Source: Sandarakinorhabdus sp. AAP62
GTDB taxonomy: Bacteria > Pseudomonadota > Alphaproteobacteria > Sphingomonadales > Sphingomonadaceae
NCBI RefSeq assembly: GCF_000331225.1
Contig: NZ_ANFY01000003.1
Coordinates: forward strand, 543,001-607,000
Length of the DNA stretch: 64,000 nucleotides
Direction: 5' to 3'
A model generated the notes under the pieces. It was given only the letters and a program-made list of their open reading frames with translations, was not told the DNA's origin and did not search any database. Of this stretch, positions 1 to 64,000 are shown piece after piece. The translations under genes were made by a program, and so were the position numbers. Position 1 is the stretch's first letter, and the number at the start of each line of letters is the position of its first letter.

Positions 1-481
1 TGCCGACAGCGCCGGCGGCGCCGGAGACGAACACCACGTCGCCGGGCTTGGGCTTGCCGATCTGCGTCAGGCCGGCCCAGGCGGTGAGGCCGGGCATGCC
101 GAGCACGCCGAGGAAGCTTTCCATCGGAATGCCACCCGGCACATCAAGCTTTTCAAGTGCCGCTGCGGGCGCCACGAAGGCTTCGCGCCAGCCGAACATG
201 GAGGAGACGATGTCGCCCTTCTTCAGGCCTTCGGCGTTGCTTTCCACCACGACACCCACCGCGCCGCCCTGCAGCGCTTCGCCGATCTGGAACGGCGGTA
301 CATAGCTCGGCCGGTCATACATGCGGCCGCGCATGTAGGGATCGACGGACATGAACTTGTTCTGCACCAGCACTTCACCGGGGCCGGGGGCCGGCACGTC
401 CTTGCTGGCGACCGCAAAATTTTCGGCGGCGGGCATGCCAACAGGGCGGCTGGCAAGGCTGATTTCACGGGATGTCGTCAT
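1..481 (-). CDS. NADP-dependent oxidoreductase, zinc-free MDR family (3' end outside window)
   Basis: The first 160 residues of a medium-chain dehydrogenase/reductase of the CurA / leukotriene-B4-dehydrogenase type, which reduces activated C=C or C=O bonds with NADPH. Visible: family motif SVDPYMRGRMYDRPSY near residue 45, GALQGG-like segment, the PGLTAWAGL segment, and the start of the Rossmann nucleotide loop (AAGAVG, residues 155-160) exactly at the window edge. No catalytic-zinc cysteines are seen in the part present, as expected for this zinc-free branch. The ATG at 481 is preceded by AGGAGA, a good ribosome site. The rest of the gene lies left of the window. Substrate cannot be told. 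Confidence 0.85.
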   Translation of the reverse strand, partial: MTTSREISLASRPVGMPAAENFAVASKDVPAPGPGEVLVQNKFMSVDPYMRGRMYDRPSYVPPFQIGEALQGGAVGVVVESNAEGLKKGDIVSSMFGWREAFVAPAAALEKLDVPGGIPMESFLGVLGMPGLTAWAGLTQIGKPKPGDVVFVSGAAGAVG

Positions 482-533
482 GATGGAGATTCTCCTTGGT
501 TGCGCACAGCATAGGCGCTTCTCGCCACGGCAG

Positions 534-561
534 ACCCCTCCCGCAACCGGGAGGGGTGTTT
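534..561. terminator. GC-rich hairpin between two minus-strand genes
   Basis: Perfect 10-bp stem ACCCCTCCCG / CGGGAGGGGT (534-543, 548-557) with a 4-base loop. A short T run follows on the plus strand only. It sits just after the stop of the minus-strand membrane protein, so it may stop or process that transcript, but the T tract faces the wrong way for a classical intrinsic terminator. The stem resembles the CCCCTCCC-type repeats near 57-61 kb. Confidence 0.45.
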
Positions 562-1179
562 TCACAGGCCGAACATGGCGAGCAACCCGTCGAGATAGGC
601 CCGATTGGCCGGCAGCAACGCCAGCGGATAGAGCCAGCCGCCAAAGGCCAGCAGGATGGCAGCGGTGACCATCATGCCGCCCGTCACCACCAGCCTGACC
701 ACCACCACCCCGCGGCCGTGAAAGTGCAGGGCGGCGGCAAGATGGACAAACAATGCCATCACGGCGGCAGCGTAATAGGGATAGAAGGTCCACCGCGTGA
801 CCGGATGCAGCAGCGTGGCGGCCGCCCAGTGGAAATTGGTGTCCAACCCGAAAGCAAGGCGGGTCGCCAGCGCCGCGCCGATATGATTGACAAGGAACAG
901 CGCCAGATAAAGCCCGCTTGCCAGCTGCCAGCGCGCCATGGTGCCGCCCGTGCCCGAGCGCCAGCGCCGCCAGGCCAGTCGCAGCCCGATGCCGATCTGC
1001 ATTGCAAAGGCCGCGACCAGCAGCGGTTCGACCAGCGCCGGGCGATAGGCCTTGCGCACCATGGCCAGGGCCGCGCCATGCGCTTCGGGGCTGTGCAACG
1101 CCACCAGATGCACGGCCAGGTGGCTGGTGATGAACAACAGCAGGGCCAGGCCGGTGACGCGGTGCAGGCGGACGGACAT
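562..1179 (-). CDS. Cytochrome b-like five-helix membrane protein
   Basis: A 205-residue integral membrane protein with about five hydrophobic helices (around residues 8-28, 46-68, 86-105, 131-152 and 160-185). Its start (HRVTGLALLLFITSHLAVHL) resembles the first helix of succinate dehydrogenase / fumarate reductase cytochrome b subunits. Histidines recur inside the helices (H20, H24, NHIG, VHLAAALHFH), so heme binding is plausible but not shown. No sdhAB partners are present. AAGGAG lies upstream of the ATG. It is transcribed divergently from an Rrf2 regulator, with a palindrome midway between the start codons, so it is probably that regulator's target. A role in redox or nitric-oxide stress is inference only. 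Confidence 0.7.
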   Translation of the reverse strand: MSVRLHRVTGLALLLFITSHLAVHLVALHSPEAHGAALAMVRKAYRPALVEPLLVAAFAMQIGIGLRLAWRRWRSGTGGTMARWQLASGLYLALFLVNHIGAALATRLAFGLDTNFHWAAATLLHPVTRWTFYPYYAAAVMALFVHLAAALHFHGRGVVVVRLVVTGGMMVTAAILLAFGGWLYPLALLPANRAYLDGLLAMFGL

Positions 1180-1204
1180 CGAGTCGCTCCTTGCAATTTC
1201 AATC

Positions 1205-1221
1205 CGGATATCGAATATCCG
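1205..1221. promoter_or_regulatory. Perfect palindrome, candidate Rrf2 operator
   Basis: CGGATAT-CGA-ATATCCG: 7-bp arms with a 3-base spacer and no mismatch, centred in the 69-bp gap between divergent genes. It is 25 nt from the membrane-protein ATG and 27 nt from the regulator ATG. A dimeric winged-helix regulator bound here could control both promoters. The sequence is unlike the NsrR or IscR consensus as I know them. Confidence 0.65.
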
Positions 1222-1248
1222 AGTTTGAGTCGAGACGGGTCATTGCCG

Positions 1249-1752
1249 ATGCGGATGAGCAAGGGTGTGGAATGGGCGGTGCACGCCTGCGCGATGCTGG
1301 CGCCGCTGCCACCGGGCCATGGCCTCAGCCTGGCGGCGCTGGCCGAATTCCACGGGGTGCCGCTGGCCTATATGGCCAAGCAGTTGCAGGCGCTGAGCCG
1401 CGCCGGGCTGGTGTCGACCCGGCCCGGTCGCACCGGTGGCTATCGGCTGGCGCGGGCGCCCGAGGCGATTTCGCTCTGGGATGTCGTTGCGGCAATTGAC
1501 GGGCCGGAACCCGCCTTTCGCTGCACCGAAATTCGCCAGAATGGCCCCTGTGCCATCCCGCGCCGCGATTGCGTGCGGGCCTGCCCGATTGCAGCGGCCT
1601 TTGCCGGTGCCGAACAGGCCTGGCGCACCGCCCTGAAGTCGGTATCGCTGGCTGAGATCCTGAAAAGCGTCGCCCGGGACAGCGCGGCCGACCATTTGTC
1701 AGCTGTGGCCGCCTGGTATGGCAGCGCCATCACCCGCTTGCCGGACGCCTAA
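1249..1752 (+). CDS. Rrf2 family transcriptional regulator with cysteine cluster
   Basis: A 167-residue Rrf2 protein (IscR/NsrR/RirA family). The N-terminal winged helix covers about residues 1-70, with the family segments [20 protein letters not shown] and [12 protein letters not shown]. After it comes a cluster C-x8-C-x6-C-x3-C ([18 protein letters not shown]) typical of members that hold an iron-sulfur cluster, so it probably senses iron, NO or redox state. A much longer open frame upstream is rejected because homology begins at [16 protein letters not shown] 1249 or 1255 would serve. It overlaps the convergent kup gene by 4 nt. The adjacent palindrome implies autoregulation. Confidence 0.85.
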
Positions 1753-3659
1753 ATTTCGACCTGGCTGCCCAGTTCCACCACGCGGTTGGTGGGCAGCTTG
1801 AAGAAGTCCATGGCGCTTTCGGCGTTGCGCATCATCCAGCTGAACAGATGCTCGCGCCACAGCGCCATGCCGGGCTTGTCGCTGGCCAGCAGCGTCTGGC
1901 GGGAGAGGAAGAAGCTGGTTTCCATCATCTTCAGCTTGGGCCCGCAGTTTTCGACCTTCTTCAGCACGGCGGGAATGTCGATTTCCTGCATGAAGCCATA
2001 GCGGATGAGGATGCGGTAGAAGCCGCCGGAAAGATCCTTCACGCCGATCCGATCCTCGTCGGACACATAGGGCACTTCGTCGATCACCACTGTCAGGATC
2101 ATGATGCGTTCGTGCAGCACCTTGTTGTGCTTGAGATTATGCAGCAGCGCCTGCGGCACGCCCACCGGCGAGGTGGTCATGAACACCGCCGTGCCCGGCA
2201 CGCGGGTGGCCGCCGAGGCAGCCGACTTGATGAACACCTCCATCGGCATCGAGGAATCGCGCAGCCGTTCCTGCATCAGCTTGCGCCCGCGTGACCAGGT
2301 GGTGAGGCCGGTGAAGCCAATGATACCGATGACCAGCGGGAACCAGCCGCCATCGGGCACCTTGGTCAGGTTGGAGGCAAAATAGGCGAAATCGACGACC
2401 AGGAAGATCGCCAGCAACGGTGCCGCCCACCACGCCGGCCAGCGCCAGATCGTCAGCACCAGCACGCCGACCAGCAGCGTATCGATCAGCATCGTGCCGG
2501 TGACCGCGATGCCATAGGCGGCCGCCAGGTTGGAGGAGGACTGGAAGGCCAGCACCAGGAACATCACCAGTACCAGCAGGGTCCAGTTCACCGCCGGGAT
2601 GTAGATCTGGCCGAAGGCGGAGGCAGATGTGTGGACGATCTTCATGCGCGGCAGGAAGCCGAGCTGGATTGCCTGCTGCGTGACCGAGAAGGCGCCCGAG
2701 ATGACGGCCTGGCTGGCGATGATGGTGGCCAGCGTCGCCAGCACCACCAGCGGCAGCCGCGCCCATTCCGGCGCCATCAGGAAGAAGGGATTGGCCACGG
2801 CTTCGGGATGAGCGGTGAGCAGCGCACCCTGCCCGAGATAGTTGATCATCAGCGCCGGCAGCACGAGCGCGAACCAGGCGAGGCGAATGGGGTTGCGGCC
2901 GAAATGGCCCATGTCGGCATAGAGCGCCTCGGCCCCGGTCACCACCAGCACGACACTGCCCAGCGCCAGGAACGCCGCACCCGGCATGGCTGCCACGAAC
3001 TGCACCGCATACCAGGGGTTCAGTGCCCACAGGATGGTGGGATTGGCCATGATGTTGGTGATGCCCAGCACCGCCAGCGTGGCGAAATAGATGAGCACGA
3101 TGGGCCCGAAGATGGCGCCCACCTTGGCCGTGCCGCGGCTCTGGAACAGGAACAGCGCGAGCAGGATGCCGATGGCAATGGGCACCACCAGCGGCTGCAT
3201 CCGTGCTTCAACGACCGTGATGCCTTCCACCGCCGACAGCACCGACATGGCCGGCGTGATGATGGCATCGCCAAAGAACAGCGCCGTGGCCATCACGCCC
3301 AGCAGCACCAGCTGCGCCGAGCGTGTGTCGCCGGGCGACAGGCGTGAGATCAGCGCGATCAGGGCCAGCGATCCGCCTTCGCCACGATTGTCGGCCCGCA
3401 TGATGACGGAGACATATTTCAGCGTCACCACCAGCATCATGGTCCAGAACATCAGCGAGATGACGCCGAAGATGCTGACCGTGGACAGGCCGAGCGGGTG
3501 GTGGCCCGCAAAGGTTTCCTTGAACGCATAAAGCGGGCTCGTGCCGATATCGCCAAACACCACGCCAACGGCGCCAAGCGCCAGTTTCCACAGCGACTGT
3601 TGGTGCCCGTGATGATCGGCATGAGCGGACAAAGCGGCCGACTCACCCTGGTTCGACAT
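1749..3659 (-). CDS. kup: Low-affinity potassium uptake transporter Kup
   Basis: A 636-residue KUP/HAK/KT potassium:proton symporter of the inner membrane. The signature [10 protein letters not shown] is at residues 36-45, followed by about twelve hydrophobic helices and a soluble C-terminal part (ending GSQVEI) of the usual family length. The frame stays open 53 codons further upstream, but that stretch (rich in Arg and Pro) has no family similarity, so the ATG at 3659 ([10 protein letters not shown]) is chosen; its ribosome site is weak. It stands alone on the minus strand, convergent with the Rrf2 gene. Confidence 0.93.
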
Positions 3660-3810
3660 GAAAGATGCCCGACCGTTGCAGAGGGGCGGCGCACTAGCAT
3701 AGGCGGCCTCGTGCTGCAATGCGGCATCGGTGGAAGTGGCAGGCTGGCGGCGACGCCTGCCGCGCGCTATGCCGGGCCATCCCGAACCAACCGAAGCAAA
3801 GGGACAGCCC

Positions 3811-4494
3811 ATGCGCATTGCCTTCCTGCTCTATGATCAGCTTACCCAGCTCGACATGACGGGCCCGGCCCAGGTGCTCAGCCGCATGCCCGGCGCGACG
3901 GTGGAATATGTCGCCAAGACCATGGAGCCGGTGATGAGCGATTGCCGGCTGGCGCTGATGCCGACCATGACACTGGCCGAAGCCGGGCAGTTTGATTTCA
4001 TATGCGTGCCGGGCGGCTTTGGCTGTTCGGCCGCCATGAATGATGACGAGATCCTGGGCTGGCTGCGCGCCCAGGCGCCGGGGTGCGCCTGGATCACCAG
4101 TGTCTGCACCGGCTCGCTGATCCTCGCCGCTGCCGGCTTGCTGAAAGGCCGCAAGGCGGGCTGCCACTGGGCCTGGGGCGATTATCTGCCGCTGTTCGGG
4201 GCCGAATGGGTGCAGGAACGCACGGTTTTCGATGGCAACATCATCAGTGCCGGCGGCGTCACCAGCGGCATCGATTTCGCCTTCCGGGTGCTGGAACATC
4301 TGCATGGGCCCGACGTCGCGGCCAGTTTGCGGCTTGGTCTGGAATATGATCCCGAAAGCCGGCCCGGCGGTACGCCGGCCACCGCCCGGCCCGAGATCAT
4401 CGCTCAGATGCGGGCCTTCACCGCCGAGCGCCTGGGCCACCGCGATGCCGAAATGCGGGCCGCTGCCGCCCGCCTGATGGGAGAGAAGCCATGA
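3811..4494 (+). CDS. DJ-1/PfpI family protein (isonitrile hydratase-like)
   Basis: A 227-residue class I glutamine-amidotransferase-like protein of the DJ-1/PfpI superfamily. The nucleophile elbow SVCTGS holds Cys99, preceded by the FICVPGGFG segment that carries the family's acidic partner region. The N terminus ([19 protein letters not shown]) is close to that of isonitrile hydratases and of the sensor halves of GlxA regulators, but there is no AraC DNA-binding domain here. A related hydratase or amidase activity is inferred; the substrate is unknown. GGGACAG lies before ATG 3811; upstream in-frame codons lack family similarity. Its stop overlaps the next start by ATGA, so the two are translationally coupled. 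Confidence 0.8.
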
Positions 4495-5192
4495 ACCGCC
4501 TGATCCTGATTGCTGCCCTGTTCGCGGCGGCGCCGGCACTGGCCGTGCCGACGCCGGTGACGGTGCGGGTGCTGAGCCAGGGCGCCAAGTTCATCGGCAC
4601 CGGCATGGGCGGGGTGGACGTGGTGGTGAGCGATGCGGCCACCGGCACGCCCCTGGCGCATGGCCGCATCGAAGGCGGCACCGGCGATACGGCAAGGATC
4701 ATGAACGGCAACCCGCGCGGCACCCCCGTGGCCGACGCGCAATCGGCCGGCTTTTCTGCCGTGATCGACATCGCAGAGCCACGCCGGGTGAACGTGATGG
4801 TGCGAGGCCCGCTCAAGCCGGCGGGCACCATCGTATCGGTGCTGTCTTCGTATTGGCTGATCCCTGGTCAACCGGTGGTGGGTGATGGCTGGGTGGTGGA
4901 ACTGCCCGGCCTGGCGCTGACGGCGCGGCGTGATGGCGGGCAGGTGGTGGCCGATGTGTCGATGCTGTGCGGCTGCCCGATCGCGCCGGGCACGCTGTGG
5001 GATGAGAAGCGTTTCGAGGTGAAGGCGTGGGTAGGATCGGCGGTCGGCGGCAGCGCCGTGCCGTTGAAATGGGCCGGGCAGACCGGGCGTTTTGCCGCCG
5101 CCGTGCCCGCTGATGCCACATGGGTGACGGCGGTGGACACGCTGTCGGGCGCGACCAGCGCGGCGAAGATCAACCCAGCCGAAGCGCCCTGA
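4491..5192 (+). CDS. Secreted protein of unknown function
   Basis: 233 residues. The N terminus is a clear Sec signal peptide ([20 protein letters not shown], cleavage near ALA-V), so the mature protein should be periplasmic or outside the cell. The rest is beta-rich by composition, with repeated short Gly/Val/Thr strands and a C-x-C (LCGC) near residue 160. I do not recognise a family. The ATGA overlap with the DJ-1/PfpI gene means the two are co-expressed. The last 23 nt overlap the convergent membrane-protein gene. Confidence 0.7.
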   Translation: MNRLILIAALFAAAPALAVPTPVTVRVLSQGAKFIGTGMGGVDVVVSDAATGTPLAHGRIEGGTGDTARIMNGNPRGTPVADAQSAGFSAVIDIAEPRRVNVMVRGPLKPAGTIVSVLSSYWLIPGQPVVGDGWVVELPGLALTARRDGGQVVADVSMLCGCPIAPGTLWDEKRFEVKAWVGSAVGGSAVPLKWAGQTGRFAAAVPADATWVTAVDTLSGATSAAKINPAEAP

Positions 5193-5568
5193 GCGCGACC
5201 GGCACGCCCGTCAGCGCAATGGCAGCGTCGCAGACGAACAGGGCCTGCACCATGCCGGCGGTATCGGCCTGCGCCCACGCTGCAACCGAGGCTGCCGACG
5301 CCAACCCATAAAGCAACCCCAGCCCGGCCAGCGGCCGATCCCGCGTCGCCCGCCAGCGCATCACCACCACGATGGCGGCGGGCACGAAGATGAACAAGGC
5401 CATGAACTCGGCGACGGCCACGGTGGAGAGCGGCTGCGGTGCCGGACCATCGCCGGGCCAATCCCGCATCCGCCAGGCCAGCCACAGATAGAGACCGGCC
5501 AGGGCGACCGCGGCCAGCATCCACAGGCGCAGCAGCGCGTCGGCAGGGGACAGGGCATCACGCGACAT
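5170..5568 (-). CDS. Small four-helix membrane protein of unknown function
   Basis: 132 residues with four predicted transmembrane helices (starting around residues 13, 48, 82 and 103). No motif is recognised. The ATG at 5568 is preceded by GAGG at good spacing; an ATG 19 codons upstream (5625) is possible but has no ribosome site. The 3' end overlaps the convergent secreted-protein gene by 23 nt. Confidence 0.6.
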   Translation of the reverse strand: MSRDALSPADALLRLWMLAAVALAGLYLWLAWRMRDWPGDGPAPQPLSTVAVAEFMALFIFVPAAIVVVMRWRATRDRPLAGLGLLYGLASAASVAAWAQADTAGMVQALFVCDAAIALTGVPVALRALRLG

Positions 5569-5672
5569 GCCGACCTCATAGCGCGGCCGGCAGCAGGGCG
5601 CGAGGCTTGTGCGCTGCAACATCAAGCGCTGTCCGTGCTATAAGGGCCAAATCGACTCGAGGAGCCTGTCCC

Positions 5673-5981
5673 ATGGCCAATCCGCTTGCCCGCCTTGCCG
5701 TCCGCGCCGTCGCTGCTGCCGCCAGCCGCCAGATTGCCGCGCGCGTTTCGGGCTCGCATCTCGGCCCCATCGGCAATGTCGCCGCCGTCGCGCTGCCGTT
5801 CGTGCTGCGCCGCGTCTCGCCACTGGGCCTGGCCGCCATGGCTGTCGGCGCGTGGGGTGTGGGCCAATTGGCCAAGTCCGCGCCCGCCGCCGCCACCCCG
5901 GAGCCGCAGCCCGAAGCCCCACGCGCACCACTGGTGACACCGCCGCCGATTGCCTGGGCAACGCCGAACGACGCCTTCTGA
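5673..5981 (+). CDS. Small Ala-rich protein with a membrane-prone segment
   Basis: 102 residues. GGAG precedes the ATG at 5673. The N-terminal half is Ala/Arg/Val rich with moderately hydrophobic stretches (residues about 34-66); the C-terminal 35 residues are Pro/Ala rich and end PNDAF. No known family is recognised. It lies 53 nt upstream of the S10 peptidase gene on the same strand and may share its transcript. Confidence 0.55.
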   Translation: MANPLARLAVRAVAAAASRQIAARVSGSHLGPIGNVAAVALPFVLRRVSPLGLAAMAVGAWGVGQLAKSAPAAATPEPQPEAPRAPLVTPPPIAWATPNDAF

Positions 5982-6034
5982 TTGAACTCCCCCGGTTCGC
6001 CGGCTATCCCGGTCGGCACCAAGGGGAGAAGTTC

Positions 6035-7540
6035 ATGGCTCGTTTCGTTTCGCTCATCGCGCTGGCTGCTGCGCTGGCCGTTCCGGCTTTCGCGCAAACC
6101 ACCGACAAGCCCGCCGAAAAGGCCGCCGAGGCCGCATCGCAGACCCCTGGCACCCCCAACCGCGTCGTCGCCAAGCGCAGCGGCACCTTCGGCGGGGTGA
6201 AGATGAACTACACCGCCATTGCCGGCGAAACCTTCCTGAAGGACAAGGACGGCAAGCCCACCGCCGCCATCTTCGCCACCACCTATCTGAAGGACAATCC
6301 CGAGCCGAACCGCCCGGTGTTCTTCCTGTTCAACGGCGGGCCGGGCTCGGGCAGCCTGTGGCTGCACATGGGCGCCTTTGGCCCCAAGCGGGTCAACATC
6401 CCCGACGCCAAGGACGATGGCGCCCCGCCCTATGACATCAGCGACAACCCGGAGTCGCTGCTCGATGTCGCCGATCTGGTGTTCATCGATCCGGTCGGCA
6501 CCGGCTGGAGCCACGCGCTCGGCAAGACCGATCCCAAGGAATTCTGGGGGGTGCGCAGCGACGCCAGATCCGTGGCCGAGTTCATCCGCCTCTGGCTGAA
6601 TGAGCATAACCGCTGGAACGCCCCCAAGTTCCTGGGCGGCGAATCCTATGGCACCACACGCTCCGCCGCTGTTGCCCACGAACTCAACCGCGGCTTCAAC
6701 GATGTCGCGCTGAACGGCGTCATCCTCATTTCCGCCATCCTCGATTTCGGTCTGGAGGCCGAGGATGAGGGCAATGAAATGCAGTACATGGGCCTGCTGC
6801 CCAGCTATGCGGCGGCGGCCTGGTATCACGACAAGATCCCGAACAAGCCCGCCAACGTCGAAACCTGGGCCGCCGAAGCCCGCGCCTTTGCCAGCGGCCC
6901 CTACATCACCGCGCTGATCAAGGGGAACAGCCTGGCACCTGTGGAACGCGCCGCCATCCGCAAGGAACTGGCCCGCTTCACCGGCCTGTCCGAAACCTAT
7001 CTTGAACAGGCCAATCTGCGCGTCACGCCCGGCCGCTTCTACAAGGAACTGCTGCGCGACCGCGGCCTCACCATCGGCCGCCTCGATGCCCGCTACACCG
7101 GCAAGGATTACGACAACGCCGGTGAAGGGCCCGATAATGACCCCAGCTTCTACGGCATCGATGCCTCCTACCCGGCGGCCGTGAACGCTTACTTGCGCGG
7201 CGATCTCGGCTACAAGACGGATCGCTCCTACGTCTCCATCGGCGGCGTCGGCCCGTGGGATTGGCGCCTCGGCAACGGGCGGGACAGCTACGTCAACGTC
7301 GCCCCCGGCCTCGCTCGCACCCTGCGGGAGAACAGCCGCACCAAGGTCTGGGTTGGCCAGGGCTGGTACGATTTCGCCACCCCCTTCCACTTCGCCGAAT
7401 ATAGCATGAACCGCCCCGGCTGGCCCGAAGGCCGCACCGAATTCCATTATTATGACGCCGGCCACATGATGTATGTGCGCGATGCGGACCGGAAGAAATT
7501 GTCGTCTGACTTGAGGGACTTCATTCGTAGACAGAAATAA
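6035..7540 (+). CDS. Secreted S10 family serine carboxypeptidase
   Basis: A 501-residue peptidase of clan SC family S10, which removes C-terminal residues from peptides. It begins with a Sec signal peptide (MARFVSLIALAAALAVPAFA), so it acts in the periplasm or outside. The oxyanion-region motif FLFNGGPGSGS is present. The triad is visible: Ser204 in GGESYGT, Asp446 in GWYDFATP and His477 in YDAGHMMY. The ATG at 6035 has GGGGAGA upstream. The frame is open for 140 codons further 5', but that part is the previous gene read out of frame. Together with the S9 peptidase, Xaa-Pro peptidase and GGT in this window it fits an exported peptide-degradation set. Confidence 0.9.
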   Translation: MARFVSLIALAAALAVPAFAQTTDKPAEKAAEAASQTPGTPNRVVAKRSGTFGGVKMNYTAIAGETFLKDKDGKPTAAIFATTYLKDNPEPNRPVFFLFNGGPGSGSLWLHMGAFGPKRVNIPDAKDDGAPPYDISDNPESLLDVADLVFIDPVGTGWSHALGKTDPKEFWGVRSDARSVAEFIRLWLNEHNRWNAPKFLGGESYGTTRSAAVAHELNRGFNDVALNGVILISAILDFGLEAEDEGNEMQYMGLLPSYAAAAWYHDKIPNKPANVETWAAEARAFASGPYITALIKGNSLAPVERAAIRKELARFTGLSETYLEQANLRVTPGRFYKELLRDRGLTIGRLDARYTGKDYDNAGEGPDNDPSFYGIDASYPAAVNAYLRGDLGYKTDRSYVSIGGVGPWDWRLGNGRDSYVNVAPGLARTLRENSRTKVWVGQGWYDFATPFHFAEYSMNRPGWPEGRTEFHYYDAGHMMYVRDADRKKLSSDLRDFIRRQK

Positions 7541-7553
7541 GGCCGCCTCCGGC

Positions 7554-7777
7554 GGGCAGGGGCTGAGCCACTGCACCCACTTTCGATTTCGGGCAGCACT
7601 TGGCCTATGTGGCCCCGCCATGCTGGCGTAGGCCAGCATCCGCCATGCCGCGTGGACCATCGCCGTCGCAGAAGTGTGCCGGCTGACCGATTCATGAAGG
7701 CCTGCACCTGCATGATGGGGTGCCTGTTGATCTGGGGGGCATGAAAACGACCGGGTGCAGGGGCTCAGCCCCTGCCC
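7554..7777. repeat. Composite palindromic intergenic element (copy 1)
   Basis: The 279-bp gap after the S10 peptidase holds a long inverted repeat: arms 7554-7578 and 7753-7777 match at 24 of 25 positions (outer end GGGCAGGGGCTGAGCC, inner end TGCACCC). Each arm is itself a hairpin-forming GGGGCTCAGCCCC-like palindrome. The roughly 175-bp interior has no convincing gene. A second element with the same arm design lies at 45446-45561. Likely a non-autonomous dispersed repeat; it also sits between convergent genes, where it could end transcription. Confidence 0.7.
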
Positions 7778-7819
7778 ACGTCACGCCGAACTTGATCCGG
7801 GGCGGAGCCCTTTTTTCTC

Positions 7820-8242
7820 TTACCCCGGATAGCGCTCCGCCATCATCGCCCACGACCGGCGCGCCATTTCGGCCAGCACGTTCATGTCGATATCGGCGAG
7901 TTTCTTCACATAAAGGCACGAGACGCCGGTCGTTGCCTTGCCCAGCCCCGCCAGCAGGTCGGCCTGGCCGGTGAAGCCGTCCATCAGGTAAATGACATGT
8001 TGGGCCTTGCGCGGGGAGAAGGCGAGGCGGGGCCAGGTGCCGGTGCGGCCGCTGGCGTATTTATAGTCATATTGGCCATAGCCGATGATGTTGCTGCCCC
8101 AGAGCACGGGTGGGCAGCCGGCGACTTGTTCAAGGAGGGCACAGATGGTCTGGGCTTCGTCGCGGCGGCGGCTGGGTTCGAGGGCGGCGAGGAAGGCGGG
8201 CACGCTGGCGGTGGTGGGCAATGTTTTCGGTGTATCGGCCAT
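7820..8242 (-). CDS. DUF1801 domain-containing protein
   Basis: A 140-residue soluble protein of the DUF1801 (YdhG-like) family, matching along its length: PAFLAALEPSRRRDEAQTI near the start, then WGSNIIGYGQYDYKYASG, FSPRKAQHVIYLMDG and a conserved CLYVKKLADID. The function of the family is not established. GGGGGA stands before the ATG at 8242; an ATG 7 codons earlier lacks one. Divergent from argG. Confidence 0.8.
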   Translation of the reverse strand: MADTPKTLPTTASVPAFLAALEPSRRRDEAQTICALLEQVAGCPPVLWGSNIIGYGQYDYKYASGRTGTWPRLAFSPRKAQHVIYLMDGFTGQADLLAGLGKATTGVSCLYVKKLADIDMNVLAEMARRSWAMMAERYPG

Positions 8243-8312
8243 GGTGGATCCCCCGGCTTGCATGTCGGCAGCTTAGCAAATAGGCGCGCATCCACAATTG
8301 GAAGGAATGATC

Positions 8313-9533
8313 ATGGCTGATTCGGTCAAGAAGGTGGTGCTGGCCTATTCGGGCGGGCTCGATACGAGCGTGATCCTGAAGTGGCTGCAGACCGAGTATA
8401 ACTGCGAGGTTGTCACCTTCACGGCCGATCTGGGCCAGGGTGAGGAGCTGGAGCCGGCGCGGGCCAAGGCGCTGCTGCTCGGCATCAAGCCGGAGAATAT
8501 CTTCATCGACGATCTGCGCGAAGAGTTCGTGCGCGATTATGTGTTCCCGATGATGCGCGCCAATGCGCTGTATGAAGGGCTTTATCTGCTCGGCACCTCG
8601 ATCGCCCGGCCGTTGATCGCCAAGCGCCAGATCGAGATTGCCAAGCTGACCGGCGCCGATGCCGTCTCCCACGGTGCCACCGGCAAGGGCAATGACCAGG
8701 TGCGCTTCGAGCTGGGCTATTATGCGCTCAGCCCCGATATCCGCATCATCGCGCCGTGGCGGGAGTGGAGCCTGAACAGCCGCGAGGCGCTGATTGCCTT
8801 TGCCGAACAGCACCAGATCCCGGTGTCGAAGGACAAGCGCGGCGAGAGCCCGTTTTCGACCGACGCCAACCTGTTGCACACCTCCAGCGAAGGCAAGGTG
8901 CTGGAAGATCCGTGGGAAGAAGTGCCGGATTATGTCTACAGCCGCACCGATCACCCGGAAGAGGCGCCGGACACGCCGGAATATATCACCATCGATTTCC
9001 AAAGCGGCGACGCGGTGGCGGTGAATGGCGAGGGGCTGAGCCCGGCGGCGCTGCTGGCGAATCTGAATGAACTGGGCAAGCGCCACGGCATCGGCCGGCT
9101 CGATCTGCTGGAGAACCGCTTTGTCGGCATGAAGTCGCGCGGCATGTATGAAACGCCGGGCGGCACCATCCTGCACATCGCGCATCGCGGCATCGAGCAG
9201 ATCACGCTGGATCGCGGCGCGGCGCATCTGAAGGATGAGCTGATGCCGAAATATGCGGAATTGCTCTACAACGGCTTCTGGTTCTCACCCGAGCGCGAGA
9301 TGCTGCAGGCGGCCATCGATCACAGCCAGGCCAAGGTCACCGGCACGGTGCGGCTGAAGCTGTACAAGGGCAATGTGGGCGTGGTGGGGCGCAAATCGCC
9401 TTATAGCCTGTACTCCGCCGGCATCGTCACATTTGAGGATGATCGCGGCGCCTATGATCAGCGCGATGCGGCGGGCTTCATCCGGCTGAACGCACTGCGG
9501 CTGCGCCTGCTGGGGCGGCGCGACGGCCGTTAA
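8313..9533 (+). CDS. argG: Argininosuccinate synthase
   Basis: 406 residues. Joins citrulline and aspartate using ATP in the penultimate step of arginine synthesis (cytosol). The N-type ATP-pyrophosphatase P-loop AYSGGLDTS is at residues 11-19; further family blocks include [17 protein letters not shown], the WSLNSREAL segment and [18 protein letters not shown]. Three in-frame starts crowd the 5' end (TTG 8298, ATG 8307, ATG 8313); 8313 has the best spacing from GGAAGGA and matches the family N terminus. argB is 10 kb away, so arginine genes are scattered here. Confidence 0.96.
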
Positions 9534-9595
9534 CGCCTTCTCGCCCAAATTGCCGGAATCCTGATTTTCGGCAGTGGCAGCGCTGATCTCATTGA

Positions 9596-9712
9596 GCCCA
9601 GGAAGGCAATGTTCTGGTCAGCCAGGGGCCGGAGCCGGTGAGCTGGGCAATGCTGATTGCCGGTTCTGGCCTGGTTGGTACGGTCAGCCGCCGCCGCGCG
9701 GTCCTGGCCTGA
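9596..9712 (+). pseudogene. Decayed 3' end of a PEP-CTERM protein gene
   Basis: Reading from 9629, the plus strand encodes PEPVSWAMLIAGSGLVG, then SRRR and a stop at 9710-9712. That is a complete PEP-CTERM sorting signal: PEP-x-x-W-A, hydrophobic helix, arginine cluster. The frame is closed upstream by TGA at 9593 and has no start codon, so only the tail of the gene survives. It closely resembles the tail of the phytase-like protein at 16-17.6 kb (PEPASWAMLIAGFGLVG). Confidence 0.8.
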
Positions 9713-9863
9713 TCGCCTGTTGCGCGACGCCACAACCCTGTTTCCATCTCCACGCCGCCGGCCGCCACCATGTGGCCGGCGATGCCATTGCGGTGTCGGA
9801 AAATTTTACACAAGGCGTGCGCTGGCCCGCAATGACGGCAAAAAATGCGTCTCTGGCCAGATG

Positions 9864-9871
9864 TTAACCAT
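9864..9871 (+). promoter_or_regulatory. TTAACCAT octamer, possible CtrA half-site
   Basis: TTAACCAT is a CtrA half-site motif described in Caulobacter and relatives. Here it lies in GTTAACCATTTTCT, 281 nt upstream of the PEP-CTERM start. The same GTTAACCATTTT core recurs upstream of the second PEP-CTERM gene at 16129. An 8-mer is weak evidence by itself. Confidence 0.3.
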
Positions 9872-10026
9872 TTTCTAATGGTCGCGTCAGAAGACTTAAG
9901 ATATGTTTACTTGTGGTGATGGTTGACGCCGAGTCGCGTCATCAGACTGTCATCTCTAGCGCCGTCAGGCTCTGCCCTGTTGGACCCGGATGCTGCTGTG
10001 CGGCATCTGGCGTGTCGGCGTTCTTT

Positions 10027-10043
10027 ACATCCATTTTGGATGT
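10027..10043. promoter_or_regulatory. Inverted repeat, candidate enhancer site for a sigma-54 activator
   Basis: ACATCCA-TTT-TGGATGT: perfect 7-bp arms and a 3-base spacer. Its centre is about 97 nt upstream of the start point predicted from the sigma-54 promoter at 10106-10120, within the usual range for upstream activating sequences bound by sigma-54 response regulators. In known PEP-CTERM systems the activator is PrsR, paired with kinase PrsK; neither gene is in this window. Confidence 0.5.
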
Positions 10044-10105
10044 TGGATTCGATCCGCTCCCATCAACTGCCTGATAAATCAGCATGAATAGCGAAAAACC
10101 CATCT

Positions 10106-10120
10106 TGGCACGCTGCTTGC
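10106..10120 (+). promoter_or_regulatory. Consensus sigma-54 (RpoN) promoter
   Basis: TGGCACG-CTGC-TTGC matches the -24/-12 consensus TGGCACG-N4-TTGC at every fixed position, with the required 10 bases between GG and GC. The start point would be near 10132, giving a leader of about 20 nt that contains the GAGGGAGA ribosome site of the PEP-CTERM gene at 10152. Confidence 0.85.
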
Positions 10121-10151
10121 AGGGGAGGCGGCAAACCAGAGGGAGATTTCA

Positions 10152-10841
10152 ATGCGTATTCTTGCTGCTCTTGCCGCGGCCGCTGTTTTGGCCATGCCGG
10201 CATCTGCCGTGACCATCTTCAGCCAGAATTTCGATTCGGCACCGAAGGCAAACAACACCACCAACGTGCCGGGCTTCACTGTTTCGGGCGCAGTTGACCT
10301 GATCCCCAACGGGACTGCCGGTGTGCTGTGCGCTGGTGCCGCTGGTCGTTGCCTCGATCTCGTCGGTTCGCCGAACGTCGGTTCGGTCACGTCCAATCCG
10401 ATCAACTTCCAGGCTGGTCGCCTGATCACGGTGACCTTTGATCTGAGCGGCAACCCGCGCGCCAACACGCCGCCCGATATCTTCAACTTCGCCCTGGGCT
10501 TCACCAATCCGGAAAATATCGCTGCGTTCACGCTGATCTCCGGCTTCCAGGGCAGCTATGGCACCATCGGTTCGAACATCACCAGCATGGGCACCTACAC
10601 GGAATCGCTGGTGCGCAACCGTCCGTTCGTGACCTATGCCCTGTCGTTCGTGTCGACGGGCGCTGGTTCGCTGCTGCTGACCTTCGGCGCTGGTGGCCCG
10701 AACGATTCGGCTGGCCCGATCCTCGACAATATCCTGGTCGACAGCGCGGTGCCGGAACCGGCCACCTGGTTCATGCTGCTCACCGGCTTCGGCATGGTCG
10801 GCCTTGCGGCTCGCCGTCGCCGCGGCAGTGTGGCTGCCTGA
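10152..10841 (+). CDS. PEP-CTERM sorting domain protein
   Basis: A 229-residue exported protein. Signal peptide residues 1-19 (cleavage after PASA), then a beta-rich, Thr/Gly/Asn-rich body of about 175 residues starting VTIFSQNFDSAPKANN, reminiscent of jelly-roll surface domains. It ends with PEPATW (201-206), a hydrophobic helix and RRRR: the exosortase recognition signal. Exosortase cleaves such proteins at the membrane and sends them to the surface or matrix; no exosortase gene lies in this window. GGGAGA precedes the ATG. It is monocistronic between a sigma-54 promoter and a strong terminator. Role in the matrix or in aggregation is inference. Confidence 0.88.
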   Translation: MRILAALAAAAVLAMPASAVTIFSQNFDSAPKANNTTNVPGFTVSGAVDLIPNGTAGVLCAGAAGRCLDLVGSPNVGSVTSNPINFQAGRLITVTFDLSGNPRANTPPDIFNFALGFTNPENIAAFTLISGFQGSYGTIGSNITSMGTYTESLVRNRPFVTYALSFVSTGAGSLLLTFGAGGPNDSAGPILDNILVDSAVPEPATWFMLLTGFGMVGLAARRRRGSVAA

Positions 10842-10883
10842 TCCGGCAGCGGCCGGAGCCTCCGGCCGCGACTGACAGAAAAC

Positions 10884-10917
10884 GGGCGCCGCTCCCCCGG
10901 GGAGCGGCGCCCTTTTT
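10884..10917 (+). terminator. Rho-independent terminator of the PEP-CTERM gene
   Basis: A GC-rich stem GGGCGCCGCTCC / GGAGCGGCGCCC followed at once by TTTTTG, 43 nt after the stop codon. A second hairpin (GCGGCCGGAG / TCCGGCCGC, about 10850-10870) precedes it. This is the clearest intrinsic terminator in the window. Confidence 0.85.
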
Positions 10918-10926
10918 GTTTCGGGC

Positions 10927-11592
10927 CTACCAGGGGATGGTGGCGCCGCTGTAATCGACATAGCGCTGGCCCGGCGGGCGTGCAGCGGCGATCACATCGG
11001 CAAGGCCCTTCACGCTGGTCGCCACATCGATATCGGCATCGGGGCCGCCCATGTCGGTCTTCACCCAGCCGGGGTGCAGGGTGAGCACGGCGATGGCGCG
11101 GTTGCCGACATCCTGCACGGCAAAGCCGCGCGTCAGGCTGTTGAGGGCGGCTTTCGACGCACTGTAGAGTTCGGCCCAGGCGCTCTGGCGGCCGCCCACC
11201 GATCCCAGGATCGAGCTCATGAAGCCGATCGAGCCGCCCTCCTTCACCAGGGGCAGCAGGATGCGGCCGGCGCGGATCGGGGCGATGGCGTTGGTCCAGA
11301 ACAGTTGCGCCATGGCCTCGCGGCTCACCGTGCTGGCGGTATCGGCGCGGCCACCGGTGATGCCGGCGTTGATCAGCACATGATCGAAGGTGCGGCCAGC
11401 CAGGCTGGCGGCCAGGGCAGCCACCGTGTCGCTGTCGTCAATGTCCACATTCGCCACCTGGGCACCGGTGGCGGCCAGCGCCGGAGAGGGGCTGCGCTGG
11501 GTGGCCACCACGTCCCAACCGCGGCTGATCAGTTCCTGGGTGAGGCCAAGGCCGATGCCGCGCGAGGCACCGATGATGAGGGCTGAGTTCAT
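10927..11592 (-). CDS. Short-chain dehydrogenase/reductase (C-factor-like)
   Basis: A 221-residue NAD(P)-binding SDR. Cofactor loop GASRGIGLGL begins at residue 8; NAG is kept in LINAGITGG; the active-site Tyr and Lys lie in ELYSASKAAL. The closest resemblance I recognise is to CsgA/YciK-type SDRs that control folding or cell contact, but substrate is not deducible. CAGGAGA precedes the ATG at 11592. It stands alone, convergent with the PEP-CTERM gene. Confidence 0.82.
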   Translation of the reverse strand: MNSALIIGASRGIGLGLTQELISRGWDVVATQRSPSPALAATGAQVANVDIDDSDTVAALAASLAGRTFDHVLINAGITGGRADTASTVSREAMAQLFWTNAIAPIRAGRILLPLVKEGGSIGFMSSILGSVGGRQSAWAELYSASKAALNSLTRGFAVQDVGNRAIAVLTLHPGWVKTDMGGPDADIDVATSVKGLADVIAAARPPGQRYVDYSGATIPW

Positions 11593-11662
11593 GGTTGAGT
11601 CTCCTGTGGTTGCAGGAGGCAGTCTGGCCCGCGCGGTTTGACCTGTCGAGCAATCCCGGCTG

Positions 11663-12337
11663 TTACAGCCCAAAGCTCTGCTTGATGCCGTCGATGACGA
11701 ACTGGGCCGCCAGCGCCGCCAGCACGACGCCCAGCAAACGGGTGAGCGCGCCCTCGAACTTGGCGCCCATCAGCTTCATGATCGGCCCGGCGGCCAGCAG
11801 GCAGAGCAGGGTCAGCACCAGCACCGCGACCAGCGCGCCCAGCACCACGGCTTCCTCTGCCACATCGCCCCCGGTGCGCGCCGACAGCAGCATCACCGAC
11901 GCGATCGAGCCGGGGCCGGCCAGCATCGGGATGGCCATCGGGAATACCGAGATATCTTCCTGTTCCAGCGGCTTGCCGGCCGCATCGGCCGCGGATTTCA
12001 CCCCTTCGGCGCGGTTTTCGCGGCGTTGGGTGCGCTTTTCGAACACCATGTCGATGGCGATCACGAACACCATCAGGCCGCCGGCGATCTTGAAGGCGGG
12101 CAGCGTGATGCCCAGCGCGGACAGGAAGGCCTCGCCGCCGAGTGCAAAGGCAATCAGCACGCCGGCCGCAATCAGGCTGGAGCGGATGGCCATGTCGAAC
12201 CGGTGCCTGGGCGTGGTGCCGGCGGTGAGGCTGGAAAAGATCGGCACGCAGCCCGGCGGATCGATCACCACGAACAAGGTGACGAACGAGGAGATGAACA
12301 GCTGGACCAGCGGTCCGTCGAGCGCCAGGCCGTTCAT
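11663..12337 (-). CDS. MarC family integral membrane protein
   Basis: A 224-residue MarC/YchE-type protein with six predicted membrane helices; family landmarks are [17 protein letters not shown] near residue 24 and [14 protein letters not shown] near 135. The molecular function of the family is unsettled (once linked, wrongly, to multidrug resistance). Its ATG overlaps the folD stop by 4 nt, so it is the last gene of the yggT-folD-marC operon. Confidence 0.9.
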
Positions 12338-13218
12338 CCCAGGGCCCTGGCGCGCGCCGCCTTCAACGTGTTGGCGAGCAGGCAGGCAATGGTCATCGGG
12401 CCGACGCCGCCGGGCACGGGGGTGATCCAGCCGGCGCGGCCCACGGCGCCATCGAAATCGACATCGCCCACAAGGCGCGTCTTGCCTTCAGGCAGGGCGA
12501 TGCGGTTGATGCCGACATCGATCACGCAGGCACCGGGCTTGATCCATTCGCCCTTCACCATGAAGGGGATGCCCACGGCCGCCACGACGATATCGGCACG
12601 CGCCACATGGCCGGCCAGATCGCGGGTGCGGCTGTGGGCAAGGGTGACGGTGGCGCTGGCATTGGTGAGCAGCGCCGCCATCGGCTTGCCCACCAGGATG
12701 GAGCGGCCGATCACCACGGCTTCGGCGCCGGCGATGTTGCCCCCCGTGCTGCCTCCAAATGCTTCCCTGATCAGCAGCATGCAGCCCGACGGCGTGCATG
12801 GCACCAGCCCGTCGCGGCCACTCACCAGCAGGCCGGTGTTGATCGGGTGCAGGCCATCGACATCCTTGGCCGGATCGATGGCGGCGATCACGCGGTCACT
12901 GTCGATATGTTTCGGCAGCGGCATCTGGACGAGGATGCCGTCCACCGCCGGATCTGCGTTGAGGCTGGCGATCAAGGCCAGCAGATCGGCCTCGCTGGTA
13001 TCGGCCGGCAGGCGGTGTTCGCCCGAGATCATGCCGGCTTCGCGCGTGGCCTTGCCCTTGGAACCGACATAGACGGCGCTGGCCGGATCATCGCCAACCA
13101 GCACGACGGTGAGCCCCGGTGCACGGCCATGCGTGGCAACAAACGCAGCGACGCCAGCTGCCACTTCGGCGCGCAGGGCCGCAGCGCGGGCCTTGCCGTC
13201 AATCAGGACGGCAGTCAT
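12334..13218 (-). CDS. folD: Bifunctional methylenetetrahydrofolate dehydrogenase / cyclohydrolase
   Basis: 294 residues. Interconverts 5,10-methylene-, methenyl- and 10-formyl-tetrahydrofolate in one-carbon metabolism. Visible: [20 protein letters not shown] carrying the catalytic Tyr and Lys; [39 protein letters not shown] of the NADP site; and [11 protein letters not shown] near the end. ATG 13218 (MTAVLIDGK) is chosen; a 23-codon upstream extension is Ala-rich and overlaps yggT. Start and stop overlaps tie it to yggT and marC. Confidence 0.96.
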
Positions 13219-13526
13219 TGCAGCAGCCTTGTCGAATCCAGCACCAGCGCCGGCACCAGCATCTGCAGGCCACGCAGCAGCAGCCACAGCACCAGCGGCG
13301 ACAGATCAATGCCGCCGAAATCCGGCAGGATGCGACGGATCGGGCGCACCATCGGGCCATAGATGCGGTCCAGCGCATCCAGCACGCCGCTGACAAAGCG
13401 GTTGCGGGTGTTGACCACGTTGAAGGCGACCAGCCAGCTGGAGATCGCCCACACGATCAGACCCCAGATCACCACTTCGGTGGTCATGGTGAAGATGTTC
13501 ACGAAGGCGACGAGGGTGTTTTCCAT
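13215..13526 (-). CDS. YggT family membrane protein
   Basis: A 103-residue inner-membrane protein with two hydrophobic regions (about residues 15-35 and 72-92) separated by the family segment [20 protein letters not shown]. YggT proteins are linked to cell-envelope or division functions in some bacteria; here the role is unknown. First gene of the operon with folD (ATGA overlap) and marC. Confidence 0.9.
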
Positions 13527-13624
13527 GGCCGTGGCCCATACAGACCGTAACCGCTTCCCGCAATGGCGGGTGGCAAATTGCGCGCCTGTTTGGCAGTATC
13601 GCCGCCGGGGAAGAGGGGAACGCC

Positions 13625-15184
13625 ATGTTCAATACGCTTGCCGATATCACGGCGCATTTTGCTGCGACCACGCCCGACAAGGCCGCTATCCGTGCCGAAG
13701 GTGTCGACTGGAGCTTTGCCGCACTGCATGATCGCGAACGGCGGGCGGTGACGGCGCTCAAGTCGCTGGGTGTGCAGAAGGGTGATCGGGTCGGCTGGCT
13801 GGCGCTCAATCACCCGGAGTTCGCCACGCTGATGTGCGCCTGTTTCCGGATGGGCGCAGTGATGGTGGCGATCAATGCCCGGCTGGTGGCGCGGGAAATC
13901 GCCTATGTGCTGGGCGATGCCGGCATCAATGTGCTGGTGACGGAGACGGCGTTCCTGCCATTGGTGGTGGAGGCCCAGACCGCAACCGGGCTGAGTACCG
14001 TGCTGCTGCTCGATGCGCCGCATGATGGCCGGCCGCGCTTTGCCGACCATGTGACCGGCCACGCGCCCGACCTGGCGGCGATTGCCGCCCAGCCCGACGA
14101 CATCGCGATCCAGATGTATACCAGTGGCACCACCGGCTTTCCCAAGGGCGCGCTGCTGTCGCACCGGCAATTGCTGGCGGCCGTCGCCAAGCCGGACCGG
14201 CTGGAAGGCACGGCCCTGGGCCCCTGGCAGGCGGACGATGTCTCGCTGGTGGCGATGCCGGTGTTTCATGTCAGTGGATCGTTGTGGCTGCTGATGGGTC
14301 TGGCGCATGGCGCGCCTTCGGTGATCCTGCCGCGCCCGGAGATCGCCCTGATCGTCAACAGCATCATCGAACAGCGCATCACCCGCCTGGTGCTGGTGCC
14401 GGCGGTGATGCTGGCGATCAGCCAGTATCTGGAAACGGTTCCGGCCGATCTGAGCTGTGTGCGCGAGCTGTATTACGGCGCCTCGCCGATCCCGCTGGAT
14501 GTGCTGCGGCGGTCGATCCTGGCCTTTCCGCGCGCCCTGTTCGTGCAGGTCTATGGCGCCACCGAAACGTCGGCCAGCGTCACCTGGCTGCCACCCGAAG
14601 ATCATGATCCGGCCGGAAACGAGCGCATGCGCAGCTGTGGCAAGCCTTATCCCGGCGATCGGATCCGCATCATCGACGGCCATGGCAATGATCTGCCGGC
14701 GGGCGAGGTGGGGGAGATCCTCATCAGTTCGCCCGGCAACATGACCGGTTATCACAACAAGCCGGAGGCCACCGCCAAGGTGCTGATCGACGGCTGGTAT
14801 CACAGCGGCGATGCCGGCTATCTCGATGCCGATGGCTATCTCTATATCCACGACCGCGTGAAGGACATGATCGTTTCGGGCGCGGAGAATATCTATCCGG
14901 CCGAAGTCGAAAATGCCCTGCACGAACATCCCGCCGTGGCCGATTGCGCCGTGATCGGCGTGCCGGATGACAAGTGGGGCGAAGCGGTGAAGGCCATCGT
15001 CGTGAAGAAGGGCGAGGTGACGGCCGACGCGCTGATCGCCTTCGCCCGGGAGCGGATCGCCGGCTACAAGGTGCCCAAATCGGTGGACTTCATCGACGCC
15101 CTGCCGCGCAATCCCAGCGGCAAGATCCTGAAAAAGGACCTGCGCGAGCCCTATTGGGCCGGGCGCGAGCGCAACGTGAACTGA
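13625..15184 (+). CDS. Acyl-CoA synthetase (AMP-forming)
   Basis: A 519-residue adenylate-forming ligase that activates a fatty or other carboxylic acid to its CoA thioester. P-loop YTSGTTGFPKG at residues 165-175; YGATETSASVTWLP of the A5 motif; GWYHSGDAGYLDADGYLYI and DRVKDMIVSGAENIYP of the hinge; C-terminal PRNPSGKILKKDLR carrying the catalytic Lys. Length and motifs fit medium- or long-chain fatty acyl-CoA ligases. AGAGGGGAA precedes ATG 13625. Acyl chains produced here could feed the fad operon at 55-61 kb, but chain specificity cannot be told. Confidence 0.9.
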   Translation: MFNTLADITAHFAATTPDKAAIRAEGVDWSFAALHDRERRAVTALKSLGVQKGDRVGWLALNHPEFATLMCACFRMGAVMVAINARLVAREIAYVLGDAGINVLVTETAFLPLVVEAQTATGLSTVLLLDAPHDGRPRFADHVTGHAPDLAAIAAQPDDIAIQMYTSGTTGFPKGALLSHRQLLAAVAKPDRLEGTALGPWQADDVSLVAMPVFHVSGSLWLLMGLAHGAPSVILPRPEIALIVNSIIEQRITRLVLVPAVMLAISQYLETVPADLSCVRELYYGASPIPLDVLRRSILAFPRALFVQVYGATETSASVTWLPPEDHDPAGNERMRSCGKPYPGDRIRIIDGHGNDLPAGEVGEILISSPGNMTGYHNKPEATAKVLIDGWYHSGDAGYLDADGYLYIHDRVKDMIVSGAENIYPAEVENALHEHPAVADCAVIGVPDDKWGEAVKAIVVKKGEVTADALIAFARERIAGYKVPKSVDFIDALPRNPSGKILKKDLREPYWAGRERNVN

Positions 15185-15209
15185 CGCAAAGCATGATTCC
15201 GGCACTATA

Positions 15210-15228
15210 CCCTGTCAATTCGACAGGG
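15210..15228. terminator. Hairpin between convergent genes
   Basis: Perfect 7-bp stem CCCTGTC / GACAGGG with loop AATTC, 26 nt after the acyl-CoA ligase stop and 12 nt before the stop of the convergent SDR. No T tract, so intrinsic termination is uncertain. Confidence 0.45.
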
Positions 15229-15239
15229 CTGAAGCCGGA

Positions 15240-16019
15240 TCATTCCGGCGAGGCGGCCGATCCGGCCAGGATGCCACCATCGATATGGAATTCGCTGCCC
15301 GTCACATAGGCGCTTTCATCGGCAGCAAGATAGGCAGCCATGGCGGCCACTTCGTCGGCCGTGCCAAAGCGTTTGAGCGGTGTATCGGCAACGAACGCCC
15401 TGATGGCCGCTTCGCGTGCTGCCGGGGTCGTGCCCAGCATCGGTTCCCACATCGGCGTCATGATCGCCGCCGGGTGGATGGAGTTGCAGCGGATCGCGAG
15501 GCCGTTCTGCGCACACCACAGTGCCACCGATTTCGTATGGTTCCTCACCGCCGCCTTCGACGCGGCATAGGCCGCCGCTGCCGGGATGCCGACAATGCCG
15601 GAGCGTGAAGAGATGTTGATGATGCTGCCCGTGCCGGCCGGTCGCATCGCGCGGATCGCGGCGCGGCAGCCGAGAAAGGTGCCATCCAGATTGACCGCAT
15701 GCACCGCGCGCCAATCGGCCAGGCTGGCATGCTCCGGATCATGCGCGGCTGGCGTGCCTTCGAAACCGGTGATGCCGGCGTTGTTGACCAGGATATCGAG
15801 CGCGCCGACATCATCCATCACCTGCGCCCACGCCGCCTCGTCGCGCACGTCGAGCCGGGCGAAGCGTCCGCCGATGCTGTCGGCCACGGCCGCGCCAGCA
15901 GGGTCGATATCGGTTACCCACACCATTGCGCCTTCAGCGGCAAAGCGGCGGGCGATGGCTTCGCCGATCCCGCGCGCGGCGCCGGTGATCAGGGCGGTCT
16001 TGCCATTCAGTCTCTGCAT
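15240..16019 (-). CDS. Short-chain dehydrogenase/reductase
   Basis: A 259-residue classical [11 protein letters not shown] cofactor loop at 12-19, NNAG in [10 protein letters not shown], catalytic Ser in INISSRSG, Tyr/Lys in [10 protein letters not shown], and the family C-terminal [12 protein letters not shown]. The segment [16 protein letters not shown] is typical of hydroxysteroid / secondary-alcohol dehydrogenases, and the protein is a clear paralogue of the SDR at 48.5 kb. ATG 16019 is used because homology begins at [10 protein letters not shown]. Next to an acyl-CoA ligase, it could act in lipid or alcohol catabolism; substrate unknown. Confidence 0.85.
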
Positions 16020-16128
16020 GGCCGCGCTGTCGGCCAAGAACCGGTGAAGGTCAAGCCGGCCAGCAGGCTTGCTGGCGCGCTGACATGAATTTGACATGCA
16101 AGCGTCATCCAACATTCACAGGTGATGG

Positions 16129-16136
16129 TTAACCAT
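16129..16136 (+). promoter_or_regulatory. TTAACCAT octamer within a palindrome
   Basis: TTAACCAT, a possible CtrA half-site, lies inside the perfect 12-bp palindrome ATGGTTAACCAT (16125-16136), 28 nt upstream of the second PEP-CTERM gene. A TTGACA hexamer at 16091-16096 could be a -35 box, but no good -10 follows it. No sigma-54 motif is present here. Confidence 0.35.
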
Positions 16137-16164
16137 TTTTCTGTTCATCACGGGGGGAATTTCT

Positions 16165-17622
16165 ATGCGCCATCTGCTTCTTGCCGCTGCCCTGCTGGCC
16201 GCGGTGCCCGCTTCTGCGGCCGTCACCTTCGCCGGCAAGATCGAAGTGGCTGGCGATGCCACCGACTTGTCGAAGCTGGGTGTCGGCCCCAACCTCAATC
16301 GCCTCAGCTTTGGTTCGGACATGGTCTATGATCCCAGCCGGCGCGTGTTTTATGGCATCAGCGATCGCGGCCCCGGCGGCGGCACCATCGATTGGGCGCC
16401 GCGCATCGAAACCTTCAAGGTGGATACGGCGGCCAATGGCGCCATCAGCAATTTCCGCGTGGTCGATACCACGGAGTTCCGCCAGGCCAATGGCCAGGTG
16501 TTCAGCGGCCTCAACCCCAGCCGGCTGCCCGGCGGCGCCGGCGTGCTTGGCGCGGCGCTGGATTCCGAAGGCATTGTGCGCCTGCCCAATGGCAATTTCC
16601 TGGTGGCCGATGAATATGGCCCGTCGGTTTATGAAACCAACAACAGGGGCGTTTTCATCCGTGCCTTCACCCAGCCGGCCAATGTGGTGCCGCTGGCCAA
16701 TGGCAGCCCCGATTTCGCCAATGGCCGGCCCACCATCACCTCGGGCCGGCAGGACAATCGCGGCTATGAAGGCCTGACCATTTCCGGCGACGGCAAGACG
16801 GCCTGGGCCATATTGCAGGATCCGCTGGTCAACGAAGGTTCCAACAACGATGGCCGCCGCAGCCAGAATCTGCGCATCGTGCAGTTCGACGTTGCCACCG
16901 GCCAATCGACCGGCCAGTTCGCCTATCAGCTGGAAAGCATCGCCGATATCAATGCCCGCACCACGACGGATTTCACCGCGACCAATCAGGGCCGCAGCAT
17001 CGGCGTGTCGTCGATCACCTGGATCGGTGGCACCAGCTTCCTGGTGATCGAGCGGGACAATCGCGGCGAAGGGCCGGACAATCTGCTGAGCTCCAATGGC
17101 GACGTGGGCAGCAAGCGCGTCTATCTCATCGATCTGGCGGGCGCGACCGACGTTTCGGCCATCAGCTTTGCCGGCAGCAACAGCCTGCCCGGCGGTGTGA
17201 CGCCAGTGAGCAAATTGCTGTTCCTTGATGTGCAGGCCGCGCTGACGGCGGCTGGCGAAGTGTTGCCGGAAAAGTTGGAGGGCCTTGCCATCGGCCCGCG
17301 GCTGGCGGGTGGCGGCTTTGCGCTGCTGCTGGCCACCGACAATGATTTTTCGGTGACGCAGAACGGCAGCAACGAACAGTTTGATGTCTGCTTCGGCGGC
17401 GGTCTGGCCGCCACGCAGGTGGCGCTGGGCGCGGCCTGCCCCAATGGCCAGGCGCTGGTGCCGTCGCGGCTCTACAGCTTTGCCGTCACCGGGGCTGATG
17501 TTGCCCTGTTTGATGCCTCGTTGATCGGCGTGCCGGAACCGGCGAGCTGGGCCATGCTGATTGCCGGTTTTGGCCTTGTCGGTGCGGCTGCCCGCCGTCG
17601 CCGCGCCACGGTTGCGGCCTGA
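16165..17622 (+). CDS. Phytase-like esterase with PEP-CTERM sorting signal
   Basis: 485 residues. Signal peptide (MRHLLLAAALLAAVPASA), then a body matching the 'esterase-like activity of phytase' beta-propeller family: DMVYDPSRRVFYGISDRGPG, the LPNGNFLVADEYGPSVYE block, and FLVIERDNRGEGPDNL. Family members are thought to hydrolyse phosphate or other esters, though few are tested. The C terminus is an exosortase signal: PEPASW at 457-462, hydrophobic helix, RRRR. Hence an exported, probably surface-sorted hydrolase. GGGGGGAA precedes the ATG. A hairpin follows the stop. Confidence 0.88.
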   Translation: MRHLLLAAALLAAVPASAAVTFAGKIEVAGDATDLSKLGVGPNLNRLSFGSDMVYDPSRRVFYGISDRGPGGGTIDWAPRIETFKVDTAANGAISNFRVVDTTEFRQANGQVFSGLNPSRLPGGAGVLGAALDSEGIVRLPNGNFLVADEYGPSVYETNNRGVFIRAFTQPANVVPLANGSPDFANGRPTITSGRQDNRGYEGLTISGDGKTAWAILQDPLVNEGSNNDGRRSQNLRIVQFDVATGQSTGQFAYQLESIADINARTTTDFTATNQGRSIGVSSITWIGGTSFLVIERDNRGEGPDNLLSSNGDVGSKRVYLIDLAGATDVSAISFAGSNSLPGGVTPVSKLLFLDVQAALTAAGEVLPEKLEGLAIGPRLAGGGFALLLATDNDFSVTQNGSNEQFDVCFGGGLAATQVALGAACPNGQALVPSRLYSFAVTGADVALFDASLIGVPEPASWAMLIAGFGLVGAAARRRRATVAA

Positions 17623-17628
17623 ACTTTT

Positions 17629-17656
17629 CGCGGCTTCGGCATTTGCCGGAGCCGCG
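17629..17656 (+). terminator. Hairpin after the phytase-like gene
   Basis: Stem CGCGGCTTCGGC / GCCGGAGCCGCG (11 of 12 paired) with loop ATTT, 7 nt after the stop codon. There is no T run; it may separate this gene from the downstream dehydrogenase. Confidence 0.5.
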
Positions 17657-17697
17657 ACAGCCGCTATGGCATCTCCCACGCATTGAGGGAGATCGAC

Positions 17698-18567
17698 ATG
17701 CAGACCATTGGGGTGATTGGCGCAGGCCTGATGGGCAATGGCATTGCCCATGTGGCGGCGCAGGCCGGCTATCATGTGATCCTCTCGGACGTGGCGATGG
17801 AACGCTGTGAAGCGGCCAAGGCGACGATCGCGAAGAACATGGCCCGGCAGGTGAGCAAGGGCGTGCTGACGCAGGGAGAGGCCGACGCGGCACTGGCCCG
17901 GATCAGCCTCACCACCGGCAGCGCTGCTTTCGCCACGGCCGATCTGGTGATCGAGGCGGCGACTGAGAATGAAGCCATCAAGGGCCAGATCTTCGCGGGC
18001 CTGCGCGATATACTGAAGCCCGAGGCGCTGCTGGCCAGCAACACCAGCTCCATCTCCATCACCCGGCTGGCGGCGGCCACGGGGCGGGCGGATCGCTTCT
18101 GCGGGCTGCATTTCTTCAATCCGGTGCCGCTGATGGCGCTGGTGGAGATCATTCCCGGCCTCGCCACCTCTGCCGCCACCACGGCGGCCATGCAGGGCTT
18201 TGCCGCCAAGCTGGGCAAGACGGCGATCCTGGCCGGTGACGCGCCGGCCTTCATCGTCAACCGCGTGCTCTGCCCGATGCTCAACGAAGCCATTTTCGCG
18301 CTGGGGGATGGCGTTGGCAGCGTGGTGGATATCGATACCGGCCTGAAACTGGGCGCCAACCATCCGATGGGGCCACTGACGCTGGCGGATTTCGTCGGGC
18401 TCGATACGCTGCTCAGCATCATGAAGGTGATGCAGGATGGCACCGGCGATCCGAAATATCGCCCGGCGCCGCTGCTGGTTCGCTATGTCGAAGCTGGCTG
18501 GTATGGCCGCAAATCCGGGCGCGGTTTTTATGACTACACGGGCGCGGAGCCCGTGCCGACCCGGTGA
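17698..18567 (+). CDS. 3-hydroxyacyl-CoA (3-hydroxybutyryl-CoA) dehydrogenase
   Basis: 289 residues, the length of single-domain-pair 3-hydroxybutyryl-CoA dehydrogenases. NAD-binding GAGLMG at 8-13; catalytic His138 in HFFNPVPLM; AFIVNRVLCPMLNEA and the C-terminal domain with LGANHPMGPLTLADFVGLD. Oxidises 3-hydroxyacyl-CoA in beta-oxidation or short-chain (butanoate, aromatic-degradation) pathways. GGGAGA precedes ATG 17698. Its last codons overlap the next gene by GTGA. Confidence 0.92.
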   Translation: MQTIGVIGAGLMGNGIAHVAAQAGYHVILSDVAMERCEAAKATIAKNMARQVSKGVLTQGEADAALARISLTTGSAAFATADLVIEAATENEAIKGQIFAGLRDILKPEALLASNTSSISITRLAAATGRADRFCGLHFFNPVPLMALVEIIPGLATSAATTAAMQGFAAKLGKTAILAGDAPAFIVNRVLCPMLNEAIFALGDGVGSVVDIDTGLKLGANHPMGPLTLADFVGLDTLLSIMKVMQDGTGDPKYRPAPLLVRYVEAGWYGRKSGRGFYDYTGAEPVPTR

Positions 18568-19028
18568 AGCTGACCTTCACCAAGGGCGCCGGCAAATATG
18601 ACCGGCTGGACATCGTTGCCGGCGATGGCCCGCGCGCAGCCATCGATTGCCCGAAGCAGGGCATCATCCCGCACGATATGGTGCATTGGGCGGTGGAAGC
18701 CGAGGTTGCTGCGGCGGGCTTCCTGCGCCTGATTGCGCGTGGCGGCGACAGCGGGCAGCGTGCGGCCTTGGGCATATCTTCGGCCGAAAGTGTCGAGCGG
18801 CTGGTCGAGATGTTCCAGGGCGAGGGCTGGAGCCAAACGGTGCTTCCCGATGACGCGTTCATCGCCCTCTATGCCGTTACCTGCGAGGACAGAGGCGACA
18901 CGCCGTTGCCGATCACCGGCGCACTGCTCACCGCCATCCGGTCGCGCATGGCCGAAGTGAGCGCGCAGTGGGCGGCGGTGTCGGTGGGCGGAAAGATGGT
19001 GCTGGAATTGCCCGCACATCCCCAATAA
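18564..19028 (+). CDS. Unknown protein coupled to 3-hydroxyacyl-CoA dehydrogenase
   Basis: 154 residues, probable GTG start overlapping the upstream TGA. No membrane segment or signal peptide. The protein has a plain mixed alpha/beta composition; I notice the segments [21 protein letters not shown] and [23 protein letters not shown] but no known family. The 4-nt overlap means it is translated with the dehydrogenase; the 10-nt gap to argB may place all three on one transcript. Confidence 0.65.
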
Positions 19029-19038
19029 GGCGGATTTC

Positions 19039-19941
19039 ATGAGCGCACACGCCCCCCACCCCGACATGCTGGCCAAGACGGAAACGCTGATCGAGGCACT
19101 GCCCTATCTGCAGCGCTATGCCGGCAAGACCTTCGTGGTGAAATATGGTGGCCACGCCATGGGCGATGCCGAACGGGCGCGCGATTTTGCCGAGGATATC
19201 GTGCTGCTGAAGGCGGTGGGCATCAATCCCGTGGTGGTGCACGGCGGCGGGCCGCAGATCGGTTCGCTGCTGAAACGGCTGGGCATCGAAAGCCGCTTTG
19301 TCGATGGCCTGCGCGTGACCGATGCCGCCACGGCGGAAGTGGCGGAAATGGTGCTGGCCGGCAGCATCAACAAGGAAATCGTCGCCCATATCGCCCAGGC
19401 TGGCGGCAAGGCGGTGGGCATCAGCGGCAAGGACGCGCGCCTGGTGACCGCCACCAAGGTGGAACGCACCACCAAGGATCCGGATAGCCTGATCGAGCAG
19501 GTGGTCGATCTGGGCTTCGTGGGTGAGCCGGCCAGCGTTGACCGCAGCATCATCGACACGCTGACCGCCGCCGGCATCGTGCCGGTGATCGCGCCGGTGG
19601 CAGTGGGTGCCGATGGCCACACCTACAATATCAACGCCGATACGATGGCCGGCGCCATTGCCGGCGCGCTGAACGCCGCCCGCCTGTTCCTGCTGACCGA
19701 TGTGGCCGGTGTGCTGGGCAAGGATGGCACGCTGATGACCGATCTCACCCCGGCAGCCATCGCCGGACTGATCGCCGATGGCACCATCACCGGCGGCATG
19801 ATCCCAAAGTTGGAAACCTGCGTTGACGCGGTGGCCGCCGGCGTGGATGCCGCCGTCATCCTGGATGGCCGGGTGCCGCACGCATTGCTGCTGGAGATCT
19901 TCACGCGCAAGGGTGCGGGCACGCTTGTTCGGGCCGGCTGA
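19039..19941 (+). CDS. argB: Acetylglutamate kinase
   Basis: 300 residues of the amino-acid-kinase fold. Phosphorylates N-acetyl-L-glutamate, the second step of arginine synthesis. Key blocks: [10 protein letters not shown] (Lys35 region), [48 protein letters not shown], and [14 protein letters not shown] of the arginine-sensitive class. AAGGCGG precedes the ATG. Complete and of normal length. Confidence 0.95.
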
Positions 19942-20133
19942 GCCGGCAGCTGCGCACCGTGCCGGTGGCCTGAGATATTCCGTCTGGACCGGGGGAATCC
20001 GGTGCTTGCAGCACCAGCATGCACTTGCGTGTCACATGGCCAGCGGCGGCGGGGCGGCCACATTGTGCAAGCCGGGGCTGGCTGGTAGGCTTGGCCCGAA
20101 AATGCAGCAAGACGCGCATTTCGGGGGCTGGAC

Positions 20134-22143
20134 ATGAACATGTTGACGGAGAAGCGGCGCACGATCACCCGGGGCGCGATGGTGGCAATGGCGTTGGCAA
20201 TGGCCATCCCGTCCCTGGCGCAGGAGCGGCGTTTTTCAGCCGACGATCTGCCCAGGCTGGTGCGCATCGGCGATCCGCAATTGTCGCCCGATGGCAAGGC
20301 GGTGCTGAGCGTGATTGCCCGCGCCAATCTGAAGGATAATCGCTGGGAAGGCGAACTGACGCTGATCGATGTCGCCACCAAGGCCAGCCGCGTGCTGACC
20401 CAGGGCCGCCAGGGCGTGAGCAGCGCGCGCTGGTCGCCCGATGGCCGCAGCATCGCCTTTCTGGCCCAGGATGCCGGCGGCAAGGCGCAAGTGCATATCC
20501 TGTCGATGGACGGCGGTGATGCGCGGGTGTTGACGGCAGCCAAGACCGGTGTGACCCATCTCGCCTGGCGCCCCGATGGCGCGGCACTGGCCTTCGCGGC
20601 CGCCGATGAGGAACCGGAAAAATTCGGCGAAGCCCGTTTTGAAGACGCGTTCGAAGTGGGCAATCACAGCTACCTCGACCGGGCAGCGCGCAAGCCCATC
20701 CATATCTGGACGGTCGCCGTGGCTGACGGTGCCACGCGGCGGCTGACCAGTGGGCCGCGATCGCTGCCGCTGGGTCTGCCGCCCACCGGCGCGCCTTCGC
20801 AGCTGAACTGGACGCCCGATGGCACCGCCATCATCACGGTGCAGGCCGATACGCCGGCCACTGGCGATGCCGACAGCAGCCGCCTGATCCGGGTGGAGGT
20901 GGCGACCGGCAGCGTACAGCCGCTGCTGCCCACACCAACCAGCGTGCGCGTGCCGGTGCTGTCGCCCGATGGCCGCAGCCTTGCCTATGGCACGGCGCGC
21001 GATGGCGTGCCGGCACACCAGTCGCGGGTGATGATTGCGCCCGTCGCCGGCGGCCCGCCGCGCGATGCCGCGCCGAATCTGGATGTCGCGGTGGAGCTTG
21101 TCGGCTGGCTGGCTGACAGCCAGACCGTGCTGCTGAGCGGTACCGATGGCACCCGGTCCGGCCTGTGGCTGGCCCGGGACGGCAAGGCGACAAGGCTGGA
21201 TCTGGGCGATCTTGATCCGGCCAGTGTGGATATCGGCAGCACCGGGGCGATCGCGTTCACGGCGTCGTCGCCCACCCGTCCGCCCGAATTGTTCGTGCTG
21301 CCCGCCCCCGGTGACAAACCGGCAGCGCTGACCAATCTGCAGACGGCCACCGATGGCATGACGCTGGGCCGCCAGGAAACGCTGACGTGGAAAAGCGAAG
21401 GCTATACCGCCGATGGCGTCATCACCTATCCGCCTGACTACAAGCCCGGCGAGAAGCGGCCGCTGGTGCTCTATATCCACGGCGGGCCCGTGTCGGCGTC
21501 GAAGCACACGTTCACCACCTCGTCGCAGATCCTCGCGGCGCAGGGCTGGATCGTGCTGGAACCCAATTATCGCGGCAGCAACAATCGGGGTTACAGGTTC
21601 CAGCAGGCGATCATTCGCGATGCCACCGCCGGGCCAGGCCGCGATATCATGGCCGGCGTTGCCGAACTGAAACGGCGCGGCCTGATCGATGAGACGCGCA
21701 TGGCCGTGACCGGCTGGTCGTACGGTGGGATGATGACCAGCTGGCTGATCGGCGCCTATCCGCAGGCGTGGAAGGCCGCGGTGGCCGGCGCACCCGTCAC
21801 CGATATCCTCGATCAATATTCCACCGCCGACAGCAACCGGCAGCGCGCCGCACAATATGGCCCGTCCCCGTTCGTGGGCGACAATATGGCCAGCTACAGC
21901 CGCCAGTCGCCGATCTTCCAGGCGTGGAAGGCGCGGGCGCCGACGCTGATCATGGCCGATGTCGGCGACTGGCGGGTGACGATCCCGCAGGCCTACAAAC
22001 TGTATCGCGCCCTGTCGGACAACAAGGTGGAGGTGAAGTTCGTCGCCTTTCCGGTGCCGGGCCACAGCCCGGCCGATCCGATCCGTGGCCGTGACGTGTG
22101 GCGGCGCTGGGTGGATTGGCTGAAGCCGCGGCTGGCCCCGTAA
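20134..22143 (+). CDS. Exported S9 family peptidase (prolyl oligopeptidase type)
   Basis: 669 residues. An N-terminal signal segment (about residues 13-29, ending SLAQ), a TolB/WD-like beta-propeller with several SPDG repeats, and a C-terminal alpha/beta-hydrolase peptidase domain from about 420. Catalytic Ser529 in GWSYGGMMTS, Asp612 in GDWRV and His644 in GHSPADP. Family members release dipeptides or cleave after proline or Ala. Export points to peptide scavenging. It stands alone, 10 nt from the convergent tolC-like gene. Confidence 0.9.
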   Translation: MNMLTEKRRTITRGAMVAMALAMAIPSLAQERRFSADDLPRLVRIGDPQLSPDGKAVLSVIARANLKDNRWEGELTLIDVATKASRVLTQGRQGVSSARWSPDGRSIAFLAQDAGGKAQVHILSMDGGDARVLTAAKTGVTHLAWRPDGAALAFAAADEEPEKFGEARFEDAFEVGNHSYLDRAARKPIHIWTVAVADGATRRLTSGPRSLPLGLPPTGAPSQLNWTPDGTAIITVQADTPATGDADSSRLIRVEVATGSVQPLLPTPTSVRVPVLSPDGRSLAYGTARDGVPAHQSRVMIAPVAGGPPRDAAPNLDVAVELVGWLADSQTVLLSGTDGTRSGLWLARDGKATRLDLGDLDPASVDIGSTGAIAFTASSPTRPPELFVLPAPGDKPAALTNLQTATDGMTLGRQETLTWKSEGYTADGVITYPPDYKPGEKRPLVLYIHGGPVSASKHTFTTSSQILAAQGWIVLEPNYRGSNNRGYRFQQAIIRDATAGPGRDIMAGVAELKRRGLIDETRMAVTGWSYGGMMTSWLIGAYPQAWKAAVAGAPVTDILDQYSTADSNRQRAAQYGPSPFVGDNMASYSRQSPIFQAWKARAPTLIMADVGDWRVTIPQAYKLYRALSDNKVEVKFVAFPVPGHSPADPIRGRDVWRRWVDWLKPRLAP

Positions 22144-22153
22144 GGCCCGGCGC

Positions 22154-23662
22154 TTACTGCGGCGCGGCTGCCGACGTGTCCTGATCGCCCACGGTGAGGG
22201 CCGCTTCCTGCGCCGGTGTCGTCACCGTGCGGGTGGAGCGGATCATCGGCGCATCGCGGCCGGTCCAATCGAGGAACTGGCCCTTGGCTCGGCGATAATT
22301 GTCCTTGGGATTGTAGAGCGTGATGCCCTGCAGATCGAGATCGCGCGCTTCGGCATTGCCCATGGCAGCAAGCAGGGTGAAGCCGGCAACATAGGCATTG
22401 CGTCGTGCCGTGGCGAGCTGCACGCGGCTGTTGATCAGTTCCTGTTCGGCATTCAGCACTTCGATGATGGTGCGGTTGCCGACGCCATTTTCGGCGCGCA
22501 CGCCTTCAAGGGAGAGGCTGTTGGCGGCAATTGCGGCTTCGGCGGACTTGATCACATCAAGGCTGGCGCGCCAGCTGGCGAAGGCGGCACGCACCTGCTG
22601 GATCACGGCGCGTTCGGTGCCGATCTGGTTTTCCATCGCGGCGGTGCGGCGCGCCTGGCTCTGGCGGATCTGCGCCGAAGGCCGGCCGCCCTGGTAAAGC
22701 GGCAGCGCCAGACGCCCGCCGATCACGGCAGATGTTTGCGATGATGGCTGCGCCGGGAAGCCGGGCGGCACGATGGCGCCGCCGAAATTGTCGTTGCGGT
22801 TGACGGTGCCAAAGCCGCTCAATGTCGGCAGCCGTCCTGCGCGGGCGGCCTTCACGTCAAAACCAGACGCTTCGCTGTTCCTGGTCGCAGCGGCGATATC
22901 GGGATTTTCCTTGATGGCAATTTCCACCGCCTCGGCCACATCGGCGGGCAGGCCCGGCAGCGGCGGCGGCGACGACAGATCGGCCGGCACATCACCCACC
23001 TGCTGGATATAGCGTTCCTTGGAACCGATCAGATTGGCCTCGGCGTTGCGCAGATCGGCCTTGGCCTGGCTCAGGCGCGCTTCCGATTGGGCGACGTCGG
23101 TACGGGTCAGATCACCCACTTCAAACCGATCCTGCGTGGCACGCAGGTTCACTTCCAGATTCTTCACGTTGTTGCGGTTGAGTTCGACGATCTGGGTATC
23201 GCGCAGCACATCATTGTAGGCGGCGACGACCTGGCTGAACACGCTGGCTTCGGTCGCGCGCAGCGTTTCCTCGCCGGCGGCAACACGGGCATCGGCGGCC
23301 TTGATGCCGTTCTTCACCAGACCGCCCTGATAGATCGGCACGGTGAGCTGGCCCTGGGTCTGCATGGATCGCGGGATGATGATGAACTGGCCGCCGGGGA
23401 TCAGCACGTTTTCGTTGAAGGTGGAATTGATCTGGGCCGACGGCAGGCCGGCGGCGCGCTGGATCGGCACATTCTCATCGGTCGCCATCTGGTTGGCGCG
23501 GGCGGCGTTCAGCGTCGGGTTGGTCTGATAGGCCTTGGCCAGCGCCCCCTGCAGCGTTTCGGCCGATACCGGCGACAGGCCGAGCAGCGACGCGCCCAGC
23601 AGGGCGGCGACCAGCGGGCGGGACGGGCGACGGCAGGGAACCCCCGGGCCAGACGTCTGCAT
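22154..23662 (-). CDS. TolC family outer-membrane efflux channel
   Basis: 502 residues. Signal region near residues 15-35 (ending PVSA), then the two tandem outer-membrane-efflux repeats (about 37-240 and 260-460) with long heptad-rich helices such as RAAGLPSAQINSTFNE and ALPLYQGGRPSAQIRQSQA. The TYVxGRxTxxVLNAEQ-like element appears as GVGNRTIIEVLNAEQELINS. It forms the exit duct for type I secretion or RND efflux; no inner-membrane partner adjoins, so the partner is unknown. AAGGA lies 9 nt before the ATG. The 134-bp upstream gap is its promoter region. Confidence 0.92.
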   Translation of the reverse strand: MQTSGPGVPCRRPSRPLVAALLGASLLGLSPVSAETLQGALAKAYQTNPTLNAARANQMATDENVPIQRAAGLPSAQINSTFNENVLIPGGQFIIIPRSMQTQGQLTVPIYQGGLVKNGIKAADARVAAGEETLRATEASVFSQVVAAYNDVLRDTQIVELNRNNVKNLEVNLRATQDRFEVGDLTRTDVAQSEARLSQAKADLRNAEANLIGSKERYIQQVGDVPADLSSPPPLPGLPADVAEAVEIAIKENPDIAAATRNSEASGFDVKAARAGRLPTLSGFGTVNRNDNFGGAIVPPGFPAQPSSQTSAVIGGRLALPLYQGGRPSAQIRQSQARRTAAMENQIGTERAVIQQVRAAFASWRASLDVIKSAEAAIAANSLSLEGVRAENGVGNRTIIEVLNAEQELINSRVQLATARRNAYVAGFTLLAAMGNAEARDLDLQGITLYNPKDNYRRAKGQFLDWTGRDAPMIRSTRTVTTPAQEAALTVGDQDTSAAAPQ

Positions 23663-23796
23663 TCACTTCATTCCTTCAATATGGTGCGCCCGCAGACGCG
23701 CCAACGCCCTCTCAGAGGTGCCATATAGAGACAAGACAGCCGCTGGCCAAGGGCAGTTGCGCGTTAATTTGAGCAGCGACCAAATTTGTCAGCATG

Positions 23797-24681
23797 TCAT
23801 GGTGTCACGGCCATCAGATAGGCGGCGATGGCGGCGCGATCCTGATCGGACAGTTCGGCCATGTTGGCCTGTACCTCCACCATCGAGCCGCCCACACTGT
23901 CATAATCGGGCGTGAAGCCGGTTTTCAGATAGTCGGCGATCTCGGACGCACTCCATTTCAGCTGGGTCGGCGTGAGGCCGGGCACCTTGCCTTTCCCTTC
24001 CGCATCGGGGCCACCGTGCAGCCAGCGGGCGCGATCAGGCCCGCCAAAGCCATCGCGCGGCGTGTGGCATTCGCTGCAGTGGCCGGGGCCTTCCACCAGA
24101 TACTGGCCGGCGCGGGCCGCGGCGGGCGCGCTGGCCGGCAGCGTCACCACCGGCGCCGCATCGAGATAGAGATGCTTCCACAGGCCGATGCCGCGCCGGA
24201 TATTGTACGGAAAGGCGATGGCGCCCGGTGCCGGCTGGCCGGCCACGGCGGGCAGCGTCTTCAGAAAGGCGAACAGGTCGGCAATGTCGCCGGGCGTCAT
24301 CCGGGCATAGCTGGTGTAGGGGAAGGCCGGATAATAATGCCGGCCATCCGGGCTGACGCCGCGGCGCATGGCATTGTCGAAATCAGCCAGGCTCCAGCCG
24401 CCGATGCCATCGGCCCCCGGCGAGATATTGGGCGGCTGGAAATCGCCGAACGGCGTTGCCAGCACCGCGCCGCCGCCCAGTTTCAGCCGGTCATCACCCT
24501 TGGCGCCCTTGGCCGCGTGGCAGGAGGCGCACCCGCCAACATGAAAGATGCGCGCGCCACGCAGCGCATCGCCCGGGCCTTGAGCGACGGCATTTTCATC
24601 AAGCCGAACCGGCGCGGTCAACAGCCAGCCGGCCGCCGCAGCAACGGCAGCCAGCCCGGCCAGACCCGCCAACAGCCGCAT
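23797..24681 (-). CDS. Di-heme cytochrome c
   Basis: 294 residues with an N-terminal membrane or signal segment (residues 2-22) and two c-type heme sites, CASCH at 51-55 and CSECH at 202-206, each in its own cytochrome c domain. The layout (NISPGADGIGGWSLADFDNAM, FPYTSYARMTPGDIADLF) resembles the cytochrome subunit of membrane-bound alcohol/aldehyde/gluconate dehydrogenase complexes or of thiosulfate-type di-heme proteins. No dehydrogenase subunit is adjacent. Directly follows the cytochrome c' gene by one base, so the two form an operon. Periplasmic electron carrier; partners unknown. Confidence 0.88.
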   Translation of the reverse strand: MRLLAGLAGLAAVAAAAGWLLTAPVRLDENAVAQGPGDALRGARIFHVGGCASCHAAKGAKGDDRLKLGGGAVLATPFGDFQPPNISPGADGIGGWSLADFDNAMRRGVSPDGRHYYPAFPYTSYARMTPGDIADLFAFLKTLPAVAGQPAPGAIAFPYNIRRGIGLWKHLYLDAAPVVTLPASAPAAARAGQYLVEGPGHCSECHTPRDGFGGPDRARWLHGGPDAEGKGKVPGLTPTQLKWSASEIADYLKTGFTPDYDSVGGSMVEVQANMAELSDQDRAAIAAYLMAVTP

Positions 24682-24682
24682 C

Positions 24683-25123
24683 TCAACCCTTCTTGATGCG
24701 GAAGCCTTCGTGGCAGCTCTTGCAGTTGGCGGTGACCATGCCGAACGCCTTGCCAAAGCTGGCAGCGTCGCCGGGCTTCAGGGCAACGGCTGCCACCGTG
24801 TCCTTCTGGAACTTGTCGGTGGCGATCTTCCAGTCGGCCGGCATTGCCCAGATCGCCGAGGAAGCCTCGGTCTCGCCGCCCGTCTTGCTGTTGGCCGGGA
24901 AATGCGCCGGGAAGGCCTTGGCGGCGGCGGCATAGTTGGCAAGGATCTTGTTGGCAGCAGCAGCATCGAACGGCACGGCGCCCTTCAGCATGTCGGCGGC
25001 CATCTTGGTGTCGCGGCCATTGCCCTTCATGATCGCCTTGCGATCCTCGATCGGGCCGGCAAACGCGGCGCTCGGCAGGATCACGGCAGTGGCCAGAACG
25101 GCAGCAAAAACGGCACGCATCAT
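24683..25123 (-). CDS. Cytochrome c' / c556-type protein
   Basis: About 146 residues: a signal peptide (MMRAVFAAVLATAVILPSAA, cleavage near AFA) and a four-helix-bundle cytochrome c' fold with its single heme motif CKSCH at 134-138 near the C terminus. RKAIMKGNG at the mature N terminus matches the family. Such proteins bind NO or CO or pass electrons in the periplasm. Four closely spaced ATGs exist at the 5' end; the one chosen has best spacing from GGGGAGA. First gene of a two-gene cytochrome operon. Confidence 0.88.
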   Translation of the reverse strand: MMRAVFAAVLATAVILPSAAFAGPIEDRKAIMKGNGRDTKMAADMLKGAVPFDAAAANKILANYAAAAKAFPAHFPANSKTGGETEASSAIWAMPADWKIATDKFQKDTVAAVALKPGDAASFGKAFGMVTANCKSCHEGFRIKKG

Positions 25124-25216
25124 CATCGGTCTCCCCATTTCAAGCCACTACGGCTGAACGCTCCCATATCCCCTGCTGCCCGCCAACGCCAATGGCCCAA
25201 TTGGCGCAGGGGAAAT

Positions 25217-25365
25217 CACCTCTCCCCGCCGGGGAGAGGTCGACTCGCGCGCAGCGCGGCGGGAGAGGGGTCGGATCGGGATGGAAAACCGTTGCCGGGT
25301 GCGCCACCCCTCTCCCGGGCCTCGCTTCGCTCGTCTCTCGACCTCTCCCCGGCGGGGAGAGGTGA
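25217..25365. repeat. Composite palindromic repeat (CTCTCCCC type)
   Basis: Between the cytochrome operon and thrS. Outer hairpins ACCTCTCCCC / GGGGAGAGGT at 25218-25240 and 25341-25363, plus an inner inverted pair (GGGAGAGGGGT near 25260, ACCCCTCTCCC near 25316). The ends are inverted copies of each other. A single hairpin of the same sequence lies at 49988-50014. I see no gene in this 245-bp gap. Such elements are common between genes in sphingomonads (my recollection). Confidence 0.75.
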
Positions 25366-25368
25366 GGG

Positions 25369-27369
25369 TCACTTCAGATCGGGCGGCAGCGCGTCGGCGG
25401 CAATCAGCGCCACGGCCTCGGCCAGCGGCATCACTTTCTGCTCGCCGCCCTTCAGGTTGCGCAATGCCACCGTGCCTTCTTCCGCCTCACGCCGGCCCAG
25501 CACCAGCATGTAGGGCGCCTTCTGCAGGCTGTGCTCACGCACCTTCAGGTTGATCTTCTCGTTGCGCAGATCGGTTTCGACCCGGATGCCGGCCTTGCGC
25601 AGCGTGTCGGCCACGGTGGCGGCATAGTCATCCGCATCCGAAACGATGGTCGCCACCACGGCCTGGCACGGCGCCAGCCAGGTGGGGAACCAGCCGGCGA
25701 AATGCTCGATCAATATGCCGATGAAGCGTTCATAGCTGCCCAGGATCGCCCGGTGCAGCATCACTGGCCGGTGACGGTTGCCGTCTTCGCCCACGTAGGA
25801 CGCGTCGAGCCGTTCCGGCAGCACCGTATCGGTCTGGATGGTGCCGACCTGCCAGGTGCGGCCGATGGCGTCGGTCAGGTGGAATTCCAGCTTGGGCGCA
25901 TAGAAGGCGCCTTCGCCGGGCAGTTCTTCCCAGCCCCAATCGGCGTTGTCGCGGCCCGTGGCCTTCACGGCATCGCGCATCGACTGTTCGGACCAGTCCC
26001 ACATCGCATCGCTGCCGAAACGCTTTTCGGGGCGCAGCGCCAGCTTGATGGCATAGCTGAACCCGCCCAGATCCTTGTAGACCACGTCGAGCAGATCGCA
26101 GAACGCCGCGATTTCGGCGACGATCTGATCCTGGCGGCAGAAGATATGGCCATCGTCCTGCGTGAACTGGCGCACCCGCATCAGGCCGTGCAGGGCGCCG
26201 TGCGGCTCGTTGCGGTGGCAGCAGCCCATTTCGGCCATGCGCAGCGGCAGATCGCGGTAGGATTTGATGCCCTGGCGGAAGATCAGCACGTGCGCCGGGC
26301 AGTTCATCGGCTTCAAGGCCATCCACTGCGCGTCGTTGGAAACGACCGGGCCTTCATCCTCGGTGTTGGGCACCTCGTCGGGGATGACGAACATGTTCTC
26401 GCGATATTTGCCCCAGTGGCCGGATTGCTCCCACTGGCGCGCGTCCATGATCTGCGGGGTCTTCACCTCCTGGTATCCGGCCGGATCGAGCCGGCGGCGC
26501 ATATAGGCTTCCAGTTCGCGGTAGATGATGAAGCCGCGCGGGTGCCAGAACACGCTGCCATGGGCTTCTTCCTGCAGGTGGAACAGGTCCATCTCGCGGC
26601 CCAGCTTGCGGTGATCGCGCTTGGCGGCTTCCTCCAGCCGCAGCAGATGGGCGTCGAGCTGCTTCTTGTTCAGCCAGGCGGTGCCATAGATGCGGCTGAG
26701 CATGGCGTTCTTCTGGTCGCCGCGCCAATAGGCCCCCGAAACCCGCGTCAGCTTGAAGGCCTGCGGGTCCAGCTTGCCGGTGGAGGGCAAATGCGGCCCG
26801 CGGCACATGTCGAGCCAGTCATCGCCAGACCAATAGACAGTGAGGTCTTCATCGCCCGGCAGTTCGGCGGCCCATTCGGCCTTGAAGCTTTCGCCCTGCT
26901 GCTTCCAGCGGCTGATCAGTTGCGCGCGGCTCCACACTTCGCGGCGCAGCGGCTTGTCGGCGCGGATGATGGCGCGCATCGCCTCTTCGATGGCCGGCAG
27001 GTCATCTTCGGTGAACGGGCCGCGGCCAGGGGCGGGGGCGAAATCATAGTAGAAGCCATCGTCCGTTGACGGGCCAAAGGTGATCTGCGTGCCGGGAAAC
27101 AGGCCCTGCACAGCTTCGGCCAGCACGTGTGCGAAATCGTGGCGGGCCAGTTCCAGCGCGTCGGCTTCGTCCTTAACCGTCACCAGCGCCAGCGCGGCAT
27201 CCTGGGTGATGGGGCGCGACAGATCGACGATCTCGCCATCCACTCTGGCTGCCAGCGCCGCCTTGGCCAGGCCGGGCCCGATGCTCGCCGCCACGTCGGC
27301 GCCGGTGGTGCCGCGCGCGACACTGCGCTGCGAGCCATCGGGGAGCGTGAGGGTGATGAGGTCGGACAT
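25369..27369 (-). CDS. thrS: Threonyl-tRNA synthetase
   Basis: A 666-residue class II synthetase charging tRNA-Thr. Domain order: TGS (about 3-62), second additional/editing domain with [16 protein letters not shown] (about 90-220), catalytic core (about 240-540) including [12 protein letters not shown] with the zinc Cys and [14 protein letters not shown], and the anticodon domain (about 555-655). The [15 protein letters not shown] start matches the TGS domain, supporting ATG 27369. A GCCGCCA/TGGCGGC hairpin lies just upstream, but I see no T-box or leader peptide. Confidence 0.97.
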
Positions 27370-27527
27370 GGTGGCCTTTGAAAATTGCTGGCGCCGCCAA
27401 ACTGTGGCGGCGGGCCGTGCCTAATCAAAAATCCGCGCTTTCGCCACCCGATACTTGGACTGAAGCCGGTAGACGGCATCGCAATCATCTGCCAGCCTTT
27501 CGCCCAAGCAGATTGGGGGCGATTGCG

Positions 27528-28853
27528 ATGATGGTTGGGCGCAGGCAGTTTCTGGCAGGGGCGGCGGCCGTCACGCTGGCAGCGGGCGCGCGGGCGCAGC
27601 TGCTGCCCGGGCCTGGCTATGGCACGCCATTGGGCACCAGCCCGTTCGCGCCCGACATTTATCGCGCCCGCCGCGCCCGGCTGATGGCGGAGCTGAAGGG
27701 CGGGCTGGCGGTGATCCACGGCGCCACCGCGTTCGACGCGCCCGACAACACGCTGCTGGCCCCGTTCACGCAGAACGGCGATTTCGCCTGGCTGACCGGC
27801 ATCATGGATGAACCCGGCGCCATCCTGGTACTGGCGCCGGCTGAGGCGACGGTGAAAGAATGGCTGTTCCTGCCCGCGCGCGATGTCGAGGTGGAGCGGG
27901 TGACGGCGGAGCGCCTGCCGCTGGGTTCCCTGATCGAGCAGCGCACCGGCATCCAGCGCGTGCAGCGCAGCACGCGGCTGGGCGGGCTGGTGACGCAGCT
28001 GGCCACCCGCCACAAGGAACTGCATTTCCTGGGGCCGGTGGTTTCGGCCAATGCGCCGATCCCCGAAACGCTGGAACTGTATCACAAGATCGCGGCGCGG
28101 GTGCCGGGCACCAGCATTCGCGATCAATCGGGCCTGTTGACGGCCCTGCGCAGCGTGAAGGAACCGCGCGAGCTGGAGCTGATGCACAAGGCAATGGCCG
28201 CCACCCGCGCCGGCCATATTGCGGCGATGCGCAGCGTGAAGCCCGGCATGAGCGAACGCCAGTTGCGCCGGGTGCTGGAAGAGGGCTTTGCCAATGCCGG
28301 CGGCACCGGCCTTGCCTACAACAGCATCGTGGCGGCCGGGCGCAACGCCGCATCGCTGCATTACATCACCGAAACCGGGCCGATCCGCGATGGCGATCTG
28401 GTGCTGATCGATGCGGCGGCGTCGGTGGGCCATTATGCCTGCGATGTCACCCGCACCTTTCCCGCCAATGGCCGCTTCAGCGCCGCCCAGCGCAAGGATT
28501 ACGAACTGGTGCTGGCCGCCCAGGCCGCAGCCGAAGCGAAACTGAAGGCCGGGGTGGCCTATGACGCGCTGGAAGACGCCGCCAAGGAGGTGTTCCGCAG
28601 AGCCGGCCGCATCGATGAATTCTATCACGGCCTTGGTCATTATGTCGGGCTGGACGTGCATGATCCGTTCGACCGATCGAAACCCATCCCGGCCGGCGCG
28701 GTGATCACCATCGAGCCGGGGCTGTACGCCCATTCGGCCAACCAGGGCATCCGCATCGAGGATCAATATCTGGTGACGGCAACGGGATCGGAGCGGATGT
28801 CGGCCGGCATCCCGCGCAGTATCGCCGAGATCCAAGCGGCCATGCGGGGGTGA
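27528..28853 (+). CDS. Tat-exported Xaa-Pro aminopeptidase (M24B)
   Basis: 441 residues. The N terminus GRRQFLAGAAAVTLAAGARA is a twin-arginine signal, so the folded enzyme is probably exported with its metals. After a creatinase-like N domain comes the pita-bread M24 domain with all five metal ligands: Asp295, Asp306, His371, Glu396 and Glu411 (VLIDAAA, CDVTRTF, HGLGHYVG, TIEPGLY, RIEDQYL). It removes N-terminal residues before proline. Two adjacent ATGs (27528, 27531) follow GGGGGC. Six bases separate it from ggt, so they are likely co-transcribed. Confidence 0.9.
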   Translation: MMVGRRQFLAGAAAVTLAAGARAQLLPGPGYGTPLGTSPFAPDIYRARRARLMAELKGGLAVIHGATAFDAPDNTLLAPFTQNGDFAWLTGIMDEPGAILVLAPAEATVKEWLFLPARDVEVERVTAERLPLGSLIEQRTGIQRVQRSTRLGGLVTQLATRHKELHFLGPVVSANAPIPETLELYHKIAARVPGTSIRDQSGLLTALRSVKEPRELELMHKAMAATRAGHIAAMRSVKPGMSERQLRRVLEEGFANAGGTGLAYNSIVAAGRNAASLHYITETGPIRDGDLVLIDAAASVGHYACDVTRTFPANGRFSAAQRKDYELVLAAQAAAEAKLKAGVAYDALEDAAKEVFRRAGRIDEFYHGLGHYVGLDVHDPFDRSKPIPAGAVITIEPGLYAHSANQGIRIEDQYLVTATGSERMSAGIPRSIAEIQAAMRG

Positions 28854-28859
28854 AGTGAG

Positions 28860-30650
28860 ATGATGCGGCGGATTATCGGATTGGGCCTGCTCGCTGGGCT
28901 GGCATGGCCAGCGGCAGCGCAAGAGGCACGCTGCCCGCAGCCGGCCTGCGCCGCCGTGGCCGGCGGGCGCACCGAAGGCTGGGCGGCGCAAAGCCGGGCC
29001 GAAGTGATTGCGCGCAACGGCATGGTCACCTCCAGCCAGCCGCTCGCCACCCAGGCCGGGCTGGCCATATTGCGCCGCGGCGGCAATGCGGTGGATGCGG
29101 CGGTGGCGACGGCGGCAGTGCTGGGCGTGGTCGAACCGTTCAGCACCGGCATTGCCAGCGATCTGTTCATGATCGTCTGGGATGCCAAGTCGAAGAAATT
29201 AAACGCGCTGGCTGCTGCTGGCCCGGCCCCCACCGGGGCGACGCCGCAACGCTTTGCCGAACTGGGCTATGGCAAGGACCCGAAGAACTGGACGCTGGGT
29301 TCGGGCATGCCAACGGGCGGCATCCTCACGGTCACCGTGCCGGGCGCGGTGTGGGGCTGGGATGCAGCGCTGAAACGTTTTGGCAGCATGGGCTTTGCCG
29401 AGGTGCTGGCCGATGCGGAAACTTATGCCCGCGACGGTTTTCCGGTGAGCCCGCGCATTGCCGATGAGTGGGCGACGCTGCCGCGCGCGCTGCCGATCAA
29501 GGCCTGCTGCACCGATCATGATCCCGACACGCTGGCGGTGTGGACGCCCGGCGGCAAGGGTCCGGCGGTGGGCGAGATATTCCGCAATCCTGGCCTTGCC
29601 CGCGCCTTCGCGTTGTTGCGCAGCCAAGGCCCGGATGGCTTCTACAAGGGCGACATTGCCCGCGCGATCCTGGCCAAATCGCAGGCGTTGGGCGGCACCA
29701 TGATTGCGGCCGATCTGGCCGGCTACAAGGGGGAGTGGGTCGATCTGGTCCACACACGCTATCGCGGCCATGATGTCTATGAACTGCCGCCGCCCGCGCA
29801 AAGCTGGGGCGCGCTGGAAATGCTCAACATCCTTGAAGCCTGTGTGCCGGTGTGGTCGCCGGGGCAGACGCTGGCCAGTCTGGGCCCGCGATCCCCGCGC
29901 TTCTGGCATTATCTCGTCGAGGCCAAGAAACTGGCCTATGCCGATCTCGCGGCGTGGAACGGCGATCCCAAGTTCGTCACGGTGCCGGTGGAGCGGCTGA
30001 CTTCGAAAGCCTATGCCGCTTCGCTGTGCAGCCGCGTCGATCCGGCGCGCGCCGCCATCACCCGGCCCGGCCCGGCCGATCGCACCGGCGACACGGTGGC
30101 GCTGGCCACCGCCGATGCGGCTGGCAATGTGGTGGCGATGATCAACTCCATTTCATCGCCGTGGGGATCGGGGCTGACGGTGAAGGATTTTGGCCTGATC
30201 CTGCACAATCGCGGCGTGCAGTTCAGCCTTGATCCGGCCAGCCCCAACATCATCGCGCCGGGCAAGCGCCCCTATCACACGCTGGCCGCCGGTTTCGTGC
30301 TGAAGGATGGCGCGCCGCTCTTGTCGTTGCTGCTGATGGGCGGCGACATGCAGGCGCAGGGCCATGGCCAGGTGCTGGTCAACATGCTCGATCTGGGCGC
30401 CAATGTGCAGATGGCGACCGACATGGCGCGCTTCCGCCACGGCCAGGTGTCGGACCGATTGACGCTGGAGCCGGCGCTCGATGCCCTGGTCGGCGCCGAT
30501 CTGAAGGCGATGGGCCACCGCGTCGGCCCGCCCGGCAGCGGCCCCATGGGCGGCTATCAGGCAATCCGCATCGAGACCGACAAGGACGGCAAACCAGTCT
30601 ATCGCGCCGGTTCCGATCACCGCAAGGACGGCCAGGCCGCCGGCTGGTGA
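28860..30650 (+). CDS. ggt: Gamma-glutamyltransferase
   Basis: 596 residues with a Sec signal peptide (MMRRIIGLGLLAGLAWPAAA). An N-terminal nucleophile hydrolase that splits glutathione and other gamma-glutamyl compounds in the periplasm after self-cleavage. Early blocks AILRRGGNAVDAAVATAAVL and VEPFSTGIASDLF are present; the catalytic Thr of the small subunit is most likely Thr412 in GDTVALATADAAGN. The usual Thr-Thr-His triplet is replaced by Asp-Thr-Val, a divergent form, so true glutathione specificity is less certain. Operonic with the Xaa-Pro peptidase. Confidence 0.85.
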   Translation: MMRRIIGLGLLAGLAWPAAAQEARCPQPACAAVAGGRTEGWAAQSRAEVIARNGMVTSSQPLATQAGLAILRRGGNAVDAAVATAAVLGVVEPFSTGIASDLFMIVWDAKSKKLNALAAAGPAPTGATPQRFAELGYGKDPKNWTLGSGMPTGGILTVTVPGAVWGWDAALKRFGSMGFAEVLADAETYARDGFPVSPRIADEWATLPRALPIKACCTDHDPDTLAVWTPGGKGPAVGEIFRNPGLARAFALLRSQGPDGFYKGDIARAILAKSQALGGTMIAADLAGYKGEWVDLVHTRYRGHDVYELPPPAQSWGALEMLNILEACVPVWSPGQTLASLGPRSPRFWHYLVEAKKLAYADLAAWNGDPKFVTVPVERLTSKAYAASLCSRVDPARAAITRPGPADRTGDTVALATADAAGNVVAMINSISSPWGSGLTVKDFGLILHNRGVQFSLDPASPNIIAPGKRPYHTLAAGFVLKDGAPLLSLLLMGGDMQAQGHGQVLVNMLDLGANVQMATDMARFRHGQVSDRLTLEPALDALVGADLKAMGHRVGPPGSGPMGGYQAIRIETDKDGKPVYRAGSDHRKDGQAAGW

Positions 30651-30708
30651 GCGGCGCCAGTGCCGCATTGACTTGCAGCATCGCCCGCCGCTTGGCAGGG
30701 TAGAGCTG

Positions 30709-31170
30709 ATGCCAACCCCGCCCGCCCCGCTTAACCGTCGATCTGCCAAGAACCGCCCGCTTTCCGGTGTGCTCACCGGCGATGGCCGGCGCGAGGCTGT
30801 GGTGGTGACGGCGCTGGAAAAGCGGCTGGTGATCAATGTCGAGGCCGATATCAGTGCCATCCCGCTCGCCCGCGTGCGCCGCGATGACGGGCTGAACCTG
30901 CGCCGCACCGACAACAAGGATTGGCAGATACGTTTCGATACCGTGCCGCCGCCGGGCAGTTGGGTGCATGATCTGCCGCTGCTGCCGCCGGCCAATCCGC
31001 TGCGGCGGCTGGCGATCATCCTGCTTGCCCTGCTGGGCGTGATTGCCGCCGGGTTGTGGGCTGTGCGTGACAGCGGCAACATGGCGGTGCGATCGCAGCC
31101 GCTGCCCGATCTGGCCAAGGCGATCGGCTGGCCCGGAACCGATCCGCGTCCGCGTTCCTGGCTGGCATGA
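30709..31170 (+). CDS. Single-pass membrane protein, unknown function
   Basis: 153 residues with one transmembrane helix (about 104-124, RLAIILLALLGVIAAGLWAV) between a basic cytosolic N-terminal part and a short periplasmic tail. No family recognised. CAGGG lies before the ATG at 30709. Its stop overlaps the next gene's ATG (ATGA), and it is the first of a coupled run reaching 34.3 kb. Confidence 0.65.
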   Translation: MPTPPAPLNRRSAKNRPLSGVLTGDGRREAVVVTALEKRLVINVEADISAIPLARVRRDDGLNLRRTDNKDWQIRFDTVPPPGSWVHDLPLLPPANPLRRLAIILLALLGVIAAGLWAVRDSGNMAVRSQPLPDLAKAIGWPGTDPRPRSWLA

Positions 31171-31901
31171 GCAGCCTGCAGCATCTCGACCACCAGGGTG
31201 CGGCCCTGGCCTATCGGTTCGTGCCCGGCGCCGGCCCGCTGCTGCTGTTCCTGCCCGGTTACATGAGCGACATGACCGGTTCGAAGGCCGAGGCGCTGAG
31301 CGACTGGGCGCGGGCCAGGGGGCAGGCGATGTTGCGGCTGGATTATTCCGGCTGCGGGGCGAGCGGCGGTGATTTCCTGGACGGCAGCATCGGGCGCTGG
31401 ACGGCGGATGCGCTGGCGGTGATCGACCATGTCTGGCCCACGGGAAAGCTGCTGCTGGTCGGTTCGTCGATGGGCGGCTGGATCGCGCTGCTGGCGGGCC
31501 GGGCGCTGAAGGATCGGCTGGCCGGGCTGGTGGGCATCGCCGCGGCGCCGGATTTCACCGTTTGGGGGCTGACAGTGGGTGAGGCCGAGCGGCGCCAGCT
31601 CGACAAGCAGGGGTATTTCACCCGGCCGTCGGACTATGGCGAACCCTATCGCTACAGCCGGGCGCTGATCGATGATGCACGCGATCATCTGCTGCTCGAT
31701 GGCCAGATCGGCATCAGCGCGCCGGTGCGGCTGCTGCACGGCCAGCAGGACGATGCGGTGCCGTGGCGACTGTCGCTCGACATTGCAGCGCGGCTGAAGG
31801 GCAATGATGTTCAGGTGCGGCTCATCAAGGATGGTGATCATCGGCTTTCCCGCGAGGCTGATATTGCCGTGCTGATCGCCACCATCGAGGAACTGCTGTG
31901 A
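31167..31901 (+). CDS. Alpha/beta hydrolase
   Basis: 244 residues. The nucleophile elbow GSSMGG gives Ser101; an oxyanion segment FLPGYMSDMTGSKA lies near residue 30; the acid and base would be Asp in LHGQQDDAVPW and His in KDGDHRLS. The layout resembles the small palmitoyl-thioesterase / carboxyl-esterase group (ABHD10-like). Substrate unknown. Overlaps its upstream neighbour by ATGA and the downstream TPR gene by GTGA. Confidence 0.85.
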   Translation: MSSLQHLDHQGAALAYRFVPGAGPLLLFLPGYMSDMTGSKAEALSDWARARGQAMLRLDYSGCGASGGDFLDGSIGRWTADALAVIDHVWPTGKLLLVGSSMGGWIALLAGRALKDRLAGLVGIAAAPDFTVWGLTVGEAERRQLDKQGYFTRPSDYGEPYRYSRALIDDARDHLLLDGQIGISAPVRLLHGQQDDAVPWRLSLDIAARLKGNDVQVRLIKDGDHRLSREADIAVLIATIEELL

Positions 31902-32725
31902 AATCGCTGGCCCCAGAGGCCCTGGTGCTGTCCCTGTTGCTGTGTGTGCCTGTGCTGGCCGCGCCATCCGATCCCACCCGCTATGCCGCCTGCATTGAGA
32001 TTGCCGGCAAGGATCCGGCGCGGGCCATGCAGATGGCCTATGCCTGGCGCATCGAAGGTGGCGGCGTCGCCCCGCGCCATTGCCTGGCCGTGGCGCAGAT
32101 GCACGCCCGCCATCACGAGGCGGCGCTGAAAAGCTATGCGGCCGCCGGCGAGGCCAGCGAGGCGGCGCGCGACGGCCAGGCCATTGCGCTGTGGCGGCAG
32201 GCGGCCGAGGCGGCGCTGATCGCCGAGCAACCGGGCGAAGCAGTGCGTTTCCTGACGCGGGCATTGGCCCGGCCCGGCGGCGCGGAATTGAGCCCGCGCG
32301 CCGAAGCCGATCTGCTCAATCTGCGCGCCGAAGCACAGGTGGCAGCGGGCAAGCCCGATCTGGCGATGGCCGATCTGTCGCGCGCCACCAGCCTGTCGCC
32401 AGAGTTTTTCACGCCGTGGCTGCTCAAGGCGACGCTGGCCCGGCGTCAAGGCGATGTGGCCGGGGCCGAAGCGGCGCTGCTGAAGGCTGCTGCGCTGGCG
32501 CCGGAGTCGGCCGATGTCGAGCTGGAGGCTGGCAATATCGCAGCGGCCAAGGGTGATCTGGCGCTGGCCCGCCAGGCCTGGGAAGCAGCTGCTGCCGACG
32601 GGCCCGATACGCCAGCCGGGCAGGCGGCGGCTGCCGCGCTGGGCCGCATGAATGCCGCCATTCCCAAGGAGACACTGGCGGAAAAACCACTGACGGACGG
32701 GGCGCTGCCTGCTACACCACGCTGA
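31898..32725 (+). CDS. Tetratricopeptide repeat protein, exported
   Basis: 275 residues, GTG start. The first 25 residues (leader ending VLAAPS) look like a signal peptide. The rest is helical and Ala-rich with TPR-like units from about residue 95 to 240 (for example LLNLRAEAQVAAGKPDLAMAD and PWLLKATLARRQGDVAGAEAAL). TPR proteins act as scaffolds; the partner is not evident. Overlaps on both sides (GTGA, TGATG) show tight coupling with the hydrolase and the thioesterase. Confidence 0.75.
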   Translation: MKSLAPEALVLSLLLCVPVLAAPSDPTRYAACIEIAGKDPARAMQMAYAWRIEGGGVAPRHCLAVAQMHARHHEAALKSYAAAGEASEAARDGQAIALWRQAAEAALIAEQPGEAVRFLTRALARPGGAELSPRAEADLLNLRAEAQVAAGKPDLAMADLSRATSLSPEFFTPWLLKATLARRQGDVAGAEAALLKAAALAPESADVELEAGNIAAAKGDLALARQAWEAAAADGPDTPAGQAAAAALGRMNAAIPKETLAEKPLTDGALPATPR

Positions 32726-33159
32726 TGGCACGATCTGATTTCAAATTCGTCTGGAACGCCCGCGCCCGTTATGCCGAGGTCGACGCGCAGGCCGTGGTGT
32801 TCAACAGCCGCTATCTCGAATATTTCGATATCGGCATTACCGAATATTTCCGCGCCGTTGGCCTCTATCCGGCGCCCAATCTGCAGGGCGCACCCGAACT
32901 GCACGTGGTGAAGGCCGAAGTTGTCTATCATGCGCCCGTGCTGCTCGATGAAGCGATCGCCATTTGCGTGCGCTGTGAAAAGATTGGCCGCACCTCGCTC
33001 GGCTTCGCCTTTGAAGTGCACGTTGGCGATGGCGAGGATCTGCGCGCCAGCGGCACCGAAGTGCAGGTGCACGTGGATGAACCGCGCGGCCGGCCGACGC
33101 CGGTGCCGGATAAGCTGGTCGCCCTGTTCGAAGCCTTTGAAGGACGCGCGCTGAAATGA
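32725..33159 (+). CDS. Acyl-CoA thioesterase, hotdog fold (YbgC-like)
   Basis: 144 residues of the 4-hydroxybenzoyl-CoA thioesterase / YbgC class. RYAEVDAQAVVFNSRYLEYFD is the active-site helix region; the usual catalytic Asp is Asp22 or its neighbour in EVDAQ. Hydrolyses an acyl-CoA; chain length unknown. Its ATG shares the A of the TPR stop (TGATG), and its stop overlaps the glyoxalase I start (ATGA). Confidence 0.85.
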   Translation: MARSDFKFVWNARARYAEVDAQAVVFNSRYLEYFDIGITEYFRAVGLYPAPNLQGAPELHVVKAEVVYHAPVLLDEAIAICVRCEKIGRTSLGFAFEVHVGDGEDLRASGTEVQVHVDEPRGRPTPVPDKLVALFEAFEGRALK

Positions 33160-33572
33160 AATATCTGCACACCATGATCCGCGTGTCGGATGTGGCGGAA
33201 ACGCTGCGCTTCTTCGAACTGCTCGGGCTGAAGGAACTGCACCGCTATGACAACGAGGCCGGGCGCTTCACCCTCATCTTCCTGGCGGTGCCCGGCGACG
33301 AGGATGCCCAGGTCGAACTCACCCACAATTGGGACGAGGCCGGCTATGGCGGCGGGCGCAACTTCGGCCATCTCGCTTATGCCGTCGATGATATCTACGC
33401 CAGTTGCCAGCGGCTGATGGAAGGCGGCGTGACCATCAACCGGCCGCCGCGTGATGGCCGCATGGCCTTTGTGAAGTCGCCGGACGGGATTTCGGTGGAA
33501 TTGCTGCAGGCAGGTGCAGCGCTGGCTCCGGCCGAGCCCTGGGCCTCGATGCCCAATGTGGGGAACTGGTAG
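33156..33572 (+). CDS. gloA: Glyoxalase I-like protein (VOC family)
   Basis: 138 residues. Lactoylglutathione lyase converts the methylglyoxal-glutathione hemithioacetal to S-lactoylglutathione. The four metal ligands of the bacterial enzyme can be placed: His5, Glu54 (VELTHNW), His72 (GHLAYAV) and Glu115 (SVELLQ). It lies one base upstream of the glyoxalase II gene, which makes the assignment strong. Confidence 0.88.
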   Translation: MKYLHTMIRVSDVAETLRFFELLGLKELHRYDNEAGRFTLIFLAVPGDEDAQVELTHNWDEAGYGGGRNFGHLAYAVDDIYASCQRLMEGGVTINRPPRDGRMAFVKSPDGISVELLQAGAALAPAEPWASMPNVGNW

Positions 33573-33573
33573 G

Positions 33574-34296
33574 ATGCTCGACATTGTCGGCGTGCCCGTG
33601 CTTTCAGACAATTATGTCTGGCTCGCCCATGATGCGGCCAGCGGCGAGACGGCGGTGATCGATCCCGCCGTGGCCGGCCCGGTGCTGGAAGCCGCCACCA
33701 GCCGCGGCTGGAAGATCACCCAGATACTGAACACCCACTGGCACCCCGATCATGTGGGCGGCAACGCCGATATCGTGGCGGCCACCGGTGCGAAAGTGAC
33801 CGGGCCGGCCGGCGAGGCGGCGAAGATCCCGCACATCAGCCGCGCCGTGGTGGAAGGCGACACGGTGCAGATCGGCAGCCAGCTGGGTCGGGTGATCGAT
33901 TGCCCGGCGCACACGGCCGGCCACAATGCCTATGCCTTTGACGGTGCGCTGTTCTGTGGCGACACGCTGTTTGCCATGGGCTGCGGCCGGCTGTTTGAAG
34001 GCACGGCCGAACAGATGCACAGCGCGCTGGCCAAGTTCATGGCGCTGCCGCCGCGCACGCTGGTGTATTGCGCGCATGAATATACCCAGTCCAACGCCCG
34101 CTTTGCCGTGACGGTGGAGCCGGACAATGAAGCGCTGCGGCGCCGCGCCGAGGCCGTGGACCGGCTGCGCGAACGCGGTGACCCCACCGTGCCGTTCAGC
34201 CTGGCCATGGAAGCGGCGACCAACCCCTTCGTGCGCGCTGGCAGCGTTGCCGAATTGGCCCGCCGCCGCGCCGCCAAGGACGTGTTCAAAGGGTGA
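33574..34296 (+). CDS. gloB: Hydroxyacylglutathione hydrolase (glyoxalase II)
   Basis: 240 residues, metallo-beta-lactamase fold. THWHPDH at 54-60 binds the two metals; further ligands lie in DCPAHTAGHNAYAF, FCGDTLFAMGCGRLFEG and CAHEYT. The C-terminal substrate-binding part ends with LRERGDPTVPFSLAMEAATNPF and RRRAAKDVF, as in the family. It completes methylglyoxal detoxification, returning glutathione and D-lactate. AGG lies before ATG 33574; an in-frame extension upstream overlaps gloA and has no similarity. Confidence 0.95.
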   Translation: MLDIVGVPVLSDNYVWLAHDAASGETAVIDPAVAGPVLEAATSRGWKITQILNTHWHPDHVGGNADIVAATGAKVTGPAGEAAKIPHISRAVVEGDTVQIGSQLGRVIDCPAHTAGHNAYAFDGALFCGDTLFAMGCGRLFEGTAEQMHSALAKFMALPPRTLVYCAHEYTQSNARFAVTVEPDNEALRRRAEAVDRLRERGDPTVPFSLAMEAATNPFVRAGSVAELARRRAAKDVFKG

Positions 34297-34311
34297 TTTC
34301 TTGAGGGTGAC

Positions 34312-34734
34312 ATGTTCAGCGATGATACAGCGTCAGACGGGCATCATGGCCAGATGATCAGAACCGCATTCCTGGCCGCTGCGCTTGTCGCGGCATTTCC
34401 GGCGGTGGCCGCCGAACGTGCGCCGGCCGCGTCCAAACCGGTCGATTGCCTCGTGACCCGCAACATCCAGCAAAGCCAGGCCGGCCCCGACCGCAAATGG
34501 TATGTCCGCCTGCGCGACCGGACCTGGTGGCGCAACACGATGGAATGCCCCGGCCTCAGCCCGCGCCGGGCGCTGGTGCACACCAGCCCGATCGGCAACC
34601 AGTGCCGGGGTGACATCGTGCAGGTGGTGGATTTCACCATGGGCGGTGTGTCATTCGGTGGCTGCGGGCTGGGCAGCTGGGAACAGGTGGACGGCCCGCC
34701 AGCCAAGGGCAAGGCGGCCAAGCCGAAAGGCTAG
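34312..34734 (+). CDS. Small secreted protein of unknown function
   Basis: 140 residues from ATG 34312 (GAGG at good spacing) or 126 from ATG 34354. A signal peptide (MIRTAFLAAALVAAFPAVAA) begins exactly at the second ATG, so that start makes better biological sense while the first has the better ribosome site. The mature part has four cysteines (DCLVTRN, MECPGL, NQCRGD, GGCGLG), which may pair, and a lysine-rich tail. No family recognised. Confidence 0.65.
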   Translation: MFSDDTASDGHHGQMIRTAFLAAALVAAFPAVAAERAPAASKPVDCLVTRNIQQSQAGPDRKWYVRLRDRTWWRNTMECPGLSPRRALVHTSPIGNQCRGDIVQVVDFTMGGVSFGGCGLGSWEQVDGPPAKGKAAKPKG

Positions 34735-34763
34735 CCTTCCCGGCATCCAGACTGAACCGCTGA

Positions 34764-34801
34764 TGCCAAGGCACCGACCGAATGAGGCGAGTGCCTCGGC
34801 A
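34764..34801. terminator. Hairpin between convergent genes
   Basis: Arms TGCCAAGGCAC and GTGCCTCGGCA pair at 10 of 11 positions across a 16-base loop, in the 104-bp gap between the secreted protein and arsI. No T tract. It could serve both convergent transcripts. Confidence 0.4.
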
Positions 34802-34838
34802 TGAGCGGGTTCGGGACACAATCAAAGCGCAATTGATT

Positions 34839-35276
34839 CTAGCAGCAGCCACCCTTGGCAGGGGCCGGCGCCATCGCCGCCAATGTGTCCAGCATCGGGC
34901 TGCTGCCATAGGTGCGGGCCTGTTCCATGGTGTGGAACGCTTCCCACACCACGCCCTGCGGATCGGTGGTCCAGCTTTTTTCCGACCTTGCATAGCAGCA
35001 GATGGTCTCGCCCTCGGCCAGCACCGGCGCATCGGCCTGGTTCAGCCGGGCCGTCACTTCGGCCAGTTCGTCTGCCGTTTCGGCCTGGATGCCGAGATGT
35101 TCGATGCCGGTCGCGGCATGGCCGTGGCTGATGGCGAAATTGACGCGCGGATCGTCCAGCATCCACTTGGCATAATCCTCCTTCACCAGCGTCGGCCCTG
35201 TGCCGAACAAATTGGTGTAGAAGGCAATGGACTGGGCGAGATCGGTCACGCCCACGTGCACGTGCAAACGCTTCAT
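34839..35276 (-). CDS. ArsI/CadI-type VOC protein (candidate C-As lyase)
   Basis: 145 residues of the glyoxalase/bleomycin-resistance fold, closest to the ArsI/CadI group. ArsI enzymes break the carbon-arsenic bond of trivalent organoarsenicals and need a vicinal Cys pair: here Cys93-Cys94 (ETICCYARSEKSW). Metal ligands would be His5 or His7, His60 and Glu112. The tail adds a second pair, Cys144-Cys145 (KGGCC). The true start is ATG 35276, overlapping the arsR stop by ATGA. Encoded right after an ArsR with a matching Cys pair. Cadmium-induced CadI is the alternative; its function is less clear. Confidence 0.82.
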   Translation of the reverse strand: MKRLHVHVGVTDLAQSIAFYTNLFGTGPTLVKEDYAKWMLDDPRVNFAISHGHAATGIEHLGIQAETADELAEVTARLNQADAPVLAEGETICCYARSEKSWTTDPQGVVWEAFHTMEQARTYGSSPMLDTLAAMAPAPAKGGCC

Positions 35277-35596
35277 ATGCAGTCTCCGGTTGTGCAGGCG
35301 GCTTCGGGGGCAAGACCCTGGCAGCAATCTTCGGTCAGGAAACCGATCAGTGCCCGCATCGCGGCGAAATCCGCCGCATAGATGAGGCTGCGGCCAGCCC
35401 GGCGCACCTGCACCAGCCCGGCCTGTTCCAGCAGCCCCAGATGATGCGAAAGGCTGGAGGGCGGCACATCCAGCGCCTGCGCCAGCCGGCCGGCGGCCAG
35501 CCCGTCCGCACCGGCCACGACCAGCGTGCGGAACACGGCGAGCCGACGTTCATGGGCCAGTGCAGCAAGCGCGGCGATGGCGTGCGGCGAATCCAT
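35273..35596 (-). CDS. ArsR family metalloregulator
   Basis: A 107-residue winged-helix repressor. DNA-recognition helix region PPSSLSHHLGLLEQAGLVQ at 45-63, wing near RRAGRSLIYAAD. It lacks the helix-3 CxC of classical plasmid ArsR; instead cysteines lie at the C terminus: Cys91-Cys92, Cys101 and Cys106. This resembles ArsRs that bind As(III) or methyl-As(III) through a C-terminal site. The stop overlaps arsI (ATGA), so regulator and enzyme are co-translated. An AT-rich palindromic leader precedes the ATG. Confidence 0.88.
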   Translation of the reverse strand: MDSPHAIAALAALAHERRLAVFRTLVVAGADGLAAGRLAQALDVPPSSLSHHLGLLEQAGLVQVRRAGRSLIYAADFAAMRALIGFLTEDCCQGLAPEAACTTGDCI

Positions 35597-35644
35597 CCGA
35601 TATCCTTTCGACAGATATCGAAATATTCGACAATTATCGAAATG
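35597..35644 (-). promoter_or_regulatory. AT-rich arsR promoter/operator region
   Basis: This 48-bp gap behind gshB is strikingly AT-rich for the window. It holds the perfect palindrome TCGAA-ATA-TTCGA (35618-35630), flanked by related ATCGAAAT and TTCGACA elements on both sides, so two or three half-sites repeat about every 10-20 bases. This is the expected place for an ArsR operator overlapping the promoter. Confidence 0.6.
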
Positions 35645-36601
35645 TCAACAGCGGGCGTCGAGCCGTGCCTGAATCGCATCCCAGATGCGCGCCGGCGTGT
35701 CGGTGCCATTGAACCGGTCGATGGCGCGGATGCCGGTGGGGGAGGTGACGTTGATCTCGGTGAGGTAGCCGCCGATCACGTCGATGCCGACAAAGATGAG
35801 ACCGCGCTTCTTCAGTTCCGGCCCCAGTCGTGCACAGATTTCCTGCTCCCGCGCCGTCAGTTCGGTGGGCTGGGCGCTGCCGCCCGCGGCCAGGTTGGAA
35901 CGGATTTCGCCCTTCTTCGGCAGCCGGTTGATGCCGCCAGCCGGTTCGCCATCGATCAGCACGATGCGCTTGTCGCCCTCCGCCACGGAAGGCAGGAAGG
36001 CCTGCACCATGAACGGTTCGCGCCAGACGCTGCCGAACAGTTCGACCAGCGCCGGCAGATTGCCGTCGGTCTTGTCGATCAGGAACACCGCGGTGCCGGC
36101 ATTGCCATAGAGCGGCTTCACCACGATGGCGCCGTGGCGGGCGCGAAAGTCCATGGCTTCTTCCAGGCTCTTGGTCACCAGTGTCGGCGGCATCAGATCG
36201 GGGAAGCGCAACACGAACAATTTTTCCGGCGCATTGCGCACTTCGGCCGGATCGTTGACCACCAGCACCCGATCCTGCACCTGCTCCAAGAGGTGGGTGG
36301 CGGTGATATAGCCCATGTCGAACGGCGGATCCTGCCGCATCAGCACCACATCGGCCTCGTCACCAATGTCGACGGTGCGGGGCTCGCCCAGCCATTCATA
36401 ATGGGCGCCGGGCTGGTTCATCACCTTCAAGGGTCGGGCTTTCGCGCGCACCCGGCCATTTTCCGCCGACAGGTCGCCAGCCAGATAATGCACCAGGCTG
36501 GCGCCGCGCTTCTGGGCTTCCAGCATCAGCGCGAAGGTGGAATCGCCGCCGATGTTGATGGTTTCGATCGGGTCCATCTGGACCGCGATGCGCATGGTCA
36601 T
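35645..36601 (-). CDS. gshB: Glutathione synthase
   Basis: A 318-residue ATP-grasp enzyme adding glycine to gamma-glutamylcysteine. Typical blocks: VLMRQDPPFDMGYITATHLL, VLVVNDPAEVRNAPEKLF, GAIVVKPLYGNAGTAVFLI, GEIRSNLAAGGSA, and EINVTSPTGIRAID near the end. ATG 36601 or 36595 are both possible. It lies in the minus-strand series rsmI, yraN, transglutaminase-like, gshB and directly precedes arsR-arsI, whose chemistry depends on thiols. Confidence 0.95.
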   Translation of the reverse strand: MTMRIAVQMDPIETINIGGDSTFALMLEAQKRGASLVHYLAGDLSAENGRVRAKARPLKVMNQPGAHYEWLGEPRTVDIGDEADVVLMRQDPPFDMGYITATHLLEQVQDRVLVVNDPAEVRNAPEKLFVLRFPDLMPPTLVTKSLEEAMDFRARHGAIVVKPLYGNAGTAVFLIDKTDGNLPALVELFGSVWREPFMVQAFLPSVAEGDKRIVLIDGEPAGGINRLPKKGEIRSNLAAGGSAQPTELTAREQEICARLGPELKKRGLIFVGIDVIGGYLTEINVTSPTGIRAIDRFNGTDTPARIWDAIQARLDARC

Positions 36602-36614
36602 GGCCTGTGCCTTT

Positions 36615-37409
36615 TCAATTGTCGGATCTGGCCAGCGTTGCCAGCAGGGTGCGGATGCGATCAACGGCCAGCGGCTCGTGCGTGGTTTCCAGCATGGCGG
36701 TCAGGCTGGCGCGGGCGGCGGGCAAACGGCCCACGCGCTGTTCGAGCCGGGCGCGTTCCCACCACAGGCCAGCCTGATCGGGCGCGATGCTGGTCAGCCG
36801 TTCATACAGGGTCAGCGCCCGATTGGTGTCGCCGTTCAGGCGCGCGCGGCTGGCCTGGTTCGATACCATGCGCACCAGCATCTGGCGGTTGCTCATCGCC
36901 GGAAAGCCGCCAGCCGGGGGCGTGCCGCCGGCCTGGGCCGCGATATCGGCGGCGCGGGCGGGGCTGACGCTGGTGCCATGATCAAACGGATCGAGCAGCG
37001 CCGATTCGCCGCCGCCGTGCACGGCCACCAGCACATGGCCCGGCAGGGCGAGCGCATCGGCCCGCCAGCCGACCCGGCGCGCCAACGCGACATAGAGGAT
37101 GGACAGCGAGATCGGCAGGCCGAGGCCGCGCGCCGCGACTGCCACCAGATCGGCGTTCAAGGGGTTGTCGTAATCGCGCGTGTCGCCGGTCAGCCCGGAT
37201 TCGCCGCTGATCAGGCTGGCCAGGTGCAGGGCGCGGGCCTTGGCCACCGCCGGTGCTGCCTCGCGTTGCAGGCGCACCGCCCAGTCGGTGACCAGCCGGC
37301 GCAGCCTGTCGGCATCAGCGCGGGGATTGTCGGCCAGACTCAGCGCGATGCCGGCTTCGACCAGGTCGATATCGTCATCATCCATCAGGCCAATCGTTGC
37401 CAGCAACAT
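36615..37409 (-). CDS. SirB1-like transglutaminase-domain protein with TPR tail
   Basis: 264 residues. The N-terminal two thirds match the transglutaminase-like SirB1 group (YDNPLNADLVAVAARGLGLP, SILYVALARRVGWRADALAL, HVLVAVHGGGESALLDPF); the last 80 residues look like TPR helices (NGDTNRALTLYERLTSIAPDQ). Biochemical role unknown. Its ATG overlaps the yraN stop (TGATG); gshB follows after 13 nt. ATG 37409 (MLLATIG) is used; the frame continues 16 codons upstream into yraN. Confidence 0.82.
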   Translation of the reverse strand: MLLATIGLMDDDDIDLVEAGIALSLADNPRADADRLRRLVTDWAVRLQREAAPAVAKARALHLASLISGESGLTGDTRDYDNPLNADLVAVAARGLGLPISLSILYVALARRVGWRADALALPGHVLVAVHGGGESALLDPFDHGTSVSPARAADIAAQAGGTPPAGGFPAMSNRQMLVRMVSNQASRARLNGDTNRALTLYERLTSIAPDQAGLWWERARLEQRVGRLPAARASLTAMLETTHEPLAVDRIRTLLATLARSDN

Positions 37410-37795
37410 CAGTCTTCTTCCCGCCAGATGGCGATGAGGTGCCGGGGCAGGGCCCACGGCGTGATCACGACGGCATCGTGCCGGAGCACCGCGCCCGGCC
37501 AGCCGTACCGTGTGGCCAGCCAGCGGGCCGCTGCCTGACAGCGCCGCGCCTGCGCAAGATGCAGCGCCGCCACGCCGGTGTCGAGAGTGGGCCGCGCCTT
37601 TACCTCCACAAACACCAGCGCATCGCGGCGGCGCAGCAGCAGATCAATTTCGCCGCCAGGCGTTTTCAGGCGCCGGCCGAGCAGGCGATAACCCTTGGCG
37701 ATCAACCAGATGGCGGCGATCTGTTCGGCCAGGCGGCCCCATCTTTCACGGGCACGCCGCTCGTTGGTCTTGCGGTGGCGGCGGGCCTCAACCAT
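37409..37795 (-). CDS. UPF0102 / YraN family nuclease-like protein
   Basis: About 128 residues. The YraN core is plain: GRLAEQIAAIWLIAKGYRLL, then TPGGEIDLLLRRRDALVFVEVKAR, which is the Glu-Asp-Glu-Lys pattern of endonuclease-like folds. Function unproven. Starts possible at 37807 or 37795; the second leaves room for a ribosome site. It overlaps the rsmI stop region and is coupled to the next gene by TGATG. Confidence 0.88.
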   Translation of the reverse strand: MVEARRHRKTNERRARERWGRLAEQIAAIWLIAKGYRLLGRRLKTPGGEIDLLLRRRDALVFVEVKARPTLDTGVAALHLAQARRCQAAARWLATRYGWPGAVLRHDAVVITPWALPRHLIAIWREED

Positions 37796-38672
37796 TGCGC
37801 GCCGCATCCTTCAGGGCCAGCGCGCGGGCATAGACCTGCGCCCTGGGCAGGCCGAGCCGATCGGCGACGGCCCTTGCGGCGTCCTTTACGCGCAGGCTTG
37901 TCAACGCTTCGCGCAAAGCCGAATCAAGCTCATCGGCCGTGGCGGCCGGCGCCGGCAGCGGCGGGCCGACCAGCACGACAATCTCGCCCTTGGGCGGCGC
38001 ATCAGCCCAGCGCGCGGCCAGTTCCGACAGCGTGCCGCTGATCATCTCCTCGAATTTCTTGGTGAGTTCGCGCCCCACCGCGGCCGGCCGGTCGCCCAAC
38101 CCGGCCCGAAGCGCCGTCAGCGTGGCTGCCAGGCGCGGGCCGGATTCGTAGAAGGCGAGCGTTGCCGGCACGTTTGCCAGTTCGGCAATCACGTCGGCCT
38201 TGGCCTTTTCCCTGGCCGGCAGGAAGCCGGCGAACAGGAAGCGATCGGTGGGCAGGCCGGCAATGGAGAGCGCCGCGATCACGGCCGATGGCCCGGGCGC
38301 CGTCACCACGTTCACACCGGCGGCGCGAGCCTCGGCGACCAGCTTGTAGCCGGGATCGGAAATCAGCGGCGTGCCGGCATCGGAAACCAGCGCAACCGGT
38401 TCGTTCAGCGCCTGCGCAATCAGGCGGGGCCGCATCATGCCGGCATTGTGATCATGATAGGGCAGCATCCTGGTGACGATGCCGAAATGGCCGAGCAGCT
38501 TGCCGGTCACCCTTGTGTCTTCACAGGCGATCAGACTGGCGCGGGCCAGCACCAGCAGGGCGCGCGCGGTGATATCCATGAGATTGCCGATCGGGGTGGC
38601 CACAATGTATAGGCCGGCGGCAAGTGGTTCGGCGGGTGAACTGGCCGGATCGAAGGAAGGGTGCTGGGTCAC
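37788..38672 (-). CDS. rsmI: 16S rRNA (cytidine(1402)-2'-O)-methyltransferase
   Basis: 294 residues of the tetrapyrrole-methylase fold using SAM to 2'-O-methylate C1402 of 16S rRNA. GLYIVATPIGNLMDIT near residue 20, LIACEDTRVTGKLL, VSDAGTPLISDPGYKLV, and FLFAGFLPAREK are the family landmarks. The only usable start before the conserved N terminus is GTG 38672; there is no clear ribosome site. That GTG abuts the ATG of the divergent lipoprotein gene with no base between. First gene of the series running down to gshB. Confidence 0.93.
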   Translation of the reverse strand: MTQHPSFDPASSPAEPLAAGLYIVATPIGNLMDITARALLVLARASLIACEDTRVTGKLLGHFGIVTRMLPYHDHNAGMMRPRLIAQALNEPVALVSDAGTPLISDPGYKLVAEARAAGVNVVTAPGPSAVIAALSIAGLPTDRFLFAGFLPAREKAKADVIAELANVPATLAFYESGPRLAATLTALRAGLGDRPAAVGRELTKKFEEMISGTLSELAARWADAPPKGEIVVLVGPPLPAPAATADELDSALREALTSLRVKDAARAVADRLGLPRAQVYARALALKDAARNG

Positions 38673-39923
38673 ATGGCTATCAAGAGCGGGGTTAAGCCCG
38701 GCTGGCAAGTGTTGCGCGCTGGGTTGATCGGGCTTGGCGTGCTGGTCGCGGCCTGTTCGACCCCCAGGAAGGCCGCGCCCGTGGTGCCGCCGCCGCCGCC
38801 GCCGGTGGTTGTGGCGCCCAAGCCGGCGCCGCTGCCCGAAGCCCGATTGAACAAGGTGGCGCTGCTGGTGCCGCTCACCGGACCCAATGCGGCGCTGGGC
38901 GAATCCATCGCCAATGCCGCCAATCTGGCCATGGCCGATCTGGGCAAGCCGCAGGTGCAGCTGATCAGCTATGACACCGCGCCGGGGGCGGGCGAAGCCG
39001 CCGCCAAGGCGATGGCCGCCGGTGCCGGGCTGATCCTCGGGCCGCTGCTGGCCAGCGACGTGCCGGCGGTGACGGCGGCCGTGGCCGGGCGGCCGGTGCC
39101 GATCCTGTCTTTCTCCAACGATGCCGGGGCGGCCGGCGGCGATGTGTTCGTGTTGGGCTTCCAGCCCGGCCAGGCCATTGCCCGGGTGATTTCCTATGCC
39201 CGCAGCCGCGGCGTGGAGCGTTTTGCCGCGCTGGTACCGCAGGGCGCCTATGGCCAGCGCGCGCAGCTGGCGTTCGTGAAGGCGGTGAATGATGCGGGCG
39301 GGCGATCGACCGCCGTTGTGGCCTATGCCCGCGATCCGACCAAGCTGGCGGCAGCCGCCGCGCAGGTGACCAATTATGATGCCCGCGTGCGTGCCAGCGG
39401 CAAACCGCAGATCCGCGCCGATGGCACGGTGGCGCGGGTGGCAGGCGCGCTGGCACCGGTGCCGTTCCAGGCACTGATGATCGCCGATTCCGGTGCGGCC
39501 GCCGCGCGTTTCCTCACGCCGCTGGCCCGCTATGGCGCGGCACCGGGCCAGGTGGTGATATTGGGCACCGAATTGTGGAACAACGAGCCGGGGCTGGCGC
39601 GCGTGCCGGCGCTGAAGGGCGCGCTTTATGCCACCGTGTCCGATGCGCGCTTCAACAGCCTCGCCGCGCGCTATCGGGCCAAGCACGGCACCAACCCGTC
39701 GCGGCTGGCCTCGCTGGGCTATGATGCGGTGCTGCTGGCCAGCAGCCTGGCGGCGCGCTGGCCACTGGGCCAGCCCTTCCCGCGCGCGGCGCTGCTGGCC
39801 CGCGATGGCTTTGCCGGCATCGATGGCGCGTTCCGCTTTACCCCATCGGGCGTGGCGGAGCGGGCGCTGGAAGTGGACCAACTGGGCACCGGCGTGGTGT
39901 CGCAGGCCCCCACCGCATTCTGA
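38673..39923 (+). CDS. LpoA-like penicillin-binding protein activator lipoprotein
   Basis: 416 residues. Signal peptide ending in a lipobox (LVAACS), a Pro-rich linker (PPPPPPVVV), then a periplasmic binding-protein fold from about residue 55 (KVALLVPLTGPNAALGESI, GAGLILGPLLASDVPA, VPILSFSNDAG). This is the LpoA / ABC-substrate-binding-like family that in enterics activates PBP1A; in alphaproteobacteria it sits opposite rsmI, as here. The ATG at 38673 follows GGAAGG, which lies within rsmI. Activation of a PBP is inference by family. Confidence 0.85.
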   Translation: MAIKSGVKPGWQVLRAGLIGLGVLVAACSTPRKAAPVVPPPPPPVVVAPKPAPLPEARLNKVALLVPLTGPNAALGESIANAANLAMADLGKPQVQLISYDTAPGAGEAAAKAMAAGAGLILGPLLASDVPAVTAAVAGRPVPILSFSNDAGAAGGDVFVLGFQPGQAIARVISYARSRGVERFAALVPQGAYGQRAQLAFVKAVNDAGGRSTAVVAYARDPTKLAAAAAQVTNYDARVRASGKPQIRADGTVARVAGALAPVPFQALMIADSGAAAARFLTPLARYGAAPGQVVILGTELWNNEPGLARVPALKGALYATVSDARFNSLAARYRAKHGTNPSRLASLGYDAVLLASSLAARWPLGQPFPRAALLARDGFAGIDGAFRFTPSGVAERALEVDQLGTGVVSQAPTAF

Positions 39924-39956
39924 AACAGGTGACCGTCACCCCGGCGAAAGCCGGGG

Positions 39957-41099
39957 CTAACGCGCGATCTCGGCCAGCACGGCATTGGCCAGTGGCCAGC
40001 CGGCGGCGGTCAGGCGCAGGCCGCGCGTGTCGCTGATCAGCAGGCCCTGTGCCACCAGTCGGGCGACAGCATCGGGTTTCACCGCATCGGCCAGCGCCGT
40101 GCCGCTGCGCGCGGCAAAGCGCGCCGCGTCCAGCCCTTCGGCCAGCCGCAGCCCCATCACCAACGCTTCGGTGGTGCGTTCGGCCACGCTGAGTGGAGTT
40201 TCGCTGTCCATGCCGTGGCCGCTCTCGGTGACGCCCGCCAGCCAATGCTCCGGCTTCTTGCGCCGCAGCGTCGCTTGCGCCAAGCGGCGACCATGCGCAC
40301 CCGGGCCGATGCCGGCATAATCGCCATAGCGCCAATAGGTGAGGTTGTGGCGGCTCTCCATGCCGGGTGCGGCATGGTTGGAGATTTCATAGGCGGGGAT
40401 GCCCGCCGCCGCCGTGATCGCCTGCGTCATGGCGAACAGGTCGGCACTGGTGTCTTCATCCGGCATCACCAACTGCCCGCGGGCGTGGAGGGCGGCAAAG
40501 CGCGTGCCGGGTTCGATGGTGAGCTGGTAGAGCGACAAGTGCGTGGTGCCAAAACCGAGTGCGCGGGACAGTTCGGCCTGCCAGCTTTCGCGAGTCATGC
40601 CTGGCCGGTCGTAGATGAGATCGAAGCTGACCCGATCGAACGTCGCCTGCGCCACATCGAGCGCCGCCAGCGCGGCGGCAACATCGTGCGGGCGGCCGAG
40701 CAGCTTCAGCGCCGTATCATCAAGGGCCTGCACGCCGAGTGACAGCCGATTTACCCCGGCGCCGGCGAACCCGACAAAGCGGCCGGCCTCGACGCTCGAC
40801 GGATTGGCTTCCAGCGTGATTTCCAGATCGGGCTCCGGAGTCCAGTGCCGGCAGGCCGCTTCGATGATCGCTGCGACGGTGGCGGGTGGCATCAGGCTGG
40901 GGGTGCCGCCGCCAAAGAAGATGCTGGCCAGCCGGCGGCCGGGCAGGCGGCCGGCTTCAAAGGCGAGATCGGTGAGGAGGGCCGTGGCCCATGCGTCTTG
41001 ATCCACCCGCTCGCGGACGTGGCTGTTGAAATCGCAATAGGGGCATTTGGTGACGCAGAACGGCCAGTGGACGTAGAGCGCGACCGGACTGTCCTGCAT
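39957..41099 (-). CDS. hemW: HemW-like radical SAM heme chaperone
   Basis: 380 residues. Radical SAM cluster motif C-x3-C-x2-C in WPFCVTKCPYCDFNSH near residue 15, FFGGGTPSLMPP, LEITLEANPSS, NRLSLGVQALDD, and HLSLYQLTIEPGT. HemW, formerly annotated as oxygen-independent coproporphyrinogen oxidase, handles heme delivery. The C-terminal HemN domain is present. ATG 41099 overlaps the rdgB stop (TGATG). Third gene of rph-rdgB-hemW. Confidence 0.93.
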   Translation of the reverse strand: MQDSPVALYVHWPFCVTKCPYCDFNSHVRERVDQDAWATALLTDLAFEAGRLPGRRLASIFFGGGTPSLMPPATVAAIIEAACRHWTPEPDLEITLEANPSSVEAGRFVGFAGAGVNRLSLGVQALDDTALKLLGRPHDVAAALAALDVAQATFDRVSFDLIYDRPGMTRESWQAELSRALGFGTTHLSLYQLTIEPGTRFAALHARGQLVMPDEDTSADLFAMTQAITAAAGIPAYEISNHAAPGMESRHNLTYWRYGDYAGIGPGAHGRRLAQATLRRKKPEHWLAGVTESGHGMDSETPLSVAERTTEALVMGLRLAEGLDAARFAARSGTALADAVKPDAVARLVAQGLLISDTRGLRLTAAGWPLANAVLAEIAR

Positions 41100-41695
41100 C
41101 AGTCGGCCGACGGCAGCAGCGCGTCCAGCAACCGGAACGCCCGCGCCCGGTGGTTGTCGGCTTCCTTCTCGGCCCGGGGCATCTCGCCATAGGTCTGCGC
41201 CTTGCCGTCCATCAGGAACATCGGGTCGTAGCCGAAACCATTGGTCCCACGCGGCGGCCACACCAGCGTGCCGTCCACCCGGCCTTCGACGACCTCGGTG
41301 TGGCCATCGGGCCAGGCGACGCACAGCGCACAGATGAAATGGGCGGTGCGGGCTCGCTCGCCCAGTTCGTCGTTCACCCGGGCCATGGCGTGGCCAAAAT
41401 CCTTCCCCGGCCCAGCCCAGCGCGCCGAATAGATGCCGGGCGCCCCGTCAAGGCCATCGACGCACAGGCCGCTGTCGTCGGCAATCGCCGGCAGGCCGCT
41501 GGCGGTCGCGGCGGCCAGCGCCTTCAGCCGGGCGTTGCCGATGAAGCTGGTTTCCGTCTCGTCGGGTTCGGGCAGGCCCAGGCTGCCGGCCGACACCACA
41601 TCCAGCCCGTGCGGGGCCAGCAACTCGGCCAGCTCCACCACCTTGCCCGGATTGTGCGTGGCCAGCACCAGCCGGCCCGGCAACAACTGCCTCAC
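41099..41695 (-). CDS. rdgB: XTP/dITP (non-canonical purine NTP) pyrophosphatase
   Basis: 198 residues of the Ham1/RdgB family, removing ITP and XTP from the nucleotide pool. Start of the fold [54 protein letters not shown], and [12 protein letters not shown] are intact. The start is GTG 41695, overlapping the rph stop (GTGA). Coupled to hemW downstream. Confidence 0.95.
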
Positions 41696-42408
41696 CGACC
41701 GGCGGCCTTCAGCTGGGCCGCAAACACCTCATTGCAGCCGATGCGGGCGAGGCGCAGCAGGCGCAGCAGGGCCTCCTCGTCGAAGGGCTCCCCTTCGGCT
41801 GTGCCTTGCACTTCGACGATGCCGGCCCTGTTGGTCAGCACGAAATTGGCGTCGGTGCCGGCGGCGCTGTCCTCGATATAATCAAGATCAAGCACCGGCG
41901 TGCCATTGTAGATGCCGCAGGAAATCGCCGCCACCTGCGTGGTCAGCGGATCAGCGGCCAGCGGCGTTTTCGCGTGGATGGTGTCGAGCGCGAGGCGCAG
42001 CGCCACCCAGGCGCCGGAAATGGCCGCGGTGCGGGTGCCGCCATCGGCCTGGATCACGTCGCAATCCAGCGTGATCTGGCGTTCGCCCAGCGCCACCAGG
42101 TCGGTGACGGCGCGCAAACTGCGCCCAATCAGGCGCTGGATTTCCTGGGTGCGGCCCGATTGCTTGCCCTTGGCGGCTTCGCGTTGGCCGCGGGTGTGGG
42201 TGGCGCGCGGCAGCATGCCATATTCGGCCGTCACCCAGCCCTTGCCGCCGCCGCGCAGCCACGGCGGCACCCGGTCTTCGACGCTCGCCGTCACCAGCAC
42301 ATGGGTGTTGCCGAATTTCACCAGGCACGAGCCTTCGGCATGGGCGGAAAAGCCCGGGATCATTTCGATCGAGCGCATCTGATCGGGAGCGCGGCCTGAA
42401 GGGCGCAT
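41692..42408 (-). CDS. rph: Ribonuclease PH
   Basis: 238 residues; a phosphorolytic exoribonuclease trimming tRNA 3' ends. [20 protein letters not shown] at the start, [51 protein letters not shown] are all present. ATG 42408 matches the family start. First of three overlapping genes and divergent from hrcA across a 102-bp promoter gap. Confidence 0.96.
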
Positions 42409-42510
42409 GATATTGTCTTTCCTGTTGCTGCTGCCCCGCGCCTTATTGTGTGCTGGCCCGGAAGGGAAGCGCCCATTGCGCCGCGCAGGCCCAACCCTTA
42501 GATTGGTGCC

Positions 42511-43551
42511 ATGCAACAAACGCCGCCTTTGGCCGATCTGAACGACCGGGCGCGGGCGATCTTCCGGCAGATCGTCGATGCCTATCTCACCTCCGGCGCG
42601 CCGGTGGGCAGCCGCACGCTGTCAAAGGGTGGTGGGCTGGGTCTGTCGCCGGCCTCGATCCGCAACGTGATGCAGGATCTGGAGGAACTCGGTCTGCTCG
42701 CCGCGCCGCACACCTCTGCCGGCCGTCTGCCAACGGAACTGGGCCTGAGGATGTTCGTGGATGGCATGATGCAGGCCGCCGAACCGTCGCAGGACGAACG
42801 CGTTGCGCTGGAAGCCGGGCTGGCGCCGGGCGTGGCCATGGAAGAAGCGCTGACCCGCACCACCGCTGCCCTGTCGGGGCTGTCGCAGTGCGCCGGGCTG
42901 GTGCTGGTGCCGGCACGCGAACTGGTTATCCGCCAGATCAGTTTCGTGCCGCTGTCGCCCACGCGCGCGCTGGTGGTGCTGGTCGGCGCCGATGGCAGCG
43001 TGGAAAACCGCCTGCTCGATCTGCCGGTGGGCGTGCTGCCGGCCAGCCTCGAGGCGGCGGCCAATTACATCACCACGCGGCTGGCCGGGCTTACCCTGGC
43101 CGAAGCGATGGCGCGGATGGAGCTGGAAATCGCCCGTGATCGCGCCATGCTGGACACGCTGACGCAGACGGCGGTGGCCGCCGGGCTGGCGGCCTGGTCG
43201 TCCGATGCGGCCGCCCGGCCGGTGCTGATCGTGCGTGGTCAGGCCAATCTGGTCGAAGACGCGGTGGATCTGGAGCGGGTGCGGCAGTTGCTCGACGATC
43301 TGGAAGACAAGGCCGAACTCATCCGCCTGCTCGACCGCGCCCGCGAGGCAGAGGCGGCGCGCATCTTCATCGGGGCGGAATCGCGCCTGTTCTCGCTGTC
43401 AGGCTCCAGCGTCATTGCGGCCCCCTATCGCGGCAATGATGGCAAGGTGATCGGCGTTGTGGGGGTTATCGGGCCGACGCGGTTGAACTATGCACGCGTC
43501 ATCCCCATGGTGGATTACACCGCCCGAACCCTGAGCAGACTGGTATCATGA
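42511..43551 (+). CDS. hrcA: Heat-inducible transcriptional repressor HrcA
   Basis: 346 residues. N-terminal winged helix ([35 protein letters not shown]) followed by the GAF-like dimer domain and [41 protein letters not shown] at the end, all typical. HrcA represses groESL and similar genes by binding CIRCE; I find no CIRCE element in the 102-bp upstream gap, so hrcA itself seems not to be under its own control here. Overlaps grpE by ATGA. Confidence 0.95.
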
Positions 43552-44081
43552 CCGACACGACTGAAAACACCGAAAATCCCGAAACGCCCGATGCCCCGGA
43601 AACCCCGGACACGCCGGAGATTGATCTGGCCGAAGCGCTGCTTGCCAAGGATCAGGAAATCGCCGAGCTGAAGGATCGCGTGCTGCGTACCCTGGCCGAT
43701 CTGGAAAACACCCGCCGCCGGCTGGAGCGCGACAAGGCCGAAGCCACCCAATATGCCGTCACTGGCTTTGCCCGCGACATGCTGGCGGTGGCGGAAAATC
43801 TGCGCCGTGCCGTGGCCGCGCTGCCGGCCGAAGGCTTTGACAATGTGCGCGCCGGTATCGAGGCGACGGAGCGCGAATTGCTGGCGATCTTTGGCCGGCA
43901 AGGGATAGCCCGTATTGAAATCACCGCCGGCGAACCGCTTGATCCCAATCGCCATCAGGCGATGCTGGAGGTGGAAAGTGACATGGACGCCGGCAGTGTG
44001 GTGGCCGAACTGGCCAGTGGCTGGACGATCCGTGATCGCTTGCTGCGACCAGCGATGGTCAGTGTTGCGCGCTCCGGCTGA
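43548..44081 (+). CDS. grpE: Nucleotide exchange factor GrpE
   Basis: 177 residues. A disordered, acidic, Pro/Thr-rich first 25 residues, a long coiled coil (about 28-95, DQEIAELKDRVLRTLADLEN) and the beta domain with NRHQAMLEVESD and GWTIRDRLLRPAMVSVA. Releases ADP from DnaK. Usually followed by dnaK in many bacteria, but here cfa comes next. Co-translated with hrcA. Confidence 0.94.
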   Translation: MTDTTENTENPETPDAPETPDTPEIDLAEALLAKDQEIAELKDRVLRTLADLENTRRRLERDKAEATQYAVTGFARDMLAVAENLRRAVAALPAEGFDNVRAGIEATERELLAIFGRQGIARIEITAGEPLDPNRHQAMLEVESDMDAGSVVAELASGWTIRDRLLRPAMVSVARSG

Positions 44082-44213
44082 CGCCTGCGCGTCGCGGGGG
44101 TGAGTGTTGCGCGCGCCAGCGGGTAACCGCGCGCCGAGCTGCTGCGAACCGGCAGCAGGCGGCAAGTGGTTGGGGGCGACCTCTTGGCTTGTTTCCGTTT
44201 CGGGAGCGAGTGC

Positions 44214-45437
44214 ATGTGGTTGTTGGACAAATTCTTCCGCCGGGTCGTGCGCGATGGCGAACTGATCGTCATCGCGGCGGACGGGAAGGCGCATCATTAT
44301 GGCCGCCCACGCGACGGCCATCCCCCCGTGCAGGTGCGCCTGACCGATGCTGCCACCGCGCGGGCCATTGCGATGAACCCGGCGCTGGGGGCGGGCGAGG
44401 CCTATATGGATGGCCGGCTGCTGGTGGAGCAGGGCGATATCCTGGCGCTGCTCGATCTCATCATCTTCAATCTGCGCTGGCAGCGCGACAATCCGGTGCG
44501 CTTTTCGCTGTGGCGACAGGCGCGGCTGGCGGCGTGGTGGGATGGCATCAATTTCGAACGTCGGTCAAAGCGCAATGTCGCCCATCATTATGATCTGGAT
44601 GACCGGCTTTATGATCTCTTCCTTGATCCGCACCGGCAATATAGCTGCGCCTATTGGGCACCGGGCATCACCACGCTGGAAGCGGCGCAGGAAGCCAAGC
44701 TGGCCCATATCGCCGCCAAGCTGGACCTGAAGCCGGGGAGCCAAGTGCTCGATATCGGCTGCGGCTGGGGCGGGCTGGCGCGCTATCTGCACAAGGTGTC
44801 GGGCGCGCAGGTGCTGGGCGTCACCCTGTCGGAAGAGCAACTGGCCTATGCCAAGGCCGAAGCGGCGCGGCAGGGGCTAACCGGGGTCGATTATCAGCTG
44901 ATCGACTATCGCCAGGTGACCGGCCAGTTTGATCGCATCGTCTCGGTCGGCATGTTCGAACATGTCGGCCTGCCGCATTATCAGCAGTTTTTCGACACCG
45001 TCGAACGCCTGCTGAAGCCCGACGGTGTCGCCCTGCTGCACACGATCGCGCGCGCCGACGGGCCGGGGGCGACCGATCCGTGGACCGCCAAATATATCTT
45101 CCCCGGCGGCTATGCCCCGGCGCTGTCGCAGATCGTGCCGGCGGTGGAGCGGGCGTGGTTGTGGATCAGCGATATCGAGGTGCTGCGCCTGCATTATGCC
45201 CACACGCTGAAAGCCTGGTATGACCGCTGCGCCGAACAGGAAGCGGCGATCACCGGCATCTACGACGAACGTTTTTATCGGATGTGGATGTTCTATCTGG
45301 CCTCGGCCTGGTGCGCCTTTGTGCACGACGGCCACATGAATGTGCAGGTGCAGATGATCAAACGACGCGACACGCTGCCCCTGAGCCGGGATTATATGCG
45401 CGACGTGGAACAGCGCCTGCCGGGCGGCGCGGCGTAA
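44214..45437 (+). CDS. cfa: Cyclopropane-fatty-acyl-phospholipid synthase family methyltransferase
   Basis: 407 residues. SAM site VLDIGCGWGG (about 178-187), preceded by the family segment SKRNVAHHYDLDDRLYDLFL and QYSCAYW, then GMFEHVGLPHYQQFFDTV and IFPGGYAPALSQIVPA. Adds a methylene bridge to unsaturated phospholipid acyl chains, typically in stationary phase or acid stress. An SCP2-like N-terminal part of about 100 residues is present. GGGAGC precedes ATG 44214. The 132-bp gap to grpE carries a CTGCTGC/GCAGCAG hairpin. Confidence 0.93.
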   Translation: MWLLDKFFRRVVRDGELIVIAADGKAHHYGRPRDGHPPVQVRLTDAATARAIAMNPALGAGEAYMDGRLLVEQGDILALLDLIIFNLRWQRDNPVRFSLWRQARLAAWWDGINFERRSKRNVAHHYDLDDRLYDLFLDPHRQYSCAYWAPGITTLEAAQEAKLAHIAAKLDLKPGSQVLDIGCGWGGLARYLHKVSGAQVLGVTLSEEQLAYAKAEAARQGLTGVDYQLIDYRQVTGQFDRIVSVGMFEHVGLPHYQQFFDTVERLLKPDGVALLHTIARADGPGATDPWTAKYIFPGGYAPALSQIVPAVERAWLWISDIEVLRLHYAHTLKAWYDRCAEQEAAITGIYDERFYRMWMFYLASAWCAFVHDGHMNVQVQMIKRRDTLPLSRDYMRDVEQRLPGGAA

Positions 45438-45445
45438 GCGAGAGG

Positions 45446-45561
45446 GGCCTCCGGCGGCCAGGGCCTGAGGCCCTGGACCCACTCTCGCTGGCACGCGCCA
45501 GGCGGCGAATGGTGGCAAGAAAACAAACGGGTGCAGGCCTCAGGCCTGCCCGCCGGAGGCC
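45446..45561. repeat. Composite palindromic intergenic element (copy 2)
   Basis: Outer arms GGCCTCCGGCGG (45446-45457) and CCGCCGGAGGCC (45550-45561) are a perfect 12-bp inverted repeat. Just inside are a second pair built on GGCCTGAGGCC and GGCCTCAGGCC. The plan (outer arm, inner hairpin ending GGACCC or GGGTGCA, spacer, mirrored copy) matches the element at 7554-7777. It fills the gap between cfa and the convergent rlmN and may end both transcripts. Confidence 0.75.
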
Positions 45562-45589
45562 AATTCTTCTCAAAAAACTTGGCCTGGGT

Positions 45590-46939
45590 TCAATCCACCC
45601 AGCCCAATTCCTTCTCCGCCGCCCGCTTGTCCAGTTCGGCGCGGCTGATCTTTTCCGACGCTGATTTCAGCTGGCCACAGGCCGCCATGATGTCCCGCCC
45701 GCGCGGGGTGCGCACCGGGGCGGAGATGCCGGCCTTGAAGATGATATCGGAAAAGGCGCGGATGCGTTCGGGCGATGAACATTCATAGAGGCTGCCCGGC
45801 CACGGGTTGAACGGGATCAGGTTCACCTTGGCCGGCAGGCGATATTTGCGGATCAGCCGCACCAGTTCGTGGGCATCCTCGTCGCTGTCGTTCTTGCCGG
45901 CCAGCATCACATATTCAAAGGTGATGCGCCGCGCGTTGTTGACGCCGGGATAATCGGCGCAGGCCTGCAGCAATTGTTCGATGCCGTATTTCTTGTTGAT
46001 CGGCACGATCTCGTCGCGGATGTCCTTGGTGACGGCGTGCAGGGACACGGCGAGATTGACGCCGATCTCCTTGCCAGCCTTGGCCATCATCGGCACCACG
46101 CCGCTGGTGGAAAGCGTGATGCGGCGCTTGGACAGGCCCAGGCCTTCGCCGTCCATGACGATCTGCAACGCATCCCGCACATTGTCGAAGTTATAGAGTG
46201 GTTCGCCCATGCCCATCATCACGATGTTGGTGAGCATGCGGCCTTCGGATGTGTAGTTGCTGCCCGCATTGTGGGCGCCGGGGATCCACGGCACGTCATC
46301 CTCGTCCAGATCGTCGGCGGCATCGCTGGTGGTGGGGCGGGTGATCGGCACGGGCGTGGCGCCCGGCCATTCGCCCAGCGCATCGCGCGCCAGCATGACC
46401 TGGCCGACGATTTCGGCGGCCGTGAGGTTACGCACCAGCTTCATCGTCCCGGTGTGGCAGAAGCGGCAGTTGAGCGTGCAGCCGACTTGGCTCGACACGC
46501 ACAAGGTGCCGCGCCAGGCATCGGGAATGAACACGCATTCGGCTTCCTCGCCGTCGCCAAAGCGCAGCAGCCATTTGCGGGTGCCGTCGTTCGACACTTG
46601 CGCGGTCACCACTTCCGGACGGCCGACAACGAAATGCGCGTCCAGCAGGGCGCGCGTGTCCTTGGCGATGTTGGCCATCGCCGAAATCTCGGTGACGCCG
46701 CGGTGATAGAGCCAGTGCCACACCTGGCTCGCCCGCATGTTGACCTGCTTGGCCGGCAGGCCGATCTCGGCCAGCGCGGCGCGCAGTTGTTCTTTCGAAA
46801 GGCCGATCAGGGCGCGCTTGCCATCGGCGCGCGCCACGGCCTTGCGTGGCAGCACCATCGGATCGGATGGGCCGGGGATGGGCATCATATCAGCCGGCAG
46901 CGCCACATCGTCGTTCGTCGGGGGGGCATCGTTCATCAT
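45590..46939 (-). CDS. rlmN: 23S rRNA / tRNA adenine-C2 methyltransferase RlmN
   Basis: About 449 residues, longer than the roughly 380 of E. coli. Radical SAM Cys154, Cys158 and Cys161 in [54 protein letters not shown]; resolving Cys in AACGQL near the end. Methylates A2503 of 23S rRNA. An acidic insertion of about 40 residues (190-233, with [12 protein letters not shown]) interrupts the core after the cluster. A frame extending far upstream is rejected; start is ATG 46939 or 46951. Confidence 0.93.
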
Positions 46940-47033
46940 CGCGCGGCCCATATCGCAAAATGCCGGCAGCGTAAAACCGCTTGCAGCGCCGCGCCGGCCC
47001 GGCGAAACCCGGTTGTCCGGCAAGGGGTTCGCA

Positions 47034-47528
47034 ATGCAGGCAATTTTGTCCAATCGCAATCTGGCTGCTGCCACGGCGCTGCTGCTCGCCGTTGTGCTGG
47101 CGGCGGTCGTGCGTGGTGCCAGCCAGTTTCCGGGCCTGCCGCTGCTGGTGCAGATCCACCTTGCCAGCATGATCGTCATCATGGGGCTAACCGTGCCGAT
47201 GCTGCTGGGGCCCAAGGGCACGCCGCGCCATCGCCTGCTGGGCCGCATCTGGGCGGCGCTGATGCTGGGCAACGCGCTGCTCACCCTGTGTTTCAACGCC
47301 GGGTCGCGGCAGCTGGGCGGCGTGTTCGTCGGCGATTTTTCGCCCATCCACGCCATCAGCCTGTTCGTGGCCATTTCGGTGCCGCAGGCGGTGCTGAAGG
47401 CGCGCCGGCATGATCGGGCCGGCCATGAAGGCAATATCCGCGGCCTGGTGATCGGCAGCCTGTTGATCGCCGGCCTGTTCACCCTGCCGTTCGGGCGCAC
47501 GCTGGGCGAATGGCTGATGGGCCGCTGA
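47034..47528 (+). CDS. DUF2306-type membrane protein
   Basis: A 164-residue inner-membrane protein with four predicted helices (about 9-29, 42-58, 68-86, 136-156). The segments [21 protein letters not shown] and [16 protein letters not shown] match small DUF2306 proteins. Function unknown. AAGGGG precedes ATG 47034. Divergent from rlmN, convergent with the AraC regulator one base away. Confidence 0.75.
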
Positions 47529-47529
47529 A

Positions 47530-48408
47530 TCAGCCCGGCTGGTGCAGCCCCTGCACCCGGGCGCCGGCGGTGCGCAGCCGTTCGGCGCCGGCGCGGCGCA
47601 TCATCTGGCGCGGGCTGTTGAAATAGGCCAGCGGGGTCATGCCCATATAGGCCTTGAACTCGCGGATGAAGTGCGACTGGTCATAATAGCCGCCATCGAG
47701 CAGCGTCGAAAGCGGCAGGTCGAGCCGGTCGCCGATCTGGGCCAGTGTGCGCAGGAAGCGCTGACGGCGCAGCAACTGCTTGGGGGAAAAGCCGAAGGCA
47801 CGGTGGCACAGCCGCGCCAGGGTGCGCTCCGTCATGGCCAGGCCGCCCGCAAAATCCGGCACCGTATCGATGTTGCCGCTGACCAGTGCCTGCTGCACGC
47901 GTTCGATCAGCGGATCAGGTGGCGGCGCGGCAGCGGCCCGTTCGCTGAAAAAGGCATCCAACAAGGCGCAGCAGCCTTCCCAATCGGTGGCGCACAGCGC
48001 CGCCCACAGGCTTTCGGCCTGCGCACCATAGATGTCGGTGAGTTCGTGCATGCGGTTGGCATGATCATGCGCGGATCGATCCACCAGCACTGCCCAGCCC
48101 AGGGCCGTCAGCCCCACCCCGACCACGCTGCCCGGTCCGGCCGAACGCACGATGCCCGTGCGATCCGTCGGCCCGAACAGGGCGGTGTGGCGCGGTGTCG
48201 GGTCGGTGCAGCCGGGCCGTTCCATCGTCCAGTCACCGCGCAGGGTGAAGCGGATATTGCCCCACTCGGGGTGAAGATGGTCTTCCAGCGCTACCGGGGT
48301 GGTGACGCCATAATAGGTGGTGATCAGCGGTCGTAGCTGCGCTGCTGGCAGCACAAAATGCACTGCAGGCAGCACATTGCGTTTCTGATCATCCCCCGCA
48401 CTGAACAT
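47530..48408 (-). CDS. AraC family transcriptional regulator
   Basis: 292 residues. An N-terminal effector domain (about 1-170) of unrecognised ligand and a C-terminal double helix-turn-helix ([20 protein letters not shown], then [26 protein letters not shown]). The N-terminal domain ([23 protein letters not shown]) resembles DUF6597/AraC-type ligand modules. GGGGGG precedes ATG 48408. Divergent from nothing coding; its 113-bp upstream gap faces the SDR at 48.5 kb. Target unknown. Confidence 0.88.
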
Positions 48409-48521
48409 GGCACCCCCCTGCCAGACCCGGTGAACTGCGTGTCGCAATTCTCCGGCGGCGGCAAGCGATGGGAATTGCCAGTTAACGCAAATTCATATGG
48501 CACGCTTGGTGCCAGTGCCCA

Positions 48522-49295
48522 TCACATCGCGCTGATGCCGCCATCCACGTAAAGACCGTGGCCGGTGACCATCTTGGCTTCGTCGCTGGCCAGATAGACG
48601 GCGGCCCAGGCGATATCATCAGGCTCGCCCACGGCACCCAGCGGAATCTGCCGGCCCAGCTTGGCGAGGCCCGCCTCGCGGCCCAGCGTATCGGTGATGC
48701 CCTTCAGGATCGGCGTGTCGATGAAGACCGGGTGGATGCTGTTGCAGGTGATGCGATATTGCTGCTTGGCGCAATGCAGGGCGACGCTCTTGGTGAGGTG
48801 GCGCACGGCGGCCTTGGCGCTGTTGTAGGCGGCCGAATTGTGCGCCGCGATCACGCCGGCGATGCTGGAAAGATTGATGATGCTGCCGCGCACCCCGGTT
48901 TCGCGCACGGTGCGGGCCATGGTGGGCAGCGACAGCTTGCAGCCCAGGAACACGCTGTCGAGATCGATCGAATGCACGCGCTTCCACGTCTCGAAATCGG
49001 TGGCTTCCACGGTCGAACCGCCTGCGATGCCGGCATTGTTGACCAGCACCTGGAAGCCGCCGAACTTCTCTTCCGCAAAGGCGATGGCGGCGGCCCAGTC
49101 ATCCATGCTGGTGACATCGTGGCGGCAGGCCACGGCCGCATCACCGATGCTGGCGGCCACGGCCTTCACGCCGGCCTCGTTGATGTCGGTCAGCACCACG
49201 CGGGCGCCTTCTTCCACCATGCGACGGGCCATCGCCTCGCCCAGCCCTTGCGCCGCGCCGGTGATCAGCGCCACCTTGCCTGCCAGTCGGTTCAT
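48522..49295 (-). CDS. Short-chain dehydrogenase/reductase
   Basis: 257 residues. TGAAQGLG at 12-19, NNAG, Ser in INLSSIAGV, Tyr/Lys in AAYNSAKAAV, and HGLYVDGGISAM at the end. Closely related to the SDR at 15.2-16.0 kb, sharing NSIHPxxIxTP and the A/VALHC(A) region, so the two are paralogues, probably hydroxysteroid or secondary-alcohol dehydrogenases. GGGAGG lies before two adjacent ATGs (49298, 49295). Confidence 0.88.
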   Translation of the reverse strand: MNRLAGKVALITGAAQGLGEAMARRMVEEGARVVLTDINEAGVKAVAASIGDAAVACRHDVTSMDDWAAAIAFAEEKFGGFQVLVNNAGIAGGSTVEATDFETWKRVHSIDLDSVFLGCKLSLPTMARTVRETGVRGSIINLSSIAGVIAAHNSAAYNSAKAAVRHLTKSVALHCAKQQYRITCNSIHPVFIDTPILKGITDTLGREAGLAKLGRQIPLGAVGEPDDIAWAAVYLASDEAKMVTGHGLYVDGGISAM

Positions 49296-49427
49296 CATTG
49301 TCCTCCCAAATATGCTCTGGGCCACACCCTGCCCGTGCCGGGCGGCGCTGAAAAGCTAAGACTCGTGCAGTGGTGGCAGTGCCGCACGGCCCTTGACGCC
49401 CCGACGCCTGCGCCATACCTGCCAGAC

Positions 49428-49985
49428 ATGGCCATTCTTCCCATCATCGAGACGCCCGACGCGCGGCTGAAGCAGATCAGCAAGCCCGTGGAAACCGTCA
49501 CCGACGCGCACCGCACGCTGATCGCCGACATGTTCGAGACCATGTATGACGCGCCCGGCATCGGCCTTGCCGCCATCCAGGTCGGCGTGGCGGAACGCAT
49601 CCTGGTGATCGATCTGCAGCGCGAGGCGGATGATACGCCAGAGGACGCCGATCCCGAAAGGATTGTGCGGGTGAAGGAACCGCGGGTGTTCATCAACCCG
49701 GAGATCACCTGGGAATCCGACGAACTGTCGGTCTATCAGGAAGGCTGCCTGTCGGTGCCGGAAATGTATGCCGATGTGCAGCGCCCGGCGCGCATCCGCG
49801 TCACCTGGCTCGACGAGCAGGGCAGGGCGCACGACGAGGAGCTGGATGGCCTGCTCGCCACCTGCCTGCAGCACGAGATGGACCATCTGAACGGCGTGCT
49901 GTTCATCGATCACCTCAGCAAGCTGAAGCGTGACATGCTGCTGAAGAAGCTGGAAAAGCTGCGCAGAAGCAGCCGGGCGGCCTGA
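49428..49985 (+). CDS. def: Peptide deformylase
   Basis: 185 residues. Removes the formyl group from nascent proteins. All three motifs are present: GIGLAAIQVG (44-53), EGCLSVP (105-111) with the Cys metal ligand, and QHEMDHLNG (148-156) with the two His ligands and catalytic Glu. Start ATG 49428 (MAILPIIETP) fits the family. A short loop insertion (EADDTPEDADPERIV, 67-80) is usual in alphaproteobacterial forms. fmt is not adjacent. Confidence 0.96.
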   Translation: MAILPIIETPDARLKQISKPVETVTDAHRTLIADMFETMYDAPGIGLAAIQVGVAERILVIDLQREADDTPEDADPERIVRVKEPRVFINPEITWESDELSVYQEGCLSVPEMYADVQRPARIRVTWLDEQGRAHDEELDGLLATCLQHEMDHLNGVLFIDHLSKLKRDMLLKKLEKLRRSSRAA

Positions 49986-49987
49986 AT

Positions 49988-50014
49988 TCACCTCTCCCCG
50001 GCGGGGAGAGGTGA
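49988..50014. repeat. Single CTCTCCCC-type hairpin
   Basis: A perfect 12-bp stem TCACCTCTCCCC / GGGGAGAGGTGA with a 3-base loop, filling the 30-bp gap between def and a convergent SDR. It is the same hairpin as the outer arms of the composite repeat at 25217-25365, so it may be a half-element or a terminator. Confidence 0.7.
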
Positions 50015-50015
50015 T

Positions 50016-50687
50016 TCAGCCCAGCCGATCGAGGATCAGCCGCGCCGCGTCTTCGGGCGGCTTCAGCTTGGCCGGATCTTCACCCGGATAGGCGCGGGCG
50101 CGCATCACGGTGCGGGTGGCACCGGGATCGACGATATGCGTGCGGATGGCGGAGACGTTCTTCACTTCCTCGCCATAGGTGCGCACCAGATTTTCCAGCG
50201 CCGCCTTGGTCGCGGCATAGCCGCCCCAATAGGCGCGTGGGCTGGCGGCCACCGACGAGGTGACGGCCACGACATGACCGGCCGCCGACTGGCGCAGCCA
50301 CGGATCGAGCGCCCGGATCAGCCGCATGTTGGCGGTGAGATTGAGCGCGATCAGCTTGTCCCATTCCTTCAGATCAAGATGCGGCACCGGCGCCAGAGTG
50401 CCGAGCTGCGCCGCATTGAGGATCAGCGCATCCAGCCGGCCCCAGCGCGCGCCGATGGCATTGCCCAGCCGGTCGATGGCGTCGCCGTCGGTCAGGTCAA
50501 ACGGCGCGATCGTGGCTGTGCCGCCAGCCTTGTGGATGCGGTCGTCCAGCTCGGCCAGCCCGGCTTCGGTGCGGCCGGTGATGATCACGTGCCAGCCTTC
50601 GCGGGCCAGCATTTCGGCGGTGGCCGCGCCAATGCCGCGGCTGGCACCCGTGACGAGGGCGAGTTTCTTGGCAGTGATATCAGTCAT
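50016..50687 (-). CDS. Short-chain dehydrogenase/reductase (YciK-like)
   Basis: 223 residues. TGASRGIG at about 15-22, NAAQLG in place of the usual NNAG, Ser in AVTSSVAASPRAYWGGYAATKAALE with Tyr and Lys. It resembles the YciK / 3-oxoacyl-reductase-like SDRs and overlaps no neighbour. Substrate unknown. It ends at the hairpin shared with def and lies downstream of purF on the same strand (40-nt gap). Confidence 0.82.
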   Translation of the reverse strand: MTDITAKKLALVTGASRGIGAATAEMLAREGWHVIITGRTEAGLAELDDRIHKAGGTATIAPFDLTDGDAIDRLGNAIGARWGRLDALILNAAQLGTLAPVPHLDLKEWDKLIALNLTANMRLIRALDPWLRQSAAGHVVAVTSSVAASPRAYWGGYAATKAALENLVRTYGEEVKNVSAIRTHIVDPGATRTVMRARAYPGEDPAKLKPPEDAARLILDRLG

Positions 50688-50727
50688 GCGGCGGCCTTAG
50701 GCGGCAGGGGCGGGCAGGGCAAGCGCC

Positions 50728-52194
50728 TCAGATGACGCGCTCGGCCAGCAGGCTCAGCTGGTCCGGCACTTCCACTTCTTCCTGATCGGTCAGGCGGGTG
50801 GGATAGTCGCCAGTGAAGCAGGCATCGCAATATTGCGGCGCGTGCTCGTCGCGGGCCGGCTCTCCCACGGCGCGATAGAGGCCGTCGATGGAGAGGAAGG
50901 ACAGGCTGTCCACCTTGATGTAATCGCGCATCCGCTCGACATCCATCTGCGCTGCCAGCAGCTTCGATCGTTCCGGCGTGTCGACGCCATAGAAACAGCT
51001 GTGCCGCGTCGGCGGGCTGGCGATCCGCATATGCACTTCCTCGGCGCCGGCCTCGCGCAGCATCTGCACGATCTTCACGGATGTCGTGCCGCGCACGATC
51101 GAATCGTCGATCAGCACGATGCGCTTGCCGGCGATCAGCGCGCGGTTGGCATTGTGCTTCAGTTTCACGCCCAGGTTGCGGATCTGATCGCCGGGCTGAA
51201 TGAACGTCCGGCCGATATAGTGGCTGCGGATGATGCCCAGTTCGAAGGGGATGCCGCTTTGCTGCGCATAGCCGATGGCGCCCGGCACGCCGCTGTCCGG
51301 CACGGGCACCACCATGTCGGCGTCCACCGGATTTTCGCGGGCCAGTTCGGCGCCGATGCGCTTGCGCACTTCATAGACGCTGCTGCCGTCCATCATTGAA
51401 TCGGGCCGGCTGAAATAGACGTGCTCGAAAATGCACGGGCGGGCGCGTACCGGCGCGAACGGCCGGATCGAACGCAGGCCGCGGCCGGTGATGATGATCA
51501 GCTCGCCCGGCTCCACCGAGCGCAGGAAGGTCGCGCCCACCATGTCGAGCCCGACGGTTTCGGAGGCGAGGATGTAGCTGTCCCCCAGTCGGCCCAGCAC
51601 CAGCGGGCGGATGCCGAGCGGATCGCGGCAGGCCAGCATGCCTTCAGCGGTGAGGCAGATCAGGCTGTAGGCGCCTTCCACACGCTTCAGCGCATCGATG
51701 AAGCGATCGAGCAGGGTACGATAGGACGAGGTGGCAACAAGGTGGATGATCACCTCGGTATCGCTGGTCGACTGGAAGATCGAACCGCGCCGCACCAGTT
51801 CGCGGCGCAGGGTGGTGGCGTTGGAGATATTGCCGTTGTGCGCCACCGCAAAGCCGCCCGAGGCCAGCTCGGCAAACAGCGGCTGCACGTTCCTCAGCGC
51901 GGTTTCGCCGGTGGTGGAATAGCGGTTGTGGCCGATGGCTATTTCGCCCTTCAGCTTGGCGATCACCGCATCATTGTCGAAATTGCCCGCCACATGCCCC
52001 ATGGCGCGGTGGGTGTGGAATTCCTTGCCATCGAAGGTGGTGATGCCGGCGGCTTCCTGGCCACGGTGCTGCAGGGCGTGCAGGCCCAGCGCCACCAGCG
52101 CAGCGGCGCCCTCGGCGCCATATACCGCAAACACGCCGCATTCTTCGTGGAGATGGTCATCTTCCCACGGATCGGTGGTGAGCATCGAATCCAT
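50728..52194 (-). CDS. purF: Amidophosphoribosyltransferase
   Basis: 488 residues; commits PRPP to purine synthesis using glutamine. A short propeptide (residues 1-18) precedes the N-terminal nucleophile Cys19 ([10 protein letters not shown]). The PRPP site is [13 protein letters not shown]. Cysteines in [18 protein letters not shown] and YCDAC match the four ligands of the [4Fe-4S] cluster of the Bacillus-type enzyme, so this is the oxygen-sensitive, cluster-bearing class. ATG 52194 (MDSMLTTD) is chosen over an upstream start. Confidence 0.95.
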
Positions 52195-52284
52195 TGTGCG
52201 GCCTTTGTCATTCGGCAGATGCCGCGCCATATAGGGTGGAGGCGGGGCTTTGTCGCCCCCCGTGTTGTGATGAAAGTGTCACAT

Positions 52285-52656
52285 ATGAGCCATGCGCTGG
52301 ACGAAACCCTGGAATTCCGACCCAAATGGGGTGCCGATGATCTGCTCACGGCCGTGGCGGTGGATGCCGGCACCGGCGCGGTGCTGATGGTGGCGCACAT
52401 GAACGCCGATGCGCTGGCGGCGACACTGGCCACTGGCGAAGCGCATTATTGGAGCCGCAGCCGCCGCGAATTATGGCATAAGGGTGCCACAAGTGGCGCC
52501 ATCCAGCGAGTCGTCGAAATCCGGGTGGATTGCGACCAGGATTGCCTGCTGCTGCGCGTGGAACCGGCCGGCCCGGCCTGCCACACCGGCCGGCAGGATT
52601 GCTTCTATCGCCGGCTCGATGGCGGCCGGCTGGTGATGATCGGAGACGGCGAATGA
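52285..52656 (+). CDS. hisI: Phosphoribosyl-AMP cyclohydrolase
   Basis: 123 residues, the stand-alone HisI (no HisE domain). [19 protein letters not shown], then [13 protein letters not shown] with the Mg/Zn-binding Asp-Cys pattern, and [10 protein letters not shown] with the remaining zinc Cys. Third step of histidine synthesis. ATG 52285 or 52270 both possible. The stop overlaps the P450 start by ATGA, an unusual partner for a histidine gene. Divergent from purF. Confidence 0.95.
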
Positions 52657-53858
52657 GCATCCCCACTGGCCTGCAAGTCACCATCTTCGACGAGATATTC
52701 CGCAACCGCCCGCACGAACGCTTCGATGCCCTGCGCGAGGCGGACCCGGTGCATGAGGACAAGGTGCTCGGCCGCGTGCTGCTTACCCGCGCCGCCGATG
52801 TTGCCGCCACACTGAAAGATCGCAGCCTGTCGGTCGATCAGCGCAATGCCGCGCCCGATACGATCGTGCAGCGTCTCGCCACGATGCAGGACCGCGAGGC
52901 GCCGCGTTCGATGCTGGTGCTGGATGATCCCGAACACGGCCGCCTGCGCCGGCTGGTCACCCACGCCTTCAACGCCCGCGCCATCGAAGCGGTAAAGCCG
53001 CAGGTGGTCGCCGTGGCTGATGAACTGCTCGACGCCGTTGTGGAGCAGGACAGGTTCGACCTGATCGAGGATTTCGCCTCGCCGCTGCCGATCACGGTGA
53101 TTGCCGCCATGTTGGGCGTGGATGTGGCTGATCGCGGCGATTTCCGGCGCTGGTCCAAGGGGTTGGCCAACGTGTTCTCGCCCATTCGCTCGCCGGAATT
53201 TCTGGCCGCGCTGCAGGCCAATTCCGACGAGATCAGCGCCTATTTCGAACGCGTGATCGGTGAACGCCGGACGGCCCCGCGTGATGACCTGATCAGCGCG
53301 CTGATCGCGGCGGAAGACGGCGGCGATCGGCTGACGACGCAGGAAATCGTCACCATGTGCATCCTGCTGCTGCTCGCCGGCAACCTCACCACCACCGATC
53401 TGATCGGCAATTGCGTGCTGGCCCTGCTGCGCCACCCCGAACAACGGGCGACGGTGCAAGCCAACCCGGCCCGCATCGCTGATGCCATCGAGGAAACGCT
53501 GCGGCTCGATCCGCCGGTGGTACAGTCCCTGCGCATCCCGCTGGAGCCACGCGAGATCGGCGGCTGCCCGGTGCGGGCCGGGGAGGCGGTAACCACCTTC
53601 CTGATGGCCGCCGGGCAGGACCCGGCGCTGCACAAGGACCCGCTCACCTTCGACATCGACCGGGCCGACAAGACGCACTTTGCCTTTGGCGGCGGTGTGC
53701 ATTTCTGCCTGGGTGCGCCGCTCGCCCGCGCCGAAGCCGAAATCGCGCTCACCCGCCTGTTCGCGCGCTTCCCCAACCTGGCGCTGACCGGCGATCCGAT
53801 CGAGCGCAACATCTCCGCCGCCTTCAATGGCGTGCAGCAATTGTGGGTTCGCCCGTGA
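52653..53858 (+). CDS. Cytochrome P450
   Basis: A 401-residue soluble bacterial P450. Heme thiolate Cys352 in [17 protein letters not shown]; ExxR at Glu281-Arg284; I-helix [12 protein letters not shown], with Asn where the acidic residue often sits. The oxygen-activating Thr is present in TTT. Substrate cannot be read from sequence; ferredoxin and reductase partners are not nearby. ATGA overlap with hisI upstream and GTGA overlap with the NAD(P)-binding protein downstream, so all three are co-translated. Confidence 0.93.
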
Positions 53859-54460
53859 GGCTATTGTTGGCCGGCGCGTCTGGCCTCGTCGGTGGCCTTG
53901 TACTGGGCCTGTGCCCGGACGCCATCCCCATCACGCGCCGCCCGATCGGCCGGCCGGGCGTGGTTGCCGATTTCGACGATCTGCCGCCCTTGCCAGAGGC
54001 GCAAGTCGGCGTCTGCGCACTCGGCACGACGCGGGCCAAGGCCGGCAGCGATGCCGCCTTCCGCGCCGTCGATCATGACGCCGTGCTTGCCTTCGCCAGC
54101 GCCGCGAAAGCCGCCGGAGTCACCCACTTCATCCTGGTCAGCAGCGTCGGCGCCAACCCCAAGGCCAGCCTGCTCTACCCGCGCACCAAGGGCGAAGTGG
54201 AGGCGGCGCTGGCGGCCATGGGCTTTGCCCGGCTCGACATAATGCAGCCCGGCCTTCTCATCGGCCCCCGCGCCGAACGCCGCCCGGTGGAACGCTTCCT
54301 GCAATGGGCCGCGCCGGTGATGGACCTCGCCCTGCCGCGTGACCTGGGCAGCCTGCCGGCCCACGCGGTGGCGGGTGCGATTGTGGCGCTTACGAAACGC
54401 AGCGAAGCTGGCGTCTTCCGCCACACGAACAGCGCCATCGCCAACCTTCAGTTGAAGTGA
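53855..54460 (+). CDS. NAD(P)-binding oxidoreductase, atypical SDR (TIP30/YbjT-like)
   Basis: 201 residues, GTG start overlapping the P450 stop. The Rossmann loop GASGLVGG is at 7-14. No classical YxxxK pair is obvious; FILVSSVGANPKASLLYPRTKGEVE contains a Tyr and Lys in the order seen in NmrA/TIP30 proteins. It could hand electrons, act on the P450 product, or be a redox sensor. Last gene of the hisI-P450 overlap group. Confidence 0.8.
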   Translation: MRLLLAGASGLVGGLVLGLCPDAIPITRRPIGRPGVVADFDDLPPLPEAQVGVCALGTTRAKAGSDAAFRAVDHDAVLAFASAAKAAGVTHFILVSSVGANPKASLLYPRTKGEVEAALAAMGFARLDIMQPGLLIGPRAERRPVERFLQWAAPVMDLALPRDLGSLPAHAVAGAIVALTKRSEAGVFRHTNSAIANLQLK

Positions 54461-54571
54461 ACCTCAAGGACACATTGGCTCGTGAGCAATCCGGCCGAGC
54501 CTCTCGAACTGACGATTGGTTCCCGAGGCTGCGGGATGGTCTTGCCACCGCGCCCGCGCTGGCGTGACCGT

Positions 54572-55234
54572 CTACCCCCTCTTCCACGGTATCCCGGCCT
54601 GCACTTCCGCGTAACTGAAGCGTGCTAGGTGCGGCGCCCTCGAGTCCCGAACGAACAAAACTGCGGTGAGGGGCCGGTCCTCTGGAAGTGGACCCGAGGG
54701 CGCGCCCAGGCCCGCAAGAAGGTCGTCGAGATGTTCGGGTGTGAACCGATCCCTGATGCGCTTTGCGTCGTATCGGGAGACGTCTTCGAACGCGTAAGGC
54801 TCGCCCGAGGATCCGAATCTCCAACTGCCATCGCGTGCGGCATAGATGGACCTGCGACTGTTTATTCGGTTACCGCCGCGCTCCGGGCTTTCATATGCCT
54901 CGAATATTGTCGCAGCGGCCGACCTGACGACGCGCAACCCAGTGCATCCGCACGCTGCGGCCATGCGGGATACCGGCAGGAAGACATCCGATCCCAGCAA
55001 CCCGTTGGCGAAATAGCTGGTCCAGTTGTCGCCGTTGGCAATAAGCAGGGTTCGATCCAGCGCCATGCTCAGCGGTTCCAGTTGCCTGAAGAGTTCTTCC
55101 TGGTTGCCCTGAAGGTCAAGCTTATGCGTGACTACAGGCTCATTCGCCCAGAGTGCGGCATAGGCGGATGCAACCTGCTTCAGCGGCAAGGCAAGCAAGC
55201 CATAGTCGCTCGTGGTTGGCGCAAATCGGTCCAT
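54572..55234 (-). CDS. Unrecognised protein of divergent composition
   Basis: 220 residues, soluble, no signal peptide or membrane helix. I recognise no family. Two visible halves: an N-terminal alpha/beta part (LLIANGDNWTSYFANGLLGS) and a charged C-terminal part (ARDGSWRFGSSGEPYAFEDV, RIRDRFTPEHLDDLLAGLG). The DNA from about 54460 to 55390 is less GC-rich and uses third-position A/T more than its neighbours, a sign of transfer. Both flanks have short non-coding gaps. The opposite strand is also open, but reads as low-complexity Arg-rich shadow. Confidence 0.55.
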   Translation of the reverse strand: MDRFAPTTSDYGLLALPLKQVASAYAALWANEPVVTHKLDLQGNQEELFRQLEPLSMALDRTLLIANGDNWTSYFANGLLGSDVFLPVSRMAAACGCTGLRVVRSAAATIFEAYESPERGGNRINSRRSIYAARDGSWRFGSSGEPYAFEDVSRYDAKRIRDRFTPEHLDDLLAGLGAPSGPLPEDRPLTAVLFVRDSRAPHLARFSYAEVQAGIPWKRG

Positions 55235-55355
55235 GCCGAAGCTTATCTCGGCGCTCCATCCTGAGCCACTGCGTATTGGTCGTCGTCAGTGCGGCGATAT
55301 CAAATGACCAGATTGTCCCAAGATCAGACAGTCCGCTCTACCCGATGCCCGCAAC

Positions 55356-55377
55356 TTGACCTTAACGTAAACGTCAA
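55356..55377. promoter_or_regulatory. Palindromic MerR-type operator
   Basis: An imperfect 22-bp palindrome from TTGAC to GTCAA, with 9 of 11 half-positions paired; inside it is TTAACGTAAACG, similar to the TTTACG/CGTAAA sites of LiuR-type MerR regulators. The first TTGACC could be the -35 box. It ends 15 nt before the MerR ATG, so autoregulation and control of the fad operon are likely. Confidence 0.6.
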
Positions 55378-55392
55378 CTACCTCCTTCGGCC

Positions 55393-55857
55393 ATGAGCAA
55401 CCCGGCTGAGGCGCCCCGCACTGATGATGAGGCAGCAGCCCTGCTGCACGCCTTTGCCACCGCGCCGGCCCCGCCGGCCGCCGGAGATGCCAGCCATTTT
55501 TCGATCACCGAATTGGCGCTGGCCTTCAACATCACGCCGCGCGCCATCCGTTTCTATGAAGACCAGGGCCTGATCACGCCGGAACGGCAAGGGCAGAACC
55601 GCATCTATTCCCGGCGGGATCGCGCCCGGCTGGCGTGGATCCTGCGCGCCAAGAATGTCGGCTTCAGCCTCGCCGAAATCCGCGAGATGATCGACCTGTA
55701 TGACGTGGGCGATCATCGGCTGACGCAGAAGCGCGTCACGCTGGAAAAATGCCGTGCCCGCGTGGCCCTGCTGGAAGAGCAGCGCGCCGATATCGACGCC
55801 ACCATCCACGAGCTGCAACAATTTTGCGACATCGTCGAACAATCGATGAAAGCCTGA
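55393..55857 (+). CDS. MerR family regulator of fatty-acid or branched-chain oxidation (LiuR-like)
   Basis: 154 residues. A 35-residue Ala/Pro-rich leader, then the MerR DNA-binding domain (FSITELALAFNITPRAIRFYEDQGLITP, residues 36-64) and a coiled coil (about 110-150). It lacks the metal Cys of metal-sensing MerRs and belongs to the type placed next to acyl-CoA dehydrogenase genes. Only 4 nt separate it from that gene, so it is the first gene of the beta-oxidation operon and probably its repressor, with acyl-CoA as effector (inferred). Confidence 0.87.
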   Translation: MSNPAEAPRTDDEAAALLHAFATAPAPPAAGDASHFSITELALAFNITPRAIRFYEDQGLITPERQGQNRIYSRRDRARLAWILRAKNVGFSLAEIREMIDLYDVGDHRLTQKRVTLEKCRARVALLEEQRADIDATIHELQQFCDIVEQSMKA

Positions 55858-55861
55858 TTCC

Positions 55862-57652
55862 ATGCCCAGCTATCGCGCCCCGGTGAAAGACACGCTGTTC
55901 GTGCTGGAGGCCGTGGCCGGCCTCTACAACCAGTCCCACGTGCCCGGTTTCGAGAGCGTCTCGCCCGATCTGGTGGAGGCCGTGCTGAACGAGGGCGGCA
56001 AATTCTGCGGCGAAGTGCTGGCGCCGCTCAATCTGCCCGGTGATCGCCAGGGCTGCACCCGCCACCCCGATGGCAGCGTGACCGCGCCCGATGGGTTCCG
56101 TGATGCCTACAAGCAGTTCTGCGACGGCGGCTGGGGCGGGCTGATTGCGGACGAACATCACGGCGGCCAAGGCCTGCCCTACACGATCGGCGCGGTGCTG
56201 CAGGAATATATCGCCGCGTCCAACATGGCGTTCGGCATGTATCCCGGCCTGTCCGAAGGCGCGCAGGCGGCGATCGAGGTGGTGGGCTCGCCGGAGCAGA
56301 AGGCCAAGTGGCTGCCCAACATGGTGCAGGGCCGCTGGACCGGCACCATGAACCTGACCGAGCCGCATTGCGGCACCGATCTCGGCCTGATCCGCACCCG
56401 CGCCGAGCCCAACGCCGATGGCAGTTACGCCATCACCGGCACCAAGATCTTCATCTCGGCCGGCGAGCATGACCTGTCCGAAAACATCATCCACCTCGTG
56501 CTGGCCAAGACGCCGGGCGCGCCGGACAGCGTGAAGGGCATCAGCCTGTTCATCGTGCCGAAGTATATCGTGAATGACGATGGTTCGCTGGGTGCGCGCA
56601 ACGCCGTCACGTGCGGTTCCATCGAACACAAGATGGGTATCCACGCCAACGCCACCTGCGTGATGAACTATGATGGCGCGACCGGCTATATGCTGGGCGA
56701 GGAGATGAAGGGCCTGGCCGCCATGTTCATCATGATGAACGCGGCGCGGCTGGGGGTGGGCATCCAGGGCCTGGCACAGGCCGATGCCGCCTATCAGAAC
56801 GCCGTCGAATACGCCAAGGGCCGCCTGCAGGGCCGCAGCCTGACCGGTGCGAAGAACCCCGACGGCAAGGCCGATCCGATCATCGTCCACCCCGATGTGC
56901 GCCGCATGCTGATGGACGCGCGCGCCTATACCGAGGGCATGCGCGCGCTGGTGCTGTGGGGCGCGATCCGGGTAGACCTGTCGCGCAAGGCGCCCGACGC
57001 CGCCGAGCGGGAGATGGCCGACGACCTGATCAGCCTGCTCACCCCCGTTATCAAGGGCTATGGCACCGATCGCGGCTATGAGGTCGCCACCAATTGCCAG
57101 CAGGTGCTGGGCGGCCATGGCTATATCGCCGAATGGGGCATGGACCAGTTCGTGCGCGATGCCCGCATCGCCATGATCTACGAAGGCACCAACGGCATCC
57201 AGGCGCTCGATCTGGTCGGCCGCAAGCTGGGATCGAAGGGCGGGCGCGGCACGCAGGCGTGGCTGGGGCTGGTGGCGGGTGACATCGCGGCGGCGAGCGA
57301 CGAGCGGCTGGCCTTCATCGCGCAGCCGCTGGCCAAGGCACTGGGCGATGTGCAGGCTGGGGTGATGTGGCTGCTGCAGAATGGCATGGCCAATCCGGAT
57401 AATGCCGGGGCTGGGGCGACCGCCTTCATGCGCATGATGGGCCATGTCGCATTGGGCCATATGTGGCTGAAGATGGCCGGTGCATCGCTGGCTGCGCTCG
57501 ATGCCGGTACGGCCGATCCCGATTTCCACAACGCCAAACTCACCACCGCCCGCTTCTTTGCCGCCCGCGTGCTGCCGGAAACCGCGAGCCTGAAAGGCCA
57601 GCTGGAAGCTGGCGCCGACACCGTGATGGCACTGCCCGCCGAGATGTTCTGA
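55862..57652 (+). CDS. Acyl-CoA dehydrogenase with C-terminal extension (DmdC/FadE-like)
   Basis: 596 residues, the long class with an extra C-terminal domain (about 470-596). FAD and substrate motifs: MNLTEPHCGTDLGLIRTRA, GTKIFISAGEHDLSENIIHLVLA, and the RDARIAMIYEGTNGIQALDLVGRKL segment with the catalytic Glu. First oxidation of acyl-CoA (alternatives: methylthiopropionyl-CoA as in DmdC). Follows the MerR gene by 4 nt; a palindromic repeat separates it from the thiolase gene. Confidence 0.92.
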   Translation: MPSYRAPVKDTLFVLEAVAGLYNQSHVPGFESVSPDLVEAVLNEGGKFCGEVLAPLNLPGDRQGCTRHPDGSVTAPDGFRDAYKQFCDGGWGGLIADEHHGGQGLPYTIGAVLQEYIAASNMAFGMYPGLSEGAQAAIEVVGSPEQKAKWLPNMVQGRWTGTMNLTEPHCGTDLGLIRTRAEPNADGSYAITGTKIFISAGEHDLSENIIHLVLAKTPGAPDSVKGISLFIVPKYIVNDDGSLGARNAVTCGSIEHKMGIHANATCVMNYDGATGYMLGEEMKGLAAMFIMMNAARLGVGIQGLAQADAAYQNAVEYAKGRLQGRSLTGAKNPDGKADPIIVHPDVRRMLMDARAYTEGMRALVLWGAIRVDLSRKAPDAAEREMADDLISLLTPVIKGYGTDRGYEVATNCQQVLGGHGYIAEWGMDQFVRDARIAMIYEGTNGIQALDLVGRKLGSKGGRGTQAWLGLVAGDIAAASDERLAFIAQPLAKALGDVQAGVMWLLQNGMANPDNAGAGATAFMRMMGHVALGHMWLKMAGASLAALDAGTADPDFHNAKLTTARFFAARVLPETASLKGQLEAGADTVMALPAEMF

Positions 57653-57661
57653 CCGACTCCT

Positions 57662-57766
57662 CCCCTCCTTGCGTAGCAGGGAGGGGCCGGGGGAAGGTTC
57701 GTGCCGCACGGCCGATCTCCGACCCCACAAACCCTCCCCCAACCCCTCCCTGCAAGCAGGGAGGGG
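57662..57766. repeat. Composite CCCCTCCC palindrome, fad operon copy 1
   Basis: Fills the 137-bp gap between acyl-CoA dehydrogenase and thiolase. Left hairpin CCCCTCC...GGGAGGGG from 57662; right hairpin CCCCTCCCTGC-AA-GCAGGGAGGGG (57743-57766), with inner GGGGGAAGGT / ACCCTCCCCC arms. The two ends are inverted copies, so the whole folds as one long cruciform-like structure. About 60 bases of unique spacer lie between. Confidence 0.8.
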
Positions 57767-57789
57767 GGTAAGAGAAGAAAGGCCCGACA

Positions 57790-59001
<1,212 letters not shown>

Positions 59002-59005
59002 AACT

Positions 59006-59125
59006 CCCCTCCCTGCTCGCAGGGAGGGGCTGGGGGAGGGTTCTCCCCGCCCGCACCGCCATTTGAAACCAAGCTGTGTCCTCGCGGCACGCACCCTCCC
59101 CCGACCCCTCCCTTGCAGGGAGGGG
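59006..59125. repeat. Composite CCCCTCCC palindrome, fad operon copy 2
   Basis: Fills most of the 146-bp gap between the thiolase and FadB-like genes. Left hairpin CCCCTCCCTGC-TC-GCAGGGAGGGG begins 5 nt after the stop; right hairpin CCCCTCCC..GGGAGGGG ends at 59125. Inner arms GGGGGAGGGT / ACCCTCCCCC mirror each other. The spacer is unrelated to that of copies 1 and 3. Confidence 0.8.
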
Positions 59126-59147
59126 AGAAGAAAGAAGGGACCGAGCA

Positions 59148-61331
59148 ATGACCACCGCCATCCACACCGAACTCGATGCCGACGGCATCCTCCTCTTGCG
59201 CCTGGACGTGCCCGGCCAGTCGATGAATGTCATCACGCCCGAAGTGCAGGCCGATCTCGCTGCCGCCATCGAGCGGCTGAAGACCGACGACGCCGTGAAG
59301 GGCGCCGTGCTCACCAGTGGCAAGGCCAGCGGCTTCATGGCCGGTGCAGATCTGAAGGGCATGGGTGCGCTGTTCGGCGGCGGCGGTGTGCCGGAAGGCA
59401 AGAGCAAGATGGCCGCGCTGTTCGATGGCGTCTTCGGCCTCAACAAGCTGCTGCGCGACCTCGAAACCTGCGGCAAGCCGGTGGCGGCGGCTGTCAATGG
59501 CCTGGCGCTGGGCGGCGGGCTCGAATTCATCCTTGCCTGCCATTATCGCGTGATTGCCGACAATCCCAAGATCACGCTCGGCCTGCCGGAAATCATGGTC
59601 GGCCTGTTCCCCGGCGCGGGTGGCACCCAGCGCCTGCCGCGCCTGATGGGCATCCAGCCAGCGCTGATGTACCTGCTGCAAGGCAAGAACATGAGCCCGC
59701 AGGAAGCGCTTGGCTTTGGCGTCGCGCAGGCCGTGGTGCCCGCCGATCAGATCATCGCCACGGCAAAGGCGTGGGTGAAGGCCAACCCCAATGGCGGCGT
59801 GCAGCCGTGGGATACCAAGAATTTCAAGATGCCGGGCGGGCCGGCAACGGCGCTCAACCCCAATTTCGCGCAGATTTTCGTGGGTGGCACGGCGATGACG
59901 CACGTGAATGCCGGTGACAACATGAACGCGCCCAAGGCGATCCTGAGCGCCGTGTATGAAGGCACCCAGGTGCCGATGGACACCGCCATCCGCATCGAGA
60001 GCAAATATTTCGCCAAGGTCGTGGCCGACCCGCAGGCCGGCAACATGATCCGCAGCCTGTTCGTCTCCAAGCAGGCCGCCGAAAAGGGCGCGCGTCGTCC
60101 CAAGGGCATCGCGCCGATGCCGACGAAGAAGATCGGCATGCTCGGCGCTGGCCTGATGGGCGCGGGCGTTGCCATGGTGACGGCGCAGGCCGGCATCGAA
60201 GTGGTGCTGCTCGATCGTGATCTGGCCGCCGCCGAGAAGGGCAAGCAATACACCGCCGATCGCCTCGCCAAGAAGCGCATGGATCCGGCCAAGGCGCAGG
60301 TCATTCTTGATCGCATCCACCCCACCGCCGATTATGCCGATCTGGCCGGCTGCGACCTGATCATCGAAGCGGTGTTCGAAACCCGCGAGATCAAGGCCGA
60401 TGTCACCAAGGCCACCGAAGCCGTGGTCGGCCCCGATGTGATCTTTGGTTCCAACACCTCCACCCTGCCGATCACCGGCCTGGCCAAGGCGTGGAGCAAG
60501 CCGGAAAATTTCATCGGCATCCACTTCTTCTCGCCGGTGGAAAAGATGCCGCTGGTCGAAATCATCGTCGGCAAGGAAACCGGCCCCGCCGCCATCGCCA
60601 AGGCGCTGGATTATGTCGCCGCCATCCGCAAGACGCCGATCGTGGTGAACGACAGCCGCGGTTTCTACACCTCGCGCTGCTTTGGCACCTATGTGCAGGA
60701 AGGCCTGGCGCTGCTGGGCGAAGGCACCACGCCGGCGCTGATCGAGAATGTCGGCAAGCAGATGGGCATGCCCGTTGGCCCGCTGGCGGTGAACGACGAA
60801 GTCGGCCTTGATCTCAGCTACAAGGTTGGCCAGCAGACGCGCGCCGATCTGGGTGACGCCTACAAGCCGGGCCCGGCGGATGGCGTGATCACCAGGATGT
60901 ATGAACTTGGTCGCCAGGGCCGCAAGAATGCCAAGGGTTTCTATGTCTATCCGGAAGGCGGCAAGAAATATCTGTGGCCGGAACTGGTGGAAACGGTGGC
61001 CGGTGGCCTTGCTGCTGACCAGCCTTCCGCCGCCGATGTGAAGGAGCGCCTGCTCTATCGCCAACTCGTCGAATGCGCGCGCTGCTTTGCCGAAGGCGTG
61101 CTGGAAACCCCGCAGGATGGCGACCTGGGCGCCATCTTCGGCTGGGGCTTTGCGCCCTTCACTGGCGGGCCGTTCAGCCACATGGACACGGTGGGCATCG
61201 CCAATGTCGTCGCCACGCTGGACCGGCTGGCCCAGCGCCATGGCGAGCGCTTCGCGCCGCCGCAACTGCTGCGCGACATGGCGGCACGCGGTGACAGCTT
61301 CTACGCCATGGCGGCGAAGCAGGCAGCGTAA
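59148..61331 (+). CDS. Fused enoyl-CoA hydratase / 3-hydroxyacyl-CoA dehydrogenase
   Basis: 727 residues, FadB/FadJ-type. Hydratase domain about 1-190 (oxyanion segments GFMAGADLKGMGALFGG and NGLALGGGLEFILACHYRV, LPEIMVGLFPGAGGTQRLPR); Rossmann domain with GAGLMG at 333-338, SNTSTLPITGLA and HFFSPVEKMPLVEII carrying the catalytic His; C-terminal domain with RCFGTYVQEGLALLGEG. Carries out the middle two beta-oxidation steps. ATG 59148 is used; upstream in-frame codons lie in the repeat. Confidence 0.94.
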   Translation: MTTAIHTELDADGILLLRLDVPGQSMNVITPEVQADLAAAIERLKTDDAVKGAVLTSGKASGFMAGADLKGMGALFGGGGVPEGKSKMAALFDGVFGLNKLLRDLETCGKPVAAAVNGLALGGGLEFILACHYRVIADNPKITLGLPEIMVGLFPGAGGTQRLPRLMGIQPALMYLLQGKNMSPQEALGFGVAQAVVPADQIIATAKAWVKANPNGGVQPWDTKNFKMPGGPATALNPNFAQIFVGGTAMTHVNAGDNMNAPKAILSAVYEGTQVPMDTAIRIESKYFAKVVADPQAGNMIRSLFVSKQAAEKGARRPKGIAPMPTKKIGMLGAGLMGAGVAMVTAQAGIEVVLLDRDLAAAEKGKQYTADRLAKKRMDPAKAQVILDRIHPTADYADLAGCDLIIEAVFETREIKADVTKATEAVVGPDVIFGSNTSTLPITGLAKAWSKPENFIGIHFFSPVEKMPLVEIIVGKETGPAAIAKALDYVAAIRKTPIVVNDSRGFYTSRCFGTYVQEGLALLGEGTTPALIENVGKQMGMPVGPLAVNDEVGLDLSYKVGQQTRADLGDAYKPGPADGVITRMYELGRQGRKNAKGFYVYPEGGKKYLWPELVETVAGGLAADQPSAADVKERLLYRQLVECARCFAEGVLETPQDGDLGAIFGWGFAPFTGGPFSHMDTVGIANVVATLDRLAQRHGERFAPPQLLRDMAARGDSFYAMAAKQAA

Positions 61332-61339
61332 GAAAGCCC

Positions 61340-61452
61340 CCCTCCCTTTTTTCAAGGGAGGGGTTGGGGGAGGGTGACTGGCCCCACGCGCCAACCAGTG
61401 GTGCTGGTGGTCAGGACCCTCCCCCGGCCCCTCCCTGCAAGCAGGGAGGGGA
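61340..61452. repeat. Composite CCCCTCCC palindrome, fad operon copy 3
   Basis: Lies 8 nt after the FadB-like stop. Left hairpin CCCCTCCCTT/AAGGGAGGGG (61340-61364), right hairpin CCCCTCCCTGC-AA-GCAGGGAGGGG ending 61452, inner GGGGGAGGGT / ACCCTCCCCC arms. Same plan as copies 1 and 2 with another spacer. Beyond it, about 60 bases lead to the flavin oxidoreductase ribosome site. Confidence 0.8.
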
Positions 61453-61512
61453 GAAGGTGGCTTGCTCTCTTGCCGCCACCACGGCACCTTGCCGGCAAAC
61501 AGGGGTGCCACC

Positions 61513-62778
61513 ATGCCAGACGTGAACGACGCCTTCAGCCTGCCCAACGGCCAGAAGTTCCGCAATCGCATCGCCAAGGCGGCGATGACGGAAGGGCTGG
61601 CGTTTCGTGATGGCCTGCCCAACCCGGCCCATGAAACCCTGTATCGGCGCTGGGCGGATGGCGGCTGCGGCCTCCTCATCACCGGCAATGTGCAGATCGA
61701 TCGCGGCCATCTGGAACGGCCGGGTAATGTCATCGTCGATGGGCCATTGAGCGATGAGGCCAAGGCGGCCTGGGCGCGCTGGGCGGCGGCGGCGACCGAG
61801 AACGACACCCAGGCCTGGGTGCAGATCAGCCACGCCGGCCGCCAGACGCAGAAGAACGTCAACCCACATCCACGCGCGCCGTCGGCGGTGCCGCTGGCGC
61901 TGCCGGGCGGGCAATTCGGCATGCCGCATCCGCTTACCGGCATTGAAATCCAGGATCTGATCGCGCGCTGGGCGCACGCCGCCGTCGTGTCGCGCGAAGC
62001 CGGCTTCACCGGCGTGCAGATCCACGCGGCACATGGATATCTGATCAGCCAGTTCCTCTCCCCGCTCGCCAATCTGCGCCGCGATGAATGGGGCGGCAGC
62101 CTTGAAAACCGCGCGCGTTTCCTGATTGAAGCGGTGAAGGCGGTGCGGGCCGCGGTTGGCGCCGATTTCACCGTGTCGGTGAAGCTGAACAGCGCCGATT
62201 TCCAGAAGGGCGGCTTTGCCTTCGAAGATTGCCTCACCGTTGCTGGCTGGCTGGCCGATCTGGGCGTCGATTGCCTGGAATTGTCGGGCGGCACCTACGA
62301 ACAGCCGGCGATGATGGACATGGACGGCCTCGCCCCGCGCGAGGAGCCGAAGCAGCAATCCACCCGCCAGCGGGAGGCCTATTTCGTGCAGCTGGCCAAG
62401 GCCCTGATGGCCGCCAGGACGCCGCCGTTGATGGTGACGGGTGGTTTCCGCAGCCTGGGTGCGATGCAGGATGCGCTGGCCAGTGGCATCGCCTTTGTCG
62501 GCGTTGGCCGGCCATTGTGCGCCGATCCCACCTGCGTCACCGAGCTGCTGGAAGGCCATATCGAGGAATTGCCGCGCGACGAGGAACGGCTGGCGATCGG
62601 GCCCGGCTGGCTCGGTCCGAAATCACCTTTCAAGCTGGTGCGCACGCTGAACGGCTTTGCCGCACAGTCGTGGTATTACCAGCAGATCAGGCGGGTCGCG
62701 AGCGGCGCCCCGGCAGAGAAGTTGAACCCGTTCAAGGCGTTCCTGGCCGAGGACAAGGAAAACAAGGCCCGCGTTTGA
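61513..62778 (+). CDS. NADH:flavin oxidoreductase, old yellow enzyme family
   Basis: 421 residues, single TIM-barrel domain without the C-terminal iron-sulfur/FAD extension of dienoyl-CoA reductases. FMN-binding blocks RNRIAKAAMTEGLA, WVQISHAGRQTQ, FTGVQIHAAHGYLISQFLSP, RRDEWGGSLENRARFL and the ligand HAAH pair are intact. Reduces activated alkenes; substrate unknown. AGGGGTG precedes ATG 61513. Downstream of the fad genes behind repeat 3; its stop overlaps the metallophosphoesterase start (TTGA). Confidence 0.9.
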   Translation: MPDVNDAFSLPNGQKFRNRIAKAAMTEGLAFRDGLPNPAHETLYRRWADGGCGLLITGNVQIDRGHLERPGNVIVDGPLSDEAKAAWARWAAAATENDTQAWVQISHAGRQTQKNVNPHPRAPSAVPLALPGGQFGMPHPLTGIEIQDLIARWAHAAVVSREAGFTGVQIHAAHGYLISQFLSPLANLRRDEWGGSLENRARFLIEAVKAVRAAVGADFTVSVKLNSADFQKGGFAFEDCLTVAGWLADLGVDCLELSGGTYEQPAMMDMDGLAPREEPKQQSTRQREAYFVQLAKALMAARTPPLMVTGGFRSLGAMQDALASGIAFVGVGRPLCADPTCVTELLEGHIEELPRDEERLAIGPGWLGPKSPFKLVRTLNGFAAQSWYYQQIRRVASGAPAEKLNPFKAFLAEDKENKARV

Positions 62779-63608
62779 AGCGCTTTTCCCTGTTGATACT
62801 GGGCCTGGCCGCGGCGATCGGCTGGGCTGGCTGGCTGGGTGCGATCCGCGATCCGGCGGTGGTGCACACGCATGTCGAACTGGCCGGGTTGCAGCGTCCG
62901 CTGCGCATCGTCCACCTGTCTGACATGCATGGCAGCAATTGGGACATGCCGCAGGTGCGATTGAACCGCATCATGGATCAGGTGAATGCATTGCATCCCG
63001 ATCTGGTGGTGATCACCGGTGATTTCCACGCCAGCAAGATCTGGGACCCGCCAATGCGGCTGGAAGATGCGCTGCGCCCGCTGACAAAGCTGAAGGCGCC
63101 GCTGGGCGTGTGGAGCGTGCCGGGCAACCATGATGATCCCTACTGGATACGCTGGGTGATGCGCCGCTTCGGCCTCAAGCTGCTGGCCGGTGATCTGGTT
63201 GATCTCGGGCCCATCCAGATCGTCGGCAGTGATGATCTGATCATGGGCCATCTGCCCCTTCAGCGCCTGCGCTCTGCCGCCGCCCGCGCTCGGCCAGACA
63301 AGCCGCTGATCGCGCTGGTGCACGAACCGCGACTGTTCACGCAGTTACCCCCCAACGTGGGCCTGCTGCTGGCCGGGCACACCCACGGCGGCCAGATCCA
63401 GATATTTGGCTGGCCACGGTTCAAGAAGGCCGATGCCAAATATCTGCGCGGCCTCTTCCGCAACGCATCCGGCCAGCAGATGATCGTGTCTGCCGGCATC
63501 GGCACATCGGTGGTGCCGATGCGGCTGGGCACGCAGGGCGAGATCGTGGTGGTGGCGCTTCAGCCGGCGCCTCAACCCCCTGGCAGGAATTCCGGCACCG
63601 ACAGATAA
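62775..63608 (+). CDS. Metallophosphoesterase, membrane-anchored (YaeI-like)
   Basis: 277 residues. Probable TTG start overlapping the upstream stop. One N-terminal transmembrane segment (about 4-24). Metal ligands: Asp50 and His52 in HLSDMHG, GDFH, GNHDD, HTHGG. The class includes YaeI/LpxH-like hydrolases acting on phosphodiesters near the membrane; exact substrate unknown. The 3' end overlaps cysK by 37 nt on the opposite strand. Confidence 0.87.
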
Positions 63609-64000
63609 CGCTCGCCGGTGTCGTAGTTGAAGCCGACGATGCGGGCGCCGGCGGGCATTTCCTTCAGCTTCAGTGCAATGGCGGCCAGTGTCGCACCCGA
63701 CGAGATGCCGACCAGCATGCCTTCTTCCGCGGCCGAGCGCAGTGCCCAGGCCTTGGCGTCGGCAGCGTCCACCTGGATCACGCCGTCGAGCAGCGCCACA
63801 TCCAGATTCTTCGGGATGAAGCCGGCGCCGATGCCCTGGATCGGGTGCGGGCTGGGCGAGCCGCCGGAAATCACCGGCGAGGCGGCGGGTTCGACGGCAA
63901 AAACCTTCAGCTTGGGCCAGCGGGCCTTCAGTACCTTGGCGACACCGGTGATGTGCCCGCCGGTGCCAACGCCAGTGATGATGGCATCAGGCGGGCTGTC
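63572..64000 (-). CDS. cysK: Cysteine synthase A (5' end outside window)
   Basis: The C-terminal 142 residues of a PLP-dependent O-acetylserine sulfhydrylase: [17 protein letters not shown] of the PLP-phosphate-binding region, [14 protein letters not shown], and [11 protein letters not shown]. The rest (including the PLP lysine) lies right of the window. The product, cysteine, feeds glutathione made by gshB elsewhere in the window. Convergent with the metallophosphoesterase gene. Confidence 0.93.

Follow-up and report, generated by a model that had tools for sequence, protein, structure and literature searches.

The question raised by this locus is what switches on a single PEP-CTERM protein gene of Sandarakinorhabdus sp. 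AAP62, and which of the elements upstream of that gene is the operator. The gene lies in the window, i.e., the whole stretch of 64,000 nucleotides that was analysed, and the main features of the locus are on the forward strand, except one IHF-like site. A sequence-only reading had proposed that a full-consensus sigma-54 promoter and an upstream perfect 7-3-7 palindrome drive one PEP-CTERM gene with its own terminator, switched on by RpoN and the PrsK/PrsR two-component pair. The parts named were found in place: the gene for a PEP-CTERM (PEPxxWA) protein of 229 aa at 10152-10841, the sigma-54 (-24/-12) site TGGCACGCTGCTTGC at 10106-10120 with 11/11 specified bases, the inverted repeat ACATCCA-TTT-TGGATGT at 10027-10043, and an intrinsic terminator at 10884-10912, in which a T run follows a G+C-rich stem of 13 bp. 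The PEPxxWA-CTERM tail of the protein scored 46.5 bits (NF035944, cut-off 35), and the C-terminus, consisting of the PEP motif, a hydrophobic stretch and a basic end, was above the PF07589 cut-off (31.1 bits). The regulatory part of the proposal is probably right, being well supported in sequence by the regulators, the exosortase and four further PEP-CTERM genes with paired sites; the choice of the palindrome as operator appears to be wrong.

The genome encodes RpoN (TIGR02395, 381.1 bits, cut-off 277.35), PrsR (TIGR02915, 672.8 bits, cut-off 502.6) and PrsK (TIGR02916, 528.8 bits, cut-off 300). The sequence-only reading had called for a search for prsK/prsR and an exosortase gene; prsK and prsR are neighbours on C11, 9 nt apart, and there is one exosortase match in the genome (C5:203682-204452, PF09721, 199.5 bits). 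IHF beta is also encoded; a 70-residue fragment scored 100 bits, under the cut-off of 119.95 that applies to the full-length protein.

A 17-nt box, TGTCGGNNNNNYTTACA, emerged when the window gene was set beside L002, another PEP-CTERM gene of this genome. It has six exact copies in the genome: a proximal one (TGTCGGCGTTCTTTACA, 10013-10029, 76 nt before the sigma-54 site) and a distal one (TGTCGGAAAATTTTACA, 9794-9810) upstream of the window gene, and those at C3:335112, C5:107966, C5:161854 and C17:56528. The proximal box overlaps the palindrome, the first three bases of which (10027-10029) lie inside it, and on sequence comparison this box is most likely the operator. Box and promoter resemble a published motif pair: Haft 2006 (PMC1569441) describes, in the parts that bear on this locus, a 17-nt motif 1 ending in TTTACA and followed, after 62.8 +/- 10.6 nt, by a sigma-54 motif, the pair lying upstream of 99/167 proteobacterial PEP-CTERM genes and being tied to PrsK/PrsR. 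The likeness to motif 1, compared on these features alone, is in length, TTTACA 3' end and spacing, the 76 nt to TGGCACG falling within the range of 32-92 nt given there; in the same account motif 1 can be repeated, as are the two boxes here, and the sigma-54 motif 2, the long non-coding upstream region, the single-gene unit and the encoded PrsK/PrsR agree as well.

Counted by itself, the box does not exceed its control, with 15 copies at up to one mismatch in the genome versus 16 for the reversed pattern, and therefore the weight is on its pairing with a sigma-54 site. The sigma-54 string alone is also weak evidence: it has 12 exact copies in the 3.13-Mb genome, several of them inside coding frames; at up to one mismatch there are 152 copies versus 87 for the reversed pattern, and in the window 4 observed versus 3.28 expected. 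Three exact strings deserve mention as separate observations, one 117 nt ahead of an IHF-beta-like gene (G000:C4:137560-137574, L005) and two lying 1.5 kb apart (G000:C17:178127 and 179654; L010, L011), beside genes that read as flagellar by eye (FlhA-like, FlgB-like). The box and sigma-54 pair is found at five PEP-CTERM genes of the genome, namely the window gene, three genes with exact boxes and one gene with a one-mismatch box at C2:7127. There are 36 PEPxxWA matches above the cut-off, including a tail remnant at 9629-9697, and among the 30 genes with loci examined, 25 are without the pair. A second PEPxxWA-CTERM tail of the window (17530-17601, 56.5 bits) belongs to a 498-codon open frame, and neither box nor sigma-54 site was found upstream of it within the locus examined.

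Across genomes, the strict pattern (box, 50 to 80 nt, sigma-54 site) gave 77 matches in 37/296 genomes of the order, and a looser one 74 matches in 22/24 congeneric genomes; the reversed pattern gave none in either set. PrsR (E <= 1e-120) was present in 34/37 box genomes versus 230/296 overall (Fisher p 0.03), which is a modest association; among the 230 genomes with PrsR, 196 are without the strict pattern. The three box genomes without such a PrsR are G084 and G116, which are incomplete or fragmented and whose lack of PrsR is deduced from absence among the matches listed, and G281, which is 100% complete. About 135 sites were found, and after 15 order sites were left out and duplicates merged, 118 distinct sites with loci entered the analysis: 81 stand before a PEP-CTERM gene, 19 before the gene of a short, unannotated microprotein of membrane type behind truA and 18 before neither, as classified by home-made profiles, of which the PEP profile was derived from these same sites. 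Among the 18, some have what looks by eye like a PEP tail, or extend beyond the locus. In plasmid regions of Nitratidesulfovibrio and Alteromonas that carry PrsR, there was one weak box match (3 mismatches) versus 3 for the reversed control, and the stretches compared have no annotated PEP-CTERM gene.

Four orthologs (L099-L102), whose proteins are 68-82% identical to that of the window gene, including that of Sandarakinorhabdus limnophila DSM 17366 (L101), allow the upstream region to be compared base by base. The proximal box is exact in 4/4 with a varying 5-nt centre, and the distal box is exact in three and has one mismatch in the fourth. In the window and the three close orthologs, the halves of both boxes are identical at 24/24 positions, and the centres at 2/5 each. 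The sigma-54 site is exact in L102 and has one mismatch in L099-L101, at -41 to -46.

Adjoining the proximal box, the core of the palindrome, ATCC-N5-GGAT (10029-10041), is conserved only in close orthologs. Here 10034-10041 is identical at 8/8 positions compared with 184/412 over the whole region, whereas the right end of the repeat is conserved at 0/2; this segment is thus constrained in close relatives, but not as a perfect palindrome. A possible but rather unlikely explanation is that, in this ortholog group, a second regulator works jointly with PrsR and uses the core as an accessory site. Its retention beside the box in 4/4 close sequences would fit such a site; however, the core is lost in L102, and the independent comparisons are few because L100 and L101 are near identical in this upstream region.

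A comparable doubt concerns the distal box, which could be the leftover of a lost promoter and no enhancer of the window gene. Just upstream of it, between argG and the window gene, lies the remnant at 9629-9697, a PEP-CTERM tail without a protein body (NF035944, 39.4 bits, cut-off 35) in a 38-codon open frame, a 34-residue piece of which matched no family; there is no sigma-54 site near this box. Similar degraded PEP-CTERM traces are seen by eye in the intergenic regions of the orthologs. We nevertheless consider the leftover explanation unlikely: the 6-bp halves of the distal box are kept at 12/12 positions in the window and the three close orthologs while its flanks have diverged (5/20 and 10/30), and the position of the box, downstream of the remnant, means that it did not serve the remnant gene as promoter. 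The distance between the two boxes is 219, 221, 222, 222 and 180 bp in the window and the orthologs, near whole helical turns, two of these five values being really independent. The block 9863-9905 between the boxes is conserved at 32/43 positions in the window and three orthologs, and begins with GTTAACCATTTTCTAA, which we take to resemble a CtrA site.

As a repeat, the palindrome is unremarkable by chance. A perfect 7-bp inverted repeat with a loop of 3-8 was found in 242/1000 dinucleotide shuffles of 9534-10151, one with a loop of exactly 3 in 54/1000 (8/1000 when restricted to 10000-10105); perfect 7-3-7 repeats number 19 in the window. No second copy exists genome-wide, even at one mismatch. 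From 150 nt upstream of the box through the promoter, the palindrome at up to two mismatches occurs at 4 of the 118 box sites, i.e., the window gene plus the three orthologs nearest to it. The sequence-only reading had asked whether other PEP-CTERM or polysaccharide genes share the repeat, and had named in advance its absence at other RpoN-linked PEP-CTERM genes as a refutation; the repeat is confined to this one ortholog group, and by that standard the palindrome part of the proposal falls. That the palindrome itself is the operator of the activator, PrsR or a gene-specific regulator, is therefore improbable: it is a perfect repeat at a plausible distance with a constrained core, but its ends are unconserved, it is absent from L102, it has a single copy in the genome and it accompanies few box sites, while such repeats are common by chance.

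The 17-nt box remains the favoured operator, and its placement is regular. The 118 box-to-sigma-54 spacers fall into classes of 51-54 bp (n=30), 61-66 bp (n=67) and 72-76 bp (n=21), with none between, although the edges of the classes rest on the 50-80 search range. The classes are about one helical turn apart. The mean resultant length is 0.85 near 11 bp, compared to a maximum of 0.42 in 2000 uniform draws; when each of 42 protein clusters, formed under an earlier rule by which 83 sites were flagged, contributes a single site, it is 0.83, a value reached in 0/5000 draws. Spacers of 81-111 yielded one site in 24 genomes, of about 99 nt and off the helical series. These spacers in relatives suggest that the box must be placed on a single helical face of the DNA.

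Column frequencies of the 63 class reveal C-A and T-T, at positions -26/-25 and -19/-18 relative to the promoter, corresponding to the IHF consensus WATCAANNNNTTR. At up to one mismatch, this consensus is matched in 49/118 spacers, versus 2/118 for stretches of the same length taken upstream of the box and 6.5% for shuffles, and the IHF-like sites are mostly at -29 in forward orientation (63 class) and at -31 in reverse (53 class). The window gene has an IHF-like site at 10064-10076 on the reverse strand (CAACTGCCTGATA, one mismatch to YAANNNNTTGATW). Offset -42 is the best IHF match in 3/4 orthologs, with 1-2 mismatches, and the stretch is weakly conserved (5/13 identical). An IHF site between enhancer and promoter is the arrangement of the IHF-assisted RpoN promoters described in the relevant part of PMC7962754, to which the IHF-like site of the window gene may correspond.

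Taken as a whole, we assign a probability of roughly 0.85 to the window gene being a member of the PrsK/PrsR-RpoN regulon for exosortase-sorted PEP-CTERM proteins, including the following mechanism. From the boxes, promoter, terminator, regulators, exosortase, conservation and spacing read in the DNA, we infer how PrsR binding and activation, the action of IHF, sorting and a ligand may fit together. Phosphorylated PrsR, an NtrC-type activator, would bind the 17-nt box at 10013-10029, helped by the second box at 9794-9810; IHF or intrinsic bending would loop the DNA, so that PrsR could remodel the RNA polymerase-sigma-54 complex bound at 10106-10120. Transcription would start near 10132 and end at 10884-10912. 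After export, the product would be cleaved by the one exosortase of the genome and become part of the exopolysaccharide matrix, in which a domain resembling carbohydrate-binding modules may hold polysaccharide.

The AlphaFold2 model of the window protein is a beta-sandwich (mean pLDDT 68.0, pTM 0.70), with a jelly-roll body resembling carbohydrate-binding modules. The best PDB matches of the model are CBM4-2 carbohydrate-binding modules (E 1.5e-5, target TM 0.64); a gingipain adhesin domain is equally good by E-value, and eukaryotic MAM and Eph domains come next, so that a carbohydrate-binding role is only suggested by the model. The protein did not reach the cut-offs of the choice-of-anchor C/DUF642 families (TIGR04362, 44.3 bits, cut-off 120; PF04862, 18.5 bits, cut-off 27).

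The betaproteobacterium Aquincola tertiaricarbonis offers a parallel. Its pepA, as described in part of PMC9850573, is RpoN1-dependent with a mapped start, and resembles the window gene in being a single PEP-CTERM gene with a -24/-12 promoter, a terminator and a predicted upstream enhancer; the window protein differs from PepA, scoring 19.8 bits with the PepA model, for which the cut-off is 80. The PrsR-type regulator DVUA0057 of Desulfovibrio vulgaris bound its five predicted PEP-CTERM targets in vitro; a regulator of this type at PEP-CTERM genes is thus shared, and the portion of that study bearing on the point did not validate the binding motif (PMC3333781). PrsR operators have been predicted since 2006, and that binding study, in the same portion, gives no validated motif for its PrsR-type regulator. 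The parts and logic of the window promoter are already known. Section 7 of Haft 2006 (PMC1569441) reports the mean and SD of the spacer without mention of helical classes, an IHF site or a microprotein target, and in the open-licence PMC literature we found no report of helical spacer classes or IHF placement at PrsR promoters, or of the microprotein. We give even odds to the combined proposal that PrsR promoters are looping devices of strict geometry, with the 17-nt box on one helical face, an IHF bend whose place and orientation are specific to each class, at this gene a second box about 21 turns further upstream, and, as a target, an undescribed one-helix membrane microprotein that is always truA-linked. 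A strict box with a helical-phase rule and an IHF position would make the geometry of activation directly testable, and would also give a more specific pattern for scanning genomes for matrix genes.

With this microprotein, the PrsR regulon gains a specific new candidate member linked to truA. All 19 microprotein sites are behind truA; for example, in the genome studied here, tandem PrsR-type boxes and a sigma-54 site lie at the truA 3' end (G000:C17:56278-56544; L051, L105), ahead of a 42-aa membrane-type ORF. The 15 aligned microproteins are 35-66 residues long and share a single hydrophobic stretch as well as G-L-G-G positions that are invariant. In two close pairs, the codon changes were 4 synonymous and 3 non-synonymous, and 9 and 8, respectively; on our own expectation, synonymous changes appear to be more numerous than they would be without constraint. 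The Pfam and NCBIfam searches returned no convincing family, the best match being that of the CU044_5270 family (0.00076, 5/15 members). The microprotein profile had matches in 8/296 genomes, six of which had supplied profile sequences, the match in G130 being weak and partial. If the proposal is true, the microprotein may link the expression of matrix proteins to the envelope. It should be noted that at two other sites (L121 and L209) the box and sigma-54 pair precedes genes without a PEP tail, the N-termini of which are alike (RRRxLK...APAV); these are perhaps a further target family.
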